DNA of 64,000 nt from positions 3,911,913-3,975,912 of the forward strand of contig NZ_CP130318.1 in assembly GCF_032268605.1 (NCBI RefSeq), in the 5' to 3' direction. A program made the translations under genes and the position numbers. Under the pieces are notes generated by a model, which was not told where the DNA came from, did not search any database, and saw only the letters and a list, made by a program, of their open reading frames with translations. This document shows positions 1 to 64,000 of this stretch, one piece after another. Numbering within the stretch: position 1 is the stretch's first letter; the number at the start of each line of letters is the position of its first letter. The DNA comes from Paenibacillus aurantius (GTDB lineage: Bacteria > Bacillota > Bacilli > Paenibacillales > NBRC-103111).

Positions 1-1451
1 AAATCCGTCCAGAGCGTTTTCATTTGATCGGATTCTTCCACGGTATAGGTAAACGCCGGCCAGTTCTCCTTCGGCAGCGAATCGCCGAGCACCTTATGCT
101 GGTTGTTCGTCTCCTCGTCGACCGCCTTGAAGTATTTCTTCGTCACATAGCCCGGATAGCTCCCCCCCGGCCAGGTGAGATATTTCATGACGCCCTGCTC
201 CATCCCTTTCGGGTTGTTCATGATCTCATCCGTATAATTCAGCTTGCCGTCTGCGGTTTTCTTAAAGGTAACGCCTTCGAAGCCCATGAAGAAATTTTGC
301 TGCCCTTCGTCACTGAAGAAGTAATCGATCCAGCGCATGGTCGCTTCCGGATGCTTGTTTTTATCGGTGATGACGAAGGCTCCCGGCTGAACGAGCGGAT
401 TCTGGATGTTCGTGAACAGCTTATCCCCGTGCGGGCCTTCAAAAGGAGCCGGAATGACATACTGTTTCTGCCCCATCACAGTGGACGGAAAGGTCGTCAC
501 GAGAGAGCCGTATATGCCCTGGGACCCTTTGGCCGCGAACGCGGGATTCTTGATCGTGGTTATGTCTTTGTCGATCAGGCCTTCGGTGTACAGCTTGTTC
601 AAGTACTGCAGCAATTCCTTGTACCTCGGGTCGGTCGGGATAAACCGCAGCTTGTTGGTCGCAGGATCCACATCCACGTTCCGGTGGTTCGTGCCCTTGT
701 TCATCAGCCCGAAGGAACCCTTGAGCACCTCCAACAGGGAACCGGTGCCGACCCCGCCGTAAGGAATCTCGTCGGCCTTGCCGTTGCCGTTCAGGTCGGT
801 GTTCTTGACGGCCTTCAAGTAGCTGTAATAATCGTCCAGCGTCTTAGGCACCGGCATCTTCAGCTTGGTCAGCCAATCGTTGTTGATCCACAGCTTCTGG
901 CTGATCAGAACCGCGTAGAAGTCCGGCTCATACACGAGCGGAACGGAGTAGATGTTGCCGTCCGGCATCGTGATTCCCTTCTTGATGGCGGGATATTGAT
1001 CCAGCAGCTTCTTGAAGTTCGGGGCATATTTGTCGATCATGCCGTTAAGCGGAATGAACATTCCTTGGGAGCCGTACTTTACAATGTCGTTGGTCGAGAT
1101 CCGGGCGGTATGGAACGCATCGGGGTAATTGCCGCTCGACATGGCCAAGTTAAATTTCTCACTCAGGTTCTCGAAGTTGACGAGCTGAAAATCCACGTCA
1201 ATCCCGGTTTTCTTCGCATACTCCTTCCAGAGCATACGCTCGTTAAAGTTCTCGGCTCCTCCGGAATTCCTTCCCGTAAAAAACTGCAGCTTGACCGGCT
1301 CCTTGACGATCGGATAACCGGTTTCATTCAGAACCGGATCCACGGGCTTGGCTCCTTGCCCTTCAGCGGCAGGAGCCTCCTTGCTGCAAGCGGAGGTTAA
1401 CAGGCTGGAAGCCACAAAGGCGGCTGTCAAAACAGTCAAACTTTTCTTCAT
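1..1451 (-). CDS. Extracellular solute-binding lipoprotein (LipO/LplA type), C-terminus outside window
   Basis: An open frame runs from an ATG at 1451 to the left edge without a stop, giving at least 483 residues; the C-terminus is lost at the edge. The N-terminus is a lipoprotein signal (MKKSLTVLTAAF..., lipobox LTSAC, Cys22), so the mature protein should be anchored outside the membrane. The rest resembles carbohydrate ABC-transporter binding proteins of about 500-560 residues, with an asparagine/glycine-rich Ca-loop-like stretch (DLNGNGKADE, about residue 220) that is common in this family. A GAGAGG stretch lies upstream of the start. Permease genes, if linked, would be outside the window to the left. 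The upstream region carries two copies of a 26-bp element. Substrate cannot be told from sequence. Confidence 0.9.
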   Translation of the reverse strand, partial: MKKSLTVLTAAFVASSLLTSACSKEAPAAEGQGAKPVDPVLNETGYPIVKEPVKLQFFTGRNSGGAENFNERMLWKEYAKKTGIDVDFQLVNFENLSEKFNLAMSSGNYPDAFHTARISTNDIVKYGSQGMFIPLNGMIDKYAPNFKKLLDQYPAIKKGITMPDGNIYSVPLVYEPDFYAVLISQKLWINNDWLTKLKMPVPKTLDDYYSYLKAVKNTDLNGNGKADEIPYGGVGTGSLLEVLKGSFGLMNKGTNHRNVDVDPATNKLRFIPTDPRYKELLQYLNKLYTEGLIDKDITTIKNPAFAAKGSQGIYGSLVTTFPSTVMGQKQYVIPAPFEGPHGDKLFTNIQNPLVQPGAFVITDKNKHPEATMRWIDYFFSDEGQQNFFMGFEGVTFKKTADGKLNYTDEIMNNPKGMEQGVMKYLTWPGGSYPGYVTKKYFKAVDEETNNQHKVLGDSLPKENWPAFTYTVEESDQMKTLWTD

Positions 1452-1480
1452 TTTTACACCGATTCCTCTCATTTTCGAGA

Positions 1481-1506
1481 TAGTTAATCAAATCGATTTA
1501 CTATTA
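1481..1506. promoter_or_regulatory. Operator-like 26-bp element, copy 1
   Basis: Contains the perfect 10-bp palindrome AAATCGATTT with a central CG, the geometry typical of LacI/GalR-family operators, 30 bases upstream of the binding-protein ATG. The same 26 bases recur at 1782-1807 with two C/T differences. A LacI-type repressor is inferred; none is encoded nearby. Confidence 0.4.
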
Positions 1507-1781
1507 CAGGGTACCAGCCTTTTGTTTGCTGAATGTTTGCGCATTCCTAATGCTTTGTAAACGGCCATGCCCGGAAGTCTTTTGAATAACCGGATCGCAG
1601 CTGTTCCCTCGTGTCCCGGGGCATTTTCCTTGGCATTGCTTTATGTATCGGACGGCCTCTATCCCCCTAAGGTGGTAACGCCATCGCCGTTCACCGCGAG
1701 CTGCAGCTTCTTCTCCTGATTGGCCGACCTTTAACCCAACAGGTGGCTGGGTACCTTTAACATCGAACCCCTTCCATTCAT

Positions 1782-1807
1782 TAGTTAATCAAATTGATTT
1801 ATTATTA
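1782..1807. promoter_or_regulatory. Operator-like 26-bp element, copy 2
   Basis: Matches the copy at 1481-1506 at 24 of 26 positions; the palindrome core reads AAATTGATTT here. It lies about 330 bases upstream of the binding-protein start and just downstream of the SGNH hydrolase terminator. Paired operators at this distance would allow a DNA loop. Confidence 0.4.
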
Positions 1808-1900
1808 GAATACTTGGGGATGAAAGCCTTTGCAAGCATTATTTTTTGTATTTCTGCACTGGCCTCTCCGACCGCCCCCTTTGCTTCGTAAAAGGCGGAC

Positions 1901-1934
1901 AAAAAAAGAAACGGCGTCCTTCCACGGCCGTTTC
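1901..1934 (-). terminator. Rho-independent terminator of the SGNH hydrolase gene
   Basis: Perfect 8-bp stem GAAACGGC/GCCGTTTC (1908-1915 with 1927-1934), followed on the minus strand by seven T residues. Confidence 0.85.
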
Positions 1935-1950
1935 CCGATTCTTTTAATGA

Positions 1951-3054
1951 CTATTTCCGAACAATACCCAAAATCCCGGCCAAGTGCTGTCCGATCCCCT
2001 CGGCCATCCTGGCAAAGCCCAGGTCTGTGGGATGTACGCCGTCCACCGTACATTCATCGAACCGCTCCCCCAGATGATTTCCTCCATCGCACCAGTAGAG
2101 GTTGGCATCCCCCTCGGCTGTTAAACGCTCTACGACTTCCCGGGCGAAGTCCCGCTTGCGGATTCGAAGCTCGGTGAGGCTGGGCTGAATGGCTTCCTTG
2201 GCGTACCGGATTTTGGTCGATACCAGAATCGGTGTCAGAGGGTTCTTCTCCCGGTACAGCCGGATAAACGGCTCAAGCGTGGACAGATAGCCTTCGAGCG
2301 TACAATTCGACTCATAGTCAAGCACAAGCGCATCCACCCGTTCGATCTCCCGGATGATCCGGGCGAGCTCAGGCTCTCCCTTCCCGTTGCCCGAGAACCC
2401 CAGGTTGATCACTTCCCGGCATAAACTCCTGCCGATCTGCTGGGGATAGCTCATGCCGGGACGGGACGCACATCCCCCTTGTGTGATAGAGGTACCATAG
2501 AACACAAGCCGTCCCGGCTGCGGGAAGACCGCCTCGGCCACCTCGGCCCCCGGGCTGAGCCCCACCTCGACCTCCTGCACGCTTTGGTACAGCGGGAAGT
2601 TGATGGTTACCGTGCGTAAGCCTTCGGGAGGGCTGCCGTCCACAAGCAGGCTGGCATAGGCGGCCTGATGGGGCTCAAAGCGGACGGTCCCCACATACCT
2701 TTCCTCCCCCGGCTCTCCGAGGTAAACATCAAACCCGTTCTGCCCCGTTCCGGGCATATGGTACATATTGGGGGATCCCCCCAATATGGCGCGGACGGCG
2801 ATCCGGGAAGCGTTCGTCCGGAAGCGGATTTGTCCCCCTGCCGTGCAATCGGCCAGCATATCGACAGCCGGCGGAAGCGTCTCGGAAGGATGGGCCGGCA
2901 GCCGTCGGTAAAGCCCCTCGCTTTCCAGCCAGGCGAAGCCAAGAACCGCCATGGGCTTCTCTTTCGGGGAGTGCCATTCCCATTCGCCCTCCAGGGCGGT
3001 TACCGTCATATTCTTATCCAAGCTCCCGGGCCGGATCGTACTGCTCTTGTCCAC
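1951..3054 (-). CDS. SGNH/GDSL-family hydrolase (esterase-like), two-domain
   Basis: A 367-residue protein with an N-terminal beta-sandwich-like domain (residues 1-170) and a C-terminal SGNH hydrolase domain. Visible blocks are GTSITQGG with the nucleophile Ser (block I), a GFSGNG block and DGVHPTD with the Asp/His pair. Such proteins are carbohydrate esterases or lipases; no signal peptide is present, so a cytoplasmic deacylase of sugar esters is the likely role. The start is a GTG at 3054 with a weak GGGGAT upstream; an ATG at 3009 is an alternative. It is the last gene of a run that also holds the ZIP, CtaG-like and DUF2243 genes, but the 49-base gap may hold its own promoter. Exact substrate unknown. 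Confidence 0.82.
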   Translation of the reverse strand: MDKSSTIRPGSLDKNMTVTALEGEWEWHSPKEKPMAVLGFAWLESEGLYRRLPAHPSETLPPAVDMLADCTAGGQIRFRTNASRIAVRAILGGSPNMYHMPGTGQNGFDVYLGEPGEERYVGTVRFEPHQAAYASLLVDGSPPEGLRTVTINFPLYQSVQEVEVGLSPGAEVAEAVFPQPGRLVFYGTSITQGGCASRPGMSYPQQIGRSLCREVINLGFSGNGKGEPELARIIREIERVDALVLDYESNCTLEGYLSTLEPFIRLYREKNPLTPILVSTKIRYAKEAIQPSLTELRIRKRDFAREVVERLTAEGDANLYWCDGGNHLGERFDECTVDGVHPTDLGFARMAEGIGQHLAGILGIVRK

Positions 3055-3103
3055 TCCATCATCCCCAATCGGAAAAAGTTACCTTAAGGATAACATTGCC
3101 CGG

Positions 3104-3862
3104 TCAGCCCGACAATCGGTCAAGAATGAGGGAACTGATCAGCCCGCAGGCGGACAGCAGCCCGACGACCGGGCCTCCTTCCTCATACGCTTCCGGCATC
3201 ATGGTAGAGGCGACCATCGCGGTAATGCCGCCTCCGGCAAAGGAGCCGATGACCGCCATCAGCTCGTCCGGCGCCCCCTCCAGAAACACGTAGCCCCCCA
3301 GGGAACAAAGTGCCGAAATAACCAGTACGGACAGCCAAAGCAGCAATATCTTTCCTCTGGAATAGCCGCCTGCCTTAAGCCCCACCGTACTGGACAGCCC
3401 TTCGGGAATATTGCTGATGAAGATGGCGACGACGAGCAGCCAGCTGACCGACCCGCTGAGGAGACTGGTCCCGATCATGATCGACTCGGGTACGGCATCC
3501 ATGACGGTTCCGACGAAGATGGCGGCTCCTCCCTCTTTTCCTCCTCCGGCGCTGCCTTTCTTGGTCTTCTCGCTCTCTTTGGAGGATCGCTTGCGCCCCG
3601 CCCCGCCTTTGCGGGAGATGTACCAGTCGAACGCGGTGAACAAGATCGCTCCGATCGAGAAGCCGAGTACGGTCGGCCCCATTCCCCCCTGTTCCATGGA
3701 ATCCCCCAGCAGTTCATAGGCCGCCGCCCCCATCAGAACGCCGGTGCCGAATGCCATGATCCAGCCCGTCAGCTTGACGGGAATCTTGAGGTAAAGGGCG
3801 GCCAGGGCGCCTAAGAAAACAGCGGAGCCTGACAGAGCCCCCCACAGCAAAGCCATACTCAT
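3104..3862 (-). CDS. ZIP-family metal transporter-like membrane protein
   Basis: A 252-residue integral membrane protein with about seven to eight hydrophobic segments and a basic cytoplasmic loop around residues 85-110, the layout of ZIP (ZupT-like) divalent-metal permeases. The two family signature segments are present but altered: TM4 reads MDAVPES and TM5 reads SNIPEG, where ZIP proteins usually have His at the start of each motif. Metal specificity and even transport are therefore uncertain. The ATG at 3862 has a GGAGG eight bases upstream. It lies 45 bases downstream of the CtaG-like gene and is probably co-transcribed with it. Confidence 0.8.
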   Translation of the reverse strand: MSMALLWGALSGSAVFLGALAALYLKIPVKLTGWIMAFGTGVLMGAAAYELLGDSMEQGGMGPTVLGFSIGAILFTAFDWYISRKGGAGRKRSSKESEKTKKGSAGGGKEGGAAIFVGTVMDAVPESIMIGTSLLSGSVSWLLVVAIFISNIPEGLSSTVGLKAGGYSRGKILLLWLSVLVISALCSLGGYVFLEGAPDELMAVIGSFAGGGITAMVASTMMPEAYEEGGPVVGLLSACGLISSLILDRLSG

Positions 3863-3907
3863 CCCCCATTCCTCCCCTTCTTGTTGTTATTAAAGGATTG
3901 AAAAAGT

Positions 3908-4705
3908 TCACGGACGGGAAAATCCATTGCTGCCCCGCCTCCGGACCTGCACAGCTCTATACCATTGAAAGCAGAAGATCGTGATAAGCGCGACCTCGAT
4001 AACGTCACCGCCGTAATACATGAGCTGCGCGCCCGCCTGCGCCTCCTCGACCGGCACCCCCGGCGGAGGGGAGAAGTAGACGATTTTCGATAGGATACTA
4101 TGAGCGGCAGAGCTAAGTATGAGAACAACGGCTCGGAAGGAGAAGCTGAAACGGTGAGAGACCGGGTCCACGTACAGGATGGATGCCGCGGCAAGATATC
4201 CGCTTAGGAAGAAATGCAGGTGAACCAAAAAATAGACCATGCTGCTGCCATGCATAACCTCATATAAAGGAGTGGTGTATAACAACCACATTCCTCCGGT
4301 ATTTAGAAAGGCGGCCGTCACCGGGTGCACCAGGATACGGATCAGCGGCAAATTCATAAAGTGCGTGACACGCCGTGCCCATTGGGTCGGCAGTAATCGT
4401 AAAGCCAAGGTTATCGGGGCAGCCATAACAATAAGCAGAGGGGCTATCATTCCAAGGAGCATGTGCTCCGTCATGTGGGCAACAAATCCCAGGTGTATAG
4501 GTCCTGCAGTAAAACCACCGGCCCCCAAGGCCACGCTCCCCACCCCGCCGCACCAGCAGAGGCTCCGGTAGACCGGCCATTTCCGAAAGCGGCCGTTGGA
4601 TTTACCAGCCGCATCCAAATACATAACGGCAAAAGCAACAAAAAATAAAGCCGGCCAAAATTCAAACCATAAGCCTCCGGTATGGTCAGCGGCGCTAGTG
4701 TGCAT
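3908..4705 (-). CDS. ctaG: Cytochrome c oxidase assembly factor CtaG-like (caa3-type)
   Basis: A 265-residue polytopic membrane protein matching the caa3_CtaG family, which is needed for making active caa3-type cytochrome oxidase and has been linked to copper delivery. Seen in sequence: several TM helices, His-rich helix ends such as HMTEHMLLG and HLHFFLSG, and a conserved NTGGMWLLYTTPLYE block. The start codon lies one base beyond the stop of the upstream DUF2243 gene, suggesting coupled translation. No oxidase subunit genes are in the window, so this is a stand-alone copy. Confidence 0.85.
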   Translation of the reverse strand: MHTSAADHTGGLWFEFWPALFFVAFAVMYLDAAGKSNGRFRKWPVYRSLCWCGGVGSVALGAGGFTAGPIHLGFVAHMTEHMLLGMIAPLLIVMAAPITLALRLLPTQWARRVTHFMNLPLIRILVHPVTAAFLNTGGMWLLYTTPLYEVMHGSSMVYFLVHLHFFLSGYLAAASILYVDPVSHRFSFSFRAVVLILSSAAHSILSKIVYFSPPPGVPVEEAQAGAQLMYYGGDVIEVALITIFCFQWYRAVQVRRRGSNGFSRP

Positions 4706-4706
4706 G

Positions 4707-5204
4707 TCAGCTCCTTGACTCCCCTTGGAGAGATTCTTTATGGGTACGGGCGATCATGACCATCCCCAGGATAATCAGCAGAGCGGCTGCGACGTTCCAA
4801 ATGACATCGTAGGGCAACAGGTCTACCTCATAGCGGATCTGGTGGAGCCTCATCCATTTATGCTGAACCATCCCGTCATACAGTTGAAACCCGCCGGCCC
4901 CCAGAAATACCCCACCCCACCAGCGCTTTAGGCGGAGAGCCTGCCGGCGCCGGAGATCGGCTAACATAAACAAGGAAGCAATCGTCGCGAAACAGCTGAA
5001 GGCATGGAAAAGACCATCGGAGACCAATCCGATTCCGGTTGTCGATTTATCGTAAAAGTGATGCCAGTGAAGCAGCTGGTGAAAAACGGCCTCATCAAAA
5101 AAGGCCACCAAGCCTAAACCGAACAAAATACCGGACCATAGGTTGCGCGCCGAAGCATGGACTTGCGCCTTTACTTTTTTGGGACTAGGCCTTGCGCTAT
5201 TCAT
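4707..5204 (-). CDS. DUF2243 membrane protein
   Basis: A 165-residue protein with four predicted TM helices and conserved His-rich motifs (FHQLLHWHHFYD, QHKWMRLHQIRY) that mark the DUF2243 family. Its function is not established; it often sits beside CtaG-type genes, as here, which suggests a role in copper or cytochrome-oxidase maturation. The N-terminal 25 residues are basic and cytoplasmic. It is the first gene of the minus-strand run toward 1951. Confidence 0.85.
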   Translation of the reverse strand: MNSARPSPKKVKAQVHASARNLWSGILFGLGLVAFFDEAVFHQLLHWHHFYDKSTTGIGLVSDGLFHAFSCFATIASLFMLADLRRRQALRLKRWWGGVFLGAGGFQLYDGMVQHKWMRLHQIRYEVDLLPYDVIWNVAAALLIILGMVMIARTHKESLQGESRS

Positions 5205-5301
5205 GACCTGCTCACGCCTCCACCTATTCAGATCTTTCTTCTATCTTTAACCTAACCCGCATTCCCTTAATCGCAGTATCCAAATAAAGGGGAACGGTTC
5301 C

Positions 5302-5347
5302 CGGCATAAAACAAAAGCCCGCCGTTTCAGGGAAACAGCGGGCTTTT
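5302..5347 (-). terminator. Rho-independent terminator of the phytanoyl-CoA dioxygenase gene
   Basis: Strong stem AAAAGCCCGC/GCGGGCTTTT with an inner GTTTC/GAAAC pair (5313-5347), followed on the minus strand by a T-rich tail (TTTTGTTTTA). The symmetric ends could also stop plus-strand transcripts. Confidence 0.85.
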
Positions 5348-5406
5348 CCATATGATACTACGGGTAGTCGGAAATTCGATTTCTTCTTAATCAAAATGCC
5401 CTAACG

Positions 5407-6243
5407 TTAAATGGCCGAACGGTTTTCTTCCTGCTTGCGGTAAACCACCGGAAAGCTGTCTCCCGACATCGGTTCTCCCGCCTTGACGTGAATGTGGGCC
5501 TCCATCACATGATTCCCCGTCGGGGCGTAGATCGTTTGGCCCGGCATGTAGTGAACGGCAATGGCCCGGCGCTTGCGCTCGGAGCGGTTGTTAGGGGAAC
5601 CGTGCCAAGTGAGGCAGTGGTGATACCCGACCTGGCCCTTCTTGATTTCAAAAGGGACGGCTTCCGTGCTTACCCCGGCCGGCAGCAGCTCGGGAGAGCG
5701 GTGGACGGGCTTGAAATCTTCGCTGCTGCTCAAGTACTTCTGATGATTCCCCCATTTGTGGCTGCCGGGCACCATCCACATACATCCATTCTCGATCACC
5801 GCATCGTCTAACGCCACCCAGGCGCTGACCAGATCGGCGGGCTGAATGACAGGCCACAGCGGGTGGTCCTGATGCCAATAGGTCGGTCCCCCGGTGACAG
5901 GCGGCTTGTATTGAATCTGGTCATGCCAGATCCGCAGGGTATCGGTCCGGCATAGCTGGGCCACCTCTTCGCAAATCGTCCGGTTGGCGGCATGCTCCAG
6001 GTATACCTCGCTGGCCATCCAGATGTTCACAATCTGAATGACCGTTTCCTTCTTCGTGATTTTCATTCCGTAATGGGAATTATCGAGCAAATTGCGGTTA
6101 TGAACCGGCTTCTTGACGGACTTTCCTTCCATCACCATTTCCAGCTCTTCCCGAAGCTTCTCGACCTCCGCATCGGACAGGACGATTCCACCCTTGATAT
6201 AGCCTTTCTCGTCAAACTCCTGTATTTGCTCGTTGGTTAACAT
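5407..6243 (-). CDS. Phytanoyl-CoA dioxygenase (PhyH) family, Fe(II)/2-oxoglutarate oxygenase
   Basis: A 278-residue protein starting at ATG 6243 (AGGGGG upstream; the frame stays open further upstream but would run into the divergent gene). The Fe(II) ligands are visible as the HxD of YWHQDHP and a distal His in LTWHGSPNN, with an Arg-rich segment after it for 2-oxoglutarate binding. The family hydroxylates small organic substrates; the substrate here is unknown. It is divergent from an AraC regulator across 151 bases, an arrangement that suggests direct control by that regulator. Confidence 0.88.
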   Translation of the reverse strand: MLTNEQIQEFDEKGYIKGGIVLSDAEVEKLREELEMVMEGKSVKKPVHNRNLLDNSHYGMKITKKETVIQIVNIWMASEVYLEHAANRTICEEVAQLCRTDTLRIWHDQIQYKPPVTGGPTYWHQDHPLWPVIQPADLVSAWVALDDAVIENGCMWMVPGSHKWGNHQKYLSSSEDFKPVHRSPELLPAGVSTEAVPFEIKKGQVGYHHCLTWHGSPNNRSERKRRAIAVHYMPGQTIYAPTGNHVMEAHIHVKAGEPMSGDSFPVVYRKQEENRSAI

Positions 6244-6394
6244 TTCGGGTTCCCCCTCGCGTAATGGTTTACGCTTACAGCATACCAAGTCCCTCCCCTG
6301 CCGGTCTTTAGAGAAAACCAAGTTGTTCTTGCACTTTTCCCAGATCCAGGTAAGAATAGGGAGTAACGGAAGCAGAGCAGGAGGAGGCGTGGTA

Positions 6395-7294
6395 ATGTTA
6401 ACCGAAGCGCCGAAGGAACAAGTGGGCCGCCTGGGCGATCTCCGTCCCACGGTCAATTTCGCCAATTACATCACGGTTCCGCCCGGAAGGGTGTGGGGGC
6501 CCCGAATCAATCCCGACTCCCAGCTCGTCTACATTGTGTCCGGCGGAGCCACCCTCGAGTTGGCGGGCCGTTTGATCGAGGCCGCCCCGGGTCATTGTCT
6601 TTTTTACGGATCGGAAACTCCCCACCGGTTATCGGCTCTGGCTAATGAACCGCTTACCCTGTCGAGCATTCACTTCAGCTGGAACGCCCCCTCTCTCGAA
6701 CCCCGTCATCCGGTCCCCGGGATCCGGGACTGCCGGGAGGAGGATCTTTCTTTGCCCGCCAAAGCCTACGAGGTGGAAGTGGAAGGCAGCGGACCCGCCG
6801 TTATGCAGCATTTGTATGATCGCAAAGGACTGGAGCCTCTCTTCCATGAACTGGCCAAGGAGTTCATCGAAGAGGCTCCCGGTGCCGGAGCCGCGATGCG
6901 GGGATTGCTCGTGCAGCTTCTGGTCACCCTGCTGCGGTATCAGCTCGACAAGCGCTTCCGGGCCGCAAGCGGCAGCAGCAAAATCGCCGATGCCTTGGAA
7001 GCGGTGGAGAAGGACCCGGCTTATCCGTGGACGATTCCGGAGCTTGCTTCCTTGACGGGTTATCACCCGACTTACTTCGCGGAGTTATTTCGGGAGACGA
7101 CCGGCCTGACGCCGAAGCATTATCTCATCCGGGAACGGATCCGGCAGGCTCAGCTCCTGCTTTCGAGAGAGCCGTCCATCGAAGAAGTCGCAGCCAAGCT
7201 TGGTTATTCGAGCATTCATTATTTCTGCCGCAATTTCAAAGCCGTCACCGGCTTGACTCCGAGCCAGTTCCGGCAGCGAAGCCGGATCTTCTGA
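6395..7294 (+). CDS. AraC-family transcriptional regulator with cupin sensor domain
   Basis: A 299-residue regulator. Residues about 20-100 form a cupin-like ligand domain (GHCLFYGSETPHRL), and the last 100 residues hold two helix-turn-helix motifs, the second ending in the AraC signature region (AAKLGYSSIHYFCRNFK, GLTPSQFRQR). The ATG at 6395 has GGAGGAGG about ten bases upstream; a GTG two codons earlier is possible. It is divergently placed to the PhyH dioxygenase gene and upstream of the NHL protein gene, and probably controls one or both. Confidence 0.88.
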   Translation: MLTEAPKEQVGRLGDLRPTVNFANYITVPPGRVWGPRINPDSQLVYIVSGGATLELAGRLIEAAPGHCLFYGSETPHRLSALANEPLTLSSIHFSWNAPSLEPRHPVPGIRDCREEDLSLPAKAYEVEVEGSGPAVMQHLYDRKGLEPLFHELAKEFIEEAPGAGAAMRGLLVQLLVTLLRYQLDKRFRAASGSSKIADALEAVEKDPAYPWTIPELASLTGYHPTYFAELFRETTGLTPKHYLIRERIRQAQLLLSREPSIEEVAAKLGYSSIHYFCRNFKAVTGLTPSQFRQRSRIF

Positions 7295-7397
7295 AGAATT
7301 AAGCCGTTTAGCCCGCTTTTCGTCTACATTATTCGACAAATTCTTCCCTCCATCTGCTTTATACTGAAAGGGTAGTCAAGCTGAAGGAGGCGCTGAT

Positions 7398-8330
7398 ATG
7401 GGGGAACGTGCTATCATAGGAAACGCGAGCCACTCTTACCGGGTGGAGGAAGGCTGGGGAAAGCGGCCGGACGGCCAAGCGTACGGCTATACCCATGGCA
7501 TCTGCGTGGATGCCGAGGACAATGTTTATGTGCATCATACGGGGAAGGACCCGGTACTTGTTTTTGATCCGAAGGGTAAGCTCCTCGCTTCTTGGGGAGA
7601 GGAATTTGAAGGGGGCGCCCACGGCTTCTATCTTCATCAAGAGCCCGATGGGAAACAGTTTCTGTACTTTACGGATACGAAAAGAAGCCTTCTGGTCAAA
7701 ACCACGCTTGACGGCGAAGTGCTTCTCGAGATAGGCACTCCCGACCGGCCCGACCTGTACGGGGATGACCGGAGATACATACCGACCGATGTCTGCGTAG
7801 GGCCGAACGGCGATATTTATGTAGCCGACGGCTACGGGCAGTATTATGTGCACCAGTACGAAGCCTCCGGCCAATACATCCGCAGCTGGGGCGGACGGGG
7901 CTCCGAGCCGGGCAAGCTCATCGAGCCTCACGGCATTTCGGTCAATCCGAGAGGCCCGGAGCCGGAGCTGTATGTGGCCGACCGCCGGAACCACCGCATT
8001 CAGGTATTTACCATGGACGGCCAGCATAAGCGTTTCATGGATCATAACCTGGATCTTCCCTGCAGCTTCTACTTCTTCCGGGACGAGGTGTACATTCCCG
8101 ATTTGGACAGCCGGATCACGATTCTGGATGCGGAGGACCGCTTGATCACCCATCTGGGTGAGGATCAGCAGGCCTACAAGCAGAAAGGCTGGCCCAATCT
8201 GCCGAAGGACTACTTCCGCCCGGACAAATTCAGCTCTCCTCACGGCGTCTGCGTCGATTCGCAAGGGAACGTTTACGTGGCCGAATGGATCTCGGACGGC
8301 CGGATCACGAAGCTCGTCCGCCAAGGGTAA
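7398..8330 (+). CDS. NHL-repeat six-bladed beta-propeller protein
   Basis: A 310-residue protein with repeated NHL-type units (THGICVDAEDNVYVHH, PTDVCVGPNGDIYVAD, PHGISVNPRG, PHGVCVDSQGNVYVAE) spaced about 45-60 residues apart, enough for a closed propeller. No signal peptide, so probably cytoplasmic. NHL propellers include lactonase-like and binding proteins; no catalytic residues can be assigned from the sequence. AAGGAGG lies seven bases before the ATG. A TATACT at 7360-7365 could be the -10 box. A strong terminator follows at 8374. Confidence 0.85.
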   Translation: MGERAIIGNASHSYRVEEGWGKRPDGQAYGYTHGICVDAEDNVYVHHTGKDPVLVFDPKGKLLASWGEEFEGGAHGFYLHQEPDGKQFLYFTDTKRSLLVKTTLDGEVLLEIGTPDRPDLYGDDRRYIPTDVCVGPNGDIYVADGYGQYYVHQYEASGQYIRSWGGRGSEPGKLIEPHGISVNPRGPEPELYVADRRNHRIQVFTMDGQHKRFMDHNLDLPCSFYFFRDEVYIPDLDSRITILDAEDRLITHLGEDQQAYKQKGWPNLPKDYFRPDKFSSPHGVCVDSQGNVYVAEWISDGRITKLVRQG

Positions 8331-8373
8331 AGTACTTGCCGCTGAACCGAGCTTCGCCAAAACCATAAGAAAC

Positions 8374-8410
8374 AGGCTTCCTTCCGCGAGCGGATGGAAG
8401 CCTTTTCTTT
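8374..8410 (+). terminator. Rho-independent terminator of the NHL gene
   Basis: Two-part stem AGGCTTCC / GGAAGCCT with inner TCCGC/GCGGA (8374-8403), followed by TTTCTTT. The 178 bases from here to the sulfatase stop at 8589 show nothing recognisable. Confidence 0.88.
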
Positions 8411-8588
8411 GTTCGGAGCGTTGCGACGTTGCTGGTGTGCCGTTGCGGCAGTCCGGCGTTGCATCGGGGGTTGAGGCGTCTGCCTAACAGCACGGACCAT
8501 TATCCTGCCAACCCAAAAAGCCCCTCAGGCCGGCATGCTTCCTGCCTATCTTAAGGAGCCCCGGTTCGGAAACCCACCCGTCCCCGCT

Positions 8589-10031
8589 TTATTTCTTGTG
8601 ACCTTCCATCAATTGGTCCCGCATCCAGCTGGTCGAGACCAGCCCGTCGCCTTCCTTCAGAAGGATATCGTAGAGCCGCCTTCTCAGTTCCTGAACCCTC
8701 CTATGATTCTCCGGCATTCGAACGGCATTGTTCAGCTCATGCGGGTCGTTTTTTAAGTCGTACAGCTCATCCGTGTCCGTCGGATTCCAGACATATTTCC
8801 AGTCCCGGGTTCGAAGCATGCGCTGGGAAAAAAGCCCGAACTGCTGCCCGTTGTAGGTGGAGACGACCTCCTCCCGCCAACCTTCGGGAGAGGGCACGCC
8901 GGCCGGGTCTTCCTCTCCCGTCCATAACGGGAGAAGAGAGCGGCCGGCAAGAACAGCCCCTTCGGGAGGCGGCGCCCCTGCCAGGTCAAGCAGGGTAGGC
9001 GGCAGATCAAGGAACGGATAGACGAAGGCGTCGCTCCGGCTTCCCGGCGGAATCACCCCGGGCCACCGGACCAGGAAGGGCACGCGCACCACATCGTCAT
9101 ACATCACATAATGCTTGTCGATCATGCGGTGCCCGCCTGCCATGTCCCCGTGGTCCGATGTGAAGACCACCATCGTCTGCTCCTTCTGCCCGGCATCTTC
9201 CAATGCCTTCAGAACCCTTCCGACGGCCTCGTCCAGCTGGGTAATGACCGCGTAATACCGGGCCACGGCTGGCGCCCAGTCCTCCCAGGTAAACTCCTCA
9301 ATTTTCCAATTTCGGAGCTGCTGGCCCTGAATGTAGGGCTTGCCTTCAAAGGTCTCCGCAAAGCTCTCCCACGGAGGAATCTCCTCCGGAGAATAGAGAG
9401 CGGCGAATTCCGAAGCGGGCCGGCAGGGCAGATGGGGCTCGGTAAAATTGACACGAAGCTGCCATGGCCCCGTCCCTTCCGTCAGCTTCTCCATGGCCTC
9501 GATGGCCAGAGCCGCGGTCCGGTGCGTCCGGGTTTCCTCTACCGGAAGGGGGTCGATTTCCCCCCAGAATCCTGCCGTGTAGGTAACAGCGGGCTCCCGG
9601 CTCTTCAGATAGTCCCGGTAGAGCCTTTCGCTGTCGATGTATTCCCCGTATCCGTAGGAAGTCGGGTCATGGTCCGGGTTTACGTCCCACTTGCCCAAGT
9701 ACGTGTTCCGGTAACCTTCCATCTCCAACGAACGGGCCCAGGAAAACGAATCGGGCTCCAGCGCCTTTACCGGAAGGCCGAGGGAAGGATTCCACAGCCC
9801 GCCGTAGGTTTCCGGCCTTTGTCCGCATACGAACGCTTGGCGTGCCGGTCCGCATACGGGGATGGGCGAATAGGCCTGGCGGAAGTCCATCCCCTCCGAC
9901 GCCAGCTGGTCCAGATGGGGGGTACGGACGGACCTCCCGCCGCTCCAACCTACACAGTCATGCCGGAGCTGGTCGGCGACGATGATCAGTAGATTCGGCT
10001 TTCGACCCTCCGCAGCGGAAATCCTTTCCAT
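8589..10031 (-). CDS. Sulfatase, FGly (Cys) type
   Basis: A 480-residue member of the type I sulfatase family, which hydrolyses sulfate esters. The Cys60-Gly-Pro-Ala-Arg motif (C-x-P-x-R) is intact, so Cys60 should be converted to formylglycine; no maturation enzyme is in the window. Metal-site residues are visible in ADQLRHD and SDHGDMAGGH. There is no signal peptide, so it acts on imported substrate. The start is taken as ATG 10031, eleven bases after GGAGGGAGG; the frame is open to 10070 but that overlaps the upstream gene. It is the last gene of a 21-gene minus-strand run and no clear terminator follows. Confidence 0.9.
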   Translation of the reverse strand: MERISAAEGRKPNLLIIVADQLRHDCVGWSGGRSVRTPHLDQLASEGMDFRQAYSPIPVCGPARQAFVCGQRPETYGGLWNPSLGLPVKALEPDSFSWARSLEMEGYRNTYLGKWDVNPDHDPTSYGYGEYIDSERLYRDYLKSREPAVTYTAGFWGEIDPLPVEETRTHRTAALAIEAMEKLTEGTGPWQLRVNFTEPHLPCRPASEFAALYSPEEIPPWESFAETFEGKPYIQGQQLRNWKIEEFTWEDWAPAVARYYAVITQLDEAVGRVLKALEDAGQKEQTMVVFTSDHGDMAGGHRMIDKHYVMYDDVVRVPFLVRWPGVIPPGSRSDAFVYPFLDLPPTLLDLAGAPPPEGAVLAGRSLLPLWTGEEDPAGVPSPEGWREEVVSTYNGQQFGLFSQRMLRTRDWKYVWNPTDTDELYDLKNDPHELNNAVRMPENHRRVQELRRRLYDILLKEGDGLVSTSWMRDQLMEGHKK

Positions 10032-10051
10032 AGCGCTGGCTTCCTCCCTCC

Positions 10052-11443
10052 TCATACCTGCTGTTTCCACTGGCGGCTTGCTTCATCAAACCGCTCCCGC
10101 CGGGGGTCCTTCATCCAGTCCTCCCAGGTTAATCCGTAGGAAACCAGGATGTCGTGGATCCGGTTGCGGAAGGGCAGCCCCACCTCGAGCTGCTCTCTCA
10201 TCGGATCCTCGCGCCCGTTCAGCACTTGCTCCACCCAGCTTCTCAGCTTTCCCTCCAGGTGGTCGGCAATCGCCGGGAAGCGTTCCGCCACGTTACTCGC
10301 CTCATCGGGATCCGTCGTCAACTGATACAGCTCACGCGGAGGACGCCGGAAGGGACCGGAATCGTAGGTACGGATAAACTTGTAATCCCGGGTGACCACC
10401 CCCCGGCTGGCCTGCCAGGCGCATTCGCTCAGGTAGATCTCCTCCCGCGTCCCCTCCTCCTTCCCTTCCATTGCCGGCCAGAGGCTTCGGCCGTCCAGTC
10501 CGGGCGGAACTTCCACTCCGGCAGCCTCGAGAAGGGTCGGCATCAAATCGACCTGCTGAACCAGCCCCTTTACCCGGAGACCTTCCGGAAGTTTGCCGGG
10601 ATACCGGAGCAGAACGGGAACGTTCACCGTCGTTTCGTACAGGCCGCAGTGGTCCCAGTAAATGTCATGCTCGGTCAGGCTTTCCCCATGGTCGCCGAAC
10701 AAGACGACCATCGTGTTCTCGTACAGCCCTTCCGCCCGGAGCCCTTCATCGAGCTCCTTCAACCGGTCGTCCAGATAACGGATTTCCGCGTCATAAAGCG
10801 CGCTTAAGTAATCCGCATCGGTCACCGGACCCAACTGGTCGTAATGATGATGCTTAAAGAACGGATAGGCCGCATGATTGTAGGCCGCCTCCATGCTCCG
10901 GTTGTGAGGATCGAACGGGTCCCGTCCTTCCTCGTAGAAGGGCCTCACCATCTCCGGCGGCGGGACATAGGGGGTGTGAGCGTCCCAATAATGAAGAAAC
11001 AGGAAGAACTTTTCGTCCTTATGCTGCCGGATCCAAGGCAGGGCCAGCTCGTTCACGGTCCGCCCGTCGATATTCCGCTGGGCCCCCGAGGAATTGATGT
11101 AATACCGGAAGCCCCGGGCGAACCATTCCTTCAGCTGGTACAAATTATCCACCGCTGCCGTGGTATAGCCGGCATTCTTCAGAATCGAAGGCAGCCAGGC
11201 TTCTTTTTTGGGAAGCTGGGTCAAGGAAGAACCGTGTGACACGATACCGGTCCGGAGGCCGAGCTTTCCCGTGAAGACTCCCGTATGGGCGACCTCGGTC
11301 GGAATGTCGGCGGCATAAGCCCTTTCGAAGAGCACTCCTTCCGAAGCGAACTGGTCGAGATAAGGGGAAGTCGGCTTGCGGTAGCCGTAGCAGCCAAGAC
11401 GGGAAGCGCGCAGGGTATCGAGGGAAATCATGACGATGTTCAT
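10052..11443 (-). CDS. Sulfatase-fold hydrolase/transferase with Thr in place of the catalytic Cys
   Basis: A 463-residue alkaline-phosphatase-superfamily protein close in layout to sulfatases: an N-terminal MISLDTLRA strand with one metal Asp, and a GDHGESLTEHD metal motif. At the position of the catalytic C-x-P-x-R it reads Thr49-Glu-Val-Ala-His, so it cannot carry formylglycine. Thr is the nucleophile in relatives such as lipoteichoic-acid synthases and phosphoethanolamine transferases, so a phospho- or sulfo-ester hydrolase or transferase is possible. Its ATG overlaps the APS kinase stop (ATGA), implying coupled translation. No signal peptide or TM helix is seen, unlike the membrane-bound transferases. 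Confidence 0.85.
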   Translation of the reverse strand: MNIVMISLDTLRASRLGCYGYRKPTSPYLDQFASEGVLFERAYAADIPTEVAHTGVFTGKLGLRTGIVSHGSSLTQLPKKEAWLPSILKNAGYTTAAVDNLYQLKEWFARGFRYYINSSGAQRNIDGRTVNELALPWIRQHKDEKFFLFLHYWDAHTPYVPPPEMVRPFYEEGRDPFDPHNRSMEAAYNHAAYPFFKHHHYDQLGPVTDADYLSALYDAEIRYLDDRLKELDEGLRAEGLYENTMVVLFGDHGESLTEHDIYWDHCGLYETTVNVPVLLRYPGKLPEGLRVKGLVQQVDLMPTLLEAAGVEVPPGLDGRSLWPAMEGKEEGTREEIYLSECAWQASRGVVTRDYKFIRTYDSGPFRRPPRELYQLTTDPDEASNVAERFPAIADHLEGKLRSWVEQVLNGREDPMREQLEVGLPFRNRIHDILVSYGLTWEDWMKDPRRERFDEASRQWKQQV

Positions 11444-11979
11444 ACGGCTTCTCCCTGCCTGCGTCTGGCTTCCATATATTCCAGCACCAAAGAGACATTG
11501 TTTTCGACCGGATCGCGGTCCGTGCGCAGAACGAGATCCGGCTGCTCCGGTGATTCGTAGCTGTCTCCGATTCCGGTAAACGAGGGGATTTCGGCCCGGC
11601 GGGCTTTGGCATACAAGCCCTTCACATCCCTCCGCTCGCATTCCGCCAAGGGACAGTCCACGTAGATTTCGACATAGCCGGGAAGCTCCTCCCGGGCCAT
11701 CTGCCTCATTTCCCGGTAAGGCGTAATGGCCGAAACGAGCACGGTGACCCCATTGCGGGAAAGCAGCCGGCTCAAGTAAACAATCCGGCGGATATTATCC
11801 AGCCGGTCCTCGCGAGAGAAGCCGAGCCCCTTCGAAATCGTGTTCCGGAGCTCATCCCCGTCGAGAAGCTCCACCTTATTCCCCGACGCCCGCAAGGCCT
11901 CCTGCAAAGCCTTTGCCGTTGTCGTTTTGCCGGCTCCCGACAGTCCTGTGAACCACAGCACCAAGCCCGCCTGTTCCAT
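11440..11979 (-). CDS. cysC: Adenylyl-sulfate (APS) kinase
   Basis: A 179-residue protein with the whole APS-kinase motif set: P-loop GLSGAGKT (residues 12-19), DGDELR, GFSREDR, a SAITPYREMR block, and the C-terminal KGLYAKAR and FTGIGDSYE segments. It phosphorylates APS to PAPS, the donor for sulfotransferases. No ATP sulfurylase, PAPS reductase or sulfotransferase is near; its neighbours are sulfatase-fold proteins, an odd setting. GGAGG precedes the ATG by seven bases, and its stop overlaps the next gene's start. Confidence 0.93.
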   Translation of the reverse strand: MEQAGLVLWFTGLSGAGKTTTAKALQEALRASGNKVELLDGDELRNTISKGLGFSREDRLDNIRRIVYLSRLLSRNGVTVLVSAITPYREMRQMAREELPGYVEIYVDCPLAECERRDVKGLYAKARRAEIPSFTGIGDSYESPEQPDLVLRTDRDPVENNVSLVLEYMEARRRQGEAV

Positions 11980-12079
11980 CCTAATTCCTCCTCTTGTGCC
12001 TTATCCGCCAAGAAAGCTCCGCTTCCCTTTCTTATCGCGCCTACCTGGGTTTTCTCCGTACCCGGTTAAGGGCAAAGCC

Positions 12080-13087
12080 CTAGCTCCTTATCTCCGCAAC
12101 CTCCACCGGACGGCCGCCTTCCTCATGGGAGCGGATGGCGGCTTCGATAGCCGCCTGGACCGCCAGCGCGTCCCGGCCTGACGCTTCAATGGCCTCCGGA
12201 GGAACCCCGTCCCGGATTTCCCGGATAAACGTCTCGAGCCGCACCCGGAACGTATCGTTGAAGCCCTTCAGCCCGCCGAAGATCGAATTGCGGAATACCT
12301 TAAGCTCCTCCTGGCGGCCCGGATATAGGGTCGCGGATTCGTACACGTTGTCGATGACAAACCGGCCCTTGTCTCCCGCCACTTCACAGCTCTCGATCGG
12401 ATGGCCGCCGAATAGATCGTAGCTTCCGGTCAGATGCCCGACGGCCCCCGACTCGAACTCCAGATTAATGGAGGCCGTAGACCAAACCGTGCGTCCCGGG
12501 GCTTTGGTCAGGAAGGCTTGCACCCGGCGAATCTCCCCGCCGAAATAGCGGAGGACGTCGAAGGAATGAGGGTGGAGGGCCCGCAGATGAATCCACGGGC
12601 TCGTTTCGTTCGGATTGCCGATGGTCAGCCGCATGTTAAGGAACAGCGGAAGGCCGACCTCCCCGTTCTCCATCCACTGCTTCGCCCGGCGGGCGGCGGG
12701 GGTGAACCGGTGATTCAGGTTGCACGCCAATCTTACGTTCTGTTCCTCGGCTAGACGGATCATTTCCTTCGCTTCCCCGATGTCATTAGAGATCGGCTTC
12801 TCCACCAGCACATCCTTGCCCGCCTTCAACGCCGTCATCACCGGCCCGAAGTGGTGCGACCCGTTCTCGAAGCCCCCGGTGGCCACGCTTATAACATCGA
12901 GGTCCTCTTGCTCCAGCATGGTCTCCAGGTCGTAATAGGCTCTTACCCCGAACTGGGCCGCCACTGCGTCGGCGAGCTTCCGGTTCATGTCGCAAACCGC
13001 CTTCAATTCCACTTCCGCATGATCCTTGTAACACCCGCAATGAATCCGCCCGATATGGTTGACACCCACCACTGCTGCTTTAATCAA
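12080..13087 (-). CDS. Gfo/Idh/MocA-family NAD(P)-dependent oxidoreductase
   Basis: About 335 residues, starting at a TTG (13087) seven bases after GGAGGAG. The N-terminal Rossmann fold has GVNHIGRIH as nucleotide loop, then EKPISN with the family's catalytic Lys, and a C-terminal alpha/beta substrate domain with HPHSFDVLRYF. It is a paralogue of the gene at 15485-16474; both share NLNHRFTPAA and the ETSPW.HLRALHPHSFDV block. Such enzymes oxidise or reduce sugar hydroxyls or ketones. Located between the APS kinase and the second Thr-type sulfatase-fold gene. Confidence 0.9.
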   Translation of the reverse strand: MIKAAVVGVNHIGRIHCGCYKDHAEVELKAVCDMNRKLADAVAAQFGVRAYYDLETMLEQEDLDVISVATGGFENGSHHFGPVMTALKAGKDVLVEKPISNDIGEAKEMIRLAEEQNVRLACNLNHRFTPAARRAKQWMENGEVGLPLFLNMRLTIGNPNETSPWIHLRALHPHSFDVLRYFGGEIRRVQAFLTKAPGRTVWSTASINLEFESGAVGHLTGSYDLFGGHPIESCEVAGDKGRFVIDNVYESATLYPGRQEELKVFRNSIFGGLKGFNDTFRVRLETFIREIRDGVPPEAIEASGRDALAVQAAIEAAIRSHEEGGRPVEVAEIRS

Positions 13088-13158
13088 TTCCGCTCTCCTC
13101 CTTTCCCTTCCGGCACCAATCAAAAAAGGGGGAAGGCTCCCCCATTTCCTTACTCTCT

Positions 13159-14589
13159 TCAGGCGGACGGGATCTCCGTCAAATCCTCCCCGGCGTCGTC
13201 CTGCTTCTTTTCTTTGCTCTGAAGGCTTTTCGCCGTCTTCGGAGAGCCGATATGCAGGCTGTCATACGCTTCCTGGGAGGACTCGAACGGTCCGGTGCCC
13301 AGTCCGTGCCAGTTGACGTTGACGTGGATGGGCGCCGACCGGCCCGTCTGCTTCTCGCGTTTCGCCACATGGGCTTCCAGCCGTGCTTTCAGAAGCTTTA
13401 CCACCTCGGGCTCCTGCTCGGCCACGTTCACCAGCTCCTGCGGATCCCGGATCAGGTTATAGAGCTCGATCTCCGGCTTGAAGTGAAAATCTGGCTCCAG
13501 CGCCACGATAAGCTTCCATTCCGGCGTCCGCCAGCCGTGCTTCCGCATCCAGGTGCATTCCGTCAAATACATTTCGCTTTCGGGCACCCTCTCTTCGCCC
13601 CGTACGAGGGGGAGCAGGCTGCGTCCGTCGAACCGGATTGCGCTTTCAATGCCAAGAAGCTCGAGAACCGTAGGCATGACATCCTTGATCTGGGTCGGGC
13701 TCGAGACGCGGCGTCCGGCCGGCAGCTTGCCGGGATAGCGCAGAATCAACGGGATGCTGAGGTTCGTCTCATACAACCCATGGTGGTCATAGTAGCAGTC
13801 ATGCTCATTCAGCGTCTCCCCGTGGTCGGACGTCACCACGACGAGGGTCTCTTCTTCGAGCCCCATCTTCTCGAGAGCGGTGAACAGCGTTTGAATGGAA
13901 GCGTCCATATAAGCGACAGCCCCGTCGTACTGGGCATCGATGTAGTCGCTGTCCGTACAGCCCTCCGGGAACCAGGAGGTGAAATAATCCACGAACGGCT
14001 TAAACGCATACAAGTCGTCAAGCGAGTGGTTATCCGGGTCGAACTCGTTGCCGTCATAGAACATCCGTTCGAACGGTTTCGGCGGCAGGTAAGGGGAGTG
14101 CGGGTCCATATGGCGGAGGAACAGGAAGAAGGGCTTGTCATCGGCCGCAAGTCTTCTCAGCTCCGGCAAGGCGACGGCATTCAGGTTATCGGCCTTCGGC
14201 GATCTCCCCGTTCCGTCCGGCCCCCAGCCTTCATAATCGAGGTAGGTCTGAAAGCCTCTGGCCGAAGGGTTGCCGGTAAAGCCGATACAGCTCGTGTTAT
14301 AGCCCTTCTGCTCCAGGAGCTCGGCCAGCGTCGTCACATGACCGCCAAGCGGACCCCCGTGGCGGAGCGCTACCACATCGGTGCCGAAGCAGTCCATCCC
14401 TGTGAGCATGGAAGCATAGCCGGGAGTCGTCGGAATGCTTGGCGAGAAATGCTGCTCGAACAGGACGCCTCCTTCACTGAACTTGTCGAGATGCGGGGTG
14501 GTGAGCCGGTGATATCCGTAGCCGCTCATATGATCCCGCCGGAGGCTGTCGATTCCGAGGAGGAGCAGGTTTGGTTTGGTTTTGGTCAA
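13159..14589 (-). CDS. Sulfatase-fold hydrolase/transferase with Thr in place of the catalytic Cys (second copy)
   Basis: A 476-residue sulfatase-like protein, TTG start at 14589 after AAAGGAG. LLGIDSLRRD supplies one metal Asp and TSDHGETLNEHD the second metal cluster. The catalytic motif reads Thr54-Thr-Pro-Gly-Tyr instead of C-x-P-x-R, so formylglycine cannot form. It shares with the 10052-11443 protein the regions after the metal motif (YDHHGLYETNLSIPLILRYP against WDHCGLYETTVNVPVLLRYP), so the two are paralogues. The C-terminal 30 residues are charged and low-complexity. No signal peptide. It may act on phospho- or sulfo-esters, or may be inactive. Confidence 0.84.
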   Translation of the reverse strand: MTKTKPNLLLLGIDSLRRDHMSGYGYHRLTTPHLDKFSEGGVLFEQHFSPSIPTTPGYASMLTGMDCFGTDVVALRHGGPLGGHVTTLAELLEQKGYNTSCIGFTGNPSARGFQTYLDYEGWGPDGTGRSPKADNLNAVALPELRRLAADDKPFFLFLRHMDPHSPYLPPKPFERMFYDGNEFDPDNHSLDDLYAFKPFVDYFTSWFPEGCTDSDYIDAQYDGAVAYMDASIQTLFTALEKMGLEEETLVVVTSDHGETLNEHDCYYDHHGLYETNLSIPLILRYPGKLPAGRRVSSPTQIKDVMPTVLELLGIESAIRFDGRSLLPLVRGEERVPESEMYLTECTWMRKHGWRTPEWKLIVALEPDFHFKPEIELYNLIRDPQELVNVAEQEPEVVKLLKARLEAHVAKREKQTGRSAPIHVNVNWHGLGTGPFESSQEAYDSLHIGSPKTAKSLQSKEKKQDDAGEDLTEIPSA

Positions 14590-14616
14590 GAGAATCCTCT
14601 CCTTTGGTAGATCCGA

Positions 14617-15417
14617 TTATCGGGCGCCAAGGGATTTCAGCACCGCGTTCAAATAGCCGTAGCTTTCCGCCGCAACGATCGAAACCTGGGCGAGCGAATG
14701 GCCGCCTGCTCCAATAACCTCCAGGCAGACAGGACCGTCATACCCGTTATCCGCCAGCACCTTGCAGTACCCGATCAAATCGATATCCCCGCGGCCGCAC
14801 GCCTGCAGCTCAATGGGGCCTGGTCCCGCCTGCCGGCCCCGGCAGTCACGGATATGGATATGGCGGACCCGGCCGATAACCTGGGGAAGGGCTTCCTCCG
14901 GATTCTCATTCGCCCGGTAAATATGGCTCGGGTCCATGTCGATACCGAAGGCCGGATTGGCAATCGCCTCTATGGCGCGCAAGGTGGTCGGCGTATTATA
15001 GATGGAGCCTCCCACGTGTGCCTTCACGCACAGGGTGACCCCGTGCTCGCCGGCGAGCTCCGCCATCCGGGTCAGCTTGTCGAGCGTGGCGGCCAAATCC
15101 TCCTCCACATCGGATTTGCCTCCCGGCCCTACGTTCACCACTGGAATGCCGAGGGCGGCAGCGGCGGCGAAGGCGGGCCGGAGCCTTCCTTCATCCAGCG
15201 CGGCCACCTCCATCGACAGAAGCTTCAGCCCGTTCTCCTCCGCGATCCGGCGGATGTCCGGAGCCTGCTCCTCCCACCGGTCCAGCTCGAGATGCTCGCA
15301 CATCCCCTTAATGGCCGAAAGCTCAACCCCATCATAACCGGCGGCTTTGATGTGACGGGCCGCCGTCTCGAAATCAAATTCCTTGAACAGCACCGAATTG
15401 ATCCCCAATTGAATCAT
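14617..15417 (-). CDS. Sugar phosphate isomerase/epimerase (AP endonuclease 2-type TIM barrel)
   Basis: A 266-residue TIM-barrel protein. ATG 15417 is preferred over GTG 15426 because GGGAGG sits eight bases before it. Conserved metal-site segments are seen: GIDMDPSHIYRANE, HIHIRD, and the last-strand Glu in VCLEVIG. The family includes xylose isomerase-like epimerases, inosose dehydratases and lyases of 3-keto-glycosides. It lies between two paralogous Gfo/Idh/MocA genes, which fits an oxidation-isomerisation/elimination pair. Confidence 0.88.
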   Translation of the reverse strand: MIQLGINSVLFKEFDFETAARHIKAAGYDGVELSAIKGMCEHLELDRWEEQAPDIRRIAEENGLKLLSMEVAALDEGRLRPAFAAAAALGIPVVNVGPGGKSDVEEDLAATLDKLTRMAELAGEHGVTLCVKAHVGGSIYNTPTTLRAIEAIANPAFGIDMDPSHIYRANENPEEALPQVIGRVRHIHIRDCRGRQAGPGPIELQACGRGDIDLIGYCKVLADNGYDGPVCLEVIGAGGHSLAQVSIVAAESYGYLNAVLKSLGAR

Positions 15418-15484
15418 GAATCGCACCTCCCGTGATTTTCCTGCCTTTGACTGTACCGGATGATGTACCGAATGAAGGCAAGCC

Positions 15485-16474
15485 CTACACTTCTACAATC
15501 GTGGACGTCTCAAAGGACCGGATGGCCGCTTCGATGATTTTCTGGGCTCTCAGTGCCTCTTCGCCGGAGCCGTTGATCCGGTCATGGGACACCCCGGCAT
15601 CCAGCTGCTCGATCCAATCGCTGATCCGGCTTTTGAAGGTTTCGTTGAAGTTTCTCATGCCGCCAAGGTAGCTGTACGTTTCCGTCTCGATGCTGCGGCG
15701 CGGGTAGTAAGTCAGATGCTCGCAGGCATCATCCAGCACGAACCTTCCCTCGGAACCAACGACCTCGCACCGTTCCAGGCCATAGCTTGCCCCGGCATCG
15801 TAGCTGCCGACCAGGTTCCCGATGGCCCCGTTCTCGAACTCCATGATGATCTGCGCGTTGGACCAGATGGCCCGCCCCTCGCCCTTCATCATGAAGGCGG
15901 CGACCCGTTTCACATCCCCGCAGAAATAACGGATCACGTCGAAGGAATGCGGGTGCAGGGCGCGAAGATGAAACCAGGGGGACGTCTCGACCGGGTTGTT
16001 GATCCACATCTTCATGTTGATCATATGCAGCTTGCCGAGACGGCCGCCGTCCACCCATTCCTTGGCGCGGATTGCCGCCGGGGTGAAGCGGTGATTTAGG
16101 TTGACTCCGTACGGAATTCCCTTCTCTTTGGCCAGGGCCACCATCTGTTCCCCTTCCTCGATCCGGTTGGAGATCGGCTTCTCCCCCAGCACGGGAATGC
16201 CTGCGGCCAGGAGCTCCATCGTGGGCGTATAATGCTCTCCCCCGTTCTCCTCTCCCTTGGTCGCCATGCTGCAGGCGTCCAGCTTGATACCGCTGTCCAG
16301 CATCTCCCGGACGCTGTAGAACGCCCGGCAGCCGAAGCGCGCGGCGGCCGCGTCCGCTTTTTCCCGGTTAATGTCGCATACCGCGACGAGCTCCGTTTTA
16401 GGGTGATCCTTGTAAACCCCAGCGTGAATCGATCCGATGTTTCCCACTCCCACTACTCCAACCTGCAAAGCCAT
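15485..16474 (-). CDS. Gfo/Idh/MocA-family oxidoreductase (paralogue of 12080-13087)
   Basis: A 329-residue enzyme with Rossmann motif GVVGVGNIGSIH, EKPISN with the conserved Lys, and HPHSFDVIRYF in the substrate domain. GGGAGG lies eight bases before ATG 16474. It follows the solute-binding protein gene by 17 bases, so it belongs to the same transcript. Two related oxidoreductases flanking an isomerase suggest sequential steps on one sugar. Confidence 0.9.
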   Translation of the reverse strand: MALQVGVVGVGNIGSIHAGVYKDHPKTELVAVCDINREKADAAAARFGCRAFYSVREMLDSGIKLDACSMATKGEENGGEHYTPTMELLAAGIPVLGEKPISNRIEEGEQMVALAKEKGIPYGVNLNHRFTPAAIRAKEWVDGGRLGKLHMINMKMWINNPVETSPWFHLRALHPHSFDVIRYFCGDVKRVAAFMMKGEGRAIWSNAQIIMEFENGAIGNLVGSYDAGASYGLERCEVVGSEGRFVLDDACEHLTYYPRRSIETETYSYLGGMRNFNETFKSRISDWIEQLDAGVSHDRINGSGEEALRAQKIIEAAIRSFETSTIVEV

Positions 16475-16491
16475 GGTTATCCCTCCCTAAG

Positions 16492-17946
16492 CTAATGAAT
16501 GCCGTAATTGTTATCCTTCGACCAATTGTTCTCCTTCATCTTCTGCTGAGCGCCGTCGACCATCTGCTTCTTCAGCTCGCTAACGTAGCTGTCCAGGCTT
16601 TTGCTCCCTTCAAGAAACAGCTGGCCGAGCTTCTGGTTCATTTCGGTTACATTCTTATCCACTTCACCGGCGTAAATATTCAGCTTCATCTGCTCCCCGA
16701 CAAACATAAAGCCCTTCAGCTTTTCCGGAAGCGCGGCATCGGCGGTTGCCGGAGTGCGGAACAGCTTCTCCCCGAGAAGTCCCTGGATAGGCGGCGACGA
16801 GACGTAAGCGATAAAATCAAGCGCCGGCTCCAGCTTCTGCTGGGCGATGCTCTTCGGAATCGCCAGATTCCCAGCAGGTACTCCGCCGATCTCCATAAGC
16901 TTGCCAGAGGCGGACGGATGGGTTTCCTTCGTCAGATAAGGAAGCGGGAAGGCCCCCACCTCGAACGTGCGGGCTTTGGATTCGTAGATGACCTTGCTCT
17001 GGCCGGAAGTGCGCATCACCATGGCCGCTTCCCCCCGCAGGAAGAGATCGGTGGACGAATCAAAATCCAGCCCGTTGTAGCCCTTGGCCCAATAACGGCT
17101 CCAGTCCTTGAGGAGGCCGAACACGTCGCGGAACGGCGCTTTCTCGATGTCAAGGATGCCTTGGTCGACTCCCTTGACATACTCGTTGATCTCGATAACC
17201 CCGTTCTTGTTGACGTCAAGGGTGTCATAGAGCCCCACCGTAAGCTCCTCGGTGAGAATGCGCGTCGCCCAGCTGTAGTTGTAATCGCCCGGCTTCGTAT
17301 TGGGAAAAGCGAACGGAGTCACCTTCTGGGCGGCCAGCTTGGCTTGGGCATCCATAAATTGGGCCCAGGTCTTGGGAACCTCCTGAATACCGGCCTTGGC
17401 AAACAGCTCCTTGTTGTACAGAACCCGCACCGAGTTCACGAAGGTCGGGACGCTGGCATAGGTTCCCTGGTCTCCGGCCAGCTGGGCCATCACCGCTTTG
17501 GGAAAAGTCGCCTCCCAGGTCTTCCCCCCCGAATAAGCGGTCTCCTTCCGGTAATAAGGGGTGAGGTCCAGCAGCAGCCCCTTCTTCAAATCCTCCTGAT
17601 CCCATATGTACCGGGTCGTCAGCACGTCCGGCGCGGTTCCGCCGATCAGCTGGGTCGTGACCCAGGTGCGGTGCTGCTCCACCCCCGGGAAGAACATCGT
17701 CTGAAGCTTGATGCGTGTACCGGCATGAGCTTCCTGATAGGAACGGACAATTTCGTTCCAGGCGTCGATTTCCGTCTGGTCCCCCTGGGTCTCCAGCATA
17801 ACGGTGACGTTAAGCTCCGTCCCGTTCCCGCTCGGCCCCCCGGGGCTAGCCTCCGGGGAAGACGCCGTGCACCCTGCTCCCGCCGCCAGCACGAGTGCCG
17901 TACCCAGCAGGATTAGAGGCCTTCGGCCTGTTCGATTCGGTTTCAT
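16492..17946 (-). CDS. Sugar ABC transporter solute-binding lipoprotein with EF-hand-like loop
   Basis: A 484-residue lipoprotein (lipobox ending AGAGC, Cys26) of the family 1 carbohydrate-binding proteins. Around residues 245-260 it contains DVNKNGVIEINE, which fits the 12-residue EF-hand loop pattern with Asp, Asn, Asn and Glu in the ligand positions; this may be a structural calcium site. GGAGG precedes ATG 17946. It is downstream of its two permease genes in the same direction, so the three form a CUT1 transporter lacking a local ATPase (usually supplied by a shared MsmX-type protein). Confidence 0.92.
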   Translation of the reverse strand: MKPNRTGRRPLILLGTALVLAAGAGCTASSPEASPGGPSGNGTELNVTVMLETQGDQTEIDAWNEIVRSYQEAHAGTRIKLQTMFFPGVEQHRTWVTTQLIGGTAPDVLTTRYIWDQEDLKKGLLLDLTPYYRKETAYSGGKTWEATFPKAVMAQLAGDQGTYASVPTFVNSVRVLYNKELFAKAGIQEVPKTWAQFMDAQAKLAAQKVTPFAFPNTKPGDYNYSWATRILTEELTVGLYDTLDVNKNGVIEINEYVKGVDQGILDIEKAPFRDVFGLLKDWSRYWAKGYNGLDFDSSTDLFLRGEAAMVMRTSGQSKVIYESKARTFEVGAFPLPYLTKETHPSASGKLMEIGGVPAGNLAIPKSIAQQKLEPALDFIAYVSSPPIQGLLGEKLFRTPATADAALPEKLKGFMFVGEQMKLNIYAGEVDKNVTEMNQKLGQLFLEGSKSLDSYVSELKKQMVDGAQQKMKENNWSKDNNYGIH

Positions 17947-17996
17947 TCTCCACCTCCCATGGTCATTCCCGCCTTCCGCCTGCGTCTTCCTTCCTG

Positions 17997-18818
17997 CTAC
18001 GCCTTAACCGCCCCCGAAGTCATGCCGTGAACGAACGCCTTCGTGGAGAACAGGAACAGCAGCAGCAGTGGAACGGAGGCCAGCACATACCCGGCCATCT
18101 GGATGCCCAGAATGCTGTCCATCGGCCCCGTCAGGGAAGACAGCCCCAGAATGACGGGCTTGGCCCGGTCTCCGGAGGTGACCACTAGGGGCCAAACGTA
18201 GTTGTTCCAGCCGAGCAGAGCGTTCATAACCGAAACCGCCGCTACGACGGGCAGGGATAAAGGAAGCATAATTTGCGTCAAAATCCTCAGCTCCCCCGCC
18301 CCCTCCACGGCGGCGGCATCCGTAAGGGAGCGCGGAATGCCTTCGAAGAACGTCCGGATCAGGAGAACGGCCAGGGAAGAAGCTCCCGCCATCGGCCCCA
18401 GAAATTGGGCGGACAGCGTATTAAGCAGGCCGAGGCTACGGAACAGCATGAATTGCGGAATAAGCAGCAGAAAGCCCGGAATAAGGACGAGAGACATCAC
18501 AACGGCGAACAGCAGGCCTTTGCCGGCAAATTGAAAGCGGGCGAAGGCATAGCCGGCGGTTAACCCATTGATCAACACACACAGAATCAGGCAGAGGGTG
18601 ATCCAGACGGAGTGCAGCAGGAAGGGCCATAGCTGCTTCAGGGCAATGCCGTAATGCTCCCAATGAAAGGGAGCAACGGGAGTCCAGAAGTGGCGGATGA
18701 GCTGCCCCTTATCTTTCCCTGACGAAATCAGCAGCAGGTAGAAGGGGAACAGCGTGAGAGCCAGCAGCAGTGCCGTGCAGCCGTAATGAATTCCCCTACC
18801 GGCCCGGCTTCCTTTCAT
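17997..18818 (-). CDS. Carbohydrate ABC transporter permease, MalG type
   Basis: A 273-residue membrane protein with six TM helices. The EAA-type cytoplasmic loop that docks with the ATPase is visible (DAAAVEGAGELRILTQIMLP), and the C-terminus (FVHGMTSGAVKA) is the usual MalG-like ending. ATG 18818 follows GGAGGAG. It follows the MalF-type gene by 26 bases. Confidence 0.93.
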   Translation of the reverse strand: MKGSRAGRGIHYGCTALLLALTLFPFYLLLISSGKDKGQLIRHFWTPVAPFHWEHYGIALKQLWPFLLHSVWITLCLILCVLINGLTAGYAFARFQFAGKGLLFAVVMSLVLIPGFLLLIPQFMLFRSLGLLNTLSAQFLGPMAGASSLAVLLIRTFFEGIPRSLTDAAAVEGAGELRILTQIMLPLSLPVVAAVSVMNALLGWNNYVWPLVVTSGDRAKPVILGLSSLTGPMDSILGIQMAGYVLASVPLLLLFLFSTKAFVHGMTSGAVKA

Positions 18819-18844
18819 TACGTTCTCCTCCCCTCTTGGCGGCC

Positions 18845-19777
18845 TTATTCCGAGCCCTCCGTGTTTCGCATGAACCTCTGCGTCAGCAGGGTAAAGATTA
18901 GCAGGCCGGCGAACAGCACGACTCCAATGGCGGAAGCATAGCCGAAATCGTTGTATTCGAAGCCTTTTTTGTACAGGTACAGGGCGGGTGTCATCGTAGC
19001 AAAGCCCGGTCCTCCGTTCGTCAGAACGAGAACGTTCTCAAAGCTCTGCACCTGATGAATGACGGCAAGAAGAAGCACAAGCCCAAGCGATCCCTTGAGA
19101 AGAGGCAGCTCGAGCTGCGTAAGCCTTCTCCATCTTCCTGCCCCTTCCAGGCGTGCCGCCTCGTAGAGCTCGGTGGGGATGGCCGTCAATCCCGCCAGGA
19201 AGAGCAGGAACGAGACGCCCCCAACCCAAGGGAAGCCCACGAAGAGAACCGAAGCCAGCGCTGTCGAGCTTTCTCCCAGCCAAGCATGCTTAAGACTGTC
19301 CCAGCCCAGGCTGCCGAGCAGGGTATTGATCACCCCGTTCGAAGCGTAGATCCACCGCCACAGCAAGTAAACGATGACCGAGGGAACGACCATCGGAAGA
19401 AGAAAAGCGGTTTGGCACAAGGCCCGCAGCCGTCTTCCCCGGAGATGATAGACCAGCAGGGCTCCGGCAAGGGGCATCACCAGCTGGATAAGGGCATAAG
19501 CCCCTGTCAGAACCGCCATGTTCCGCAGGGCGATATGAAACGTAGGGTCTGAGGCCAGGGCTTTGTAATGGGTTAGACCGGTCCAGCGGTTAAGATTAGC
19601 CCCGTTCCACTCATAGAACGATTTCAGAAGGGCAATGGCCAGCGGGTAAAATTTAAAGATGCCCATGGAAGCGAAGATGGGGATCAGGAACCCGTAGGGC
19701 ATCAGCTTGCGGCTTAATCCGGCCGAACCCGGGCGGGTCCCGGACTGCTTCGTCTTGCCAGATACGGTCGGTTTCAT
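18845..19777 (-). CDS. Carbohydrate ABC transporter permease, MalF type
   Basis: A 310-residue membrane protein with six TM helices and the EAA loop (EAARLEGAGRWRRLTQLELP). The first 30 residues are basic and cytoplasmic. AAGGAGGGG lies just before ATG 19777. It follows the AraC gene by 34 bases and starts the transporter set permease-permease-binding protein. Confidence 0.93.
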   Translation of the reverse strand: MKPTVSGKTKQSGTRPGSAGLSRKLMPYGFLIPIFASMGIFKFYPLAIALLKSFYEWNGANLNRWTGLTHYKALASDPTFHIALRNMAVLTGAYALIQLVMPLAGALLVYHLRGRRLRALCQTAFLLPMVVPSVIVYLLWRWIYASNGVINTLLGSLGWDSLKHAWLGESSTALASVLFVGFPWVGGVSFLLFLAGLTAIPTELYEAARLEGAGRWRRLTQLELPLLKGSLGLVLLLAVIHQVQSFENVLVLTNGGPGFATMTPALYLYKKGFEYNDFGYASAIGVVLFAGLLIFTLLTQRFMRNTEGSE

Positions 19778-19811
19778 CCTGCCCCTCCTTCGCTCCCCTG
19801 GTCGTTATCGT

Positions 19812-20705
19812 TTATTCATTCATGCTGCGGTAACGGCCGGGAGAGCAGCCGACCTTGCGCCGGAACAGCTGGGTAAAGAAGGCGGGGTCCTCGTAGCCGA
19901 CTCGATGGGCCACGCTGATGACCTTTTCATCCCCCTCCTCCAAATATTGCTTGGCCCGGTCGATGCGGATGCTGTGAATGCGGTCGGTTACCGTTTCCCC
20001 CGTTTCCTGCTTGAAGATCCGATTGAGCTGCCGGGAGCTGATGCCGAACAGCTCGCACAGCTCGGGGATCGGAAGCTTCTTGTCGAAATGCCTTTCAAGA
20101 AACCCGGTGATCCGGCGGACAAGCAGCGTATGCTCCCCTTCCTTCGTTTTCCTGCTTTCCTTCACCAGCCGCATCGTATAGCAGCGGGACAACAGAACGA
20201 GCAGCTGCAGCATTTGAAGCTTCAGGATGGTCTGGAATCCCGAGCGGCGCGCCTCCCATTCGGCAATCATCCCCTCAAGCAGCGAAAGCACTTGAGCGGA
20301 GCTGTTACCGTTCAGGTTAAGCCGGTGGTGAAACCGCTCTCTTTTGTCAAGAAACGGATGCACGTAGAAGTAATCCATCGATTGGGAGATGCCGAGCTCC
20401 TTCAGCAGGGACTCGTGAATCAGCTCCGGGGTAAAGAGACAATTGATGATCTCCAGCCTCTCCCCGGGTTCGGTACGATAGGCATGCACTTCCCCCGGAT
20501 TGATAATGAAAACGTCCCCCGCGTGGATCGGGTAGCTCTCCTCCTCGAACAGATGCTCACCGCTCCCGCTGACGAGATACACCAGCTCGATAAAATCATG
20601 GCTGTGCTCGGCCGGAAGGTTGTGCTCGTCGTGGAAGCAGCGGTTGATATAGAAGGGCAGCGGAAGCTCGTTCATGAATTGGGACCGTTTTAACTGCCTG
20701 ACCAT
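19812..20705 (-). CDS. AraC-family regulator with cupin domain
   Basis: A 297-residue regulator. The N-terminal cupin holds HSHDFIELVYLVSGSG and INPGEVHAY, probably the sugar-sensing site; two HTH motifs fill the last 100 residues (ELCELFGISSRQLNRIFKQE, HRVGYEDPAFFTQLFRRK). ATG 20705 is chosen because TAGGAGG lies eight bases upstream; the GTG at 20714 sits on the SD. It lies in line with the transporter genes, so it probably autoregulates the run. Confidence 0.9.
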   Translation of the reverse strand: MVRQLKRSQFMNELPLPFYINRCFHDEHNLPAEHSHDFIELVYLVSGSGEHLFEEESYPIHAGDVFIINPGEVHAYRTEPGERLEIINCLFTPELIHESLLKELGISQSMDYFYVHPFLDKRERFHHRLNLNGNSSAQVLSLLEGMIAEWEARRSGFQTILKLQMLQLLVLLSRCYTMRLVKESRKTKEGEHTLLVRRITGFLERHFDKKLPIPELCELFGISSRQLNRIFKQETGETVTDRIHSIRIDRAKQYLEEGDEKVISVAHRVGYEDPAFFTQLFRRKVGCSPGRYRSMNE

Positions 20706-20717
20706 CCTCAACACCTC

Positions 20718-21083
20718 CTACTCCGGCGAATAGGCCATAGTGGTAAAAAGCGCCAATGCCTCCTGGCTCGTGTCCAGGCGGCTGTGCTGCACGACAACGG
20801 GCACGCTGCTCTCCACCTGAATGGCGTAGGGCACGCCCACCGGAACGGGGTTCCCCTCATCATCCGTCAGCCGGTCGAGCCGGATGTGATGCGTCCGCCT
20901 GGCCCCGCAGAACGAGCGGAAGCGGTCCATGGGCTCCCGGTCCTCAAAGTAAAACGTCAAGCGGATCGCGGCGTCCTCCTCACCCAGATTGAGAACGCAA
21001 ACCGCTTCGTGGCTGATCTGCTCCCCGGTGCTGCGGGCGGGCAGGTAGCCGTCGGGAATAAGCCAGATGGTCTTGCCGATCAT
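20718..21083 (-). CDS. Sensory rhodopsin transducer (ASRT) family small protein
   Basis: A 121-residue protein matching the Anabaena sensory rhodopsin transducer family from end to end: IWLIPDGYLP, SHEAVCVLN, FYFEDREPM, the RRTHHIR segment, VPYAIQVESSVPVVVQHSRLD and a closing ALFTTMAY. Although named for a rhodopsin partner, most members have none and the fold has been proposed as a small-molecule (probably sugar) binding domain. No rhodopsin gene is present. It lies between DeoR and AraC regulator genes in a sugar-uptake run, so a cytoplasmic sensor or co-regulator is plausible. ATG 21083 follows GGGAGGG. Confidence 0.9.
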   Translation of the reverse strand: MIGKTIWLIPDGYLPARSTGEQISHEAVCVLNLGEEDAAIRLTFYFEDREPMDRFRSFCGARRTHHIRLDRLTDDEGNPVPVGVPYAIQVESSVPVVVQHSRLDTSQEALALFTTMAYSPE

Positions 21084-21204
21084 TCGCTTCCCTCCCTTTC
21101 CTTTGCTTTCCTTGTCTCCATCATACAGCTCCAAGCCCGCCAGATCATAGCCTTTTCGGCCATTTAACAAGTCATTTGCGCCATCTTTCGAGCGGAGAAG
21201 CAGG

Positions 21205-21966
21205 TTATCCGGCCAGGATGACCTCGATCGCTCTCCGCTGAAGGCTCTGAACATGGCCGGCAGGCGCCTGAGAGTCTGTAATGACCGAGTGAATTCCGTC
21301 CCAGCCGCTGATCATGGTAAAGGCCTGCACATCGAATTTGCTTCCGTCCGCAAGGACGAATACTTGATCCGCCATTGCCACCATTTTGCGTTTGACGCGG
21401 GCCTGAAGCTCATTGGATTCGCTTATTCCGCGCTCCAGATGGACGCCTTTGCAGGAGAGAAAGGCTTTGTTGACGTGATATTCCTCGAGAAACTGCTCGG
21501 CCAGCGGGCCGACATAGGATAGTGATTTGGGGACGAGGGTCCCCCCCGTTCCAATCACGGTTATGTTCTTTCTTTCGCTGAGCAGGAGGCTGATCCGGAG
21601 GGAATTGGTAAGCACGGTGAGCGGGATGTCCGGCAGCTGCACGGCCAGCTGGATGGCTGTAGTGCTCGCATCGAGGACGATCCGGTCGTTCGGCTCCAGC
21701 AGCCGGGCCGCAGCCGCGGCAATGCTCTGCTTCTCCCCGGCATGCACGGCCTCGCGCAGCTCGTGGGAGGTTTCCGTCGACTGGGCCTGAGCCCGGACCG
21801 CTCCTCCATAGCTGCGGAGAAGATGGCCCTCGCTTTCGAGACGGTCCAGATCCCGCCGGATGGTTTCGTCCGTCACCCGGCACAGCTGGCTGAGATCGGC
21901 CACCCTTACGCTTCCCCATTCGTTAACCAGCCTCAGAATATGCTGATACCTCTCCGCGGCAAGCAT
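21205..21966 (-). CDS. DeoR-family transcriptional regulator
   Basis: A 253-residue repressor. The N-terminal winged HTH (VRVADLSQLCRVTDETIRRD, residues about 18-40) and the C-terminal sugar-phosphate-sensing domain (DASTTAIQLA, LSYVGPLAEQ, DGSKFDVQAF) are typical. The family usually binds a phosphorylated sugar intermediate as inducer. GGAGG precedes ATG 21966. It is 122 bases upstream of the ASRT gene and 89 bases downstream of an isomerase gene. Confidence 0.92.
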   Translation of the reverse strand: MLAAERYQHILRLVNEWGSVRVADLSQLCRVTDETIRRDLDRLESEGHLLRSYGGAVRAQAQSTETSHELREAVHAGEKQSIAAAAARLLEPNDRIVLDASTTAIQLAVQLPDIPLTVLTNSLRISLLLSERKNITVIGTGGTLVPKSLSYVGPLAEQFLEEYHVNKAFLSCKGVHLERGISESNELQARVKRKMVAMADQVFVLADGSKFDVQAFTMISGWDGIHSVITDSQAPAGHVQSLQRRAIEVILAG

Positions 21967-22055
21967 CTAGGTCCCCTCCTCCCCTATCGTATGGCCGACC
22001 GGATCATGCCCGGACGAGTAGCGGCTTCCGCTCCTTCCTGTACGATTATCCATCG

Positions 22056-22877
22056 TCACCTCATCCGGTCGAAGTTGAGCACCCGGTCTTTCACCTGAAC
22101 GAAGTTATCTGGGTTGACATACTCCAAAATAAACGGGAGCCCTTCCGTATGCCGGTGATACAGCTCCAGAAAGGCCGGCCAGCGGATATCTCCGTCTCCG
22201 ACGATCCGACCGTAAGCATCGTTTACCTTGCGGTCCTTTCCGTGAAAGTAAGCGATGTGGGGGGCCAGATAGGAGAACATGTCCTCCTCCGAGCTGTTCG
22301 CAATGAGGTTAGCCGGATCGAGCAGCACTTGAACGTGCTCCGAGCCGACCTGTTCCAGGAAATCCCTTGTCCGCTTGGCGCTCGGTACAACGTCGAGGAC
22401 ACATGGCTCAAGGGCGACCTTAACGCCATAATGACCCGCCCGTTCGGCGAGCCATCGGAAGGTGTCCACGAAGGCGGCAAAGACCGATTCATACGTTTCG
22501 GCTTGAATGCCTCTCTTCCCCGGGACGAAGCCGCATTCGGTGGCTACCACCGGAACTCCGCAGGACGCCGCCAGCTCCATATGGCGCTCGAAGTATGCGA
22601 GGTTGGCTTGCAGCTCTTCCTTATCCGGCTCCAGCAGATTGGTGAAGACGCCGAGGGAGGCCACTTCCACGCCGTGCCGGCGGTACGTTTCCACGATGTC
22701 CCGGCAGCGTTCGTTCGTCATGGCCGACAGATCCGAGCGTCCGTTATATTTCCAATAATTCGAATCCGTTTGGGAGAAGCACAGCTCCGTCCAGACGAAC
22801 CCATTCGACGCCATCTTCTGCGCCGCTTCCTCGTTGGTGAGCTTAGGAAAGCTTCGGGATACGACTCCTATTTCCAT
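22056..22877 (-). CDS. Sugar phosphate isomerase/epimerase-type TIM-barrel protein
   Basis: A 273-residue AP-endonuclease-2 fold protein starting at ATG 22877. Metal-site segments: VALEPCVLDVV, VLLDPANLI, YFHGKDRK, ILEYVN. It is only distantly like the isomerase at 14617-15417. It directly follows two small membrane-protein genes and OppF-like ATPase, pointing to processing of the imported compound. The longer frame up to 23156 overlaps upstream genes and is not used. Confidence 0.87.
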   Translation of the reverse strand: MEIGVVSRSFPKLTNEEAAQKMASNGFVWTELCFSQTDSNYWKYNGRSDLSAMTNERCRDIVETYRRHGVEVASLGVFTNLLEPDKEELQANLAYFERHMELAASCGVPVVATECGFVPGKRGIQAETYESVFAAFVDTFRWLAERAGHYGVKVALEPCVLDVVPSAKRTRDFLEQVGSEHVQVLLDPANLIANSSEEDMFSYLAPHIAYFHGKDRKVNDAYGRIVGDGDIRWPAFLELYHRHTEGLPFILEYVNPDNFVQVKDRVLNFDRMR

Positions 22878-22882
22878 ATGGG

Positions 22883-23359
22883 TCACGATCCTTTCTTGGG
22901 GAGATGAAGAGCACGCGGCTCGCCGCGCCGCCAGGGAACGGCGAAGCCGGTCAGCAGAAGCGCCGCCAGGCCGGTCAGCGCGAGCCAAACCTCCCTGCCT
23001 CCGGCGGGTGCCGTTCCCAAAGCCATGGGGAGTCCCCGGCAAAGAAGCAGCAGCCACAGCTGGACGGCAAGGAGCCGGGCGGCGGCAGTCCAGCCCCGCC
23101 TGCGCATAATCCGGGTCCGTAAAAAGTGCTGACTGTAGAAAACATAGGCGAGCCACAAGATGCCGAACAGCAGAAAGGTCATGTTGTCGATACCTTTCCA
23201 GGAGAAGGGGTCCACCCGGTTATAAGCCAGCAGGCTCAGCACCAGGCTGCGGAGCTCGAGCCAATTCCAGAGGCCGAGGACGGAAGCGAGAGCGGCTCCC
23301 GCCAGGGAGAGAAGGGCCGCCGAATTCCGCCGGCGATGTTCCAGCAGGGGATCCATCAT
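22883..23359 (-). CDS. Small membrane protein of unknown function
   Basis: 158 residues with about four hydrophobic segments (near 15-40, 62-78, 92-110, 125-142) and Arg-rich connecting loops; no family recognised. Its ATG overlaps the stop of the upstream 126-residue gene by four bases, and its stop is five bases before the isomerase start. This tight spacing ties it to the Opp-like transporter. Confidence 0.72.
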   Translation of the reverse strand: MMDPLLEHRRRNSAALLSLAGAALASVLGLWNWLELRSLVLSLLAYNRVDPFSWKGIDNMTFLLFGILWLAYVFYSQHFLRTRIMRRRGWTAAARLLAVQLWLLLLCRGLPMALGTAPAGGREVWLALTGLAALLLTGFAVPWRRGEPRALHLPKKGS

Positions 23360-23736
23360 CCCGCCTCCCTTTCTTCCCGGGCTACCCTTTGCAGAACCTG
23401 CAAAGTGTGCCGGCGGGCCTCTTCGCTCTCTACAAGCGAAGTCCGTTTGACGAAATCGGCCAGGCGGGCAAGCTTGCGGGCGTAAGCTTGACGCGCCTTT
23501 TTCTGCAGCCTCTGCAGCTCATCGGTCCGGTTCTGCTCCTGGAGAGGAATCATTCTTCGGAGATAAGGAAGGGTCCACTCCTGCGGGACGGCTCCCGTGG
23601 CGGCGATCGTTTCCAGATCGGCCAGCTTGCTCCCGATCAACCGGCTCAGCCAGAAGCGCATATACCACAGAGAGGCCATCATGATAAGAGCCAGGAATAG
23701 GGCGAACAGAAGCAGGGTCAGCAGGATGGTGCTCAT
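23356..23736 (-). CDS. Small membrane-anchored coiled-coil protein of unknown function
   Basis: 126 residues: one N-terminal TM helix (residues 3-25) and then a charged, mostly helical domain rich in Arg, Lys and Glu (LQRLQKKARQAYARKLARLA). No family recognised. The start ATG 23736 overlaps the stop of the OppF-like gene (ATGA) and has no clear SD, so it depends on coupled translation. The longer frame to 23856 overlaps the ATPase gene. Confidence 0.72.
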   Translation of the reverse strand: MSTILLTLLLFALFLALIMMASLWYMRFWLSRLIGSKLADLETIAATGAVPQEWTLPYLRRMIPLQEQNRTDELQRLQKKARQAYARKLARLADFVKRTSLVESEEARRHTLQVLQRVAREEREAG

Positions 23737-24767
23737 AGCCCGGCCGCCCCCCTCAGCTCCAGCTCTCCGGCAAAATGACAAGCCGCGTAGTGCCCGTCCC
23801 CGACCGCTTTCATCTCGGGAGCCTCCTGGCGGCATAGCTCTTTGGCATACGGGCAACGGGGGTGAAAGTAACAGCCGGTGGGAGGGTTGGCCGGGTTCGC
23901 CACCTCGCCCGAGAGGATAATCCGGTCCGATTTATGGCGCGGATCCGGGATGGGCTTCGCCGACAGAAGGGCTTCGGTGTACGGATGACGCGGGGAGGCG
24001 AACAGGGACTCGGTCTCCGCCGTCTCCACCATCTTGCCCACATACATGACCCCCACCCGGTCGGAAATATGCTGAATCACGCCGAGGTCGTGGGAAATGA
24101 ACAAGTAGCTGAGGTTAAGATCGGCCTGCAGATCCTCCAGCAGATTGAGAATCTGCGCCTGAACCGACACGTCGAGGGCCGAAACCGCCTCGTCGCAGAC
24201 GATGAAGGAAGGGTCCGTCGCCAGGGCGCGGGCGATCCCGATCCGCTGTCTCTGGCCTCCGCTGAAGGCGTGGGGATATCGCTCCAGGTGGCGGCTGTTC
24301 AGACCCACCATTTCCATCAGAGAAGAGACCCGCTGCTTCAGCTCCGAGCCGCCCATCAGGCCGTTGCACACAAGGGGCTCGGCAATGATGTTGAACACGG
24401 TCATTCGTGGATTCAACGAGGAGTATGGATCCTGAAAAATCAGCTGCATGTCGCGTCGGATCGCCCTCAGCTCGCGCCGGTCCAGCTCCAGAACATTGCG
24501 CATCATCCCCTTCCTGTCGCGGAACAGCACCTCGCCGGAGGATGGCTCCACGGCACGCAAAATGCAGCGCCCGAGCGTCGTCTTGCCGCAGCCCGATTCG
24601 CCGACGAGTCCGAAGGTTTCGCCGGGACGAATGGCAAACTGCACATCGTCTACTGCCTTCACATAGCCGGCGGTTCTCTGCAGAAAGCCCTTGCGGATCG
24701 GAAAATACTTCTTCACCGCCTTAACCTCCAGCACCGCCTGCTTGGCGTAACCCGCATCCGTTTTCAT
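23733..24767 (-). CDS. Oligopeptide/oligosaccharide ABC transporter ATP-binding protein, OppF-like
   Basis: A 344-residue ATPase: Walker [10 protein letters not shown], signature [15 protein letters not shown], Walker [14 protein letters not shown], switch His in ISHDL, and the C-terminal Cys-rich extension typical of Opp/Dpp ATPases ([14 protein letters not shown]), which in relatives can hold an Fe-S cluster. ATG 24767 overlaps the upstream stop by four bases and has AAAGGAGG before it. Confidence 0.94.
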
Positions 24768-25813
24768 CGTACGGCCTCCTTTCTTGCGTCCTGTCCGCCG
24801 ACAAGTACACAGCGGACGAAATGGCCTTCCTCGATCTCCGTAAGCGGAATGTCCTCCCGGTTGCACATCCCGTCGACCGCGTGCTTGCAGCGGGTGTAGA
24901 AGCCGCACCCCTTCGGCAGGTTCATCGGGAACGGTACCGTGCCTTCGATCGATTCGAGCCGGCGGTTCCCCCGGCCGATGGTCGGAATGGAATTCAGCAG
25001 GGCTTTCGTATACGGATGTTTGGGCGCGTGGAACAGGGTGTCGACGTCCGTATATTCGACGACCTTGCCCAGGTACATGACCGCCACATCGTCCGACATC
25101 TCGGCAATGACGCCCAGATCGTGCGTAATGAAGATGACCGAGGTGTCCCGGCTCTCCTTCAGGTCATTGATCAGCTGAAGCACCTGCGCCTGTACCGTCA
25201 CGTCGAGGGCAGTCGTCGGCTCATCGGCAATGAGAACGGAGGGATGGCAGGACAGCGCCATGGCGATCATCGCCCGCTGCCTCATCCCGCCGGAGAGCTG
25301 GTGGGGATACTCCCCCATCCTCTGCTCGGGGTTAGACATGCCGACCTTGCGGAGGATCTCGACTCCGATCCGGTAAGCCTCCTCTTTGTCATCCGTTTCA
25401 TGAAGGAGGATCGCCTCCATAATCTGATTTCCGATCGTATGGATCGGGGAGAAGGCCTTCATCGGCTCCTGAAAAATCATCGCGATCTCCCCGCCCCGGA
25501 TGTCCCGGATTTCTTTGCCCCGGGGGTCCAGCCGGATCAGGTCCACCTCCTCGAGACCGCCCTCCGGCCGCATGCGCTTCAGCTTAATCTCCCCTTCCAC
25601 CCGGCCGGGGGAAGGCACGATCCGGAGAAGCGCTTGGGAGGTAACGCTTTTGCCGCAGCCGCTTTCCCCGACGATGCCGAGCGTTTTGCCGCGCTTGATG
25701 CGCAGGTCAATGCCATCCACCGCCTTCAGGACTCCTTCGTCCAGATGAAAATGAACCTTGACGTCCTTCATTTCCAGAATGACGGCATCGGCTTCTGCCG
25801 TGTTTCCTTTCAT
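24764..25813 (-). CDS. Oligopeptide/oligosaccharide ABC transporter ATP-binding protein, OppD-like
   Basis: A 349-residue ATPase: Walker A GESGCGKSVT, signature LSGGMRQRAMIAMAL, Walker B LIADEPTTALDV, switch His in ITHDLGV, C-terminal Cys motif CGFYTRCKHAVDGMC. Pairs with the OppF-like gene. GAGGTGA precedes the ATG. Confidence 0.94.
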   Translation of the reverse strand: MKGNTAEADAVILEMKDVKVHFHLDEGVLKAVDGIDLRIKRGKTLGIVGESGCGKSVTSQALLRIVPSPGRVEGEIKLKRMRPEGGLEEVDLIRLDPRGKEIRDIRGGEIAMIFQEPMKAFSPIHTIGNQIMEAILLHETDDKEEAYRIGVEILRKVGMSNPEQRMGEYPHQLSGGMRQRAMIAMALSCHPSVLIADEPTTALDVTVQAQVLQLINDLKESRDTSVIFITHDLGVIAEMSDDVAVMYLGKVVEYTDVDTLFHAPKHPYTKALLNSIPTIGRGNRRLESIEGTVPFPMNLPKGCGFYTRCKHAVDGMCNREDIPLTEIEEGHFVRCVLVGGQDARKEAVR

Positions 25814-25828
25814 AACGGGTTCACCTCG

Positions 25829-26989
25829 CTATTTGTAGGGATCCGCGGCGTCGCGCAGTCCATCTCCCAAAAAGTTGAACATCAGAACGGTCAGGATGAT
25901 GAAGGCGGCCGGCCAGAGCAGCCATGGGTAATGGGCAAGCGTCTGCAGGTTCTGGGAATCCTGCAGCAGAACCCCCCAGCTGACAACCGGAGGCTGCAGG
26001 CCGATGCCGAGAAAGCTGAGCGCCGTTTCGCCGAGAATGGTTCCCGGGATCGACAAGGTGACGTTCACGATGATGTAGCTGGCGAAGGACGGGATCAGGT
26101 GCTTCCGGATGATCCGGAAGTCGCTCGCTCCCGCGAGCCGGGCCGCCAGCGTGAAGTCTTCCTCCCGAAGGGAAAGCATTTTGCCCCGGACCACACGGGC
26201 GAGCCCCGTCCAGCCGATAATCGAGAAGATGATGATCAGCCCGAAGTAGATCTGAAGCGCTGTCCAGCCCTTCGGCAGGGCGGCCGATAAAGCCATCCAC
26301 AGCGGGATGGTCGGGATGCAGATGAGGAGGTCGATCGTGCGCTGGATGATGGTGTCGGTCACCCCGCCCAGGTAACCGGATATTCCTCCGAGCAGAAGGC
26401 CGAGAATCAAGGTCAGCACAATGCCTAGCAGACCGAACGAAAGCGAGATGCGGGCTCCGTACAGAATGCGGGAGAACAGGTCGTGGCCCAGTTTATCTGT
26501 CCCCATGAGAAGCAGCGGGCTGTCGGCATCCTTCAGACCGAACAAGTGGCGGTCCATCGGGATAAGGCCCCACATTTTGTAAGGCTCCCCCTTCACAAAG
26601 AGGGAAATGGAGTACTTCTTCTCCGGATCCTCCGAGAATGTCCGCCGGAAGGTCTGCGGATCCACCTTCTCGCTCATTCCGTAGACGAAGGGCTGCAAGG
26701 AGAAGCCTTTCTCGGGATCGACGAAGTGGATTTGGGAGGGCGGCGAATTTTTGTAAGCCGTGAACCGGGTTTCCGTTCCGTACGGACTAAGAAATTCACA
26801 GAAGAGCGCCACCAGATACAGCAGCAGAAGGACGATGGAGGAGAAGACCGCCAGCCGGTGCTTCTTGAACTTCCACCACATGAGCTGCCATTGGGAAGCG
26901 ACCTCGAGGCTCGGATCCCGGGCTTCCTTCCGCCGGCGTCCCGCTCCCGTTCGTTTAAGCCGGTTCGCAATCGTGGTCATGGCGCTCAT
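25829..26989 (-). CDS. Oligopeptide/oligosaccharide ABC transporter permease, OppC-like
   Basis: A 386-residue membrane protein: a basic cytoplasmic N-terminus, one TM helix near residue 50, a long extracellular segment (about 75-155), and five further TM helices with the permease loop (AARLAGASDFRIIRKHLIP). The extended external loop is longer than in typical OppC. Its ATG overlaps the OppB-like stop by four bases. Confidence 0.93.
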   Translation of the reverse strand: MSAMTTIANRLKRTGAGRRRKEARDPSLEVASQWQLMWWKFKKHRLAVFSSIVLLLLYLVALFCEFLSPYGTETRFTAYKNSPPSQIHFVDPEKGFSLQPFVYGMSEKVDPQTFRRTFSEDPEKKYSISLFVKGEPYKMWGLIPMDRHLFGLKDADSPLLLMGTDKLGHDLFSRILYGARISLSFGLLGIVLTLILGLLLGGISGYLGGVTDTIIQRTIDLLICIPTIPLWMALSAALPKGWTALQIYFGLIIIFSIIGWTGLARVVRGKMLSLREEDFTLAARLAGASDFRIIRKHLIPSFASYIIVNVTLSIPGTILGETALSFLGIGLQPPVVSWGVLLQDSQNLQTLAHYPWLLWPAAFIILTVLMFNFLGDGLRDAADPYK

Positions 26990-27984
26990 TCGCTAACCCC
27001 CCCGAAGCGGATTCTCGGATCGACGGCCGCGAGCAGAATATCGGAGAGCAGGGTTCCTATGACCGTCATAACACTCAGGATCAGAAGAAAGCTTCCCGTC
27101 AGATACATATCCTGGAACATCAGCGCCTTCAGCAGCATGGGTCCGGTGGTCTGGAGATTGAGGACGATCGAGACGATCGCCTCGCCGGAAATAAGGGCCG
27201 GCAGCGTCCAGCCGATGGTGCTGATCAGCGGATTAATCGCCATCCGGACGGGATATTTGAACAGGAGCTTCCTCTCGGCCACCCCTTTGGCCCGGGCCGT
27301 GATCACATACTGCTTAGACAGCTCATCGAGCAGCATCCCCCTCGTTACCCGGATGAGCGAAGCCGTTCCGGACATCCCGATCACGATAACCGGAAGAATC
27401 AGCCTCGGCAGCATGTTCATGATTTTGGCCGCATTCCAAGGGGCATCCACGAATTCAGGAGAGAACAGCCCGGTAATCGAGACCCCTGTCTGGACGAAGA
27501 TGAAATAAACGAGGATGAGGGCGATCAGAAAGCCGGGAACGGCGAGGCCGATAAAGCCGATAAAGGTGAAGATGTAATCGAACACGGAATATTGATGAGT
27601 CGCCGAGTAGATGCCGATGGGAATGGCTACCGCCCAGACGAAGACCAGGGAGATGAGCGAGATCACCACGGTCAGCGCAAGGCGCGGGCCGATGACGTCG
27701 GCTACCGGCTGGTTCCATTGGAAGGAACGGCCCAAATCGCCATGCAGAATAATATTTTTGAGCCATATGAAATATTGCATGTACATCGATTTGTCGAGCC
27801 CGTATTCTGCCTGCAGATTGAGGATGGTGCTTTCCGAAACGGCATTGCCGGCCAGCTTCAGCTGCGCGATATAGGTGGTTAGGAAATCGCCGGGCGGCAG
27901 CTGGATGATGACGAAGACGATCATGCTGATGGCAATGAGCAGCGGGATCAGCTGCAGGACCCGGTAGGATATGTAATTCAACAT
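26986..27984 (-). CDS. Oligopeptide/oligosaccharide ABC transporter permease, OppB-like
   Basis: A 332-residue permease with six TM helices and the loop TARAKGVAERKLLFKYPVR. The start is ATG 27984, six bases after AGGAGG; the in-frame ATG at 28002 has no SD. A strong hairpin (28007-28038) sits between this gene and the binding-protein gene. Confidence 0.93.
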   Translation of the reverse strand: MLNYISYRVLQLIPLLIAISMIVFVIIQLPPGDFLTTYIAQLKLAGNAVSESTILNLQAEYGLDKSMYMQYFIWLKNIILHGDLGRSFQWNQPVADVIGPRLALTVVISLISLVFVWAVAIPIGIYSATHQYSVFDYIFTFIGFIGLAVPGFLIALILVYFIFVQTGVSITGLFSPEFVDAPWNAAKIMNMLPRLILPVIVIGMSGTASLIRVTRGMLLDELSKQYVITARAKGVAERKLLFKYPVRMAINPLISTIGWTLPALISGEAIVSIVLNLQTTGPMLLKALMFQDMYLTGSFLLILSVMTVIGTLLSDILLAAVDPRIRFGGVSE

Positions 27985-28006
27985 AGGGATCCTCCTTTCC
28001 ATAAGA

Positions 28007-28038
28007 AGCCGGGGGAGAGGGCTCCTCCCGCCCCGGCT
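28007..28038 (-). promoter_or_regulatory. Intergenic mRNA hairpin between binding protein and permease genes
   Basis: 8-bp stem AGCCGGGG/CCCCGGCT (28007-28014 with 28031-28038) with an inner GGAG/CTCC pair and no T tract. Such hairpins often protect the upstream binding-protein message or lower downstream expression. Confidence 0.6.
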
Positions 28039-28054
28039 CTGCTAACGGTCATTC

Positions 28055-30010
28055 TCATTTGCCGAAGAAAAATTGCTCCCCGCTGAAGTTGGCCGCGATC
28101 GCGAAGCTGGAGTCGCTCGGAATGTTGCGGAGCTTGGCGTTCACGATCAACGGCTGCTTCACCTCCGAAATCGGGATGAAATAGTACACCTTGTCTTTCA
28201 TCTCCTGCTTAACCTGCTCGATGATCTTCTTCGCATCCGTCGGATTCGCCGCCGCCGCATTGTCGATCAACGTATACAGCTTTTTGACATCCGCAGGCGG
28301 TTCTTTCCCCTCCTTGCCTCCGGTCGTCCGCCATTTGTCCCACAGGGTTCCCCAGTTCGCCGTGCCCCAATCGCCCATGTACCATAGCGGAGTATGGGTC
28401 CAGATCATCGAGGCCTGCAGCTGATTGGCTTCGCGGCGTGTCGTATAGAGCGTCTGGTCGATCGTTTTCATCGTCACGTTCAGCCCGAGCTGCTTCCACA
28501 TTTCCACCACCAGTTGGGTCATCGGAACAATGTCCGGCGCCTGGGCCCCCACCTCGAACGGAATGGTGAAGACTTTGCCGTCCGGACCCAGCCGCTTGCC
28601 GTCCGGTCCTTTCTTCAAGCCCATGTCGTCCAGCAGCTGGTTGGCCTTGGTCAGGTCAAAGGCCGGATCTTCGATGGTCCCCGGCTTGGCGAAGCCGTAA
28701 TAGATTGTATCGATAATCTCCTTGCGGTTTAGAGCCAGATTCAACGCCTGCCGGAAGCGGACATCCTGCACCACCTTCTGCCAGGCCGGATCGTCGAACG
28801 TCTGGTTCAAGTAAATGTCCGTCGGCGTCACGTGCATGTTGGCGAGAAGGGCCTTGTAGCCGCTTTTCTCGTTCTCTTTGTAGAGGGGCATCTTCACAAG
28901 AGCCGCCGACTCCCGGGAGAAATCCACCTCGCCGGCAATGGTCTTCAAGCCGACCATCTCGATATCCTGAACGAGCGTGCTTTGGATCCGGTCAATGTAA
29001 GGCAGCTGGTTGCCGGCCGTATCGACCTTGAAGTAATAAGGATTCCGTTCGTAGCTTGCCATGTTCTCGGTGTATTTGGTCATCACCCACGGATAGAGGA
29101 CGGGGAACCCGACGGCTTTCTGGTTGGCGAGCTCCCAGTTCGTGATGTCCTTGTCGTTGAAGAGGTTAACCCATTCCCCCGGCTGAAATCCGGCTTCCTT
29201 GATAGCGGGCTCCAGCTTCTCGAGAGGGGTGTATTTCTTGTGGAACTGCTTGAGGTAATGGGCCGGCTTCACGAGCTCGGTGTACCCCCGCCAGCCTTGA
29301 ATGGCCAGCCGGATCAGAATGCCGCCGTACGGCCGGTCGAACGAAATCTTGAAATTGTACTCATCCGTTACCTCCAGCTTGAGCGGGGCTCCTTCGGCGA
29401 CCCCGCCCGACCGCAGCCATACGGGGAAGATCGGCGTAAGCTCCGGGTTGTTCAACACATCCTCCACCGTAAACCGCACATCCTCGGTGGTCACCGGCTT
29501 GCCGTCCGACCATTTCAAGCCCTTGCGCATCTCAAAGGAAATGGTCTTCTGGTCGTCGCTCATCTTGTAGCCCTTCAGCACATTGCCGGTAATCTCCTCA
29601 CCGAGAATCCCGGGCGTGTTCAGCAGAGGCTCGTTGTTCATGACGAATACGTCCGCATCCCAGTTTGGCGCCGAAGTAACCGTTCTCATGACTCCGCCGT
29701 ACGTGCCGATCTCATACTTCATCTGGGAGGAGGGGATTTCATTGGTGATTTTGAAATCGGAGGGCAGCCGTTCCTTCACCGCGGCCAGATTCTTTCCGTC
29801 CAGGAAAGGAGATTGCTTGAAATCCGTCGGGATCGTTTGGGCTCCCGCCTGCCCTCCTCCTTCCGGCGCTTTCGTGGCTTCCGGAGGCTTGGCGGAGGCC
29901 GAGGGGGACGGGGACGTTGAAATGGCGGCGCTTTCACAACCGGTTAGAGCAACAGCCAAGCTGAGAGCGGAAACCAGGAGCAGGTTCCTTGATCTTCTCC
30001 ATGACTTCAT
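28055..30010 (-). CDS. ABC transporter substrate-binding lipoprotein, family 5 (oligopeptide/oligosaccharide type)
   Basis: A 651-residue lipoprotein (lipobox ALTGC, Cys25; then a Ser/Pro-rich linker to about residue 60). The family 5 signature is visible in EMRKGLKWSDGKPVTTEDV. The size, well above normal OppA (about 540), resembles the oligosaccharide-binding subgroup. ATG 30010 has GGAGG seven bases upstream. It is the first gene of the long minus-strand run. Confidence 0.92.
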   Translation of the reverse strand: MKSWRRSRNLLLVSALSLAVALTGCESAAISTSPSPSASAKPPEATKAPEGGGQAGAQTIPTDFKQSPFLDGKNLAAVKERLPSDFKITNEIPSSQMKYEIGTYGGVMRTVTSAPNWDADVFVMNNEPLLNTPGILGEEITGNVLKGYKMSDDQKTISFEMRKGLKWSDGKPVTTEDVRFTVEDVLNNPELTPIFPVWLRSGGVAEGAPLKLEVTDEYNFKISFDRPYGGILIRLAIQGWRGYTELVKPAHYLKQFHKKYTPLEKLEPAIKEAGFQPGEWVNLFNDKDITNWELANQKAVGFPVLYPWVMTKYTENMASYERNPYYFKVDTAGNQLPYIDRIQSTLVQDIEMVGLKTIAGEVDFSRESAALVKMPLYKENEKSGYKALLANMHVTPTDIYLNQTFDDPAWQKVVQDVRFRQALNLALNRKEIIDTIYYGFAKPGTIEDPAFDLTKANQLLDDMGLKKGPDGKRLGPDGKVFTIPFEVGAQAPDIVPMTQLVVEMWKQLGLNVTMKTIDQTLYTTRREANQLQASMIWTHTPLWYMGDWGTANWGTLWDKWRTTGGKEGKEPPADVKKLYTLIDNAAAANPTDAKKIIEQVKQEMKDKVYYFIPISEVKQPLIVNAKLRNIPSDSSFAIAANFSGEQFFFGK

Positions 30011-30249
30011 GAGCAACCCTCCGATTTTCTTGATTCTTGTTTGAGTTTTTTGGACTCCCCCCCATTTTTATTCCGAAGAACCAAATAATCAACAGCCAAG
30101 TCAGTAAATTGTCTGAAAATTCAAAAACAGAGCCAAATCCTCTACTCTCGTCTTTGAATCGACACCGAATACCCCACACGGATGGCGGAATCGCCTATTT
30201 TGAGGGCGCCCGTCCTCTCCTCCTGCCCCAAGAATACCGCTTCCCGTCT

Positions 30250-30267
30250 GGAGAAAACGCTTTTCCC
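30250..30267. promoter_or_regulatory. Possible cre site (catabolite control)
   Basis: GAAAACGCTTTTC forms a perfect palindrome about a central CG and is close to the CcpA cre consensus, though the usual leading T is A here. It lies about 240 bases upstream of the binding-protein start. Confidence 0.4.
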
Positions 30268-30282
30268 GCGGCAAACTCCCAC

Positions 30283-30312
30283 AAAAACAAAAAAAGTCCC
30301 ACATGGGACTTT
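30283..30312 (-). terminator. Rho-independent terminator of the AraC gene 30356-31231
   Basis: Stem AAAGTCCC/GGGACTTT with a 4-base loop (30293-30312), followed on the minus strand by TTTTTTTGTTTTTG. Confidence 0.88.
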
Positions 30313-30355
30313 TGGGACCAACTCCAAGCCCGCCTGCCCGCGGCCCTGCAAGTCC

Positions 30356-31231
30356 TTAGCCCTGCTTCCTCATCTGCTGAGGAGTGAGGCCGAAGGCTTG
30401 CTTGAAGATGCGGTAGAATTGGGTTTTGTCCGGATATCCGACGCTTCGTCCGATGGCTTCCGCCGTTTCGTCCGTTTCGAGCAGAAGACGCTTGGCCTCC
30501 CGAAGCCGGATCTCCTGCACGTATTCGGTGAAGGTGGAGCCGAGCTGCTCTTTGAAGATCTTGCCGATGTAATAAGGGGAATAGAAGCTTTCCCGGGAAA
30601 GGTCCTGAAGCGTGATGCGGTCCGTATAATGCTCCTCGATATAGGTCAAGAGACCGGGCAATACGTTGCAGGCATCCCGGTGCTCGGTCCCCGCCAGGTT
30701 CTTCTGCATCATCCGGAAGGTTCGGGTCAGCAGAAGAGTCGTATAGCCGCGAAGCATGGAGCGGTATCCTTCTTTCTTGGCCGTGAACTCCTCCATCATC
30801 GCGTCCAGCAGGCCTTCCAGCTCAAGCATCGGCTTGCCGCGAAAGGAGACATGGCAGGCCGTTCCCGGAACCTTCCCTCCGAACTCCCGGAAGAGAGCGG
30901 GGGACAGCTCATAGGAAGCAGGCAAATCGGACACCGTTGTTCTTTCCTGCTCGCTTAGAAAATCCGGCTCGAACAGCAGATTGATGTACTGCATTTCCCC
31001 GGGGGAAGTAAACGAATGATAATCCCCCGGATTGATCCAAATCAGATCGCCCCGCTGGACGGGAAAGCCCTGTCCATTGATCAGCTGGGTGCCGGTTCCC
31101 CTCCAGATATAAACAAGCTCAATGAACGTATGCGTATGCTCCGGAAACGTTTCGTGAGGCTGACAGGACAGCTTCTGAAGGGCGACTTTCTCATCGTGCT
31201 CAATGTAATCTCCCGTGAGCAATACAATCAT
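30356..31231 (-). CDS. AraC-family regulator with cupin domain
   Basis: A 291-residue regulator: cupin segment PEHTHTFIELVYIWRG and NPGDYHSF near the N-terminus, HTH pair at the C-terminus (LSRESFYSPYYIGKIFKEQ, GRSVGYPDKTQFYRIFKQ, FGLTPQQMRK). ATG 31231 is preferred to the GTG at 31240 because GGAG lies at a normal distance. It is transcribed toward the Opp-like run but ends in its own terminator, so it is a separate unit and a candidate controller of that run. Confidence 0.9.
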   Translation of the reverse strand: MIVLLTGDYIEHDEKVALQKLSCQPHETFPEHTHTFIELVYIWRGTGTQLINGQGFPVQRGDLIWINPGDYHSFTSPGEMQYINLLFEPDFLSEQERTTVSDLPASYELSPALFREFGGKVPGTACHVSFRGKPMLELEGLLDAMMEEFTAKKEGYRSMLRGYTTLLLTRTFRMMQKNLAGTEHRDACNVLPGLLTYIEEHYTDRITLQDLSRESFYSPYYIGKIFKEQLGSTFTEYVQEIRLREAKRLLLETDETAEAIGRSVGYPDKTQFYRIFKQAFGLTPQQMRKQG

Positions 31232-31352
31232 CTTCCACACTCCATTCTCATGGTCATGAAGGAATTCGATAGGCTGCTTCCCTTACGGTAATGTCACATG
31301 CACAAAGCTCCCTGTTTTATTCTATGCCGCGGGGACGAACACCTGCCTGCCC

Positions 31353-31384
31353 AAAAGAAAAAGAAACCGCGGGCGGGCGGTTTC
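31353..31384 (-). terminator. Rho-independent terminator of the M15 peptidase gene
   Basis: Perfect 8-bp stem GAAACCGC/GCGGTTTC (31363-31384), then TTTTTCTTTT on the minus strand. Confidence 0.87.
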
Positions 31385-31422
31385 CTTTGGTTGACGCTTT
31401 CTAAGTTTCTAAGGAAGAAGGC

Positions 31423-32046
31423 TTACGGAGAGGCCGTCTCCGGGGGGCGCGCTCCCCGTTTCAGCTCCCGGATCGAATAGCCGAAGTCCATCTGCAGGTG
31501 GGGATAATCCGGAAATCCGGACCAGTCTCCTCCCCAGGAGAACCCCAGGCCTTTGGCCAGGGCCACGACTTCCATCCAGTCCGCCTTGCCGTTCCGGTTG
31601 CCGTCGTATTTCAAATCCCAGAGGACTTTGCCGTCCTTGGTCTTCAGGGCAAAATCAACGGCCAGGCCGTAGTTATGATAGGAATCTCCACCCTGGACCT
31701 GGGTGACAACGGAGCCGCCGTCCTCCCTTCCCTTGCGGTAAAGGGCGTTCTGCTCCTCTACGGTGCGCAGGCCGTCGGTGATCAGAATCGGGATGCCCGC
31801 CTTGCGCGCGGCAGCTTCGAGCTCCGCCTGCTTGGCCGCAACGACCGGGTGAAGCTTGTCCACCGGAGGGACGTTCTTCTTGCTCTCTATGCCCCAATCG
31901 GGTAGAAGCTTATCGGCAAGAGGAAGCGGGCGAAGGAGCAGAATACCGGCGGCCGCCATGAGGGCCAGCAGGAAGATAGATCGTTTCTTGGCTTTGCGGG
32001 CAAGGGCCGGAGCGCTCTGCCTCGCGTAGGAATAGTTCGTTTTCAT
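31423..32046 (-). CDS. M15-family peptidoglycan peptidase (CwlK/VanY-like)
   Basis: A 207-residue protein with one N-terminal TM or uncleaved signal segment (residues 22-42) and a C-terminal zinc peptidase domain. Zinc-site motifs: SYHNYGLAVDFAL (SxHxxGxAxD) and DYPHLQMDFG. A DGNRNGKADWME stretch in between fits a calcium loop, usual in this subgroup. It should cut peptide cross-links (L-Ala-D-Glu or D-Ala-D-Ala) outside the membrane. AGGAGG abuts the ATG unusually closely. It is followed by a terminator and preceded by a histidine kinase gene 37 bases away. Confidence 0.9.
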   Translation of the reverse strand: MKTNYSYARQSAPALARKAKKRSIFLLALMAAAGILLLRPLPLADKLLPDWGIESKKNVPPVDKLHPVVAAKQAELEAAARKAGIPILITDGLRTVEEQNALYRKGREDGGSVVTQVQGGDSYHNYGLAVDFALKTKDGKVLWDLKYDGNRNGKADWMEVVALAKGLGFSWGGDWSGFPDYPHLQMDFGYSIRELKRGARPPETASP

Positions 32047-32083
32047 CCTCCTATCCTACCATGTCTGTTCTCGGAATGCAGCA

Positions 32084-33574
32084 TCAAGGCAAAACGGCAT
32101 GACCTGCCGGGATTCGGCTCCGGCTGACCGGAAGGATGATCTCGATGGTCGTGCCGCGGTTAACCCGGCTGGCGGCGCGAAACTCTCCGTGCAGGGACTC
32201 CACGATCTTGATGCTGACCATAAGACCAAGTCCGGTTCCGTTCTCCTTGGTGGTATAGAAGGGCTCGCCCAGACGGGAGATCCCTTCCTCGGGAATTCCG
32301 CATCCCTGATCCGTGAAGCGGATGCTGAGCTTTCCTTCGGGGAGCTCTTCCAGCTCCACCAGCAGCTTCCCGCCGGACGGCATGGAGTCCATGGCGTTTT
32401 TGATCACGTTAACAAAGACCTGCTTAAGCTGATTCTCGTCGCAGTCCACCAGGGAGCACAGGCTTTTGAATTCCGTTTGAACATCGATGTTGTTCAGGAT
32501 GGCCTGAGGCTCCAGCAGCTTGAGAATGCTCTGGAGCACGTGCCGGACGTTGTTAGGCTGGCAGCGCATGGCCTGGGGCTTGGCCACCACCATAAACTCA
32601 TTGATGATGAAGTGAATCCGGTCGAGCTCCGCGAGCATAATTTCGTAGAACTCATGATGAACGGCATTCCGCGACTTCAGCAGCTGGGTGAACCCCTTCA
32701 GCGCGGTGAGCGGATTGCGGATCTCATGAGCAAGCCCCGCGGCCAGCTGGCCGACGACCGCGAGCTTCTCGGATTTGCGGACCATCTCCTCGGTCCTCTT
32801 CTTCTCCGTGATGTCATGCATGACCAGCTGAATAACCGGCCGGCAGTTTTTATAAATGTAAATACAGGAGGATTCCACATCTAGCACTTCTCCATCCAGC
32901 CGGCTGACCTTATGCTCGATAAACTCAAGCGGTTCTTGTCCGTTCGATACGGTAAGGAAGCGTTCCTCCATCAGCTTCCGATAATCCGGGTGAACCAGCT
33001 CAAGAATCGGCCGGCCCGTGAGTTCCTCCCGCGAACCGGCTCCCATCATCTTGACGGCGGCGTCGTTGGCGTAATTGATGATTCCCGCTTCATCGTGAAC
33101 CAGGATGGCGGCCGGAAGAAGCTTGATCATCTTGTAGTTAAGCCGCAGGCTCTCCTTTAGGGACTGCTCCCTCTGCTTCCGTTCGGTAATGTCTATGGCC
33201 GAGCCGATGACCTCCACCACCCTTCCGCTTTGCTTGATGGGTCGGAGCGAGGCCAGAAAGTGAATGCCGGCCGATTCTCCTTCAAAGGTAACCTTTTCTT
33301 CCCCCTGCCAGGCCCGTTCGTAGTGGGCTGCCACATCCACGGCTTTATCCAAGGGCAGCAGGTCCTTAAGGTCCTTTCCCGCTATTTCCTCCTGACCCGG
33401 AAGCATACGGTCCATCAGTTCTCCATGGCAGATGGTATGGACAAACCGTCCGCTTTGCTTTTTGAATTTGAAGATCATTCCCTGCTGCACTCGGATCGTT
33501 TCTTCCCATTCGGAATTAACCGGCTCGAGCGCAAGCTGTCCATCCTCTGCCTGATTGCTTTCGATCCTGGTCAC
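32084..33574 (-). CDS. PAS-domain sensor histidine kinase (KinA/KinE-like, cytoplasmic)
   Basis: A 496-residue kinase with no TM helices: PAS-like domain (about 25-130), second PAS (about 145-260), then HisKA with the phospho-acceptor in LAHEIRNPL, and HATPase with N box NVIKNAMDSMPSG, G1 FTDQGCGIPE, F/G2 PFYTTKENGTGLGL. All catalytic boxes are intact. The soluble PAS layout resembles sporulation and stress phosphorelay kinases. GTG start at 33574, six bases after GGAGG. No response regulator is adjacent. Confidence 0.92.
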   Translation of the reverse strand: MTRIESNQAEDGQLALEPVNSEWEETIRVQQGMIFKFKKQSGRFVHTICHGELMDRMLPGQEEIAGKDLKDLLPLDKAVDVAAHYERAWQGEEKVTFEGESAGIHFLASLRPIKQSGRVVEVIGSAIDITERKQREQSLKESLRLNYKMIKLLPAAILVHDEAGIINYANDAAVKMMGAGSREELTGRPILELVHPDYRKLMEERFLTVSNGQEPLEFIEHKVSRLDGEVLDVESSCIYIYKNCRPVIQLVMHDITEKKRTEEMVRKSEKLAVVGQLAAGLAHEIRNPLTALKGFTQLLKSRNAVHHEFYEIMLAELDRIHFIINEFMVVAKPQAMRCQPNNVRHVLQSILKLLEPQAILNNIDVQTEFKSLCSLVDCDENQLKQVFVNVIKNAMDSMPSGGKLLVELEELPEGKLSIRFTDQGCGIPEEGISRLGEPFYTTKENGTGLGLMVSIKIVESLHGEFRAASRVNRGTTIEIILPVSRSRIPAGHAVLP

Positions 33575-33659
33575 GGCAAGCCTCCGCCTCCATGTGAATA
33601 TTTGGCAAACGAACCAAAGGAATCATAACCCGTGCCCGGCTTCCTTCCGCCTGTCCATC

Positions 33660-33770
33660 CTAAACGGAGAATGACCCGAAGAAACTGGATTTCAGTATGG
33701 CCAGGAAGTCGTCTATCTCAGGAGACACATAATACAGGCCGGGCCGTCTGATGGGAACCTGTTGTTTCAT
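33660..33770 (-). CDS. Possible 36-residue small protein
   Basis: ATG 33770 to TAG 33660 encodes a short peptide starting MKQQVPIRRPGLYYVSPEID and ending in a hydrophobic, Phe-rich tail. Composition looks protein-like, but there is no SD sequence; a TATGTA ten bases upstream could be a -10 box giving a nearly leaderless message. No family recognised; it may be chance. Confidence 0.3.
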   Translation of the reverse strand: MKQQVPIRRPGLYYVSPEIDDFLAILKSSFFGSFSV

Positions 33771-33893
33771 GATTCATTGTTACATAAGGGATAAGGGTAC
33801 GATTCAATATGACAGCGTTTCCTTGATCGTTCATCCATAAGCTATGATACTACAGCCTTCCGGAAAAATTTGTCGATCCATGGGTATCGTTAC

Positions 33894-33939
33894 GGCAAAA
33901 AAAATAAAACCTGACAGGTCTTGACTTTCCGCCTGTCAG
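33894..33939 (-). terminator. Rho-independent terminator after the degenerate-kinase unit
   Basis: Stem CTGACAGG/CCTGTCAG (33911-33918 with 33932-33939), then GTTTTATTTTTTTT on the minus strand. Confidence 0.87.
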
Positions 33940-33956
33940 ATTTTATGAAAATCCCA

Positions 33957-34316
33957 TTAAGAAGAGGACGGCTGGAAGGACAGCAGATCAATCTGCCGTT
34001 CGGTTACCTCGTCTATGAAATCCGTTTGTTTGTAGCGGAAGGGATCCCCCGAAATGGTGAGCTGACGCTCCTCCCACGGCATCGACCGGTAAACGTTCTT
34101 CACTTTGTCTTCGCCTCCCACCATACGGACACGAACCAGACCCGGCTGGATAAGAATGAGGGAGGCTTTGCCTTCTCCGTAAGGGACGGTAAACATGCTA
34201 ACCCTCCCGTGCTGCTCCGCTTCCTCTGCGAGAACAGCGGGGTAGTCGAAGGCGGAGCCGAACGGAACCTGATGGCGGATCAGCCGTTCGCGGCTATTGG
34301 AATTACTGGAAGTCAA
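33957..34316 (-). CDS. Unknown 119-residue protein co-translated with degenerate kinase
   Basis: A small soluble protein with no family I recognise. Seen: an N-terminal polar stretch, then RHQVPFGSAFDYPAVLAEEA, a beta-rich middle (RVSMFTVPYGEGKASLILIQ, LVRVRMVGG) and a charged end. The likely start is a TTG (34316) overlapping the TGA of the upstream kinase-like gene (TTGA), with AAAGGCGG eight bases before; a GTG at 34325 is possible. It ends just before a terminator, so the pair is a two-gene unit. Confidence 0.65.
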   Translation of the reverse strand: MTSSNSNSRERLIRHQVPFGSAFDYPAVLAEEAEQHGRVSMFTVPYGEGKASLILIQPGLVRVRMVGGEDKVKNVYRSMPWEERQLTISGDPFRYKQTDFIDEVTERQIDLLSFQPSSS

Positions 34317-35614
34317 CGCCTGCACCGCCTTTCTTCTTCAGGGAGCTCGTTGTCGTTAGATAGGATGTCCAGTGTGAATTCCCGGACGGGGATGACAAAG
34401 GTAAGAGTAGCTCCACGATCGGAGGCGGCCTCCGCCTGGAGAGACCCGCCCATCAGCTCGATAAGCCGTTTGCTGATGGCCAGATTAATGACGGCCCCGG
34501 AGTAGTTCTGCTCGGTTCCCGCCTGCTCCGGTTCCGACTGGAGATGAAACAGATCCCCGAGCCTATCGGGAAGGATGCCGATCCCCCCTCCCCGGACTTC
34601 AAATTTCAGCAGATAGCTTCCGGGCTCGCCGCTGTTCGGCAGAACACGGGCGCAAACGTCGATTCTTCCACGGCTCGTGAAGTCCAGGGCATTGCGTAAA
34701 ATATTCGACAAAGCCTGACGAAGCTTTCGCTCATCTCCAACGATGACAGGCAAGCTTTCGAAGCGTGTGGCCAGCTCGAGCTGGATGTTTTTCTCCGCGG
34801 CTTCTGCTTGAAAATCCCGGATGACGGTATCCACGGCCGATACAAGATCGAAGGGCTCATGCTCGGCTTTCATGTCTTTCGCTTCCAGACGGCTGTAGTA
34901 TAGGATGTTGTCCACCAGCGAAAGCAGAGAATGGTTGCTCATCTGGATAATTTCAATGTATTCCTGCTGATCAGGCAGAAGAGGAGTCTCGCCCAGCAGG
35001 TCCGTGGCTCCCATAATACTGGTGATAGGGGCCCGGATTTCCGAACCGATGGTCGCCAGCAGGTTGCTTTTTAACTGGACGGATCCTTCCACGGCCTGGT
35101 TCGCTTCCTTCAGCTTCTTCTCCGTCTTCTTAAGTTCCGAGACCGTATTCTCCAATTCGATGACATGGGCCAGAAAGACAGCCATTGATTGCAGGGCGGT
35201 AATATCGGTCTCCGAAAAACGGTAGGTCGTGGAGTCCAGGGCGCAAACCGTCCCGTAAGCGGTCCCGTTCTTGAGCAGGATCGGAACCCCGATAAAAGAA
35301 CGGCTTCCGAGAGCCTGGGTTACCGCCATGGAGGAGGTGAGGGGACTCGAAGCCGTGTCGGGAATCAGAAGCGGCTTGCTGTCGTTATGAAGAACAAGGC
35401 TGCAGTAGCTCAGTTCAAAAGGAAGGCAGTCGTTCTCCTTCACCAGCTCTTCCCTGCGGTTAAACGCATTCATAATAACATTGGTTACCCCGTCATTGCT
35501 CGCCACGAAGATGGTATTGACTTCAAGCAAGCGGCTTAATAGCTCTATGACATGGGCCGCCGCATCATGGATGCCTGAATAGAAAGTTGCATTCTCTCTG
35601 TGAATTCCTTCCAA
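34313..35614 (-). CDS. GAF-domain histidine kinase-like protein with degraded catalytic motifs
   Basis: About 433 residues from a TTG at 35614 (GGGAGG ten bases before); the open frame extends to 35677. A GAF domain (about 10-150) is followed by a coiled coil and a HisKA/HATPase region. The phospho-acceptor site reads TIGSEIRAPI, with Ser191 (codon 35042-35044) where His belongs. The N box LSNILRNALDF is kept, but G1 reads VRGGGIGI, lacking its Asp, and G2 reads SGAVINLAISKR, lacking the Gly pattern. It is probably unable to phosphorylate, yet the frame is intact, suggesting selection for a non-catalytic role. Confidence 0.85.
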   Translation of the reverse strand: MEGIHRENATFYSGIHDAAAHVIELLSRLLEVNTIFVASNDGVTNVIMNAFNRREELVKENDCLPFELSYCSLVLHNDSKPLLIPDTASSPLTSSMAVTQALGSRSFIGVPILLKNGTAYGTVCALDSTTYRFSETDITALQSMAVFLAHVIELENTVSELKKTEKKLKEANQAVEGSVQLKSNLLATIGSEIRAPITSIMGATDLLGETPLLPDQQEYIEIIQMSNHSLLSLVDNILYYSRLEAKDMKAEHEPFDLVSAVDTVIRDFQAEAAEKNIQLELATRFESLPVIVGDERKLRQALSNILRNALDFTSRGRIDVCARVLPNSGEPGSYLLKFEVRGGGIGILPDRLGDLFHLQSEPEQAGTEQNYSGAVINLAISKRLIELMGGSLQAEAASDRGATLTFVIPVREFTLDILSNDNELPEEERRCRR

Positions 35615-35782
35615 CCGAATCGGACCTCCCGTAATGGTTGCTGCAAAACCCGTTTCGGCGGCGCCAGTCGGGCCCAAGCCGTTTCTGGAACGGATGGTTC
35701 CCCAGACGGCACACCGGGGCAGGCTTCAAGTTATCCTTAATAAATAACCTTACCCAAGCACTTAGCAAGTGAAACGGCGTCT

Positions 35783-36709
35783 TTACAACAAAGTACCGGT
35801 ATCCATCTTATCAAGGTCATCTCCGCCTTGCAAATAGGGGTCCGTCCCCGGCTGGGCGGATGCCTGCTTCCGGTAGGTCCGGGCGGACATGCGGGATAAT
35901 TTTTTGAACATTTTGCCGAAATGGGAGAAGCTTTCAAAGCCGACGCGGGCCGCTATTTCCGTCACCGGAAGACGGGTGCTGCGAAGAAGCCTTTGGGCCT
36001 CCTTAATCCGGGTCAGATTCAAATAATCGGTTAAAGCGAAGCCGCTGACCTCCTTGAAGCTTCTGCTTAAGTAATAAGGGCTGACGAAGAACGTTTCCGA
36101 CAGCTTCGCCAAGGTGACCGGCTCCGCATAATGGCTGTTGAGGTAGCGGATCACCTCCGATATTTTCTTGTGCATGGGAGTGGCATAAGCCGTTTCAGGC
36201 GGCTCATTCCGCAGCAGGAAGCGTCCCGAGAGAAGAAGAAGATCCGTCACGATGTTCCGCACCGAGAGGTCGTAACCGGGCTCGCGCCTTCCGATCTCCT
36301 CCAAGAGACGGAGCACGAGCTTTTCCGCTTCCTTCTTCTGTTCCTCGGGAAGGCGCAGAACGGGCTGGCGGTGCCGGAAAGGACTTAGCAGAAGCTGCGC
36401 GTCCTGCCCCCCTGCCTCGTATAAGAACCGCTCATCGAAATAAATCACCATCCTTTCGTGAGACGGAATGCCGGAATGGATCGTCTTGTGGAGGGCATCT
36501 CTCGGCAGAAAGACCAGATCCCCGGGTTGGACCGCGTAGGAGGAGTCCCGGATGAAGTAAATGCGCTCCCCCTTCAGCAGGTAATATACCTCATAAGTAG
36601 GATGAAAATGATTGGCCGCCATGCTGTACCGGCCGTGCCGCTTGATATATTCCACGCACAGGGAATCGGTCATTTCCTGGTAACGCAGCATCGCTTCTTC
36701 CATGGTCAT
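35783..36709 (-). CDS. AraC-family regulator with cupin domain
   Basis: A 308-residue regulator: cupin (HFHPTYEVYYLLKGER, LPRDALHK) and C-terminal HTH pair (KLSETFFVSPYYLSRSFKE, ARVGFESFSHFGKMFKKL). An extra 25 polar residues follow the HTH. ATG 36709 sits five bases after GGAG. Divergent to the Gfo oxidoreductase gene; inverted and direct repeats in the shared region are its probable binding sites. Confidence 0.9.
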   Translation of the reverse strand: MTMEEAMLRYQEMTDSLCVEYIKRHGRYSMAANHFHPTYEVYYLLKGERIYFIRDSSYAVQPGDLVFLPRDALHKTIHSGIPSHERMVIYFDERFLYEAGGQDAQLLLSPFRHRQPVLRLPEEQKKEAEKLVLRLLEEIGRREPGYDLSVRNIVTDLLLLSGRFLLRNEPPETAYATPMHKKISEVIRYLNSHYAEPVTLAKLSETFFVSPYYLSRSFKEVSGFALTDYLNLTRIKEAQRLLRSTRLPVTEIAARVGFESFSHFGKMFKKLSRMSARTYRKQASAQPGTDPYLQGGDDLDKMDTGTLL

Positions 36710-36721
36710 CTCTCTCCTATC

Positions 36722-36793
36722 ATCGCAAAATAGGCGTGATTCCCTACCATTATCGCATAAAAAGAGGAGAAAATCCCTCTATCTTGCGATAAT
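36722..36793. promoter_or_regulatory. Repeat-containing operator region between AraC and Gfo genes
   Basis: Perfect 9-bp inverted repeat ATTATCGCA (36749-36757) and TGCGATAAT (36785-36793), plus a third half-site ATCGCAAAA (36722-36730) in direct orientation to the first. Multiple half-sites of this kind are typical for AraC-type dimers. Confidence 0.55.
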
Positions 36794-36834
36794 CTGAAGG
36801 AAGAAACGATAAACCATCCATCAGGAGGATGACC

Positions 36835-38124
36835 ATGTCTACCAAAAAATACGTATTGGTCGGATCCGGCGGCCGTGCTGAATTTTTCTATTCCGCCATC
36901 GCCACGACTTACCGCGAAACCTCGGAGCTCTTGGCTTTTTGCGACATCAACCAAACCCGCATGGACTATGCCAACCGCAAGCTGACGGAGAAATACGACT
37001 ATCCGGCCGTCCGCACCTACCCGGCCAGTGAATTCGACCGCATGATCGAGACCGAGAAGCCCGATGCCGTCATCGTGACGAGCGTAGACCGCACGCATCA
37101 TACGTACATCATCCGGGCGCTGGAGCTCGGCTGTGACGTTATTACCGAGAAGCCCATGACGGTGGACGAAGAGAAATGCCAGGAAATTCTCGATGCCGTG
37201 GACCGCACCGGCAAAAAAGTGCGCGTCACGTTCAACTACCGGTACGCCCCGCATCATACGAAAGCCCGTGAGCTGATTGAAGACGGCGTGATCGGCCAAG
37301 TGACGTCCGTCCATTTCGAGTGGCTGCTCAATACGAAGCACGGAGCCGATTATTTCCGCCGCTGGCATCGCGACAAGAGGAACAGCGGAGGACTGCTCGT
37401 TCACAAATCCACACATCATTTCGACCTGGTTAATTTCTGGATCGGCTCCCAGCCGGAAACCGTCTTCGCCTTCGGAGACCTCCTCTTCTATGGAAGAGAG
37501 AATGCGGAGCTCAGAGGAGAGACCAAATTCTATGACCGGGCAACCGGGAACCCCAATGCCAAGGACGATCCGTTCGCTCTGCATCTCGACCAGAACGAGA
37601 ACCTGAAAGCGATGTACCTGGATGCCGAGCACGAGGACGGCTACCGCCGGGACCAAAGCGTATTCGGAGACGGCATCAACATCGAAGACACGATGGGTGT
37701 CATGGTCCGTTACAAGAACAAGGCGATTCTGACCTACTCGCTGAATGCCTACATGCCTTGGGAAGGGTACCGGATTGCGTTCAACGGAACCAAAGGCCGC
37801 ATCGAGATGTCGATCGTGGAGCAGTCTTACGTTAACTCCGGTGGAGAAAAAGCTCTGGAGGGTGCCCTGAAAGGAAAAGCGATGAGGGTATTCCCAATGT
37901 TCGGAGCGCCTTATGAAGTAGAGGTCGAGGAAGGAAAAGGCGGCCATGGCGGCGGAGATCCCGTTCTCCTCAACGACATCTTCGGCACGCCGCTTGAAGA
38001 CCGCTTCCACCGCGCGGCCGATCATATCGACGGCGCCCGGTCGATCCTGACCGGCATTGCGGCCAACCGGGCCATCCGCACCGGACTGCCCGTGCAGATC
38101 AAGGACCTCGTCAAGTTTCATTAG
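36835..38124 (+). CDS. Gfo/Idh/MocA-family oxidoreductase
   Basis: A 429-residue enzyme, longer than the 330-residue type, starting at ATG 36835 six bases after AGGAGG (an ATG two codons earlier overlaps the SD). Rossmann segment YVLVGSGGRAEFF, catalytic EKPMTVDEEKC, and HKSTHHFDLVNFWIG with the conserved Asp/His pair. Divergent from an AraC regulator and followed by its own terminator. Sugar substrate unknown. Confidence 0.9.
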   Translation: MSTKKYVLVGSGGRAEFFYSAIATTYRETSELLAFCDINQTRMDYANRKLTEKYDYPAVRTYPASEFDRMIETEKPDAVIVTSVDRTHHTYIIRALELGCDVITEKPMTVDEEKCQEILDAVDRTGKKVRVTFNYRYAPHHTKARELIEDGVIGQVTSVHFEWLLNTKHGADYFRRWHRDKRNSGGLLVHKSTHHFDLVNFWIGSQPETVFAFGDLLFYGRENAELRGETKFYDRATGNPNAKDDPFALHLDQNENLKAMYLDAEHEDGYRRDQSVFGDGINIEDTMGVMVRYKNKAILTYSLNAYMPWEGYRIAFNGTKGRIEMSIVEQSYVNSGGEKALEGALKGKAMRVFPMFGAPYEVEVEEGKGGHGGGDPVLLNDIFGTPLEDRFHRAADHIDGARSILTGIAANRAIRTGLPVQIKDLVKFH

Positions 38125-38134
38125 AATAAGCAAG

Positions 38135-38168
38135 AAGCGTCTCCCGGGCTAAGGGGAGACGCTTTTTT
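38135..38168 (+). terminator. Rho-independent terminator of the Gfo gene
   Basis: 11-bp stem AAGCGTCTCCC/GGGAGACGCTT (38135-38145 with 38154-38164) and TTTTTT. It may also stop the convergent minus-strand unit ending at 38205. Confidence 0.9.
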
Positions 38169-38204
38169 GGGTTTTTTGGGCAGGCTGGCTATCGCTCTAT
38201 CTTT

Positions 38205-38849
38205 CTATTCCTCGTAGTAAACGAACAACGGAGCAATCGGCTTGAAGAACAGATGGCCGTCCTCCCACGGCTGAAAGTGCAGATCCATCCGGGAATCCGC
38301 CCAGTTCCCGGGCGTCCCTTTGGTCTTCAGCCTGCCGGGGATAACCGGTTCTTCCAGCACCTTCGGAAGCTCCTGGTAACCGAACAGCAGGTTCTCATGA
38401 ATGGCGATAATTTCGTATTTGTCGCCCGGGAACGCCCTTTCCTCCTGAAGCTGATAATGATAATAGATATAGCTCGCAATCTGCCCGGGCCGGAGATGGG
38501 CCACCCGGCCGATCCGCTGCTCCACCGGCGTCCTGCGGCGCCAATGCTCCACTCCCGCCGGTTCGTTGAAATGAAAGACATCCGCCATGGGCACCCATGG
38601 GCGCGGCTCCGCTTCCCCCGGCCACGGCATGAGAAAGGGGGCGGCTCCAGGAAGGAGCTCCTCCGGCAGAAGTGGCCTATCCACACTTTCGTAATACAGG
38701 AACAGGTTGTTTCGCCATTCGTAGCAGGCGGCGGTCATAATCTCCCCGGACTCGACAAGCTTCCTCGCCCGGGGCGATTCCATCAGAACCGGCAGGCCAT
38801 CCTCTCTTCCCTCCGGCTTCCACTGGGCCCTGTAGATGCTCCTTAGCAT
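38205..38849 (-). CDS. Unknown protein, possibly two tandem mutarotase-like (alpha/beta barrel) repeats
   Basis: 214 residues, not assigned to a named family. Its two halves look alike: AACYEWRNNLFLYYES and EIIAIHENLLFGYQEL each end a unit that resembles the C-terminal strand of L-rhamnose mutarotase-type dimeric barrels, and VAHLRPGQIASYIYYHYQLQ resembles the first strand-helix of that fold. Rhamnose is a main sugar of the polymer handled by this region, so a mutarotase-like role is possible but unproven. The ATG is five bases after the ASRT stop with no SD, so translation is coupled. Confidence 0.6.
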   Translation of the reverse strand: MLRSIYRAQWKPEGREDGLPVLMESPRARKLVESGEIMTAACYEWRNNLFLYYESVDRPLLPEELLPGAAPFLMPWPGEAEPRPWVPMADVFHFNEPAGVEHWRRRTPVEQRIGRVAHLRPGQIASYIYYHYQLQEERAFPGDKYEIIAIHENLLFGYQELPKVLEEPVIPGRLKTKGTPGNWADSRMDLHFQPWEDGHLFFKPIAPLFVYYEE

Positions 38850-38854
38850 AGCGG

Positions 38855-39223
38855 CTAGCCCGGAAAGGCCATCGTGGTCATCAGGCTGTTCTCCGCCTGG
38901 GTGGAATCGAGCCGGCTGTACTGAACGATCACCGGCCGGTCGCTTTCCACCTCCATGGCGTAGGGGACGCCTTTCGGGATGGACTCGCCGTCCCGGGACA
39001 GCGACGACGTGCGGATATGGTCGGTCCGTCGTCCAGGAACCGTCACTTCTATGTTTTCGATCGGATCCCGGTCCTCGAAATAAACGGTGACGGACAATCG
39101 GGCGGGTTCCTTATAACAATTCAGTACACAGATGGACTCGTGGCTTTCGAGCTCCCCGGAGCTCTCCGGGGGAATGTAGCCGTCTGGGATGAACCAGAGG
39201 ATGTGTCCTTTGCTCATGGTCAT
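38855..39223 (-). CDS. Sensory rhodopsin transducer (ASRT) family small protein, second copy
   Basis: 122 residues with the full family pattern: ILWFIPDGYIP, SHESICVLN, VYFEDRDPIE, RRTDHIR, VPYAMEVESDRPVIVQYSRL and ALMTTMAF-like ending. It is closely similar to the 20718-21083 protein. AAGGAGG lies eight bases before ATG 39223. It follows the acetylesterase gene by 37 bases and precedes the 214-residue unknown. A sugar-binding role is inferred from family proposals and context. Confidence 0.9.
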   Translation of the reverse strand: MTMSKGHILWFIPDGYIPPESSGELESHESICVLNCYKEPARLSVTVYFEDRDPIENIEVTVPGRRTDHIRTSSLSRDGESIPKGVPYAMEVESDRPVIVQYSRLDSTQAENSLMTTMAFPG

Positions 39224-39260
39224 GTTCCTTTCCTCCTTAAGTATCCTATCGCTTAGGAAC

Positions 39261-40364
39261 TTACTTCAAATAGAGGTTCAACGGCTGTATTCGCAATTCC
39301 TTCAAGCCGTCCGCCGCCAGCTTGGCGATTTGAATGGCCCCCTGCTCCTGGAAATGAGTGTTGTCTTCCGTCCCGTCCGGGAAGTTTAGAAACTCTCCCG
39401 GAGCGAGCCACATGAAGAGCGATTTCGATCCTTCCGGCCCGAGCCGTTCATAGAGCTCCCGGCTTCGGGCGGCAAGGTCAAGCAGCGGCACCTTCTCCTC
39501 CTCCGCCAGCTCCCGGACTGCGGTCAAATAGTTGCCGTGGGTATCCCGAAGGGTCCCGTCCTCTTCAAAGAACCGGCGCTCCACCGGCGTCACGAGGATC
39601 GGGAACGCCTGGCGCTCCCGGGCACCGTCCAGATAGATCTTCAGCGTTTCCTTGTAGGTCGTAAAGGGCTCCGTATAACGCTCCTCCCCGTATTTCTGAT
39701 CGTTGTGGCCGAACTGGATGAGCAGGTAATCCCACGGCTTCATCCGGCTCCAAATGGCATCGAGGTGCCCTTCCCGGATAAAGCTCTTGGAACTGCGGCC
39801 CGACAAGGCATAGTTCGCCACTGCGGCATCCGCTTTGACGAACTGGGGAAGCATCTGTCCCCATCCCGCGTAAGGATAACCGTCGGCCGGCTGATCGGTG
39901 ACGGTGGAATCTCCCGCCAGAAAGATCGTGCAGGCCGAGGAGGACGGCCTAATCTCCATCGCATTGACCCGCGGGGCCCGCCCCGTGAAACTCAGAAGAA
40001 GCCGGCCGCCGGTCACCCATACGGCAAAGCTTACCCGGGCGAAATACCCCGGCTGGGTCCGCAGCTTGTGAAGCATCAGGCGGCCTTCGCCGGCTTTGAT
40101 CGTTGTTTCCGTTGCGGCAAGCTCATCCCCCATTAAGACGGTCACGTGATACGTTCCGTCGGGAACATCCACAACAAACGAGGCGTCAAGCGGGATGCAG
40201 AAATCCCGCCGCAGCGGCTCTCCGCCTCTGTCTCTTGCATTAATGCGGCTGGTCTCCCCGAAGCCGTAGCCGACCGAAGGATCGTGCACGGTGTCGGGTT
40301 CTATCTTGGTATAGCCTTCCTGCGGACTTCCTTGGCCAAAATCAAATCGGTATGAAGGTGTCAT
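39261..40364 (-). CDS. Rhamnogalacturonan acetylesterase (CE12, SGNH fold) with N-terminal beta domain
   Basis: A 367-residue enzyme. Residues 1-140 form a malectin/CBM-like beta domain (RFDFGQGSPQEGYTKI); the SGNH domain follows with FLAGDSTVTD (Ser), a Gly block (ALSGRSSKSF), IQFGHNDQK (Asn) and EDNTHFQ (Asp/His). This matches B. subtilis YesT-type enzymes removing acetyl groups from rhamnogalacturonan. No signal peptide, so it works on imported fragments. GGGAGG precedes the ATG. Confidence 0.9.
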   Translation of the reverse strand: MTPSYRFDFGQGSPQEGYTKIEPDTVHDPSVGYGFGETSRINARDRGGEPLRRDFCIPLDASFVVDVPDGTYHVTVLMGDELAATETTIKAGEGRLMLHKLRTQPGYFARVSFAVWVTGGRLLLSFTGRAPRVNAMEIRPSSSACTIFLAGDSTVTDQPADGYPYAGWGQMLPQFVKADAAVANYALSGRSSKSFIREGHLDAIWSRMKPWDYLLIQFGHNDQKYGEERYTEPFTTYKETLKIYLDGARERQAFPILVTPVERRFFEEDGTLRDTHGNYLTAVRELAEEEKVPLLDLAARSRELYERLGPEGSKSLFMWLAPGEFLNFPDGTEDNTHFQEQGAIQIAKLAADGLKELRIQPLNLYLK

Positions 40365-40400
40365 GGGGTCCTCCCCTAATGAGTGTGAAGTGGCGCCTGT

Positions 40401-42599
40401 TTATAGGCAGGCTTGAGGCAGGGAGCCGGAATGCTCCGCCAAATGCTTCTCCAGCCGGATTCGTTCGATCCCGGCCAGGAGGACAATGCCGATCCCGTGG
40501 GTATCGTTAAGAAGCCAGGAGAGGCCGTCCTTGTAATAGTAAGGATTGAAGGAATAACCGGAGCCGCGGCACACTCCGTAAACATTCCCGTGCTTGTCGA
40601 TGCACCGGCGGGTCAAGCCTTCCCAGCCCTTCCAGACCGCTTCCGCATAAGGCTCGGCATCGGCCAGCCAGCCGAATCTTATTCCCCGCGCGAAGCTGTA
40701 AAGGAACATGGAGGTGCAGGACGCTTCCTCATAGGAATCGGGGTCGGTCAACACCTGGTGCCATAATCCGCCCGTTCCCTGCAGCCGTAGGTAGCCCTCG
40801 CACAGCTCCCGGAAAAAAGAGAGGATCTCCTGCCGGCGCTTATGCTCCTGCGGCATAAGCGCCAGCAGCTCGGTTAAGGAAAACAGCACCCAGCCGTTCC
40901 CCCGGCCCCAAGGAACCCCGTTGCCTTTGCCGAATTTTGCGTCATAGACGTGATGCATGATCTGCCGGTCGGGCATAAACAGCTTGCTGCGGTAAAGCAG
41001 GAACTGTTCGGCCGCATCGTCCAGATAGGAAGCGTCCCCGGTTAGACGGGAATATTTGCTGAGAAAGGGGGTGCTCATGTACAGATCGTCGCACCAGACG
41101 GTATCCTTCATAAAATCCGTCGTTCCCCGCACCCGGTAAAGGGTGCCGTCCGGCAGACGATCCTGCTCCTCCGTTATGTAGCGGGCTATCCGCGCAGCAG
41201 CTTCGGGGGCGCCGTTAAGCGGCTTGACCCGATGGGCCTCCAGCAGGGCGGCGCCAAACGAGCCGCAGTCGTCCAAGCTGTCGATCAGCGAGAGCTGATG
41301 GTTGACGCCGGGCGAGCCGTACGTCTCCCGATCCCATTCGCTGTAGGCAAACAGGGAGCTGCACTGCCCGATATGGCTTGCCGCATAATCGGAGTAATGC
41401 GGCCGTCCAAGCTCCACGCCGGTGCGAAGGAGTCCGTAAAGGGTAACCCCGAGGGGGTAATTCCAGCGCCCGAACATGGGGTTCTCGAGGTAGGGCCGAA
41501 TGCGGGCTCCCGGCCGGTCGGCCTGCCAAAAAGTTCGTTCCTCCCCTTCTCCGAATACCGTGTCCATCCGGCAAAGTCCGGTCTCGTCCGGAGCCGCAGA
41601 GAAGGGACCGAGGTAAAGCCAGGTGCCGGGGAGGCCCTGAACCGGATAAGGGGGAACCAGGCGGACCTTCTCCCCTTCCGCCTCCAAGGTGAACCCCCAG
41701 TGGGAGCCGGTCCCCATCGAGCGGACCAGCAGCTCGTGACAACCGCAAGGGACATTCAGCTCCAGAGAGACTTCCGCGGCGGGCTCCTCCGATCGAAAGA
41801 CGGGGACACCGTTTAGGAAGACAGCCGCAGGTCCTTGGAAGGTTCCTTTCAAGCAAACACTCCGGCTGCCGGTTCCCCGGTTCTCCACCTTCGCCCAGGC
41901 ATAGGCCAACTTGCCCGGATGGGAACCGAAGATTCGCGCGAAGCAGCCCCGCTCCCTCTGATCGGCCGTCCAATCCGCCTCCGGGTAGAGGAAGGCGGCA
42001 TTTACCGCTTCCCCATCCTCCCCTCCGGGAATAACCGACAAGGGAAGAACCTGGGGAGCGCTGTACACCCATCCCTCCTGCCCTTCCCGGTCCAGGGTGG
42101 GCGCGAGCACGTGCAGCGGGAAGCCCTTGATGCTACCCGTTCCGAATTTCCCCCCGCAGCCAGTGCCTGTGCGCACGAATTCCAGCACAAGATGGTTCCA
42201 GCCCCGGCTGAGCTTGGTGCGGAAATAAGCGTTCCGGTCCGGAAAGACATCGTCATTCAGATTGGATTCATAGACCAGCGACCGGTTAACGTAGACTTTG
42301 GCGGGGCTGAAGCAGGACAAGCTGAACGGAACCTCGGCCTCCTGGTCGCTCCACACCCGGCTCCACGCATAGACGAATTGCCCGTCGGCCATCTCCGGCC
42401 ACCTTGAAGTGAAATCCATGACGTACCGGTAATCCGCTCCCCTGGGAAATCCGTTGACGGAATGAACGCGATAGACCGGAGGGAGCGCGGGATGCGCTCC
42501 GATGAACCGGTTGGCCACCGCCTCCAACACGCCCTCCGGGCGTCCGGCCGTTCTCCCGGCGATGGAGTCGTTCTCATGAAAATATCCCCCAGCCGTCAT
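40401..42599 (-). CDS. GH105 unsaturated rhamnogalacturonyl hydrolase with large N-terminal extension
   Basis: 732 residues, about twice the usual GH105 size. The C-terminal half (about 370-720) is the alpha/alpha-barrel enzyme: TVWCDDLYMSTPF, GVPWGRGNGWVLF, GGLWHQVLTDPDSYEE and the final HGIGIVLLAG. It removes the unsaturated galacturonic acid left by lyases. The N-terminal half (about 30-350) looks like two beta-sandwich domains with matched PxxYVNRSLVYES and AAVFLNGVPVFRS strands, perhaps accessory binding modules. No signal peptide. The ATG overlaps the FG-GAP gene's stop (ATGA). Confidence 0.88.
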   Translation of the reverse strand: MTAGGYFHENDSIAGRTAGRPEGVLEAVANRFIGAHPALPPVYRVHSVNGFPRGADYRYVMDFTSRWPEMADGQFVYAWSRVWSDQEAEVPFSLSCFSPAKVYVNRSLVYESNLNDDVFPDRNAYFRTKLSRGWNHLVLEFVRTGTGCGGKFGTGSIKGFPLHVLAPTLDREGQEGWVYSAPQVLPLSVIPGGEDGEAVNAAFLYPEADWTADQRERGCFARIFGSHPGKLAYAWAKVENRGTGSRSVCLKGTFQGPAAVFLNGVPVFRSEEPAAEVSLELNVPCGCHELLVRSMGTGSHWGFTLEAEGEKVRLVPPYPVQGLPGTWLYLGPFSAAPDETGLCRMDTVFGEGEERTFWQADRPGARIRPYLENPMFGRWNYPLGVTLYGLLRTGVELGRPHYSDYAASHIGQCSSLFAYSEWDRETYGSPGVNHQLSLIDSLDDCGSFGAALLEAHRVKPLNGAPEAAARIARYITEEQDRLPDGTLYRVRGTTDFMKDTVWCDDLYMSTPFLSKYSRLTGDASYLDDAAEQFLLYRSKLFMPDRQIMHHVYDAKFGKGNGVPWGRGNGWVLFSLTELLALMPQEHKRRQEILSFFRELCEGYLRLQGTGGLWHQVLTDPDSYEEASCTSMFLYSFARGIRFGWLADAEPYAEAVWKGWEGLTRRCIDKHGNVYGVCRGSGYSFNPYYYKDGLSWLLNDTHGIGIVLLAGIERIRLEKHLAEHSGSLPQACL

Positions 42600-43882
42600 C
42601 TCTCCGTCCCTCCCTTCAGCGGAATCTCTCCACCGGGATAGAGCGTCGAGCTCGACAGCCGCTTGGGCTGGGGAAGGGGTCCCGGAGCCCGGCTGTCCAG
42701 ACGGGCCGGACGGCTTGCGTAGATCGACGCCCGTTCATCCGAGTAGACAATCACCTGCTCCGTTCCCCCGCCCCATAAATCGGCATGCACGGCATAACCT
42801 TCGGACGGAAACTCCACGACCCGTTTCATGGCGCTGTCGTACAGACCGGGATAGACTCCCCCGCCCCGGCGGAAGGCCAGGATATAATCCGGCGCTCCCT
42901 CCTCCCAGTTCGACAGAGGCTCGATGATCGTCAGCCAGCCGTCCGTCTGCCGGTCCTCCTTCCACAGTTCGCGGCCTTCGCTGTCGAGCAGGAACAAGGC
43001 ATCCTTGCCCTTCAGCCCCTTCCCGTCGTCTTCCCGGACAAGACGGTCCAATCCGGCGATTTGGAGGCCAGGCTTATCCGGAAGGAAACGGCCTAACGCG
43101 ATATGCTGGGATTCGACGGAGCCCTCGTACCGCCACAGCTCCCGTCCGTGCCGGTCATACATGACGGTAACGCTGCCTCCGATCACGAGCTCCGGCTCTC
43201 CGTCCCCGTTGACGTCGCCGACCCAGATGCAATCCGCGTGGTCCTCGAGATCCCGGCAGCTCCACAGAAGCGTTCCGTCGTGATCGAGCAGATCATACCC
43301 GGCCATCACTTCATCCCTGCCGTCCCCGTCCAAATCGTATACCCACGGAAAATGCCCGGGGTTTCCCTCGTGGGTCCATAACAGGTTAAACTGGTTGTCG
43401 AACGCCCACATCCGGTGATACCGGTCCTTCAGGATCAGATCGCCTGCAAACGGAGCGCCTGTCAGATTGGCCACCACGATGCAGTCATGGGCCTGCGGGT
43501 CAGGAAGCTCATGCACGGCTTTCCGTTCCCCGGTTCTTCCGTCCAGAATGATAAGACGGTCATTCATAACGCAGATCACCTCGAGATGCCCATCCCCGTC
43601 GATGTCGGCGATTTGGGCCGGATAATCCGAGCCCTGGCCCCCGGCTCCGGGGTCGGGGGTACCCGTTTGCCACAGAACCCGGCCTTCGAGGTCAAAGGCC
43701 GTCAGGCACTGTACCTGGTGAGGAATATAACGGACATCCTGGCGGTTGTCGGCTTGAACGAGAAGCAGCTCCATCCGCCCGTCGCCGTTTAGATCTCCGA
43801 GCAGCATTTTGCAGCGGGGGCCCGCCTGCCGAATGTCGATTTCGCCCAGCAGACAGGCTTCGTGATGAATCATTTGGCTCAT
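42596..43882 (-). CDS. FG-GAP/VCBS beta-propeller protein (rhamnogalacturonan lyase-like), no signal peptide
   Basis: 428 residues from ATG 43882 (GGAGGG upstream). At least four Ca-binding propeller motifs are visible: GDLNGDGRMEL, ADIDGDGHLEV, YDLDGDGRDEV and GDVNGDGEPEL, spaced 50-80 residues apart. This is the fold of PL11 lyases and of FG-GAP binding proteins, but the protein is much shorter than the PL11 enzyme next door and has no export signal. It may be a cytoplasmic lyase or oligosaccharide-binding protein. Divergent from the PL11 gene. Confidence 0.82.
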   Translation of the reverse strand: MSQMIHHEACLLGEIDIRQAGPRCKMLLGDLNGDGRMELLLVQADNRQDVRYIPHQVQCLTAFDLEGRVLWQTGTPDPGAGGQGSDYPAQIADIDGDGHLEVICVMNDRLIILDGRTGERKAVHELPDPQAHDCIVVANLTGAPFAGDLILKDRYHRMWAFDNQFNLLWTHEGNPGHFPWVYDLDGDGRDEVMAGYDLLDHDGTLLWSCRDLEDHADCIWVGDVNGDGEPELVIGGSVTVMYDRHGRELWRYEGSVESQHIALGRFLPDKPGLQIAGLDRLVREDDGKGLKGKDALFLLDSEGRELWKEDRQTDGWLTIIEPLSNWEEGAPDYILAFRRGGGVYPGLYDSAMKRVVEFPSEGYAVHADLWGGGTEQVIVYSDERASIYASRPARLDSRAPGPLPQPKRLSSSTLYPGGEIPLKGGTER

Positions 43883-44184
43883 GGTCTTCCCTCCACGAAT
43901 ATGGTAATCGGAAAAGGCGTCCGGCGCCCCGGACCCTGTTCCTTCTTCTAATGAGGAGCCTAGCGAAAATCCGTTCTCCGCACAATCGTACTTTTTTGCC
44001 CGGCTTGGAACGGGGCTTGGACTATCTTGACGGCCTGCCACTTTCTTGCGGATCCCCGGCAGGAGCCTTCGGTAATTTTTTCTTATTTACGGAAAAATGG
44101 GGTTGTCTTACTTTTAAAGGGTCACCCCGGAAGATTCAGGAAAGAACCGGCCGGTGAACCACTTTCCCTCAAGGAGGCAGTATG
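43883..44184. other. Divergent promoter region between FG-GAP operon and PL11 lyase
   Basis: No gene seen. It holds the minus-oriented motif ACTTTTTTGCCCGGCTTG (43990-44007, listed 5'-3' on plus) that recurs upstream of the YetA-like gene, and AT-rich stretches at 44070-44120 preceding the PL11 SD. Confidence 0.5.
43990..44007. promoter_or_regulatory. Shared operator candidate of the rhamnogalacturonan genes, site A
   Basis: ACTTTTTTGCCCGGCTTG agrees with the site at 50809-50826 (ACTTTTTTATCGGACTTG) at 14 of 18 positions. Lies between the divergent FG-GAP and PL11 genes. Confidence 0.35.
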
Positions 44185-46455
44185 ATGAAGAACAGGAAGC
44201 GGTCAAGGAACTGGAAGAAGAAAGCCGGCCTCACCGGCGTCAGTCTGCTCGCGGCACTGCAGCTCGTTTCATCCGGCTCATCTTTGAAAGCGGTTGCGGC
44301 GGAAGGAAATCCCCCTTCGGCAGCCACAGAAGGAAAACGGCAAATGGAATTTCTGGACAGGGGACTGGTCGCCGTCCAAACCCCGGAAGGCAACTTCGTC
44401 AGCTGGCGTCTGCTTGGAACGGACCCGGAAGACGTAGCCTTTCATCTATACCGGGATGGCCGCAGGCTCACGGACCAGCCCCTGACCTCTTCGACCAATT
44501 ACTTGGATGCCGCGGGAACGCCCTCTTCCCGCTATACCGTTAAGCCGGTTGTAAACGGCAAGGAACAGGAAACCTCGGAGCCGGCCGGCGTCTGGGGGCA
44601 GCAGTATCGCGACATTCCTCTGAAGAAGCCGGCGGACGGCGTTAACCCCGACGGCTCCGTGTACACATACAGCGCGAACGACGCTTCGCTCGGCGATGTG
44701 GACGGGGATGGCTTGCTGGAGCTTATCTTGAAATGGGATCCGTCCAACTCCAAGGACAATTCCCAGAACGGGGTGACCGGCCCCGTCTATGTGGATGCCT
44801 ACCGCATGGACGGAACCTTCCTGTGGAGAATCGATCTCGGCCGCAACATCCGGGCCGGCGCCCATTATACCCAGCTGATGGTCTATGACCTGGACGGGGA
44901 TGGCAAAGCGGAAGTGGCCTGCAAGACGGCGGACGGAACGGTCGATGGAACCGGTAAGGTGATCGGAGATCCGGCTGCCGATTACCGGAACAGCGAAGGA
45001 CGCATCCTAGCCGGACCTGAATTCCTTACCATCTTCGAAGGGGCTACGGGCAAGGAGCTGACCAGCGTTCCATATGAGCCTCCGCGCGGCACGGTCACCG
45101 ATTGGGGCGACGGCTACGGCAACCGGGTGGACCGGTTCCTCGCCGGGATCGCCTATCTGGACGGAGAGCGTCCAAGCCTCATCATGGCCCGCGGCTACTA
45201 CACCCGGGCCGTCCTCGCCGCCTATAACTGGCGGGACGGCGAGCTTAGCCAGGTGTGGACCTTCGATTCCAATGACCCCGGCAACGAAGGCTACCGCGGC
45301 CAGGGCAACCATAACCTGAGTGTGGCCGATGTGGATGGCGACGGCAAGGATGAGATCATCTACGGAGCCGCCGCCATCGATCATAACGGCAAAGGGCTGT
45401 ATACGACCGGCCTGGGCCACGGGGATGCCCTTCATGTCGGGGACCTCGATCCGACTCGCCCGGGTCTCGAAGTGGTGCAGGTGCATGAGGATAAGAAATC
45501 CCCTTACGGCCTGGAGTTCCGCGATGCCGCTACCGGAGAATCCCTCTGGGGCGTCTATACCGGTAAGGACACCGGCCGGGGCATGTCGGCCGATCTCGAC
45601 CCGAGATACCCGGGCGAGGAAGCCTGGGCAGCCGGCATAAGCGGCTTGTTCAGCGCCACTGGCCAGAAGATCAGCGAGACGACGCCTTCCTCGATTAACT
45701 TCGGCATTTGGTGGGACGGCGACCTTCAGCGGGAGCTCCTGGATCATACGTGGAACGGAACCACAGCTACCGGCGTCGGCAAAATTGACAAATGGGATTA
45801 CGAGAACAGCAAGCCCGTTCGTCTCTTAACTGCGGACGGCACGTTGTCCAACAATTACACGAAGGGAACACCCGTGCTTCAGGCGGACCTCATCGGCGAC
45901 TGGCGGGAGGAGGTCATCTGGCGGACGGAGGACAGCACCGCTCTGCGCCTCTACACCACCACGAGTATGACCGAGCACCGTCTCCCCACCCTGCTTCACG
46001 ATTCCGTTTACCGGCTGGGAATCGCCTGGCAGAACGTCGCCTATAACCAGCCTCCACACACGAGTTACTTCCTGGGAGCCGGGATGACGCAGCCTCCTCA
46101 TCCGTCCCTCTATGTCAATCGGCCAGCTGAAGCGGAAATCGCTCCCCGGACGTTAGACCGGAAGAGCTCGGGCCAGTCGGTTACCATTAAGGTTACCCTG
46201 TCCTCCTACCTGGGCGGCGCTTCCGGCGATGCCTCCTCCCTCTCCTTGCTTGTGGCGGGTAAAGAACTCAGCGCCGAATCTGTGAAAGCCGAGGGCACTT
46301 CCGGGGACAACGGCTTCAGCCTAATGGCCAAGGTCGACCGGAGCAAGCTGATCGAAGCTCTCGGCGACCGGTCGGGAGAGCAAACGGTGGAGGTAACCGG
46401 GCAGCTGGAGGATGGAACAAGATTCCATGGAACAGCATCTCTTACCGTAAACTAA
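44185..46455 (+). CDS. yesW: Secreted rhamnogalacturonan lyase, PL11 (YesW-like)
   Basis: 756 residues starting at the second ATG (44185), seven bases after AAGGAGG. Sec signal peptide with probable cut at AVA-AEG, then the N-terminal domain (FLDRGLVAVQT, FVSWRLLGTD) and an eight-bladed propeller with Ca motifs LGDVDGDGLLEL, YDLDGDGKAEV and ADVDGDGKDEI, ending near YFLGAGMTQP; the last 110 residues are a beta domain (DRKSSGQSVTIKVTL) likely for binding. PL11 enzymes cut rhamnogalacturonan I by beta-elimination between galacturonate and rhamnose. It is the only clearly secreted enzyme in the region. Confidence 0.95.
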   Translation: MKNRKRSRNWKKKAGLTGVSLLAALQLVSSGSSLKAVAAEGNPPSAATEGKRQMEFLDRGLVAVQTPEGNFVSWRLLGTDPEDVAFHLYRDGRRLTDQPLTSSTNYLDAAGTPSSRYTVKPVVNGKEQETSEPAGVWGQQYRDIPLKKPADGVNPDGSVYTYSANDASLGDVDGDGLLELILKWDPSNSKDNSQNGVTGPVYVDAYRMDGTFLWRIDLGRNIRAGAHYTQLMVYDLDGDGKAEVACKTADGTVDGTGKVIGDPAADYRNSEGRILAGPEFLTIFEGATGKELTSVPYEPPRGTVTDWGDGYGNRVDRFLAGIAYLDGERPSLIMARGYYTRAVLAAYNWRDGELSQVWTFDSNDPGNEGYRGQGNHNLSVADVDGDGKDEIIYGAAAIDHNGKGLYTTGLGHGDALHVGDLDPTRPGLEVVQVHEDKKSPYGLEFRDAATGESLWGVYTGKDTGRGMSADLDPRYPGEEAWAAGISGLFSATGQKISETTPSSINFGIWWDGDLQRELLDHTWNGTTATGVGKIDKWDYENSKPVRLLTADGTLSNNYTKGTPVLQADLIGDWREEVIWRTEDSTALRLYTTTSMTEHRLPTLLHDSVYRLGIAWQNVAYNQPPHTSYFLGAGMTQPPHPSLYVNRPAEAEIAPRTLDRKSSGQSVTIKVTLSSYLGGASGDASSLSLLVAGKELSAESVKAEGTSGDNGFSLMAKVDRSKLIEALGDRSGEQTVEVTGQLEDGTRFHGTASLTVN

Positions 46456-46494
46456 CCGGCGGCTCCGGCCAAAAAAACTTGCCCCATCTTCTTC

Positions 46495-46541
46495 AAAAGG
46501 GCCTTCCCTTCGTCCTGGCTAGGACGAAGGGAGGCCCTTTT
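46495..46541. terminator. Long bidirectional terminator between convergent genes
   Basis: AAAAGGGCC then TCCCTTCGTCCT pairs with AGGACGAAGGGA then GGCCCTTTT, a 21-bp stem with one bulged T and a 4-base loop. It sits between the PL11 gene (plus) and the deacetylase gene (minus). A 16-base piece of its right arm is repeated at 46562-46577. Confidence 0.88.
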
Positions 46542-46633
46542 GACTGGACCGGACGAAGAAAGGCCCTTTCGACTGGAAATCGAGCCGTACGGTCCGGCTG
46601 CCCTGACCTGGCTGCTGTTCTTACCAGGCTTGC

Positions 46634-47443
46634 CTAGCCCGCCTCAGTCATGGACACCTGCCGGCCCGGACCGACCTCCGTGATCCGGCCGTCAACGCCA
46701 AGCCATACGCTCAAGGCCGTCGGATTGTAAACAAAATCAAGAGAAGCGGAAAATTGGAGCTGCTCGAACGCTTTTACGTAATCGGCGATCTCGATGTTCG
46801 TGGCGTACCAGATTTCGGGCCGCCCGCCGGCGAAAGCACAGAACTCCTCCATGAGCTCCCAGTTGCCGTCAAGATCAAATTCATAGCTGTGTCCCCACAC
46901 ATACATCAAATAGAGATACTGGGCTTTGTGGAGGGAAACGAACGTTTCCGCCTGCTTCATCAGGTTGTGCTTGTGATGACACGTCGGCTGCCATTCGTGC
47001 CAATCGTCCGGCATGGAGAAGTTCCCTGTCGAGGCCACCACCCGGGAATACTCGATGCCAAGGGACGGCAGCATGCTCTTGATCCGGCGGTTGTAGGAGC
47101 CGTTCGGATAGGACATGCCGCGGACTGTATACCCGGCGATCCGCTCCAGCCTCTTCCGGTCCTCCATCACCTCATGAACAATCATCTCGTCGGGGCAGCG
47201 GGCAATGGTCGGGTGGGTAAGGGTAAGGGCGGCTATTTCATGCCCTTCGTAAAGGGCCCGGATTTCCGCTTCGGGGATGCGGTCCTCCGCCTCAAAAAGC
47301 CCCCCGTTCAGATGAAAGGTTCCTTTGATTCCGTTCCGGTTGAAGATGTCCACGAGACGCTTGTCGGCCGTTCTTCCGTCATCGTAGCTCATGGTTAAAG
47401 CCTTGTGCCTTCCTCCCGGAAAGCACAGGACGATTTTCGGCAT
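46634..47443 (-). CDS. Polysaccharide deacetylase-like protein (CE4/NodB fold)
   Basis: 269 residues from ATG 47443 (GGAGG seven bases before). NodB-type motif 1 reads MSYDDGRTADKRL (metal Asp) and motif 2 is the HPTIARC segment; RGMSYPNGSYN matches the usual RxPxG-type block. The C-terminal 60 residues are an added beta segment. No signal peptide, so it probably deacetylates imported oligosaccharides. It is the last gene of the YesS-YetA-YesU run. Confidence 0.85.
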   Translation of the reverse strand: MPKIVLCFPGGRHKALTMSYDDGRTADKRLVDIFNRNGIKGTFHLNGGLFEAEDRIPEAEIRALYEGHEIAALTLTHPTIARCPDEMIVHEVMEDRKRLERIAGYTVRGMSYPNGSYNRRIKSMLPSLGIEYSRVVASTGNFSMPDDWHEWQPTCHHKHNLMKQAETFVSLHKAQYLYLMYVWGHSYEFDLDGNWELMEEFCAFAGGRPEIWYATNIEIADYVKAFEQLQFSASLDFVYNPTALSVWLGVDGRITEVGPGRQVSMTEAG

Positions 47444-47463
47444 GCCCTTTCCTCCATTCTGGA

Positions 47464-48156
47464 TTATTTTCCGTATACGCACAGCTCGGAATACTCCGCG
47501 ATCAGCGGGGCCATCTGACGGAAGCCGATCTTTCCTCCCGCAAGGAGCGGACCGTAGGTATGGCCGTCGTCCTCCCAAGTGAACAGGACCAACCCGTTGA
47601 CGGAGAAAAAGAGCCGGCTGCCCTGCCGGACCGCCAGCATCCGGTAATCCCCTTCGGCGTCCGCCGTGCCGGGGATCGGGTCCGCTCCCTGGGCCACCAG
47701 ATGAAAGCCGTAGCTTTTGCGGAGATTGCACGTGTGAAACGCCCTCTCCTCCGCCCAGCGGCGGCGGAAATACGAGATATGGAACGCCTGGATGTCCCCA
47801 TGGTGATACTGGTCGTATACGCCGGTCCGCGGGGAAAGCCCCGGATCAAAAAGATCCTGGCCTTTCCTTCCTTGGGCGCATAAGAACAGGATGGCGAGCC
47901 CCGGCTCGCGGACCGGCCGGAACCGCCAGGACACGGCCAAGTCCGGAGGAAATTCCTCCGGACACCAGAACACCAGGTTCGCGGCTTGGCCTTCCCCGGG
48001 ATCCCGGGTGCTTTCAAGCCTCATCCTCTTCATGGGGAAGGTGACCGCCCCGTCCCCTTCCATCCGGAAGGAGCTTATATCCCGCTCGCTTTCCAGAGGA
48101 TTGGAATACAGCCGCTCCCATCCTGCCGGAATCAGGCTCTCTTCCGTTCGTTCCAT
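47464..48156 (-). CDS. yesU: DUF1961 family protein (YesU-like)
   Basis: 230 residues starting at ATG 48156 inside the end of the YetA-like gene (25-base overlap; AAGGAG before it). The jelly-roll protein has DUF1961 blocks such as VFWCPEEFPPDLAVSWRF, TGVYDQYHHGDIQAFHISYF and FSVNGLVLFTWEDDG. YesU of B. subtilis lies in the rhamnogalacturonan cluster; its activity is not established but the concanavalin-like fold suggests a lyase or sugar binder. No signal peptide. Confidence 0.88.
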   Translation of the reverse strand: MERTEESLIPAGWERLYSNPLESERDISSFRMEGDGAVTFPMKRMRLESTRDPGEGQAANLVFWCPEEFPPDLAVSWRFRPVREPGLAILFLCAQGRKGQDLFDPGLSPRTGVYDQYHHGDIQAFHISYFRRRWAEERAFHTCNLRKSYGFHLVAQGADPIPGTADAEGDYRMLAVRQGSRLFFSVNGLVLFTWEDDGHTYGPLLAGGKIGFRQMAPLIAEYSELCVYGK

Positions 48157-50723
48157 TCCTTCAGCTCCTTCGGCAGCGTGTCGGCAATCAGGTCCAGGCT
48201 GATGATCGTGTTCAAGGACCACTGCGCCGCTTCATTCGTATTCATCCAGTCGATCTCCTGCAGCCGGTCTACATGAGTAACGGGAACGGCGTCGTCCTGA
48301 AGATGGACGCGGGCGAACGGATTCTCCGCCAAGATGGCCCAGCATAAGCGTCCGGTTCTCTCGTCCTTCGTATAATAAGCGCCGAAGGCCGCGATCGCGA
48401 CGCTGAGGACCGGATGCTCGAACCGGCTCGTGCTGACCGCTCCCTTGGTCAGAAGATCCTTTTCCTCCTGGGACTTGTTGTAATAGACGCCGAGCTCGGC
48501 CATCATGTCCTCCCACTCGGCATCCTTCAGCATCCGGGCCAGCTCGAACCATACCTGCGGCCCTCCCATGCAGATCGCCAGGTGACGGCCGTAATTGTCA
48601 TCCCCCATCGGCACCAGCTTGCCGGTTTCGGGGTAATAGCCATACGTCGGACCGGAGATCAGCCGGTAATTGGCCTGCTTGATGCAGTCGATACCCGCCA
48701 CAATTTTATCCCGGTATGCCGTATCCTCATACCGCTCCCAGCGCGTCATCCAGTTGGAGCTGAAGGCCGCCCAATCCGGGCCCACCCGCACATGGGTCGG
48801 ATGCTCGTCCTTCGGAAAGTAAGCCCGCATCGGGTCCAAGTTGACGGTAGAGAAATCGGAATCCTTGACCTCATCCAGAATATCCCCGATGCGCCCGTCG
48901 GCGGTCAGATAAAAGTAGTAGCGGTGAAGGCCCGCCATGGCGATCCGGGCTTCCTTGCAGCCGCAGCCCCAATGAACCACATTATGCCGGGAGCCAAGCC
49001 CCGCGTACTCCCCGAAGTGATAGACATCCACCTCGCTCGTGTGCCGGGTCATGGCCTCGGCCATCCGGAAGATATCGGCGCGCCCCGTACGGAGAAACAT
49101 GACCCACAGCCACATGTTGGGGGCAAGCTCGGTGTTCTGCCAGGCGCATCCGCCCAGGTCGTAATTCCACACATGACGGACCGGGTCGTAGCTGTGCATA
49201 AAATCGCCGAAGTCCCAGAATCCGTACCACTTGCGCTGCTCCACTTCTCTCTGGTAGAAGGAAACGATGCCCTCCAGCCGGTCCTCGAGAAGGGCCTTTA
49301 CCGGATGGCTCCGGTCGGGAAGGCTCCAATAACCGAAGGCCCCCGTCTCGTGATAGTATTCCGGCTCACAGACGAGAAGGGAAGGAGATTGGGCTTCCTC
49401 CCGCATACGCTCCAGAAGCGCCGGGTCCGGGGTGCTCCCGGTCGCCCAAATCGTCAGCTCGCTCGTATGGCCGATTCCATACGGGGTAGCCCGGAGCTCC
49501 TCCGCTCCTTCATAGGACGATTCTACATGCGTCTCGGTGTCGTAATGGCGCAGGTCCATGGGAGCGGCGTCCGGGCTCCAGAACCATACGGTGAGAGCGG
49601 CCACTCTCCCGTCCGCCCCCTGGACCTCGAAGCCGGCGGGATGCATTTCCCAGAAGCCGCGCAGCCCGGCGGCCAGACCGCCCTGGGTTCCGCCGACATA
49701 AGCAAGTCCGCCCGCCCGGCGGCCTTCCGCCGCTTTCACCCAGGAGCAGCCTTCCTTCGTCCGCTTGGACAGGCGGTAATGCTCCGAGGAATCCTGCACC
49801 AGCTTGAAGCTGCCCCAGGTGGCGGAATCCTCCAGCAGGCCGAGGAAGTAAGCGTCCTCCTCTTCGTGGAAGATAACCTTCTCCCCTCTCGTCTGCTTTT
49901 CGAAGAGCTCGCGGTACTTTCCTTTGGTACGGCGCGTGTGCAGGGTTTTGGGAGACTCGCTGAAGAAGCCCTGGTCGCCGGCGAGGCGGATGTGCCGGTT
50001 ATACAGAGGACCGTTCATCGGTACGTCCAACCGGATCCCGAGCCCTTTAATAAAGTCCGAATCCTCCCGCCCGTCGTAGAAAAAGGTATAGACCAGCCGG
50101 ATCGAATCCAAGCCGGCATAGAAAGAGAATCTTAGGACGAAGGGGAGCCATTCCCCGTTCCCCGATTGGGAACGGTGCCTTCCCTCCAGCTTAAGCACGG
50201 CACGGACCGGACCGTCCTGCTCCACCACGGCCTTGTCGAGCACGCTTCCGAAGGCCGTTTCGGTAACCGTCCGGATACCCGGGCCTTCGTTTCTTTCTTC
50301 CTTAAGGCAGACGAGATCCCCTCCGCTGCAGATCCGGTCGTCCTTCCGCCATACCTCGCGGAGCCAGTTCTCTCCCGAGCGCCCGACAGCGAAACGGATC
50401 ACGCCGGTATCGATCGCAATCTCCTCGTCGGTTTCCGTGACCTTCACCCTGGAAGCAGATTCGGGTGCGGCCCCCCTCGCCAGGAAGAAGCCTCCCTCCC
50501 CCTCTGGAATCACCGCCGCATGCGCCGACCATTTGACGCTGCCATCCGGCCAGAAGGCGGCGGGCCAGCTTTGCACCGGCAGGAGCCCTCCCTCCTTCTC
50601 TCCGGCCAGATGCAGAGTCTCCTGCCGGCCGAGCTCTCCTTCCTTCCACGGTACTCCCCAGGCTACGCCGGCCGGCAGGGATCCGGCTTGGTTCAAGCGA
50701 TTCAGTTTAATCTCGGTTGCCAC
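48132..50723 (-). CDS. yetA: PcRGLX/YetA-like protein (PL26-related, exo-rhamnogalacturonan lyase family)
   Basis: 863 residues, GTG start at 50723 with GGGAG ten bases before. Three parts fit the YetA/PcRGLX plan: N-terminal RIFT-like barrel (1-80), central beta-sandwich (about 85-400; SIRLVYTFFYDGREDSDFI), and C-terminal alpha/alpha toroid (about 420-850; WYGFWDFGDFMHSYDPVRH, LGSRHNVVHWGCGCKEARI). Relatives release unsaturated disaccharides from rhamnogalacturonan. No signal peptide. In B. subtilis yetA also follows lpl transporter genes. Confidence 0.88.
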   Translation of the reverse strand: MATEIKLNRLNQAGSLPAGVAWGVPWKEGELGRQETLHLAGEKEGGLLPVQSWPAAFWPDGSVKWSAHAAVIPEGEGGFFLARGAAPESASRVKVTETDEEIAIDTGVIRFAVGRSGENWLREVWRKDDRICSGGDLVCLKEERNEGPGIRTVTETAFGSVLDKAVVEQDGPVRAVLKLEGRHRSQSGNGEWLPFVLRFSFYAGLDSIRLVYTFFYDGREDSDFIKGLGIRLDVPMNGPLYNRHIRLAGDQGFFSESPKTLHTRRTKGKYRELFEKQTRGEKVIFHEEEDAYFLGLLEDSATWGSFKLVQDSSEHYRLSKRTKEGCSWVKAAEGRRAGGLAYVGGTQGGLAAGLRGFWEMHPAGFEVQGADGRVAALTVWFWSPDAAPMDLRHYDTETHVESSYEGAEELRATPYGIGHTSELTIWATGSTPDPALLERMREEAQSPSLLVCEPEYYHETGAFGYWSLPDRSHPVKALLEDRLEGIVSFYQREVEQRKWYGFWDFGDFMHSYDPVRHVWNYDLGGCAWQNTELAPNMWLWVMFLRTGRADIFRMAEAMTRHTSEVDVYHFGEYAGLGSRHNVVHWGCGCKEARIAMAGLHRYYFYLTADGRIGDILDEVKDSDFSTVNLDPMRAYFPKDEHPTHVRVGPDWAAFSSNWMTRWERYEDTAYRDKIVAGIDCIKQANYRLISGPTYGYYPETGKLVPMGDDNYGRHLAICMGGPQVWFELARMLKDAEWEDMMAELGVYYNKSQEEKDLLTKGAVSTSRFEHPVLSVAIAAFGAYYTKDERTGRLCWAILAENPFARVHLQDDAVPVTHVDRLQEIDWMNTNEAAQWSLNTIISLDLIADTLPKELKEWNERKRA

Positions 50724-50780
50724 GCCACTTCATCTCCCTTTATGGTTTCCTTCATTCTAGAAAGGGAGGCGGTTTGCCGG

Positions 50781-50830
50781 CAATCGAACATTTTTGGCGG
50801 GAGCTTGCACTTTTTTATCGGACTTGCACA
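50781..50830. promoter_or_regulatory. Candidate operator array upstream of the YetA-like gene, site B
   Basis: Three related units in direct orientation: CTTGCAC at 50823-50829, CTTGCAC at 50804-50810 and a weaker CAATCGAAC at 50781-50789, spaced 19 and 21 bases, i.e. about two helical turns each, separated by T-rich and CGG stretches. A YesS-type AraC protein encoded next door is the likely binder. Confidence 0.4.
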
Positions 50831-50831
50831 T

Positions 50832-53174
50832 TTAGGAGTGGCGGCTCAATTCGCGGTAACGCGTTGGGGTCATCCCCTCCAGCTTCTTGAAGATCCGGTT
50901 AAAATAGCTGTGCTGGTACCCCACCTGCTCGGCCACCTCGCTGATCTTCATTTCGGATTCCCGCAGAAGCTCCTTCGCCTTCTCCATGCGGAGCTCGGTC
51001 AGGTAATCGATAAAATTTTTGCCGGTCACCTGCTTGAAGGATTTACTCAGGAAGAAAGGATTCGTCCCGATGTGATCGGCACAGTTGTCGAGTGAGATGT
51101 CGTTCTGGTAATGGTTTTGGAGATAGATCATGGCTTCCTCGATATATCGCTTCACCTGTGCGTCGGTCCGGCCTCCCATTTCCTCCAGGAAAGGGGTGAT
51201 GACCTTCTCCCGGAACCACGTCATGATGAGCTCGGGCTCGCGGATCTGGGAAAGCTGCTCATACCGATTGGCTCCCCCGAACAGGCGGTTGGGGTGAATG
51301 CCCGACACGAGGATAGCATGCTGAATGCTTCCGAGCAGCTGAAGCATGCCCTGCTGCACGTCGATTTCCTTGGCCCCTTTGCAGGTAAGCGCCTCCAAGA
51401 ACGCTTGAAGAAGTTCTTCGGCTTCCGGCTGTCTGCCGGTTCGGAGGGCTTGAACGAGCTCTCTCTCCAGGGCAAAGGGATAGACGACCTCTGCCGGGCT
51501 TCCCTCTGTAACCTCCTCCGTCAGATCGATCAGCTGGTTCTCATTCTCGAAATTGCGGTGAGAGACCGCATGCTTGACCCGCTCGAAAGCAAGCGGAATG
51601 TCGGTGACCTGCGTCACCGCCGGCGAGATCGCAAGCGTAACCCGCATGGTCAGAATCTGGTTGATGCCCTGCATCAGCTCCTGGCCGAACCGGTGCACCT
51701 TCTCCGCATGGGGCTCCTCCCCCGGAACCATCAGGAGCACACCCGCCGTGAGATCATGAAAATTGATGGTATTGCTCTCGCCAAAATGCTCCGCGGCCAG
51801 CTCGTCAATCATATTGACGGCAGCGAAGGTCACGAGGCCCTCATCCCCGTAACGGAATTTCCCTCCCATGCTGGTAATTCCGGTTAATTGCAAATACAGG
51901 ATGATGAACTTCCGGCCTTCAACCGGCCACTTGAAGCGCTCCATTCGCTTGCGGAGGTCTTCTTCCGAATAGGCATACAGGTAGCCTTGAAGCAGCTGAT
52001 GCAGGAAGCCCTCCTTCACATGGGGAAGCTGCTCCGCAAGCCGTGTGTTCAGCTCCCGGCTTTCCCGGTTCAGGTTGTGCCAATGAGATTCGATCAGAGC
52101 GAACTCGTCTTCCCTTTCCCGGGAGGCAGGCGGCTTGCCGGCAAAGAGCACCTGAACGAGCCGGTTGACAGGTGAGTAAATTTGCCGGGAGGCGAGCCAG
52201 GCCAGCAGGGCGGCCAGCAGCAGCGCACACAAGCTTACGGCGACAATCAGCTTGGACAGGAAGACGACCGGCGCCGTGATCTGGGTAATCGGGGAGGCGG
52301 ACACTAACGTCCAATCTTCCGAAATGCGCGAAAGCTTCCCGTACGAAACCGTGTAGGTCGTCCCCTTCCAATTATAGAAGAACGACCCTTTCGAAGCCGG
52401 CAGGGTGCCGACCTTCTTCTTCAGCTCCATAACCAAGGGCGAATTGGAAGCGCTTGCTGAAGACGAAACGAACAGATCGCCCGAATCCTGCGACAGAAAG
52501 GTCTCACCGTCATTATAGGGAGTAAGCGTGCTCAGCAGGCTGGCGACCTTCGCTCCATCGAAACGCAGCAGCAGAACGCCAAACGGCTGGAACGTGCCGC
52601 CCGGGATTTGATGGACGAGGATAAGATCCCGTTTGCCCTTCCCCTCCGCATCAAAGGCCTTCTGGGCCCAATAGGTCACCTGCTTGGTCCGGATCAGCGG
52701 TTCATACACGGCGGATGCCGTCTGGTTGTCCAGCACGGTGTATTCCGGATTGAAGAGCACGCGGCGCTCCCCGCCTAAATACAGCTCCACCTTTTTGACC
52801 ATGGAATTGGACCCTTCCATCACGAGCAAGGTTTTGGTGATGTCATTCGTTTTCTCATAATTTTGCACAAAATTGGTTTCGATCAGATTGGTATCGAACT
52901 TGCTGTCAAACGCCCAGTGGGAAAGAAGCAGCTCCAGGTTGCCGAGCTGGTCGTCGATATTATGCGAGCGCTGTTCAATCTGACGGTAATGCAGCTGAAG
53001 AAGCTCGCTCTTTACCCGCCCTCCGGCCATTCCGTACAGGAGACCACCGATAATGAGGCCGGGGACCCCAGCCACGACGAAGATCATGATAAGGCTTTTT
53101 CTATAGAATCGTCCTGCCGAGCCCGGCTTTTTGGTCCGTTCGCGGAACCACCCCGCTCCCATCGCTTTCAGCAT
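50832..53174 (-). CDS. yesS: Membrane-bound AraC-family regulator, YesS-like
   Basis: 780 residues: TM helix near 25-50, extracellular sensor domain (about 50-290), second TM near 300-325, HAMP-like linker, a cytoplasmic GGDEF-like/YesN-type central region, and C-terminal AraC HTH pair (DNCADHIGTNPFFLSKSFKQ, AEQVGYQHSYFNRIFKKL). B. subtilis YesS activates rhamnogalacturonan genes. ATG 53174 is preferred; the frame runs on to 53258. Located between its likely transporter and enzyme targets. Confidence 0.88.
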   Translation of the reverse strand: MLKAMGAGWFRERTKKPGSAGRFYRKSLIMIFVVAGVPGLIIGGLLYGMAGGRVKSELLQLHYRQIEQRSHNIDDQLGNLELLLSHWAFDSKFDTNLIETNFVQNYEKTNDITKTLLVMEGSNSMVKKVELYLGGERRVLFNPEYTVLDNQTASAVYEPLIRTKQVTYWAQKAFDAEGKGKRDLILVHQIPGGTFQPFGVLLLRFDGAKVASLLSTLTPYNDGETFLSQDSGDLFVSSSASASNSPLVMELKKKVGTLPASKGSFFYNWKGTTYTVSYGKLSRISEDWTLVSASPITQITAPVVFLSKLIVAVSLCALLLAALLAWLASRQIYSPVNRLVQVLFAGKPPASREREDEFALIESHWHNLNRESRELNTRLAEQLPHVKEGFLHQLLQGYLYAYSEEDLRKRMERFKWPVEGRKFIILYLQLTGITSMGGKFRYGDEGLVTFAAVNMIDELAAEHFGESNTINFHDLTAGVLLMVPGEEPHAEKVHRFGQELMQGINQILTMRVTLAISPAVTQVTDIPLAFERVKHAVSHRNFENENQLIDLTEEVTEGSPAEVVYPFALERELVQALRTGRQPEAEELLQAFLEALTCKGAKEIDVQQGMLQLLGSIQHAILVSGIHPNRLFGGANRYEQLSQIREPELIMTWFREKVITPFLEEMGGRTDAQVKRYIEEAMIYLQNHYQNDISLDNCADHIGTNPFFLSKSFKQVTGKNFIDYLTELRMEKAKELLRESEMKISEVAEQVGYQHSYFNRIFKKLEGMTPTRYRELSRHS

Positions 53175-53356
53175 CGTCTCACCAACCTGATCGATTATTT
53201 GTCTCGCGGTTCTAATCTTAGTATGAGGATACCCTTCGGGATAAGCCGCCACAAGCAAATTTTCAGAGGATTTCGATTACTTTTCCGACTTTTCCGCGCC
53301 AAACGTCAAGAAAGCCATGCCCGGGAGGGCACAGCTGACTGACGAAGCTCGGCTAG

Positions 53357-54934
53357 TTATTTTTTGGGGGCTGCGGCATAGAGCTCGTTCATTTCCTTCA
53401 CCAGGTCGTCTCCCCCGCTCTTCTTCCAGGTTTCGAAGGCCGCCTTCAAGCCGGCTTCATCCAGCTGCCCGACGATAAATTTAATCCGGGCGTCGTTGAC
53501 GATATTATCCAGCTGCTGGCCTTTCTGGGAGTAAACCGTGGAAATGAACGGTTCCGCCGGGTTAGCCACGATATACTTTTCCGCTTCCTTCTGAATCTTG
53601 GTCGTCTGCAAACGCAATGGGGTTTGCTTAACCTTCAGCCCCTGATCCTCCGGAATGAAAGTCAGCATCTGGTTCAGGCCTTCCACCTCGGATTCCAGCA
53701 AAGCCGAATCCTTGCTCGGCTCGACAAATTCACCGGCTTTGGTGTAATGCTTGCCTTCGATCCCGTAGCCGGCCAGCGTCTGAAGCTCCGGCTCGTTCAT
53801 CTTGTCGATGAAGGTCAGCACTTTCTTCAGATCCTCTTCATTCTTAACCGTTGATTTAGGGATGGCCAGCATGCCGGCAAAGCCGGATGTGGGAAGCGCC
53901 CGAAGGCCCTGGCTGCCGGTCACGCCGATGATGTTATCGACATAATGCTTGTCAGGCTGGTCCTTGCCTTCCTTGGCAAGAGCGGCGTGGATCTTGTCAT
54001 CGAGGCGTGCCGCATTGTCGGTTACGTCTACGATTACTCCGGCTTGGTTGTTAACGACCGGATCGTTCCATTTGGCGCTGTCGAAGACGGCAAAATCCTG
54101 GTTGATGAGCTTCTCGTCATACAGCTTCTTCATGAATTTCAAAGCTTCCAAGTATTCGGCTGTCTGGTGTTCGGGAACCAGCTTGCCGTCCACTACTCCC
54201 CATTTGTTCGGAGCGCCAAACCACAGCTTGATCGTATCGAAGCCGCTCGCCCACTGCCCCGTCCACTTGACCAGCACCATGCCGTACGTGTCGTTCTTTC
54301 CGTTTCCATCCGGATCCTTCTCTTTAAACGCTTTCAACATATTGTAGAAATCATCGATCGTCTTCGGCGTCTGCATGCCCACCGCGTCAAGCCAATCCTT
54401 GCGGTAGTTGATGCCGTTGCGTCCGAGAGCCCGCCCCCGGTATATTCCGTAGTTTTTGCCTTCGATGGAGGAATTGTTCAGGATAACCGGATTGGCCTTG
54501 CTCAAGTTCGGATAATCCTTCAAATATTTGCCCACTTCCCAGAAAGCGCCCGTCTTGGCTGCGTTCACGAAGCTCGGCGATTTCACATCCGGCACGTAGA
54601 TGATGGTCGGAAGCTTGCCGGAAGCCATAGTGATGTTGAACTTGTCTCCGTAGGAGGAATTCGGAACCCACTCAAAATGCAGATTGGTGTTCGTTTTCTT
54701 CTCGATCTCAAGCGCGACGGGGCTGTCGTCCTTCGGGTAGTTCGTCTTGAATATGGGGATCATGATGCTGATGTCGTAAGGCGCCTGCGCCTGCTGGTTG
54801 TTTCCGCTTGAGCCGGCGGATGCGGACGGAGACGGAGCCGCCGATTGGCCTCCGCATCCCGCCAAGCTCGTGACGGCCAGCGTTCCGGCTGCCGCCATTG
54901 TCATCCAACGCTTCGTTCTCTTGTTTGCTTTCAT
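53357..54934 (-). CDS. Solute-binding lipoprotein of oligogalacturonide/rhamnogalacturonan type (LplA-like)
   Basis: 525 residues; lipobox SLAGC (Cys27), Ser/Gln-rich linker, then a family 1 binding fold with Ca-loop-like DPDGNGKNDTYG near residue 210. GGGAGG precedes ATG 54934. It is third in the unit permease-permease-binding protein; no ATPase is present. Confidence 0.92.
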   Translation of the reverse strand: MKANKRTKRWMTMAAAGTLAVTSLAGCGGQSAAPSPSASAGSSGNNQQAQAPYDISIMIPIFKTNYPKDDSPVALEIEKKTNTNLHFEWVPNSSYGDKFNITMASGKLPTIIYVPDVKSPSFVNAAKTGAFWEVGKYLKDYPNLSKANPVILNNSSIEGKNYGIYRGRALGRNGINYRKDWLDAVGMQTPKTIDDFYNMLKAFKEKDPDGNGKNDTYGMVLVKWTGQWASGFDTIKLWFGAPNKWGVVDGKLVPEHQTAEYLEALKFMKKLYDEKLINQDFAVFDSAKWNDPVVNNQAGVIVDVTDNAARLDDKIHAALAKEGKDQPDKHYVDNIIGVTGSQGLRALPTSGFAGMLAIPKSTVKNEEDLKKVLTFIDKMNEPELQTLAGYGIEGKHYTKAGEFVEPSKDSALLESEVEGLNQMLTFIPEDQGLKVKQTPLRLQTTKIQKEAEKYIVANPAEPFISTVYSQKGQQLDNIVNDARIKFIVGQLDEAGLKAAFETWKKSGGDDLVKEMNELYAAAPKK

Positions 54935-54978
54935 TGGAATGCCTCCCTTAATTGGTTGTGCTTATATCGCAAATCCGT

Positions 54979-55863
54979 TTACCCCTTGACCGAGCCGATC
55001 AAGACTCCCTTGGCAAAATGTTTCTGAAGGAACGGATAGACGAGCAGAATGGGAATCGTGCCGACGACGATAACGGCGAGCTTGATGGATTGCTCCGGCG
55101 GTTTGACGAAATTCGGGTCCATGTTGTTGAGGTCGCCTGCCGCCGCCTGGGAAAGGAGAACGATCTGGCGCAGCATGACCTGCAGAGGCCACTTGGACGG
55201 GTCGTTGATGTAGAGCAGAGCCGAGAAGAAATTGTTCCAATGGCCGACGGCATAGAACAGAGTGAAGGTAGCAAGCACCGGCATGGACAGCGGCAGAACG
55301 ATTTTCCACAGCAGAGCGAGTTCGGTGCAGCCATCGATTTTGGCCGCTTCCTCAAGCTCGGGAGGGAGCTCCTGAAAGAAATTTTTGACGATGATCAGGT
55401 TGAACGCGCTGATGGCACCGGGCAGGATTAACGCCCAGAAGGAATCGAGCAGATGAAGCTCGCGGACCACAAGGTAGGTGGGAATCATCCCTCCGCCGAA
55501 CAGCATCGAGAAGATGATCAGGTTAAGCAGCGTATTGCGGCCCATCAGTCCTTTGCGGGCCAGCGGATAGGCCATCGTCACCGTGAAGAGAAGGTTGACG
55601 ATCGTCCCCACCACGGTTACATAGACGGAAACCCAGATGCTTCGGATGATCGTATCGGTCGAGAAGATAAATTTATAGGCCGCGAGGGAGAATGTCTCCG
55701 GAATCAGGAAGACAGCCCGCTTGGTCAGCTCCGCATCGGAGGCAAAGGAGCCTGCGATGACATAGAGAAAGGGAAGCACGGAAACGAGCGCAAACAAGCC
55801 GAGAAACAGATAGTTGGTCACATCGAACGCGACGCCCGCCGGGGTTTTGTATTGTTTGGCCAT
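54979..55863 (-). CDS. lplC: Carbohydrate ABC transporter permease (LplC-like)
   Basis: 294 residues, six TM helices, EAA loop EAAKIDGCTELALLWKIVLP, and the typical ending FAKGVLIGSVKG. AGGAGG lies nine bases before ATG 55863. The B. subtilis LplABC/YtcQP-type transporters carry rhamnogalacturonan fragments, which fits the surrounding enzymes. Confidence 0.92.
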   Translation of the reverse strand: MAKQYKTPAGVAFDVTNYLFLGLFALVSVLPFLYVIAGSFASDAELTKRAVFLIPETFSLAAYKFIFSTDTIIRSIWVSVYVTVVGTIVNLLFTVTMAYPLARKGLMGRNTLLNLIIFSMLFGGGMIPTYLVVRELHLLDSFWALILPGAISAFNLIIVKNFFQELPPELEEAAKIDGCTELALLWKIVLPLSMPVLATFTLFYAVGHWNNFFSALLYINDPSKWPLQVMLRQIVLLSQAAAGDLNNMDPNFVKPPEQSIKLAVIVVGTIPILLVYPFLQKHFAKGVLIGSVKG

Positions 55864-55925
55864 GGATGGTCTCCTCCTTTACGTTTGGATGGATAGGATT
55901 AGGCAGGATAGTTGACGGGCCGGCG

Positions 55926-56888
55926 TTAATACAAGCCGGACTGGCCGAAACGCTTGGCCAGCCAGTTGGAGCCGAACACGAGGATGACCCCCACCACCGC
56001 CTTGAACAAGCCGACCGCCGTGCTGTAGCTGAACGCCCCTTGGGTAATCCCCACCATGTACACGTAGGTATCGAACACCTCCGCCACTTCGCGGTTCAAC
56101 GGGTTCAGCAGCAGGTAGATCTGCTCGAAGCCGTTGTCGAGAACATGGCCCATGCGCAGAATGAGCAGGATGACAATCGTGCTTCGGATGGAAGGCAGTG
56201 TAATGTGCCACGTCTGCTTCCAGCGGTTTGCTCCATCCATGATGGCGGCCTCGTACTGTTCCACGTCCACTCCCGCCAGGGCGGCGAGGAAGATGATCGT
56301 CCCCCATCCGCATTCCTTCCAGATCGTCTGAATGATAATCATGGGCCGGAACCAGTCGGGACTGGAGAGGAAATCGATTTTGGTGCCGATGTATTTGTTC
56401 AGCAGCTCGTTGATCACTCCGCCTTCCGTCGTTAGGAAGACATACGTCAAGCTCGCCACGATAACCATCGAGATAAAATGCGGAATGTAAATCAGCGTTT
56501 GGATAGAGCGTTTGAAGATGGAGATCCGGACTTCGTTCAGAAGCAGAGCCAGGATGATCGGTGCCGGAAAGAAGAACAGCAGATTGTACAAGGAAAGCAG
56601 CAATGTATTGCGGAACAGCATGAAAAACTCGGGATTTTCAAAGAAAACACGGAAATGCTCGAAGCCGACCCACTCGCTTTTCCAGAAGCCGAGAAACGGC
56701 TGGTAATTCTGAAACGCGAGAAGCACGCCCCACATGGGCACGTATTTAAAAATGATAAAGTAGAGAACGCCCGGTGTCAGAAGCAAATACATCCATTTGT
56801 CCTTGCGCAGTCGCCCCAGCACACTTGGCCGGCGGACCGAAGTCTTATGCGAGATTTCCCTATGATGAGAAGCTGCTGCCTGCTTCAT
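55926..56888 (-). CDS. lplB: Sugar ABC transporter permease (LplB-like)
   Basis: 320 residues; basic N-terminus, six TM helices (KYVPMWGVLLAFQNY after the first), EAA loop EAAIMDGANRWKQTWHITLP. GGAGG precedes ATG 56888. First gene of the transporter unit, 62 bases before the LplC-like gene. Confidence 0.92.
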   Translation of the reverse strand: MKQAAASHHREISHKTSVRRPSVLGRLRKDKWMYLLLTPGVLYFIIFKYVPMWGVLLAFQNYQPFLGFWKSEWVGFEHFRVFFENPEFFMLFRNTLLLSLYNLLFFFPAPIILALLLNEVRISIFKRSIQTLIYIPHFISMVIVASLTYVFLTTEGGVINELLNKYIGTKIDFLSSPDWFRPMIIIQTIWKECGWGTIIFLAALAGVDVEQYEAAIMDGANRWKQTWHITLPSIRSTIVILLILRMGHVLDNGFEQIYLLLNPLNREVAEVFDTYVYMVGITQGAFSYSTAVGLFKAVVGVILVFGSNWLAKRFGQSGLY

Positions 56889-57036
56889 TCCTTCACCTCC
56901 AAGTGATTGCCGCCTTTGCGGTGTTAGCCCTGATTATGCCGCCGCTTTGTTTTTCCGGCAATTGGATATTCTTGACGGCTCCCGCCCCGCCTGGAATGGC
57001 ATCCGTTCAATAAAGTGCAAACCCGGCAAAAGGAGT

Positions 57037-57071
57037 GAAAGCCCTTTCTCCCCTGCGGGAGACGGGCTTTC
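57037..57071 (-). terminator. Hairpin after the GH42 gene, probable terminator
   Basis: Stem GAAAGCCC/GGGCTTTC with inner TCTCCC/GGGAGA (57037-57071). The T tract on the minus strand is short (CTCCTTTTG), so termination may be partial. Confidence 0.65.
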
Positions 57072-57091
57072 CTCGGCATTTCTAATCCTTT

Positions 57092-59077
57092 TTACGTAAA
57101 GCGGACGACCCTATACTCGTAACGTCCTACCTCCAGCCGGCCCGGCGTGATCGCCGCTCCGCTCAGCGCATCCACTGCCTTCGAAGGAAGAGTTACGGCC
57201 CCTCCCTGTCCGTCCATATTGATGACGAACCAGACGTCCCCGTCTTCTCCTCTTCTTGGAGCGACGATCGTCCCCGGGGAGACATCTGTCCGCAGGGTGA
57301 CCTGAGCCTCCCGGGCATAATGGTCGACGAGCTTTCTCAGAAGCTGGTCGCCCTCCTCTCCTTCCGGCATGGACCCGAGCAGGACGATTTTACCTTTGCC
57401 GTGCTTGCGCTCGGTAAGAAAGGAAAGGCCCGGCGTGAGTCCCTGCTCCACGATCCCCGCCGACTGGGCCTCAAGAGGCCGGAAGACGGCGCTCCACAAC
57501 GAGAGAGGAGCGGATACGCCAAACGCCTGCCCGACCGAACCGGTCCCCTCCATGGGATAGGTGAAGACCGTCTCCACGCCGGCCAGCGCCTCCAAGGGGC
57601 CAAGGGCACAGTCGGCAGGAACGGTGTGCTCCTCCGTGCGACCGCCGGAAAGAGGTCCGACGACCCAGATCCCTCCCTTTTCCGCCATTCTCATGGCACG
57701 CTCCGTCAATTCGGGAGACACATAAGGTAGGAAGGGGGTGAACAACAGCTTGTAGCCCTCGAGCTCCCCTCCTTCGGGGACAAGGTCCCGGTGAATGCCC
57801 ATCGCGAGCAGTCTTTCATAGAAGCCGGTCATCAGCCCCCGGTGATTCAACTTCCGGTGGGGCTCCGTCTTGAGGAACGCCTTGGCGCGGTCCGAATAGG
57901 TGACGGCCGTCTCCGCCTGCACAGGACGGGTGCCAAGAATTACTTCCTCGATAGCCTGGCGGGCTTCCTCCACCTCCCGCACATTGGCGTAGCCGACCGT
58001 CGGCTGGCCCCACGCGCTCAGCACCGACCCGTGCGGCTGCTCGCAGCCGGAGCGCTGCTGCCTCCACAACCAGTAGCAGAACGCTTCCGCGCCGAGCGCA
58101 TAAGCCGCCACTGCCTCCGCCTTAAGGTAGCCGTTCGGATGCGGGGAAGCGTAGCTCTCAAGCGATGCGGCATAGGACGGGCTGGTTTCCATAATCCAGT
58201 AATCCCTTCCCCTCTTGAAGTTGCGCCATAGGTCGCAGTTGATCAGATAGGCCGGAAGGTTGTCCGAAGTGGCATACGTATCGAAGGAAGCAAAATCCAG
58301 ATTCCGGAACAGCCTTTCGTTATCCACGTGAAAGGCCACACTGCTGTTATGGGTAATGGGGGCATCCGAATGAAGACGGATGACAGCCGCCTGCTCGTCC
58401 GAGAACTCGGCTATCTTCTCCATGGAGAAGAGCTGGTACATCGTGCTGAGCGAGGAGTTGTGCAGGAACGGCGCCGGTCCGGGCTGGGGAACCTGCTCGA
58501 AGGCCTCGTACCGTTCGCTCCAGATTTGGGCCCCCCAAGCGTCATTAAGCCTTTCCACCGTTCCGTATCGTTTCTCCAGCCACCCGTGCCATTCGCCAAG
58601 GCACGTCGCGCACATGCACTCCGACACGTGAGCCTTGAATTCGTTGTCGATCTGCCACCCGACGAGGCCCTGCTGCCTGCCTACCGCCTTCGCGATCTGT
58701 TCCGTGATCAAGGCCGCCTTCTCCCGGAAAACGGGATGGTTCGTGCAGGCATGCTGACGGGACCCGTGTCCCATCACCTTGCCCTCGCGGTCCACATACA
58801 TCCTCTCCGGATGGCCGTGGGTATACCAGATCGGCGGCGTGGGGGTCGGGGTGCACATCACCGTATCGATCCCGTTCTCCTTCAGCCATCCGATAACTTT
58901 GACGAACAGGCTGAGGTCGAACTGCCCTTCCTTCGGCTCCATCGTCGACCAGGCGAATTCCCCGATCCGCGCCACATTGATGCCCGCTTCCTTCATCATC
59001 CGGATGTCCTGCCTTAGTACCTCTTCTTCCCACAGCTCGGGATACCAGGCTGCCCCATGATACAATTTACCGCTCAT
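57092..59077 (-). CDS. Beta-galactosidase, GH42 (YesZ/GanA type)
   Basis: 661 residues from ATG 59077 (GGAGGGG before it). GH42 barrel with the acid/base Glu in GWQIDNEF, the nucleophile Glu in IMETSPS, and the zinc-site Cys residues in CMCATC plus the HACTNHP Cys; a trimerisation domain and C-terminal beta domain follow. No signal peptide. In pectin loci this enzyme removes galactose from rhamnogalacturonan side chains. It lies 14 bases-plus-terminator downstream of the GH105 gene. Confidence 0.94.
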   Translation of the reverse strand: MSGKLYHGAAWYPELWEEEVLRQDIRMMKEAGINVARIGEFAWSTMEPKEGQFDLSLFVKVIGWLKENGIDTVMCTPTPTPPIWYTHGHPERMYVDREGKVMGHGSRQHACTNHPVFREKAALITEQIAKAVGRQQGLVGWQIDNEFKAHVSECMCATCLGEWHGWLEKRYGTVERLNDAWGAQIWSERYEAFEQVPQPGPAPFLHNSSLSTMYQLFSMEKIAEFSDEQAAVIRLHSDAPITHNSSVAFHVDNERLFRNLDFASFDTYATSDNLPAYLINCDLWRNFKRGRDYWIMETSPSYAASLESYASPHPNGYLKAEAVAAYALGAEAFCYWLWRQQRSGCEQPHGSVLSAWGQPTVGYANVREVEEARQAIEEVILGTRPVQAETAVTYSDRAKAFLKTEPHRKLNHRGLMTGFYERLLAMGIHRDLVPEGGELEGYKLLFTPFLPYVSPELTERAMRMAEKGGIWVVGPLSGGRTEEHTVPADCALGPLEALAGVETVFTYPMEGTGSVGQAFGVSAPLSLWSAVFRPLEAQSAGIVEQGLTPGLSFLTERKHGKGKIVLLGSMPEGEEGDQLLRKLVDHYAREAQVTLRTDVSPGTIVAPRRGEDGDVWFVINMDGQGGAVTLPSKAVDALSGAAITPGRLEVGRYEYRVVRFT

Positions 59078-59107
59078 TCTAACCCCTCCGTTAGTCGAAT
59101 AGACTGC

Positions 59108-59162
59108 ACAAAAATCCCGCCATTTGGCCGATCGTCCACCGATCGCCAAATGAAACGGGATT
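59108..59162 (-). terminator. Rho-independent terminator of the GH105 gene
   Basis: Outer stem AATCCCG/CGGGATT (59113-59162) and inner stem ATTTGGC/GCCAAAT, followed on the minus strand by TTTTTG. Confidence 0.85.
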
Positions 59163-59177
59163 CCCCTTGCTTTGCTC

Positions 59178-60221
59178 TTAACACCCGTTTCCGAACCGGT
59201 TCTGGGTGGAGTTCAGCACTTCTGCCAGAAAAACAAGCGCCAAGCCCTGCCCCCATCCCTGAATGCGTTTATCCGGTACTCCCTTATAGCCGTCCGCGTC
59301 CTTCATAACGGCCGTACCGGCGGAAACTCCCGTAACGGTTCCGTCTGCGGTAATTTGGGAAAGGATGCCGTTAATGGATTTCTGCGTGTATTTGTTGTAG
59401 AGCCTTCCCCGCGTAAGCAGGGCGGCCGCAATGCCGGCCGAGCCGGACGTCTCGAGCGGCGCCGACGGGTCCGTGAGCACCGTATGCCAAAGACCCGAAT
59501 CATCCTGAAGGCGGACAAGAGTGCTTAGCTGGTCGCGAAGCGACCCGTCGATAATCATAAACGACGGATGCGTGACGGGAATAAGCTGTAACGCCCGGGC
59601 CATCGTCAAGGCCGCCCAGGAGTTGCCCCGCGCCCAATAAATGCCCGACATGTGATTCTGGGCAAGATTGTCCCACCCGTGATAATACAGATTCGTCACC
59701 GGGTCCTGCAGGACGTTCTCATGCCCGTGGTACTGCTTCAGCCCGTCCTCAAAGTAATCTTCCCGGTTAAGGAGGGCTCCGATTCGCAGCAGGAAGTAGC
59801 CAGCCATGAACATCGTATCAACCCAGGCCTGCTCCGGAAAGTTATACGATTCCGAGTTCACCGTATGCTGGAAAATTCCGTCCCCGAACCGCTCGGCCTC
59901 ATGGGTCAAATACTCCGCCATTTCGGTAGCCGTGGCGAGGTATTTCTCGTCCCTCGTCACCTCATAGAGCGTAAGCAGAGCGTGACCGATGGACACCCCG
60001 TTAACGGACAGCTTGGGAAGGCCGTCCTCCATGTTCTCGTCCACCCAGGCCTTCAAGCCGTTCAGGTATTCTTCCTTCCCCGTGGCCGCATAGGCCTCGC
60101 ACACCCCGTAGAACGCGACCCCGCCGGGCCAATCCCAGCTGAAATCCATCCGGTACGTGCGCTCCACCACCCGGTCGATGGCGGAACGGATCTCCTGTTC
60201 GTCAAAAACTAGCTTAGGCAT
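59178..60221 (-). CDS. GH105 unsaturated rhamnogalacturonyl hydrolase (YteR/YesR-like)
   Basis: About 347 residues, single-domain alpha/alpha barrel. Visible blocks: WDWPGGVAFYG, EQAWVDTMFMAGY (catalytic-region Asp), YWARGNSWAALTMA, GLWHTVLTDP, and the ending GWGQGLALVFLAEV. Normal GH105 length, unlike the 732-residue copy at 40401. ATG 60221 is used; ATG 60242 with AAGGG upstream is an alternative. It follows the MalG-type permease gene closely. Confidence 0.9.
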   Translation of the reverse strand: MPKLVFDEQEIRSAIDRVVERTYRMDFSWDWPGGVAFYGVCEAYAATGKEEYLNGLKAWVDENMEDGLPKLSVNGVSIGHALLTLYEVTRDEKYLATATEMAEYLTHEAERFGDGIFQHTVNSESYNFPEQAWVDTMFMAGYFLLRIGALLNREDYFEDGLKQYHGHENVLQDPVTNLYYHGWDNLAQNHMSGIYWARGNSWAALTMARALQLIPVTHPSFMIIDGSLRDQLSTLVRLQDDSGLWHTVLTDPSAPLETSGSAGIAAALLTRGRLYNKYTQKSINGILSQITADGTVTGVSAGTAVMKDADGYKGVPDKRIQGWGQGLALVFLAEVLNSTQNRFGNGC

Positions 60222-60246
60222 CTCTTCGTTATCTCCTCTCATGCGG

Positions 60247-61143
60247 TTATCCCTTCAATCCGCTGGTGCTGATTCCTTCTACGATATAACGCTGGAACAC
60301 AAAGAATACGATGAAGATCGGAATCAGGGACAGCGACGCCATGGCGAACATTCCGCCCCAGTTGTTGAGCGATTCCCCGTCGAGGAACAGCTTCAGGGCA
60401 AGCGAGACCGGATAGAGCTCCGGCTTGTTCAAGTAAAGCAGCGGATTGATGAAGTCATCCCATCTCCAGTAGAAGGAGAAGATGGTGGCGGTAATCAGCG
60501 CCGGGACAATCAACGGCACAATCACCCGGAAAAAGATGCCGTATTTGCTGCAGCCGTCCATCTTGGCGGCCTCGTCCAGCTCGGCCGGCACCGTCCGGAT
60601 AAACTGCATGATCAGGAAGATGAAGAACGGAACCGCAAAAAACTGCGGCACGATAACCGGCTTGAACGAAGACAGCCAGCCCATCTTCGAGAACATAACG
60701 TATTGGGGAATGATCGTCACGTCATGCGGCAGCATCATCGTCATCATCATGCAGGAGAACCAGAACCCCTTGCCCTTGAACGGAATCCGGGCGAAGGCGT
60801 AGGCGACAAGGGCGGAAGAGACCACCGCTCCGACCGTCGAAACCGTCACAATAAAGAAAGAATTGCGGAAGAAGGTGGAGAAGGAATTCCCGGCGAAGCC
60901 CCGCCAGCCGCTGGCGTAGTTCTCCCACGCAAGCCTCGAGGGGATAAGGCTGTAAGCTTGGGTAAAGATTTCATCGTTCGGTTTAAGCGAGCTGGTCAGA
61001 AGCCATAGAATCGGGTAGATCATGAACAGAGCCAAGCCGCCAATAAGGAGATGATACACAACGGGCTTCCACGCATGGCGGAATGTCCGGGAAGAAGCCG
61101 CCGCCTGGGACGGCGGGTTGATCACAAGCTTGCCGGCTGCCAT
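60247..61143 (-). CDS. Carbohydrate ABC transporter permease, MalG type
   Basis: 298 residues with six TM helices; EAA loop [20 protein letters not shown]; typical ending [14 protein letters not shown] 61143 lies eight bases after AAAGGAGG, one base beyond the upstream stop. Confidence 0.92.
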
Positions 61144-61144
61144 G

Positions 61145-62047
61145 TTAACGGCCTCCTTTCGTTTCATAATGAACCCAGTATTTGGAGGTCTGGAAGAGCA
61201 CAAGCGCAATCAATCCGATCAGGATAAGCATCACCCAGGCCATGGCGGAGGCGTAGCCCATCTCGTAAAATTGGAACGCCCGGCGGTACAGGTAAAGCGA
61301 ATAAAGCAGCGTACTGTCCAGCGGTCCGCCCTCCCCCCGGGAGATAATGTAGGCCGGCGTAAAGGTCATGAAGGCGGAAATCGTCTGCATGATCAGATTG
61401 AAGAGTATGATCGGGCTGAGAAGCGGAAGCGTGATCTGAAAAAACTTCCGGACTCCGCCGGCTCCGTCCACACTCGCCGCCTCATAATAGGAGGCGGGGA
61501 TATTCTTCAGCCCGGCCAAGAAGATCAGCATGGAAGAGCCGAACTGCCAAACCGAAAGCGCTATCAGCGTCCAGATCGCCGTTCCGGGACTGCCGATCCA
61601 GGAAGTCTCCGTGTGGATACCGATCAAGCCGAGCGCCGAGTTCAGCAGTCCTTTGTCTCCGAAAATCTGGGTCCACATGATGGACACCGCTACGCTTCCT
61701 CCAATAAGAGACGGAAGGTAATAGGCCGACCGGTAAAGACCGATTCCCTTTACCGCTTTGTTCAGCATCATGGCCACAGCCAGTGCGAAGGCGAGCCGGA
61801 GGGGAACGCTGCCCAGAACATACGTAAAGGTGACTTTAATCGACTTCCAGTACTTGTCGTCGCCTGTAAACATCTTGTCGTAATTGTCGAACCCGATCCA
61901 TCTCGGGGCTTCGAACAGGTTGTAATCCGTAAACGAATAATAAAGCGACGAGAAGATCGGATAGACCGTAAAGATGAGAAACCCTAGAATAAACGGGGAG
62001 GCAAAAACATACCCGACCAGGTTGTCGTTCTCCCGAAGCTTTGTCAT
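61145..62047 (-). CDS. Sugar ABC transporter permease, MalF type
   Basis: 300 residues; six TM helices; EAA loop [23 protein letters not shown] 62047 is chosen over the TTG at 62056, which abuts the AAAGGGG SD. With the MalG-type gene and the binding protein it forms a second CUT1 transporter in the region. Confidence 0.92.
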
Positions 62048-62171
62048 GGCGCTCAACCCCTTTCTTTCCTTAAGTGTAAACCGCCGCCCCCTATCGAAGA
62101 AGGCAAAAAACCGTCATTTTTGTTCAAATAGCCGAGGCTCAGCCAAGCCGCTTGCTCCCTGCCCGCATGAG

Positions 62172-62232
62172 AAAAAGCTCCCTGGAACGGGAACCGCCTG
62201 AAGGCACTTCCGGTCATTCCAAAGGAGCTTTT
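62172..62232 (-). terminator. Long hairpin with T tract between binding protein and permease genes
   Basis: Stem AAAAGCTCC/GGAGCTTTT with inner TGGAA/TTCCA (62173-62232), then TTTTTC on the minus strand. Placed inside a transporter operon it would let the binding protein be made in excess. Confidence 0.75.
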
Positions 62233-62240
62233 CGTAAGGT

Positions 62241-63569
62241 TTATTTTTTGTTCTTCGCGAGAATGGCGTTCGCTTCCTTGCGGAATTTGGCGGCGCCTTC
62301 CTCTACGGAAATCTTCTTGTACAGAATTTGCTCCACGGTATCCTTCAAGAGCTTATCCACTTCCACCGCCCCTACCGGGTTAGGGGGATCCATCGGGGAG
62401 CTGTTCTTCTCGGCCCAGGAGACATATTCGAATACTTTCTTCTGCTCCGGGGTCAGATCCGGCATAAGCGCTTCTTTGACCTTGGAGGAAACGGGCACCC
62501 CGCGCTCCCCTTTAATGATTTTGTTCGCTTCGATATCGTTCAGGAAGAAATCGATGAACTTCGCCGCCTCTTCCTTCTGCTTGGAGGATTTGGCTACAGA
62601 GAAATACATACTCGGCTTCAGGAAGAGAGCCTTGTTCTGGCTCCAGCCCGGTACCGGAACGAGGTCCACCGGTCGTTTGGCCGCTGCCGCTTCCAGAATG
62701 TACTGGTTGGACCAGCCGTTCGACGAAGCGGCGTTCCCCATAACCAGCTCGCTGTCCTCCGGCGTCCCCTTCTTCTGGGAAAGCTTATCCAGAGGGAGCA
62801 GGTACCCGGAATCGTACCACTTTTTGTACATGGTATAGAATTCCACGAACGGCTTGTCGTCGGAGTAACCGAGGGAAGTGCCGTCGGCGGCGTACATCTT
62901 CTGTCCTTTTCCTCTCAGGTAGAAAGGAAAGTATACGTCATGACGAAGGTCCGCCGCGATCATTTTCCCTTTGGCTTTCAGCTTGGCGCCGATCTCTTCC
63001 CAATCCGCGAACGTCCAGTCCTGCTTAAGCGTTACCCCCGCATCCTTCAGCATTTGCGGGTCCACGGTAGCCTGCAGGGCATTGGAGCCGAGGTTCAGGG
63101 CCACCAGCTTTCCGTCTACCTTGCCGCCCGAGAGGCTGTTCTCGTTGATGTCCCCGGTGTGGATCGTCCCCTTCTTGATATAGGGATCGAGATCCTCCAG
63201 CTGCCCTCTTCCCCCGTACTGGGTCAGGTAGGAAATGTCCATCTGGATGACGTCGGGCAGTCCGCCTGCCGCCGCCTGCGGGGCCAGCTTCTTCCAGTAA
63301 TCGTCGAACGCCGCGTATTCCGTTTCAATTTTGACGTTCGGGTTCTTCTTCATGTACAAGTCAATCACTTTAAGCGTATAGTCGTGGCGGGATTGTCCCC
63401 CCCACCAGGCGACGCGGAGCGTGACCGGATCCTTGCTGCTCCCCGACGTTGCGGCCGGTGTGGAACCGGACGTGGAACCGGAAGATGAGCTGGCGCCCCC
63501 GCCGCACGCGGTTAACAGCAGGGCTGCGGACAAGGCTGAAGATAATGCTGCGGTAATCGCTTTTTTCAA
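62241..63569 (-). CDS. Sugar ABC transporter solute-binding lipoprotein
   Basis: 442 residues; lipobox LLTAC (Cys22), a Ser/Gly/Thr linker, then a family 1 sugar-binding protein (TLRVAWWGGQSRHDYTLKV). TTG start at 63569, eight bases after GGAGG. It is first in the unit binding protein - MalF - MalG - GH105, so the imported sugar is probably an unsaturated galacturonate-rhamnose fragment. Confidence 0.93.
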   Translation of the reverse strand: MKKAITAALSSALSAALLLTACGGGASSSSGSTSGSTPAATSGSSKDPVTLRVAWWGGQSRHDYTLKVIDLYMKKNPNVKIETEYAAFDDYWKKLAPQAAAGGLPDVIQMDISYLTQYGGRGQLEDLDPYIKKGTIHTGDINENSLSGGKVDGKLVALNLGSNALQATVDPQMLKDAGVTLKQDWTFADWEEIGAKLKAKGKMIAADLRHDVYFPFYLRGKGQKMYAADGTSLGYSDDKPFVEFYTMYKKWYDSGYLLPLDKLSQKKGTPEDSELVMGNAASSNGWSNQYILEAAAAKRPVDLVPVPGWSQNKALFLKPSMYFSVAKSSKQKEEAAKFIDFFLNDIEANKIIKGERGVPVSSKVKEALMPDLTPEQKKVFEYVSWAEKNSSPMDPPNPVGAVEVDKLLKDTVEQILYKKISVEEGAAKFRKEANAILAKNKK

Positions 63570-63675
63570 TGAAACTACCTCCCCGATCGGATTCGCTCTC
63601 TAATGATAAGGCTTACATCTGTTATTATCCGTCAGAAGGGCGTTTCCCGTTAATCCAAAATACCGACCTCGTTGT

Positions 63676-64000
63676 TTAAAAAGCAGAGATATCCGTCGAT
63701 TTAAGATACTCCGAGGGCGTACTTCCCGTATATTTCTTGAACACCTGGGAAAAGTACTGGGGATTGTCCCCAAAGCCGAGGCGTTCGGCCAGCTCAAAGA
63801 TTTTCAGGTCCTTCTCCTCCGCCATCCATTCCGTGGCTTGGCGAATTCTCGCTTTCATGACGTAGTTGGAGAACTTCTCCCCCGTCTCCTTCTTGAACAG
63901 CTTGCCAAGATAATCGGCGTTCATATACAGCATTTCATGAGCGACCCAGTTAAGCGACAGCTCCTGGTTGCCCAGATGCTCGTGGATGACCTCGATGGCC
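63676..64000 (-). CDS. AraC-type regulator (YesN-like response regulator or YesS-like), N-terminus outside window
   Basis: Only the last 108 or so residues are inside the window. They form a complete AraC HTH pair: [40 protein letters not shown], and [10 protein letters not shown]. The frame is open to the right edge. It lies upstream of the binding-protein gene and is the likely controller of that transporter; whether it carries a receiver domain cannot be seen. Confidence 0.88.

Follow-up and report, generated by a model that had tools for sequence, protein, structure and literature searches.

We found that a gene on the minus strand of the window (the whole stretch of 64,000 nucleotides of Paenibacillus aurantius DNA that was analyzed) probably encodes a soluble, orphan pseudo-histidine kinase that is controlled by a GAF domain and whose action is to bind a kinase or a receiver encoded at an unlinked site. 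As judged by alignment with relatives, the donor histidine, the residue at H+4, the adenine-contacting aspartate of the G1 box, and the glycines of the G2 box are lost. Retained are the GAF domain, the HisKA helices, and a sequence that is still recognizable as an ATPase domain. We infer that the protein neither autophosphorylates nor dephosphorylates receivers.

The gene (34313..35614, minus strand) encodes 433 amino acids and is open end to end, from a TTG start at 35614 to a TGA stop at 34315-34313. A ribosome-binding site, GGGAGGT (35624..35630, minus strand), is 9 bases ahead of the start. Domains were called with Pfam, and all three scored over the curated cut-offs: a GAF domain (PF01590; residues 16-150; 35165..35569), a HisKA, or DHp, dimerization domain (residues 182-245; 34880..35071; 53.9 bits), and a HATPase_c, or CA, domain (residues 293-411; 34382..34738; 59.6 bits, compared to 86.9 bits in the neighboring active-type kinase), all on the minus strand. 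Pfam found no receiver domain in the protein, which ends at residue 433. There was also no equivalog match to the named hybrid kinases in NCBIfam (TorS, BarA, LuxQ, and others); the best, to TorS, scored 177 bits, well below its cut-off of 676. Just upstream of the ribosome-binding site, between an AraC-type gene and the pseudokinase gene, is an 82-base stretch (35653-35734) that is single copy in the genome and missing from a second strain, CC-CFT747. It is foldable, but not clearly above shuffled sequence.

The residues needed for catalysis are missing at four sites, each placed by alignment with relatives (all minus strand). Ser191 (codon 35042..35044) is at the position of the phospho-acceptor histidine, and Ala195 (35030..35032) is at H+4, a position occupied by Asn or Thr in 65 of the 71 relatives and by Phe or Met in the others. 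The G1 box is VRGGGIGI (34574..34597), with Gly342 (codon 34589-34591) in place of the aspartate, and does not have the DxGxG pattern of active HisKA kinases. The G2 box is YSGAVINLAIS (34472..34504), compared to YGGTGLGLAI in active relatives, and is without the GTGLGL pattern. In contrast to these losses, both asparagines of the N box, N304 and N308, are present (LSNILRNAL; 34685..34711). Because the N box and the G1 glycines remain, the pseudokinase may, as far as its motifs indicate, have weak residual ATP binding.

A sequence-only reading of this DNA had described an intact frame with a GAF domain and an N box, a serine for the phospho-acceptor histidine, a G1 box without its aspartate, and a G2 box without GxG. 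Each of these descriptions agrees with what we found. The substitution at H+4, and the strand of the gene, had not been given in that reading. In HisKA kinases, phosphatase activity uses the H+4 residue (Thr or Asn), numbered from the acceptor histidine. In RetS of Pseudomonas aeruginosa, the H+4 residue is T428 and acts in phosphatase activity (PMC5992135). In a published survey, about 0.9% of HisKA domains were without the histidine (PMC12632262).

We compared the window to the corresponding region of Paenibacillus sp. CC-CFT747 (L012, CP106741.1), an independent assembly. CC-CFT747 carries identical motif residues, including Ser191 and Ala195. This rules out sequencing error as the source of the motif losses, as had been argued from the window sequence. 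Of the differences between the two pseudokinase genes, 23 are synonymous and 2 change an amino acid, a departure from neutral change with p about 1e-12. In the part encoding GAF there are 10 synonymous changes and no amino-acid changes. The pseudokinase gene is under strong purifying selection. The neighboring intact PAS kinase gene (32084-33574) shows much the same, with 14 synonymous and no non-synonymous changes between the two strains. It resembles the sporulation kinases and is directly downstream of the two-gene unit formed by the pseudokinase gene and a short frame described below. The CC-CFT747 record has a G run that is one base shorter in the G1 region and a further indel in the short frame. 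Over 9.2 kb and several genes it differs from the window by 14 single-base indels, mostly homopolymer shortenings. The frameshifts and apparent fusions in this region of CC-CFT747 are most likely assembly errors.

We searched 104 genomes of the family for orthologues using the GAF half of the protein. The nearest, 57-60% identical over the GAF half, were in three genomes of a lineage, g17, that belongs to another genus. In the g17 orthologues the acceptor motif is IGQEIKTP, with Gln for His, the N box is KLLDHAS, and there is no G1 or G2. Close orthologues with an intact histidine and G boxes had been proposed in the sequence-only reading as a sign of recent decay, and the closest that we found have neither. 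Among the g17 genes, omega (non-synonymous over synonymous rate) was 0.05-0.085 for GAF, 0.05-0.07 for DHp, and 0.17-0.28 for CA, which is looser but still constrained.

Related proteins in the order have lost their catalytic motifs in a mosaic pattern. When 392 genomes of the order were searched with a GAF profile, the family turned up in 96, and we read the motifs in 72 rows. All four combinations of histidine kept or lost with G1 kept or lost exist among them. In g35 (31 rows read, e.g., L037, L038, L043, L059, and L061), the histidine and the H+4 Asn are kept and the N box and G1 are lost. In g37 (L049 and L055) and in L062, the histidine is kept and the ATP motifs are lost. In five genomes (L065, L068, and L089-L091, with L088 also listed), the acceptor His-Glu has become Asn-Lys, N and G1 are kept, and G2 is changed. 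The GAF-hybrid kinases of the Paenibacillales (L063, L064, L067, and L069) keep all of the histidine, N box, G1, and G2. They have the same type of GAF domain as the window protein and belong to the same clade (see below), but they also have a receiver-like tail, whereas the window protein has no receiver and, of these motifs, only the N box. The g35 proteins share the clade and the loss of ATPase motifs with the window protein, but differ from it in keeping the histidine and H+4 Asn and in having a receiver-like tail, which scored just under the Pfam cut-off. The g35 protein, a GAF-HisKA protein with a degenerate ATPase domain, is conserved within one genus, in about 40 genomes, of which 31 were read. 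This family is larger than that of the window gene and is perhaps easier to study.

In lineages with lost CA motifs, HisKA scored 54-67 bits and HATPase_c 22-60 bits, compared to HATPase_c scores of 87-93 bits in intact kinases. Because HisKA scores remain high while HATPase_c scores fall, and because omega in g17 is low for GAF and DHp, it is apparently on the sensor and the dimerization helices that the selected function depends.

With the acceptor columns removed, a maximum-likelihood tree grouped all of the inactivated forms together with a set of intact hybrids in a single clade (support 100/98). The order within the clade was not resolved: the AU test gave p 0.50 for one clade of all inactivated forms and p 0.45 for a grouping of the window protein with g17. 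The tree does not reject a single loss event, but because all four combinations of histidine and G1 kept or lost exist, the motifs imply that at least one of these two losses took place repeatedly, barring the regain of a lost site.

Pseudo-histidine kinases are a known class, and we compared the window protein to members with described functions. We predicted its structure with AF2, using a shallow alignment of 7 rows. The DHp-CA core was modeled with pLDDT of about 70-90, mostly 80-90 in the CA core, and the helices of the DHp region were at residues 135-208 and 214-244. The lid was disordered, and the GAF half was of low confidence and unreliable. In a fold search with the model, the top matches were to GacS and RetS, among them the DHp complex of the two (7n0e), and DivL ranked lower. 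By sequence, too, GacS and RetS were among the nearest proteins of solved structure, and DivL is a homologue whose structure has been solved. The likeness to RetS and GacS is a likeness of HisKA class and is not in itself evidence that the protein forms heterodimers.

RetS of P. aeruginosa cannot autophosphorylate and acts on another kinase, its partner GacS (PMC5992135). It shares with the window protein a HisKA core with a degenerate ATPase domain. However, RetS is a hybrid with two receivers, a periplasmic sensor, and an H+4 Thr for phosphatase activity, whereas the sensor of the window protein is a GAF domain, and the protein is without C-terminal receivers, the histidine, and an H+4 Thr (Ala195). 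In DivL of Caulobacter, the acceptor histidine is replaced, there is no kinase activity, and the protein is selected for a binding role (PMC4211667). DivL and the window protein have a homologous core with the acceptor replaced in both. DivL differs in having PAS sensors and an acceptor Tyr, and its binding partner is DivK~P and its target CckA; in the window protein, the sensor is GAF and the acceptor position is Ser. A third case is ChrS. Native ChrS and HrrS formed heterodimers, whereas a truncated, evolved ChrS variant showed none in a two-hybrid assay (PMC9491836). The variant is a pseudokinase precedent for acting by binding (PMC9491836).

We propose that a ligand on the GAF domain would alter how the coiled coil and the DHp helices are arranged, and that the output of the pseudokinase would be binding through the conserved dimerization helices, in principle like RetS or DivL. 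The binding could take either of two forms. The pseudokinase might form mixed dimers with, or mask, an active hybrid kinase of the GacS/BarA-like kind whose gene is at another place in the genome. Mixed dimers are possible because several intact kinases of this genome have a DHp domain that is 34-41% identical to that of the pseudokinase. Alternatively, the receiver of a response regulator might be held on the DHp surface.

The second of these forms can be weighed on its own, as a DivL-like sensor in which the DHp/CA core serves for input, detecting whether a response regulator is phosphorylated and relaying that state. Few parts of the protein are as well conserved as DHp, and DivL, with its histidine replaced, binds ATP weakly (PMC4211667). 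No receiver gene was seen by eye beside any member examined, and we regard this form, taken alone, as unlikely.

A different partner had been suggested in the sequence-only reading: a dedicated pair in which GAF is the sensor of the pseudokinase and the signal is passed on when the pseudokinase binds a 119-residue protein encoded next to it. The frame for this protein (33957..34316, minus strand) begins with a TTG that overlaps the stop of the kinase gene (TTGA, 34316-34313). The unit is closed by a hairpin and T-run (33897..33946, minus strand; -23.7 kcal/mol, z -4.31) that acts as a terminator of the two genes. A simple terminator scan missed it, since its loop exceeds 8 bases. The overlap and the terminator are thus as had been reported, and together they suggest translational coupling. 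In addition, the codons of the frame follow a pattern that fits a coding sequence, and the frame is present in both strains. Differences between the strains in this frame were few, too few for a test of selection.

Beyond the species, the evidence runs against such a pair. Homologues of the 119-residue protein were found in only 2 of 392 genomes of the order, both of the same species, and the protein had no match in Pfam, NCBIfam, PHROG, or PDB. Modeled alone with AF2, it had a pLDDT of 47. There is no such gene beside the g17 orthologues; as read by eye, a hairpin and T-run come immediately after the g17 kinase gene, and then an unrelated glutaminase-like gene. We therefore rejected the 119-residue protein as a dedicated partner. 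The part of the proposal in which the pseudokinase senses through GAF agrees with an intact GAF domain that is under selection. The part in which it signals through the 119-residue protein does not fit a protein confined to the species, and we consider the dedicated pair improbable. The pseudokinase and the 119-residue protein are at most a local arrangement, and the 119-residue protein, if made, would be a lineage-specific accessory and not a general output.

We found no neighboring gene shared between lineages of the GAF-kinase family. Read from the sequences, the neighbors were nrdDG-like and Fur-like genes in g35, glutaminase-like and Rieske-type genes in g17, and pyrimidine genes in g37. 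With nothing common across lineages, we dropped conserved neighborhood as a clue to function. Because no neighbor is conserved and the genes are orphan, a general partner would act in trans. An unlinked kinase or receiver is more likely to be the partner than is the 119-residue protein.

Two other explanations are very improbable. One is recent pseudogenization of a gene whose frame is still unbroken, as might be suggested by the several lost motifs and by the faster change of CA than of GAF and DHp in g17; it is strongly contradicted by the 23:2 ratio of synonymous to non-synonymous changes, by equivalent losses in another genus, and by mosaic losses maintained across many species. The other is an unusual active kinase that autophosphorylates on Ser191 or another residue, for which the frame, domain signatures, and N box are intact, but the G1 aspartate and G2 are lost along with the acceptor, the Gln or Asn at the acceptor position of relatives could not assume a Ser-type role, and DivL, whose acceptor is Tyr, is inactive as an autokinase (PMC4211667).

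The preferred reading, of a non-catalytic protein that acts by binding, could extend to the relatives. Tentatively, and with less confidence than for the window protein itself, we suggest that a clade of GAF kinases in the Paenibacillales has repeatedly become non-catalytic modulators that are gated by a GAF ligand and that retune the active kinase network by mixed dimerization. The lineages would have lost the histidine, the ATP site, or both, each retaining GAF and DHp, and would be a soluble counterpart of RetS with several origins.

What is new here is a soluble GAF form that has lost the donor, the phosphatase residue, and the ATP site together, and a mosaic of losses among close relatives. 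Our search found no literature on a GAF pseudokinase family in Paenibacillus, although this is not proof that there is none. Histidine pseudokinases are rare, and the few that we encountered as understood belong to the Proteobacteria and Corynebacterium. Close relatives with every combination of intact and lost histidine and ATP site make up a natural series, in which one can ask which activity a kinase drops first and what the remaining scaffold does. Interactions between pseudokinases and kinases within one genome are directly testable in these Gram-positive spore formers.

The same type of GAF domain was also seen, by eye, in other combinations. In L118-L120, which are outside the order, it is joined to a STAS-like domain, resembling RsbR of the stressosome. 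In L121, L025, and L026 it is joined to GGDEF.
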